From positions 1 through 5,223 of the forward strand of contig JALGZR010000145.1 of assembly GCA_025774805.1 (NCBI GenBank): a stretch of 5,223 bases of DNA. The letters run 5' to 3'. The position numbers and the translations under genes are program-made. Every line of letters begins with the position of its first letter. Position 1 is the stretch's first letter. This document shows positions 1 to 5,223 of the stretch, in pieces. The DNA comes from a bacterium. Lineage in GTDB: Bacteria; ARS69. The notes beneath the pieces were generated by a model, which was not told the origin of the DNA, did no database searches, and was given only the letters and a program-made list of their open reading frames with translations.

Positions 1-147
1 GCCGTGCGAGAGGCGGGAATCCACCGCTTCGAGTGGGACGGAAGGGACGACGCCGGACGGCGCCTCTCCTCCGGTCTCTACTTCGTCCGGGTGACGGCGG
101 CAGAGAGGCACACCGTCGAGAAGATCGTTCTCCTGCGGACGAGGTGA
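1..147 (+). CDS. C-terminal end of a secreted protein with a FlgD-like Ig domain (5' truncated)
   Basis: The frame is open from the left edge to a TGA at 145-147, giving 48 residues. They read as the last strands of a FlgD-like Ig/C-terminal sorting domain: a WDGRD turn (residues 12-16), a G-R-R-L-S-S-G-L-Y-F strand and a basic end (LLRTR). The same motif order closes the deiminase encoded on the opposite strand (WDGRD, then SGVYYFRL, then a basic end). Such tails sit at the ends of exported proteins in FCB-group bacteria, where they are thought to serve sorting or surface attachment. The main domain lies outside the window, so the enzyme or structural role cannot be told. The gene converges on the deiminase gene, with 53 nt between the two stop codons and a shared hairpin in that gap. 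Confidence 0.8.
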   Translation, partial: AVREAGIHRFEWDGRDDAGRRLSSGLYFVRVTAAERHTVEKIVLLRTR

Positions 148-153
148 GGGGAA

Positions 154-194
154 CCCCCGGTCGTGGTCCGGTTCGCCCGGACCGCGACCGGGGG
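154..194. terminator. GC-rich hairpin between convergent genes, probable bidirectional terminator
   Basis: The arm at 154-163 (CCCCCGGTCG) pairs perfectly with 185-194 (CGACCGGGGG). Positions 164 and 184 give a U-G wobble in RNA, and 165-171 (GGTCCGG) pairs with 177-183 (CCGGACC). This leaves a 5-nt loop (TTCGC) on an 18-pair stem. It fills the 53-nt gap between two facing stop codons, the usual place for a shared terminator. Neither side has a clear U-tract, so it may act as a U-less hairpin terminator, as a block to antisense read-through, or as a 3'-end stabiliser. The pairing is seen in the sequence; the function is inferred from position. Confidence 0.65.
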
Positions 195-200
195 AGCAAG

Positions 201-1994
201 CTACCGCGTCAGCACGACCGGCCGGGTGTGGACGATGCCCGCCGCCCGGAGACGGAAGTAGTAGACCCCGGAGGGCACCCGGCGGCCGGTCTCGTCGCGG
301 CCGTCCCACTCGATCTCGTGCAGTCCGGAGTCGCGGCGCTCCGCGAGCAAGTGCCGCACCCGCCTTCCGGCGACGTCGTACACCGCGAGCTCGACCCGGT
401 CCGGGTGCTTCAGCTCGAACGAGAAGCGCGTTCGGTCCAGGAACGGATTCGGGAACGCCAGCGGCGCCCGGCCGTCGGCGACGCGATCGCCCACTCCGGT
501 GCCCGAGGGGAGGAGCGTGAAGGTGTGCCAGGCGTCGGGCGCCACCCGCGGGGAGCCCTCCTCGCGTCCCGACCGGTCCGAGGCGAGGACGTAGTAGTCC
601 GCGATCGCCTCCACGGAGGAGGCGGGGATCATCGCCTCGTATTCGTCCCCCCCCACCGCCGACATCCCGAGCGCCGTCCAGGAGCCCCCGTCGAGCCGGT
701 AGTGGAGGTCGACGGACGCGATTCCCTGGAGACTCCGGTCGTCGACGAGGGCGCGGATGACCACCGGTCCGGCGACGTCGCCCACCACGGGGACGTGGGC
801 CACCCGCAGCATGCCGGCGTCCATCACCCCCTTCGCCCGGCAGTGGAGGGCGTCGTCGGTGAGCCAACCGCCGTAGGCGTACCCCCGGACGATGTAGCCG
901 GGAGCCGCCGCCCGGTAGACGTCGAGGGCCGCGCTGTCGCCGGTGGCGTTGCTGAACATCGGGACGTAGATCCCGTCGTTCACGAACAGGCTATTCGTGT
1001 AGGACGCGGGCTCTCCTCCTCCGATGTTCTGGCAGTAGACCCGGACGACCTCGTACGGGCGGCCCGTCGAGGCGAGGAGCGAGGCGATCAGCGTGGCCCG
1101 CTGCTCCAGGTTCGAGTAGGTGTAGTGGGAGGGCCAGACCTCTTTGATCAGCACGGTCTCCTCGTCGAGGAACTTCGCCCACGTGTCGATGTGGTGGATT
1201 CCCCCGCTGGAGATGTCGTCGATCACCCGGTAGTCCGTGATCCCGTAGTAGTCGAACATGAGCTGGTCGACCTGCGCGGGCGTCATCCCGTTGTGGGCCA
1301 GGGCCTCGTCGTAGACGAGATCCGTCGACATGGCGAAGTGCGCGCCGTCGCACATGTAGTTCCCGCCGGTGTGCCACATGTCGTGCTCGAAGACCGGAAT
1401 GCCGTACTCCGCGCCGAACTCCGACGGGATCCGGTCGTCGTTCGGCCGCCACGGCCGGTTGTACACGTGGTCGATGATTCCCAGGTCGCCGTTGCCGTCG
1501 AAGACGAACCACGGGCCGTAGTCCCGGACCCAGATCGTGTCGTTCGGCTTCACGAGCCAGTCGACCATCGTCGTGTCCACTCCGCCGGCGGCGAGGTTGC
1601 TCTTCGCCTGGTTCAGGTAGCCCGAGGAGACGATCACGTGCAGGGTCACGACGTCGTCCAGGTCGCGCAGCAGCGAGTAGGGGACCCCGAGGGGGTAGCG
1701 AACGAGGACGCCGGTGACCGGCTCCCACTCCGCGCAGTTCCGGACGGGGGCGGTCGGCGGGGGATCCGCGCGCAGTCCGCGCGGATCGATCGGGCGCCCG
1801 CCGCTCTCCAGCAGACGGTCCCGCTCGAGCCGGGTCTCGTGGTGCGGGATCAGCTCCTCGAGCCCGTCCACGTCCCACTCGGCGAGCGCGGGCGGAGCCG
1901 CCGCGGCGAGGAGAAGGGCGACGAACGGAGACGGGAGACGGGTGGCGCGCCGAAGGGCTCGGAGAGCGCGACGGTTTCGGGGAGAGTGCGGCAT
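201..1994 (-). CDS. Secreted peptidylarginine deiminase-like protein (PAD_porph family) with Ig-like and FlgD-like C-terminal domains
   Basis: Predicted 597-residue exported guanidine-modifying hydrolase, probably converting arginine in peptides or proteins to citrulline. Residues 1-38 are a signal peptide: Arg-rich n-region, FVALLLAAAAPP core, ALA cleavage site before EW. The catalytic domain spans about 84-400. Its motifs are WVRDYGPW (155-162, candidate Asp158), GGNY (210-213), HID (268-270, His268 and Asp270), YTNS (332-335) and ALHCR (382-386, candidate nucleophile Cys385). The spacing (110 and 115 residues) is close to that I recall for P. gingivalis PPAD (Asp130, His236, Asp238, Cys351). 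Agmatine deiminases instead carry a GGG-x-IHC type nucleophile motif. An Ig/FN3-like domain (about 405-492) and a FlgD-like domain (about 511-597: PNPF, VYDVAGR, WDGRD, SGVYYFRL) follow, as in PPAD. The ATG at 1994 is chosen because AGGGAG lies 6 nt upstream and the signal peptide then starts well; an in-frame ATG at 2024 would add 10 residues but has no spaced ribosome site. Substrate is inferred: free arginine derivatives or agmatine are not excluded. Confidence 0.88.
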   Translation of the reverse strand: MPHSPRNRRALRALRRATRLPSPFVALLLAAAAPPALAEWDVDGLEELIPHHETRLERDRLLESGGRPIDPRGLRADPPPTAPVRNCAEWEPVTGVLVRYPLGVPYSLLRDLDDVVTLHVIVSSGYLNQAKSNLAAGGVDTTMVDWLVKPNDTIWVRDYGPWFVFDGNGDLGIIDHVYNRPWRPNDDRIPSEFGAEYGIPVFEHDMWHTGGNYMCDGAHFAMSTDLVYDEALAHNGMTPAQVDQLMFDYYGITDYRVIDDISSGGIHHIDTWAKFLDEETVLIKEVWPSHYTYSNLEQRATLIASLLASTGRPYEVVRVYCQNIGGGEPASYTNSLFVNDGIYVPMFSNATGDSAALDVYRAAAPGYIVRGYAYGGWLTDDALHCRAKGVMDAGMLRVAHVPVVGDVAGPVVIRALVDDRSLQGIASVDLHYRLDGGSWTALGMSAVGGDEYEAMIPASSVEAIADYYVLASDRSGREEGSPRVAPDAWHTFTLLPSGTGVGDRVADGRAPLAFPNPFLDRTRFSFELKHPDRVELAVYDVAGRRVRHLLAERRDSGLHEIEWDGRDETGRRVPSGVYYFRLRAAGIVHTRPVVLTR

Positions 1995-2010
1995 GGGGAG
2001 CTCCCTGTCC
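1995..2010 (-). promoter_or_regulatory. Ribosome binding site deciding the deiminase start
   Basis: On the minus strand the bases before the ATG at 1994 read GGACAGGGAGCTCCCC. AGGGAG is a good Shine-Dalgarno match with a 6-nt spacer. The site includes a 10-bp palindrome (GGGAGCTCCC), so it could fold and partly hide itself. The in-frame ATG 30 nt upstream has only GAG directly adjacent. This favours the shorter protein. Confidence 0.6.
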
Positions 2011-2020
2011 GATGAGGGGT

Positions 2021-2034
2021 CCATCTCGAGATGG
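2021..2034. repeat. 14-bp perfect palindrome in the deiminase leader
   Basis: CCATCTCGAGATGG equals its own reverse complement across all 14 bases; the flanking pair (2020/2035) no longer matches. It lies in the predicted 5' leader of the deiminase mRNA, 27 nt upstream of the favoured start codon, and contains the alternative ATG at 2024. It could be an operator for a dimeric regulator. As RNA it would leave little or no loop, so a DNA-binding role is more natural than a hairpin. Only the symmetry is seen; the role is inferred. Confidence 0.4.
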
Positions 2035-2114
2035 CCGGGAGAGGGCCGGCGCGGTGCGGATCGATTCCGGAGCCGATTCCCGCCGGCGATCGCTCATCGA
2101 TCCCCGGGGCGATC

Positions 2115-2127
2115 TCGAATCGTTCGA
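2115..2127. repeat. Dyad TCGAA-TCG-TTCGA over the deiminase transcription start
   Basis: Two 5-bp arms (2115-2119 and 2123-2127) surround a 3-bp centre. The dyad touches the last base of the -10 element and covers the predicted +1 (about 2120). That is a typical position for a repressor operator. It resembles but does not match the Gram-positive-type LexA box CGAAC-N4-GTTCG, because the arms and spacing differ. Regulatory function is inferred from position only. Confidence 0.3.
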
Positions 2128-2155
2128 TTATACCAGCGGCGAGCGGCAGGGACGA
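2127..2155 (-). promoter_or_regulatory. Promoter with a perfect extended -10 for the deiminase gene
   Basis: The minus strand reads TGGTATAAT over 2135-2127: a perfect TATAAT hexamer with the TG extension, conspicuous in GC-rich DNA. At a 17-bp spacing the -35 position (2155-2150) reads TCGTCC, only three matches to TTGACA. A weak -35 is usual for extended -10 promoters and for activator-dependent ones. The predicted +1 is an A at about 2120, giving a leader of about 126 nt before the ATG at 1994. Because this promoter lies between the YkgJ-type gene and the deiminase gene, the deiminase need not depend on upstream transcription. Confidence 0.6.
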
Positions 2156-2168
2156 ACCGGGGGATCGG

Positions 2169-2201
2169 GTCGATCAGACGTCGATCAGACGTCGATCAGA
2201 C
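2169..2201. repeat. Three tandem 11-bp direct repeats (GTCGATCAGAC)
   Basis: Perfect copies occupy 2169-2179, 2180-2190 and 2191-2201, followed by a partial fourth (GTCG, 2202-2205). The period is close to one helical turn, so a bound protein would contact the same DNA face. The array lies at about -49 to -81 from the predicted deiminase transcription start, where class I activators bind. Direct repeats with 11-bp phasing are typical of OmpR/PhoB-type response regulators. The array also holds the stop codon of the YkgJ-type gene; since 11 is not a multiple of three, its three TGA triplets on the minus strand fall in all three frames. It could instead be a chance tandem duplication or replication slippage product. 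Confidence 0.6.
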
Positions 2202-2858
2202 GTCGGGGCACTCTTCGGGCGGCGGAAGGAAGCGATCGAAGCCGATCTTCCGGAGCTTGTCGAGGCAGTCGGGAAGAAGCATCGCGTCCTCGAACGACAC
2301 GTTCTCGTCTTCGACCGCGTCCCGGACCATTTGCAGGACCATGGCCTCGGCCTCCGGATCGGTCCGCTCCTCGGTAGGGCAGGGGGACCACCGGAGGTAC
2401 TCGGCGAAGGGCTTCTCCGACTTCTTCTTCTTGCGGTAGTCGACCTCGTACGGGAAGCGGCGGCAGATGGTGGGACGGACGCCGTACTCGACGCACCGCT
2501 TCGTCGCGGGGTCGTAGAAGACGCAGTTGCCCCGCTTCTTCGCCAGGCGGGGCATCCGGTCGATCGCCGTCGTGTACTTTCCCTTCCTCTTCTTGAACGT
2601 GAAGGTGCCGACGATCAGATCCCCGTATCCGCTGTCGACGAGGTGCGCGATGTCCCGCAGCGAGAGGAGGATCCCCGATCCCGGATCCTCGTGGACGCAG
2701 CAGCTCGTGGTGCAGGTCTGGCAGTCGGGAATCACGTAGGAGCCGTTCGTCGAGCGCAACGGAACGTCCGCCGGGTCGAGCACGTCCCGGGAGTCGATCT
2801 CCTTCGCGGCCAGCCGAAGAAGCTTCTTCGTGAGCTTGCCTCGTTTTCGCGTGTCCAC
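2196..2858 (-). CDS. YkgJ-family cysteine-cluster protein (putative Zn/Fe-chelating)
   Basis: Predicted 220-residue soluble protein of the YkgJ/UPF0153 family (Pfam CxxCxxxCC, putative zinc- or iron-chelating). The cluster is C46-x2-C49-x3-CC53-54. It is followed by the family's second block: C112 (GNCVFY), C122 (KRCVEYGVRP) and C132 (ICRRFPY). C160, C198 and C207 add possible ligands. A basic N-terminus and a KKKKS run (143-147) are present; there is no signal peptide or membrane segment. The family's biochemical function is poorly known; some members are annotated as Fe-S oxidoreductases, and FliB-type methylases share a similar cluster. The GTG at 2858 is chosen because AAGGAAGGA lies 9 nt upstream. 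An in-frame ATG at 2954 would add 32 low-complexity residues and has no ribosome site. The gene diverges from the Nudix gene across a 180-nt gap. The stop codon lies inside the third 11-bp repeat. Confidence 0.87.
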   Translation of the reverse strand: MDTRKRGKLTKKLLRLAAKEIDSRDVLDPADVPLRSTNGSYVIPDCQTCTTSCCVHEDPGSGILLSLRDIAHLVDSGYGDLIVGTFTFKKRKGKYTTAIDRMPRLAKKRGNCVFYDPATKRCVEYGVRPTICRRFPYEVDYRKKKKSEKPFAEYLRWSPCPTEERTDPEAEAMVLQMVRDAVEDENVSFEDAMLLPDCLDKLRKIGFDRFLPPPEECPDV

Positions 2859-2867
2859 GTAAGTCTG

Positions 2868-2876
2868 TCCTTCCTT
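2868..2876 (-). promoter_or_regulatory. Shine-Dalgarno site selecting the GTG start of the YkgJ-type gene
   Basis: AAGGAAGGA on the minus strand, a strong anti-16S match, ends 9 nt before the GTG at 2858-2856. It is the best ribosome site in the window and fixes a non-ATG start. I see no convincing -10/-35 pair for this gene in the GC-rich stretch upstream of it. Confidence 0.65.
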
Positions 2877-2960
2877 CGCAAGGCCCGAAGAGCGAGACGG
2901 CCCGGCGGTCTCGCCCGGCCCGCGGCCTCGAGCCGCCGGTGTCGGGGAGCGCATCGGCCG

Positions 2961-2989
2961 GGGACACCGTGGGGGATTTCTGCTAACCT
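2961..2989 (+). promoter_or_regulatory. Candidate promoter for the Nudix gene
   Basis: GGGACA (2961-2966, four matches to TTGACA) is followed 17 bp later by TAACCT (2984-2989), which keeps the key first T, second A and last T of TATAAT. A TG extension sits at 2981-2982. This predicts a start near 2996 and a leader of about 43 nt before the Nudix ATG. It lies in the gap between divergent genes, where a promoter is expected. The match is moderate. Confidence 0.4.
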
Positions 2990-3038
2990 CGCCCGGGAGG
3001 TCAGTCCCTCCGAAGCATCGGATTCTCGGGAGAAACCC

Positions 3039-3491
3039 ATGGATCGGCAACTCGAAACTTCCTCGGGCGGCGTGATTTACCGGCGCTCGCCCGAAGGGGT
3101 CGAGGTCGCCCTGACACAGACCAGCCGGGGCGCCATGTGGTGTCTGCCCAAGGGTCGAGTCGAGGAGGAGGAGACGATCGAGGAGGCGGCCCTGCGGGAG
3201 GTGAAGGAGGAGACCGGCCTGACGGGGGCGATCCGGCAGCCCCTCCGCCCGATCGAGTACCGCTACACGGCCCGCGACGCGAACGGAGAGCGCACCCCGA
3301 TCAAGAAGACGGTCCACTTCTTCCTCATGGAGTATCGAGACGGGTCCACCGCCGACCACGACACCGAGGTGGTCGACGTCCGGTGGTTTCCCCTCGACGT
3401 GGCCGGCCGGCTCCTCCACCACCCCGGAGAACGGGACGTGCTCGTTCTGGCCAAACGGGCGCTGAACGCGGACGCCTCCGGGCCGAGCTGA
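3039..3491 (+). CDS. Nudix hydrolase, probably diadenosine polyphosphate or (d)NTP type
   Basis: A compact 150-residue Nudix protein. The Nudix box is complete at 39-61 and fits Gx5Ex7REUxEExGU: Gly39, Glu45, Arg53-Glu54, Glu57-Glu58, Gly60, Leu61, with the catalytic metal-binding glutamates in REVKEE. The lead-in WCLPKGR (34-40), the start TSSGGVIYR (7-15) and the later strand KKTVHFFLMEY (89-99) with VRWFPLD (114-120) resemble short Ap4A/Ap6A hydrolases such as Thermus Ndx1 more than 8-oxo-dGTP MutT. Such enzymes clear alarmone-like dinucleoside polyphosphates in the cytoplasm. The ATG is supported by GGGAG at 3028-3032, 6 nt upstream. A membrane glycosyltransferase-like gene starts 47 nt after the stop on the same strand with no terminator visible between, so the two are probably co-transcribed. 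Family is certain; substrate is inferred. Confidence 0.93.
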   Translation: MDRQLETSSGGVIYRRSPEGVEVALTQTSRGAMWCLPKGRVEEEETIEEAALREVKEETGLTGAIRQPLRPIEYRYTARDANGERTPIKKTVHFFLMEYRDGSTADHDTEVVDVRWFPLDVAGRLLHHPGERDVLVLAKRALNADASGPS

Positions 3492-3538
3492 GCCCTTTCC
3501 CCGCCTTCCCCGACCGCGAGCCGGGTCCGGGAGCCGAT

Positions 3539-5223
3539 GTGCACGCCACTTCCGAACCCCGACGGCCCGCCGATTCCGAGTCCCGACCGTCCACCGACTC
3601 CGATTCCGGACGGCCTCCCGATTCCGCCGTCGTTCCCATCGCCGTCCTCGGATTCCTGTGCGGCTTCGCGCGGGCGTGGACACGTCCGGTCACGACCGAC
3701 GCGACGTACCAGCTCCTGCGCACGGGAGGCGAGCTGCTCTTCGGGTCGCTGGAGGGCTACGCGACCCCGCCGGGAGGGGACGGCGCCCCGCTCCTCGGCG
3801 CGCTGATCACCGCTCTCAGCGGGGTGTTCGCCGGGGGTCAGGACCGGATCGCGCAGCTGGTCGGAGCCGTCCTTCTCGGGGCCTCGGCCGCGTCCCTCGC
3901 GGCCACTCTCGGGCGGGTCGCGGATCGGGCGGCGGCGCTGTTCGGAATCGCCCTTCTCGTGCTTCCCCCCGCCTTCGCCACCGCCTTCGCCGCGCGTCCC
4001 GACGCCGCCCTCGCGGGTTTTCTTCTCGTGGACGCGTTCGGGCGCGTGCTCGACCGGGGGCGGACGCCCCGGGCGACACTCGGCGCCTGGCTGGGAGTGC
4101 TCGCGGCACCCGTGGCGATTCCGGCGGCGGTCGGGATCCAGCTCCTTCCCGACGGACGGCGGCGGACGACGCGCGATCTCCGACGGGGAGCGGGGATCCT
4201 CGTCGTGGCGGCGATCGTCGGCGCCCTCTCGCTCGCGCTCCCGGCGGGAAGTCGCGGCGAGATCCTCGCGAGCCTCTTCACCGGATGGGGCGTCCCCCTG
4301 GGGGGGATCTCCTCGACGCTGACCGCGCTGCGCTTCGACTGGGCGGGGGGCTTCCTCCTCGTCTTCCCGCTCGTCGTGCCCTGGCTGCTTCGCGGCGCCT
4401 CCACCCTCCCCCTCGCGGTGACGGGATCCTGGGCCGGGGCGGCCGTGTTCGCCGTCGTCCTCTCCCGGGAGGACGTGTTCCGGGAGAGTGCCGCCGCGCT
4501 GCTGCCCTCGACCTGCCTGCTCGTCTCCGTTCTCATCGCCCGTCTCCCCGATCCGGGGAGGGAGGCGGGGGCGCCCTCCCGCGCGCTCCTGCTCGCCATG
4601 ATCCTTCCCCTGATCCTCCTCGTGCTCGGAGAGAGCCGCGACCGTCGCCACCGTCTCGCGCTCGGGGTGGAGGCCGCCCGCCTCGCCCAGATCGGCGGCG
4701 TCCTGCGGGACGACTCGATCGGCGAAGGACCCGTTCTCGCGCGGCGCCCCGGGGCGCTGGCGTCCTACGTGGAGCGACCGGTTCTCGGTCTCGCCCGCGC
4801 GACGACCCTCAAGGAGGCGGCCGGGGGCGGGGAGCGGCCCGGAATCGTCGTGCTGACGCACGGCCGCCTGCCGAAGGGGCGGGAGGAGACGAGGCTCTTC
4901 GAGGGCCCGGAGTTCCTGGGGGAGTACGCTCCGTTCTCGTTCTGGCGCGGGCGCTCCCTCGAGACCTTCGAGGTCGTCTGGAGGCGGCGGGCTCCGGCGA
5001 CCGGAGCGCGGGTCGACCCCGAGTACGCGCGGGCGTACGCCGCGGGGCTCCGGGCCGAGAGCGCCGGCGATCTCGAGGGTGCCCGCCTCGCGTTCGAGCG
5101 GGCGGCGGAGCGCGAGCCGGCTTCCCTCGGACTCGCCCGGGAGGCGCTGGGAAACGTCCTGGCCCTCCGAGGCGAGGACGCGCTCGCCCTGCGGGCGTTC
5201 GAGGATGCGCGCCGGGACCCGGC
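3539..5223 (+). CDS. Multi-pass membrane protein, GT-C (GT39/ArnT-like) glycosyltransferase candidate with C-terminal TPR repeats (3' truncated)
   Basis: An uninterrupted frame of 561 codons runs off the right edge. Residues 1-30 are a polar Ser/Asp/Pro/Arg tail with repeated Asp-Ser pairs. About ten or eleven hydrophobic segments follow between 31 and 364 (for example 31-47, 104-124, 131-151, 180-202, 217-235, 268-284, 291-308, 349-364). The first loop contains TTDATYQLLRTG (52-63), placed like the catalytic Asp loop of GT-C polyprenyl-phosphate-sugar transferases; Asp54 is the candidate. ARPDAALAGF (152-161) resembles a later conserved GT39 segment. Residues 365-490 are a soluble region. 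Two 34-residue TPR-like repeats follow (493-526 or so, with GDLEGARLAFERA, and 528-561), and more may lie beyond the edge. The GTG at 3539 has GGGAG 5 nt upstream (3529-3533); there is no nearby in-frame ATG. Probable role is sugar transfer from a lipid carrier at the membrane, but O-antigen-ligase-like or other functions remain possible. Confidence 0.78.
   Translation, partial: MHATSEPRRPADSESRPSTDSDSGRPPDSAVVPIAVLGFLCGFARAWTRPVTTDATYQLLRTGGELLFGSLEGYATPPGGDGAPLLGALITALSGVFAGGQDRIAQLVGAVLLGASAASLAATLGRVADRAAALFGIALLVLPPAFATAFAARPDAALAGFLLVDAFGRVLDRGRTPRATLGAWLGVLAAPVAIPAAVGIQLLPDGRRRTTRDLRRGAGILVVAAIVGALSLALPAGSRGEILASLFTGWGVPLGGISSTLTALRFDWAGGFLLVFPLVVPWLLRGASTLPLAVTGSWAGAAVFAVVLSREDVFRESAAALLPSTCLLVSVLIARLPDPGREAGAPSRALLLAMILPLILLVLGESRDRRHRLALGVEAARLAQIGGVLRDDSIGEGPVLARRPGALASYVERPVLGLARATTLKEAAGGGERPGIVVLTHGRLPKGREETRLFEGPEFLGEYAPFSFWRGRSLETFEVVWRRRAPATGARVDPEYARAYAAGLRAESAGDLEGARLAFERAAEREPASLGLAREALGNVLALRGEDALALRAFEDARRDP
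3570..3626 (+). repeat. Short in-frame repeats (CCGATTCCG) coding the Asp-Ser-rich N-terminal tail
   Basis: CCGATTCCG occurs exactly at 3570-3578, 3600-3608 and 3618-3626. The spacings (30 and 18 nt) are multiples of three, so each copy gives Asp-Ser in the membrane protein. A near copy with GACTCC lies between. The result is a disordered, acidic-serine tail before the first membrane segment, which may be a slippage-prone, length-variable stretch. Confidence 0.5.

Follow-up and report, generated by a model that had tools for sequence, protein, structure and literature searches.

The window analysed here, a stretch of 5,223 nucleotides, carries an open reading frame whose product resembles the peptidylarginine deiminase of Porphyromonas gingivalis (PPAD), and the question is whether it encodes an exported citrullinating enzyme or a member of the related agmatine deiminases. 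PPAD has been called unique or the only known human-associated prokaryotic PAD (PMC4893104, PMC6367333). The host of the window is an uncultured environmental lineage. It is quite probable, in our assessment, that the gene codes for a PPAD-type peptidylarginine deiminase that is exported and would convert C-terminal arginine to citrulline, on substrates probably supplied by a gingipain-like protease.

Each of the four other genomes examined from the window's phylum, which represent four other genera, has a full-length ortholog with 62-67% identity, so a chance open reading frame is ruled out. Divergence from these orthologs is 0.25-0.30 at codon position 1, 0.20-0.22 at position 2 and 0.41-0.50 at position 3, and the gene is under purifying constraint. 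Translation from the ATG at 1994 gives 597 amino acids and has an AGGGAG-like site upstream; an alternative in-frame ATG at 2024 gives 607 amino acids. From the ATG at 1994, the N terminus consists of an n-region of charge +7 (residues 1-20), a hydrophobic core and an ALA/E cleavage-like site, and a site of this AxA-E type is common to most orthologs.

Behind this putative signal peptide the domain make-up follows that of PPAD (Table 1), as the initial annotation had proposed for a four-part architecture. The Pfam family PAD_porph (PF04371) matches residues 109-371 (1.6e-27). The alignment with the PPAD chain reaches residue 418 of 4yt9 and thus takes in the Ig-like domain, for which strands are seen at residues ~395-496 of the predicted model. 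At the C terminus, FlgD_ig matches residues 522-584 (Pfam, 1.7e-10; 41 bits against a cut-off of 27), and the T9SS type A sorting domain TIGR04183 passes narrowly, at 24.7 bits against a cut-off of 23 (NCBIfam). In a fold search, this domain resembles the C-terminal part of PorU (6za2).

Table 1. Features of the window and residues of the deiminase, with positions in the window and the strand on which they lie.
Feature	Position	Strand	Basis
CDS, PPAD-type deiminase (secretion predicted), 597 aa	201..1994	-	
Signal-peptide-like N terminus, residues 1-38 (...PPALA/EWDV)	1881..1994	-	Charge and hydrophobicity
PPAD/agmatine-deiminase-fold catalytic domain, residues ~79-394	813..1760	-	PF04371, PPAD match, fold search
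D158, equivalent to PPAD D130 (guanidinium)	1521..1523	-	Alignment
R180, equivalent to PPAD R152 (C-terminal carboxylate clamp, indispensable in PPAD, PMC4487231)	1455..1457	-	Alignment
R183, equivalent to PPAD R154 (second clamp, after a one-residue insertion)	1446..1448	-	Alignment
G265, in place of PPAD lid Tyr233	1200..1202	-	Alignment
H268, equivalent to PPAD H236	1191..1193	-	Alignment
D270, equivalent to PPAD D238	1185..1187	-	Alignment
N334, equivalent to PPAD N297	993..995	-	Alignment
C385, equivalent to PPAD nucleophile C351	840..842	-	Alignment
Ig-like domain as in PPAD, residues ~395-497	504..812	-	PPAD alignment and model strands
C-terminal FlgD_ig / T9SS type A sorting-type domain, residues 512-597	204..461	-	Pfam, NCBIfam, PorU match
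CxxCxxCC protein gene	2196-2819	-	
NUDIX gene	3039-3491	+	
Gene for a protein without a Pfam match	from 3533	+	

The three neighbouring genes occur in the same order in two other genera. They were rejected as a functional cluster with the deiminase gene, as none has a link to citrullination. Two further features of the window were observed. Three head-to-tail copies of GTCGATCAGAC lie at and past the 3' end of the CxxCxxCC gene (2169-2205), and positions 1-147 of the forward strand hold the 3'-terminal part of a second FlgD_ig-tailed gene, which converges on the deiminase gene.

The relation to PPAD was assessed by similarity, fold and phylogeny. Among solved structures, the top match is PPAD (structures 4yt9, 5ak7 and 6i0x; phmmer, 2.3e-76, residues 78-493), at about 37% identity, whereas the best agmatine-deiminase-type chain reaches only 1.9e-13 (residues 150-373). 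The AlphaFold model (mean pLDDT 81, pTM 0.70) superimposes on PPAD with a Z score of 43 over 416 residues at 2.4 Å, covering both domains (model residues 73-497) and aligning Cys385 with PPAD Cys351; against agmatine deiminases the Z score is about 32 and the overlay is confined to the first domain. A maximum-likelihood tree was built from 63 PF04371 catalytic domains, in which chain 4yt9 of P. gingivalis PPAD is the sole Bacteroidota sequence. PPAD and 50 environmental proteins, the window protein among them, form one clade (support 100/100), with agmatine deiminases and the other PF04371 groups outside, and a grouping of PPAD with agmatine deiminases is rejected (AU test, P = 0.0037). Within the clade the PPAD branch is long, and its placement with Zixibacteria-type proteins (93/87) does not differ significantly from a position as sister to all environmental members (AU test, P = 0.30). 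A Pfam search, a tree and an overlay on PPAD were among the checks suggested by the initial annotation, and each agrees with its PPAD-like reading.

These comparisons bear directly on whether the protein could be a secreted agmatine or free-arginine deiminase, working for nitrogen, energy or alkalinity. Agmatine deiminases (TIGR03380; 2jer, 3h7c, 6b10) have the five-bladed guanidino-modifying fold, the chemistry and the catalytic residues in common with the window protein, and NCBIfam agmatine deiminase models do match it weakly (2e-9 and 2e-8). Those matches, however, amount to 37 and 34 bits against curated cut-offs of 483 and 382 (for TIGR03380, 33.5 bits against 381.8), the tree and the AU test set PPAD and its kin apart, and agmatine deiminases have no Ig domain, no sorting domain and no counterpart of the PPAD arginine pair R152/R154, which the window protein possesses. 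We therefore regard an agmatine or free-arginine deiminase as very unlikely. Judged from sequence and predicted structure, the 597-residue protein is a PPAD-type deiminase and not an agmatine deiminase, and the sequence, fold and tree parts of this verdict are solid.

Catalysis by PPAD depends on D130, H236, D238, N297 and C351 (PMC4487231, PMC4893104). All five have equivalents in the window protein, and they are conserved in every row of the alignment, including all environmental relatives. The initial annotation had named Asp158, His268, Asp270 and Cys385 correctly; to these the alignment adds Asn334 and the arginines Arg180 and Arg183. A protein predicted to be exported, with Ig-type C-terminal domains and an activity deduced from its sequence, might instead have lost catalysis and serve in binding or structure, but the invariance of the five residues and the purifying constraint at the first and second codon positions make this extremely improbable.

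Substrate choice in PPAD depends on further residues. The C-terminal carboxylate of the substrate is bound by R152, which is indispensable, and R154; Y233 forms a lid above the carboxylate, and C239 is the gate of a solvent channel (PMC4487231, PMC4893104). The equivalents R180 and R183 are invariant in 32 aligned relatives. Both arginines are kept in PPAD and in 46 of the 50 environmental clade members, and the pair occurs in none of the 12 other PF04371 rows. Many PF04371 proteins are treated as PADs; the centipede venom "centiPADs" and other members have the five PPAD catalytic residues in common, but in centiPADs the two specificity arginines are reported to be changed (PMC7864903), whereas both are kept here.

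The mouth of the active site differs from that of PPAD. Gly replaces the lid Tyr233, His replaces Asn235, Thr271 stands in place of the gate Cys239, and one residue is inserted between the clamp arginines; the C-terminal domain, for its part, is of the FlgD_ig type. The position of Tyr233 is Gly in 50/50 environmental members, and that of Asn235 is His or Gln. Around Gly265 (residues 261-270) model confidence is low (pLDDT 61). The PPAD variants C239A and C239S have about 8% activity (PMC4487231). Because Tyr233 binds the carboxylate and closes the site, and Cys239 is needed for full activity, their replacement may make specificity or rate different from those of PPAD. With Gly265 and Thr271 in place of lid and gate, the protein is best filed as a PPAD variant, and the initial annotation needs correcting in that the mouth of the active site is not identical to that of PPAD.

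An alternative explanation is an exported PPAD relative of relaxed or changed specificity that, without the Tyr lid, also takes small arginine compounds or, as an endo-deiminase, internal arginines. A peptide extended at its C terminus is reported to clash with Tyr233 and Arg152 of PPAD (PMC4487231), and loop substitutions near 231-235 alter PPAD activity (PMC10991804), so a Gly throughout the environmental members fits such an explanation. Arg152, the other blocking residue, is nevertheless kept together with Arg154 in nearly all members, and the clamp is unchanged in the window protein, although paralogs that lose Arg154 show that it can change. We hold relaxed specificity to be rather unlikely overall; the clamp arginines and the Gly at the Tyr233 position suggest that a preference for C-terminal arginine is likely kept, and it may be relaxed.

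The paralogs in question (L073, L074, L075 and L081) belong to the PPAD clade, at about 40% identity, and keep the catalytic residues; their R154 position is Tyr or Trp and R152 is partly lost, and they probably have another specificity. A separate set of PF04371 proteins (L082-L086; 586-804 amino acids, about 28% identity) is without the arginine pair and falls outside the PPAD clade.

Export of the deiminase is probable because parts of a type IX secretion system (SprA-like, PorU and PorV) are encoded in its own genome. The search covered SprA-like, PorV and PorU-like genes. An SprA_N translocon open reading frame of 2097 amino acids is present, as are PorV-family genes (best 219 bits against a cut-off of 90), and tails like the C-terminal domain of the deiminase were found in at least 150 places of the genome. 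The SprA-like sequence matched no solved structure in phmmer. Across deiminase-carrying genomes, SprA_N occurs in 27 of 30. The best-scoring PorV-family gene and a PorU-like gene lie near each other on the same contig and strand (G000:C31:313-1284, 2678-3862, minus strand), in a lineage outside Bacteroidota; reviews still treat the T9SS as a Bacteroidota system (PMC10202324, PMC5445135).

Taken together with the active site, the domain order suggests how the enzyme would work. The signal peptide would direct it into the periplasm, and the C-terminal domain would take it through the type IX system to the surface or the medium. There, Cys385 would attack the guanidinium of the arginine that forms the free C-terminal end of a peptide or protein, with Asp158 and Asp270 holding the guanidinium, His268 and Asn334 assisting, and Arg180 and Arg183 binding the substrate carboxylate; the products would be C-terminal citrulline and ammonia. 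The peptides so modified are probably those cut after arginine.

A candidate source of such peptides is encoded in the same genome. About a dozen C25 peptidases are present there (14 matched stretches), most of which were set aside as not Arg-gingipain-like. One of them, L058 (G000:C63:56817-57872, plus strand), resembles an Arg-gingipain in all the sequence features tested. Its catalytic domain matches RgpB at 2.5e-85 and Kgp at 2.8e-17, its pro-domain matches that of RgpB at 5e-29, and in Pfam it comprises a pro-peptide, C25, C25_C and a FlgD_ig tail. It keeps the equivalents of D163, H211, C244 and W284, of which D163 is the Arg-binding S1 residue of Arg-gingipain. Relatives at ~48% identity or more have E-x-D-x-x-H with the S1 aspartate in every one that covers the site. 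The deiminase may thus act on C-terminal arginines made by a protease of this type. The two would form a cut-and-cap partnership like that of Rgp and PPAD, because the co-encoded protease probably makes the substrates. Since the two genes sit on different contigs, coupling in the window's organism is a point that we infer.

The pairing was followed across genomes. The true Arg-gingipain type occurs in three of five genomes of the window's phylum, and several genomes carry the deiminase without an Arg-gingipain. In the Zixibacteria-type phylum, 38 genomes have both genes, 13 the deiminase only, 10 the protease only and 71 neither (P = 3×10−13, Fisher's exact test), and in the Krumholzibacteriota-type phylum the corresponding counts are 9, 18, 0 and 53 (P = 2×10−5), by tests that ignore shared ancestry and genome completeness. 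Gene order is stronger support for the pairing than these counts. In eight Zixibacteria-type genomes (loci L159-L166; G141, G144, G140, G139, G174, G173, G030 and G142), the deiminase and gingipain genes sit side by side in the same orientation, ~60-320 bases apart. The order is reversed in G030, and because two opposite gene orders are seen, the adjacent pairs probably represent at least two to three separate arrangements. Chance adjacency in 3 of 38 genomes has a probability of ~4e-6 for 2,500 genes placed independently.

In P. gingivalis, Rgp and PPAD are known as a pair of secreted virulence factors whose targets are host proteins, and the window's genome likewise holds an RgpB-like protease with the S1 aspartate together with T9SS parts. 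Zixibacteria-type genes, by contrast, can adjoin, with dockerin domains replacing T9SS-type tails: in one adjacent pair, each protein carries a type I dockerin at its C terminus. Cohesins were found in 8/8 dockerin-type genomes tested and were not found in the window's genome. No report of an Arg-gingipain/PAD pair outside Porphyromonas, in these phyla and metagenomes included, was found among the open-access papers listed.

PPAD-clade deiminases are widely distributed. They occur in 5/5 genomes examined of the window's phylum, in 27/80 genomes of the Krumholzibacteriota-type phylum of G016 (E 1e-40 or better) and in 51/132 of the Zixibacteria-type phylum of G029. Named carriers are MAGs labelled Krumholzibacteriota, Zixibacteria, Eisenbacteria, Latescibacterota, Gemmatimonadota and unplaced bacteria; such labels are often unreliable. 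Nearly identical deiminases (L039, L044) were seen in MAGs labelled Fibrobacter and Latescibacterota, of which at least one label is probably wrong, and in L045 a PPAD-like gene is split over two frames by a frameshift or assembly error. No relative was found on viral contigs, and plasmids gave only agmatine-deiminase-like matches (24-28%) or tail-only matches. The environmental clade members bear out the expectation that PPAD-type genes extend beyond oral pathogens, but not its novelty, since pPAD genes had been described as more widespread than thought in a passing remark that gives no environmental setting (PMC8826395).

PPAD is usually pictured as the sole or a rare bacterial peptidylarginine deiminase, a virulence factor tied to rheumatoid arthritis. 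We tentatively suggest another possibility, toward which we lean less than toward the enzyme assignment itself: Arg-gingipain and PPAD-type deiminase may be an old surface system of uncultured FCB-group bacteria that cuts at arginine and caps as citrulline, sometimes encoded by a cassette of two genes whose products share dockerin or T9SS tails, and the virulence pair of P. gingivalis may be a late use of it. A broad environmental family that has PPAD's catalytic residues and is paired with Arg-gingipain makes it possible to ask what C-terminal citrullination does without an animal host. Candidate roles are the use of peptides, the release of ammonia, the shielding of peptides from carboxypeptidases and the processing of surface proteins. 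The family-wide natural loss of Tyr233, in turn, provides a convenient comparison when asking how PPAD selects C-terminal rather than internal arginine.
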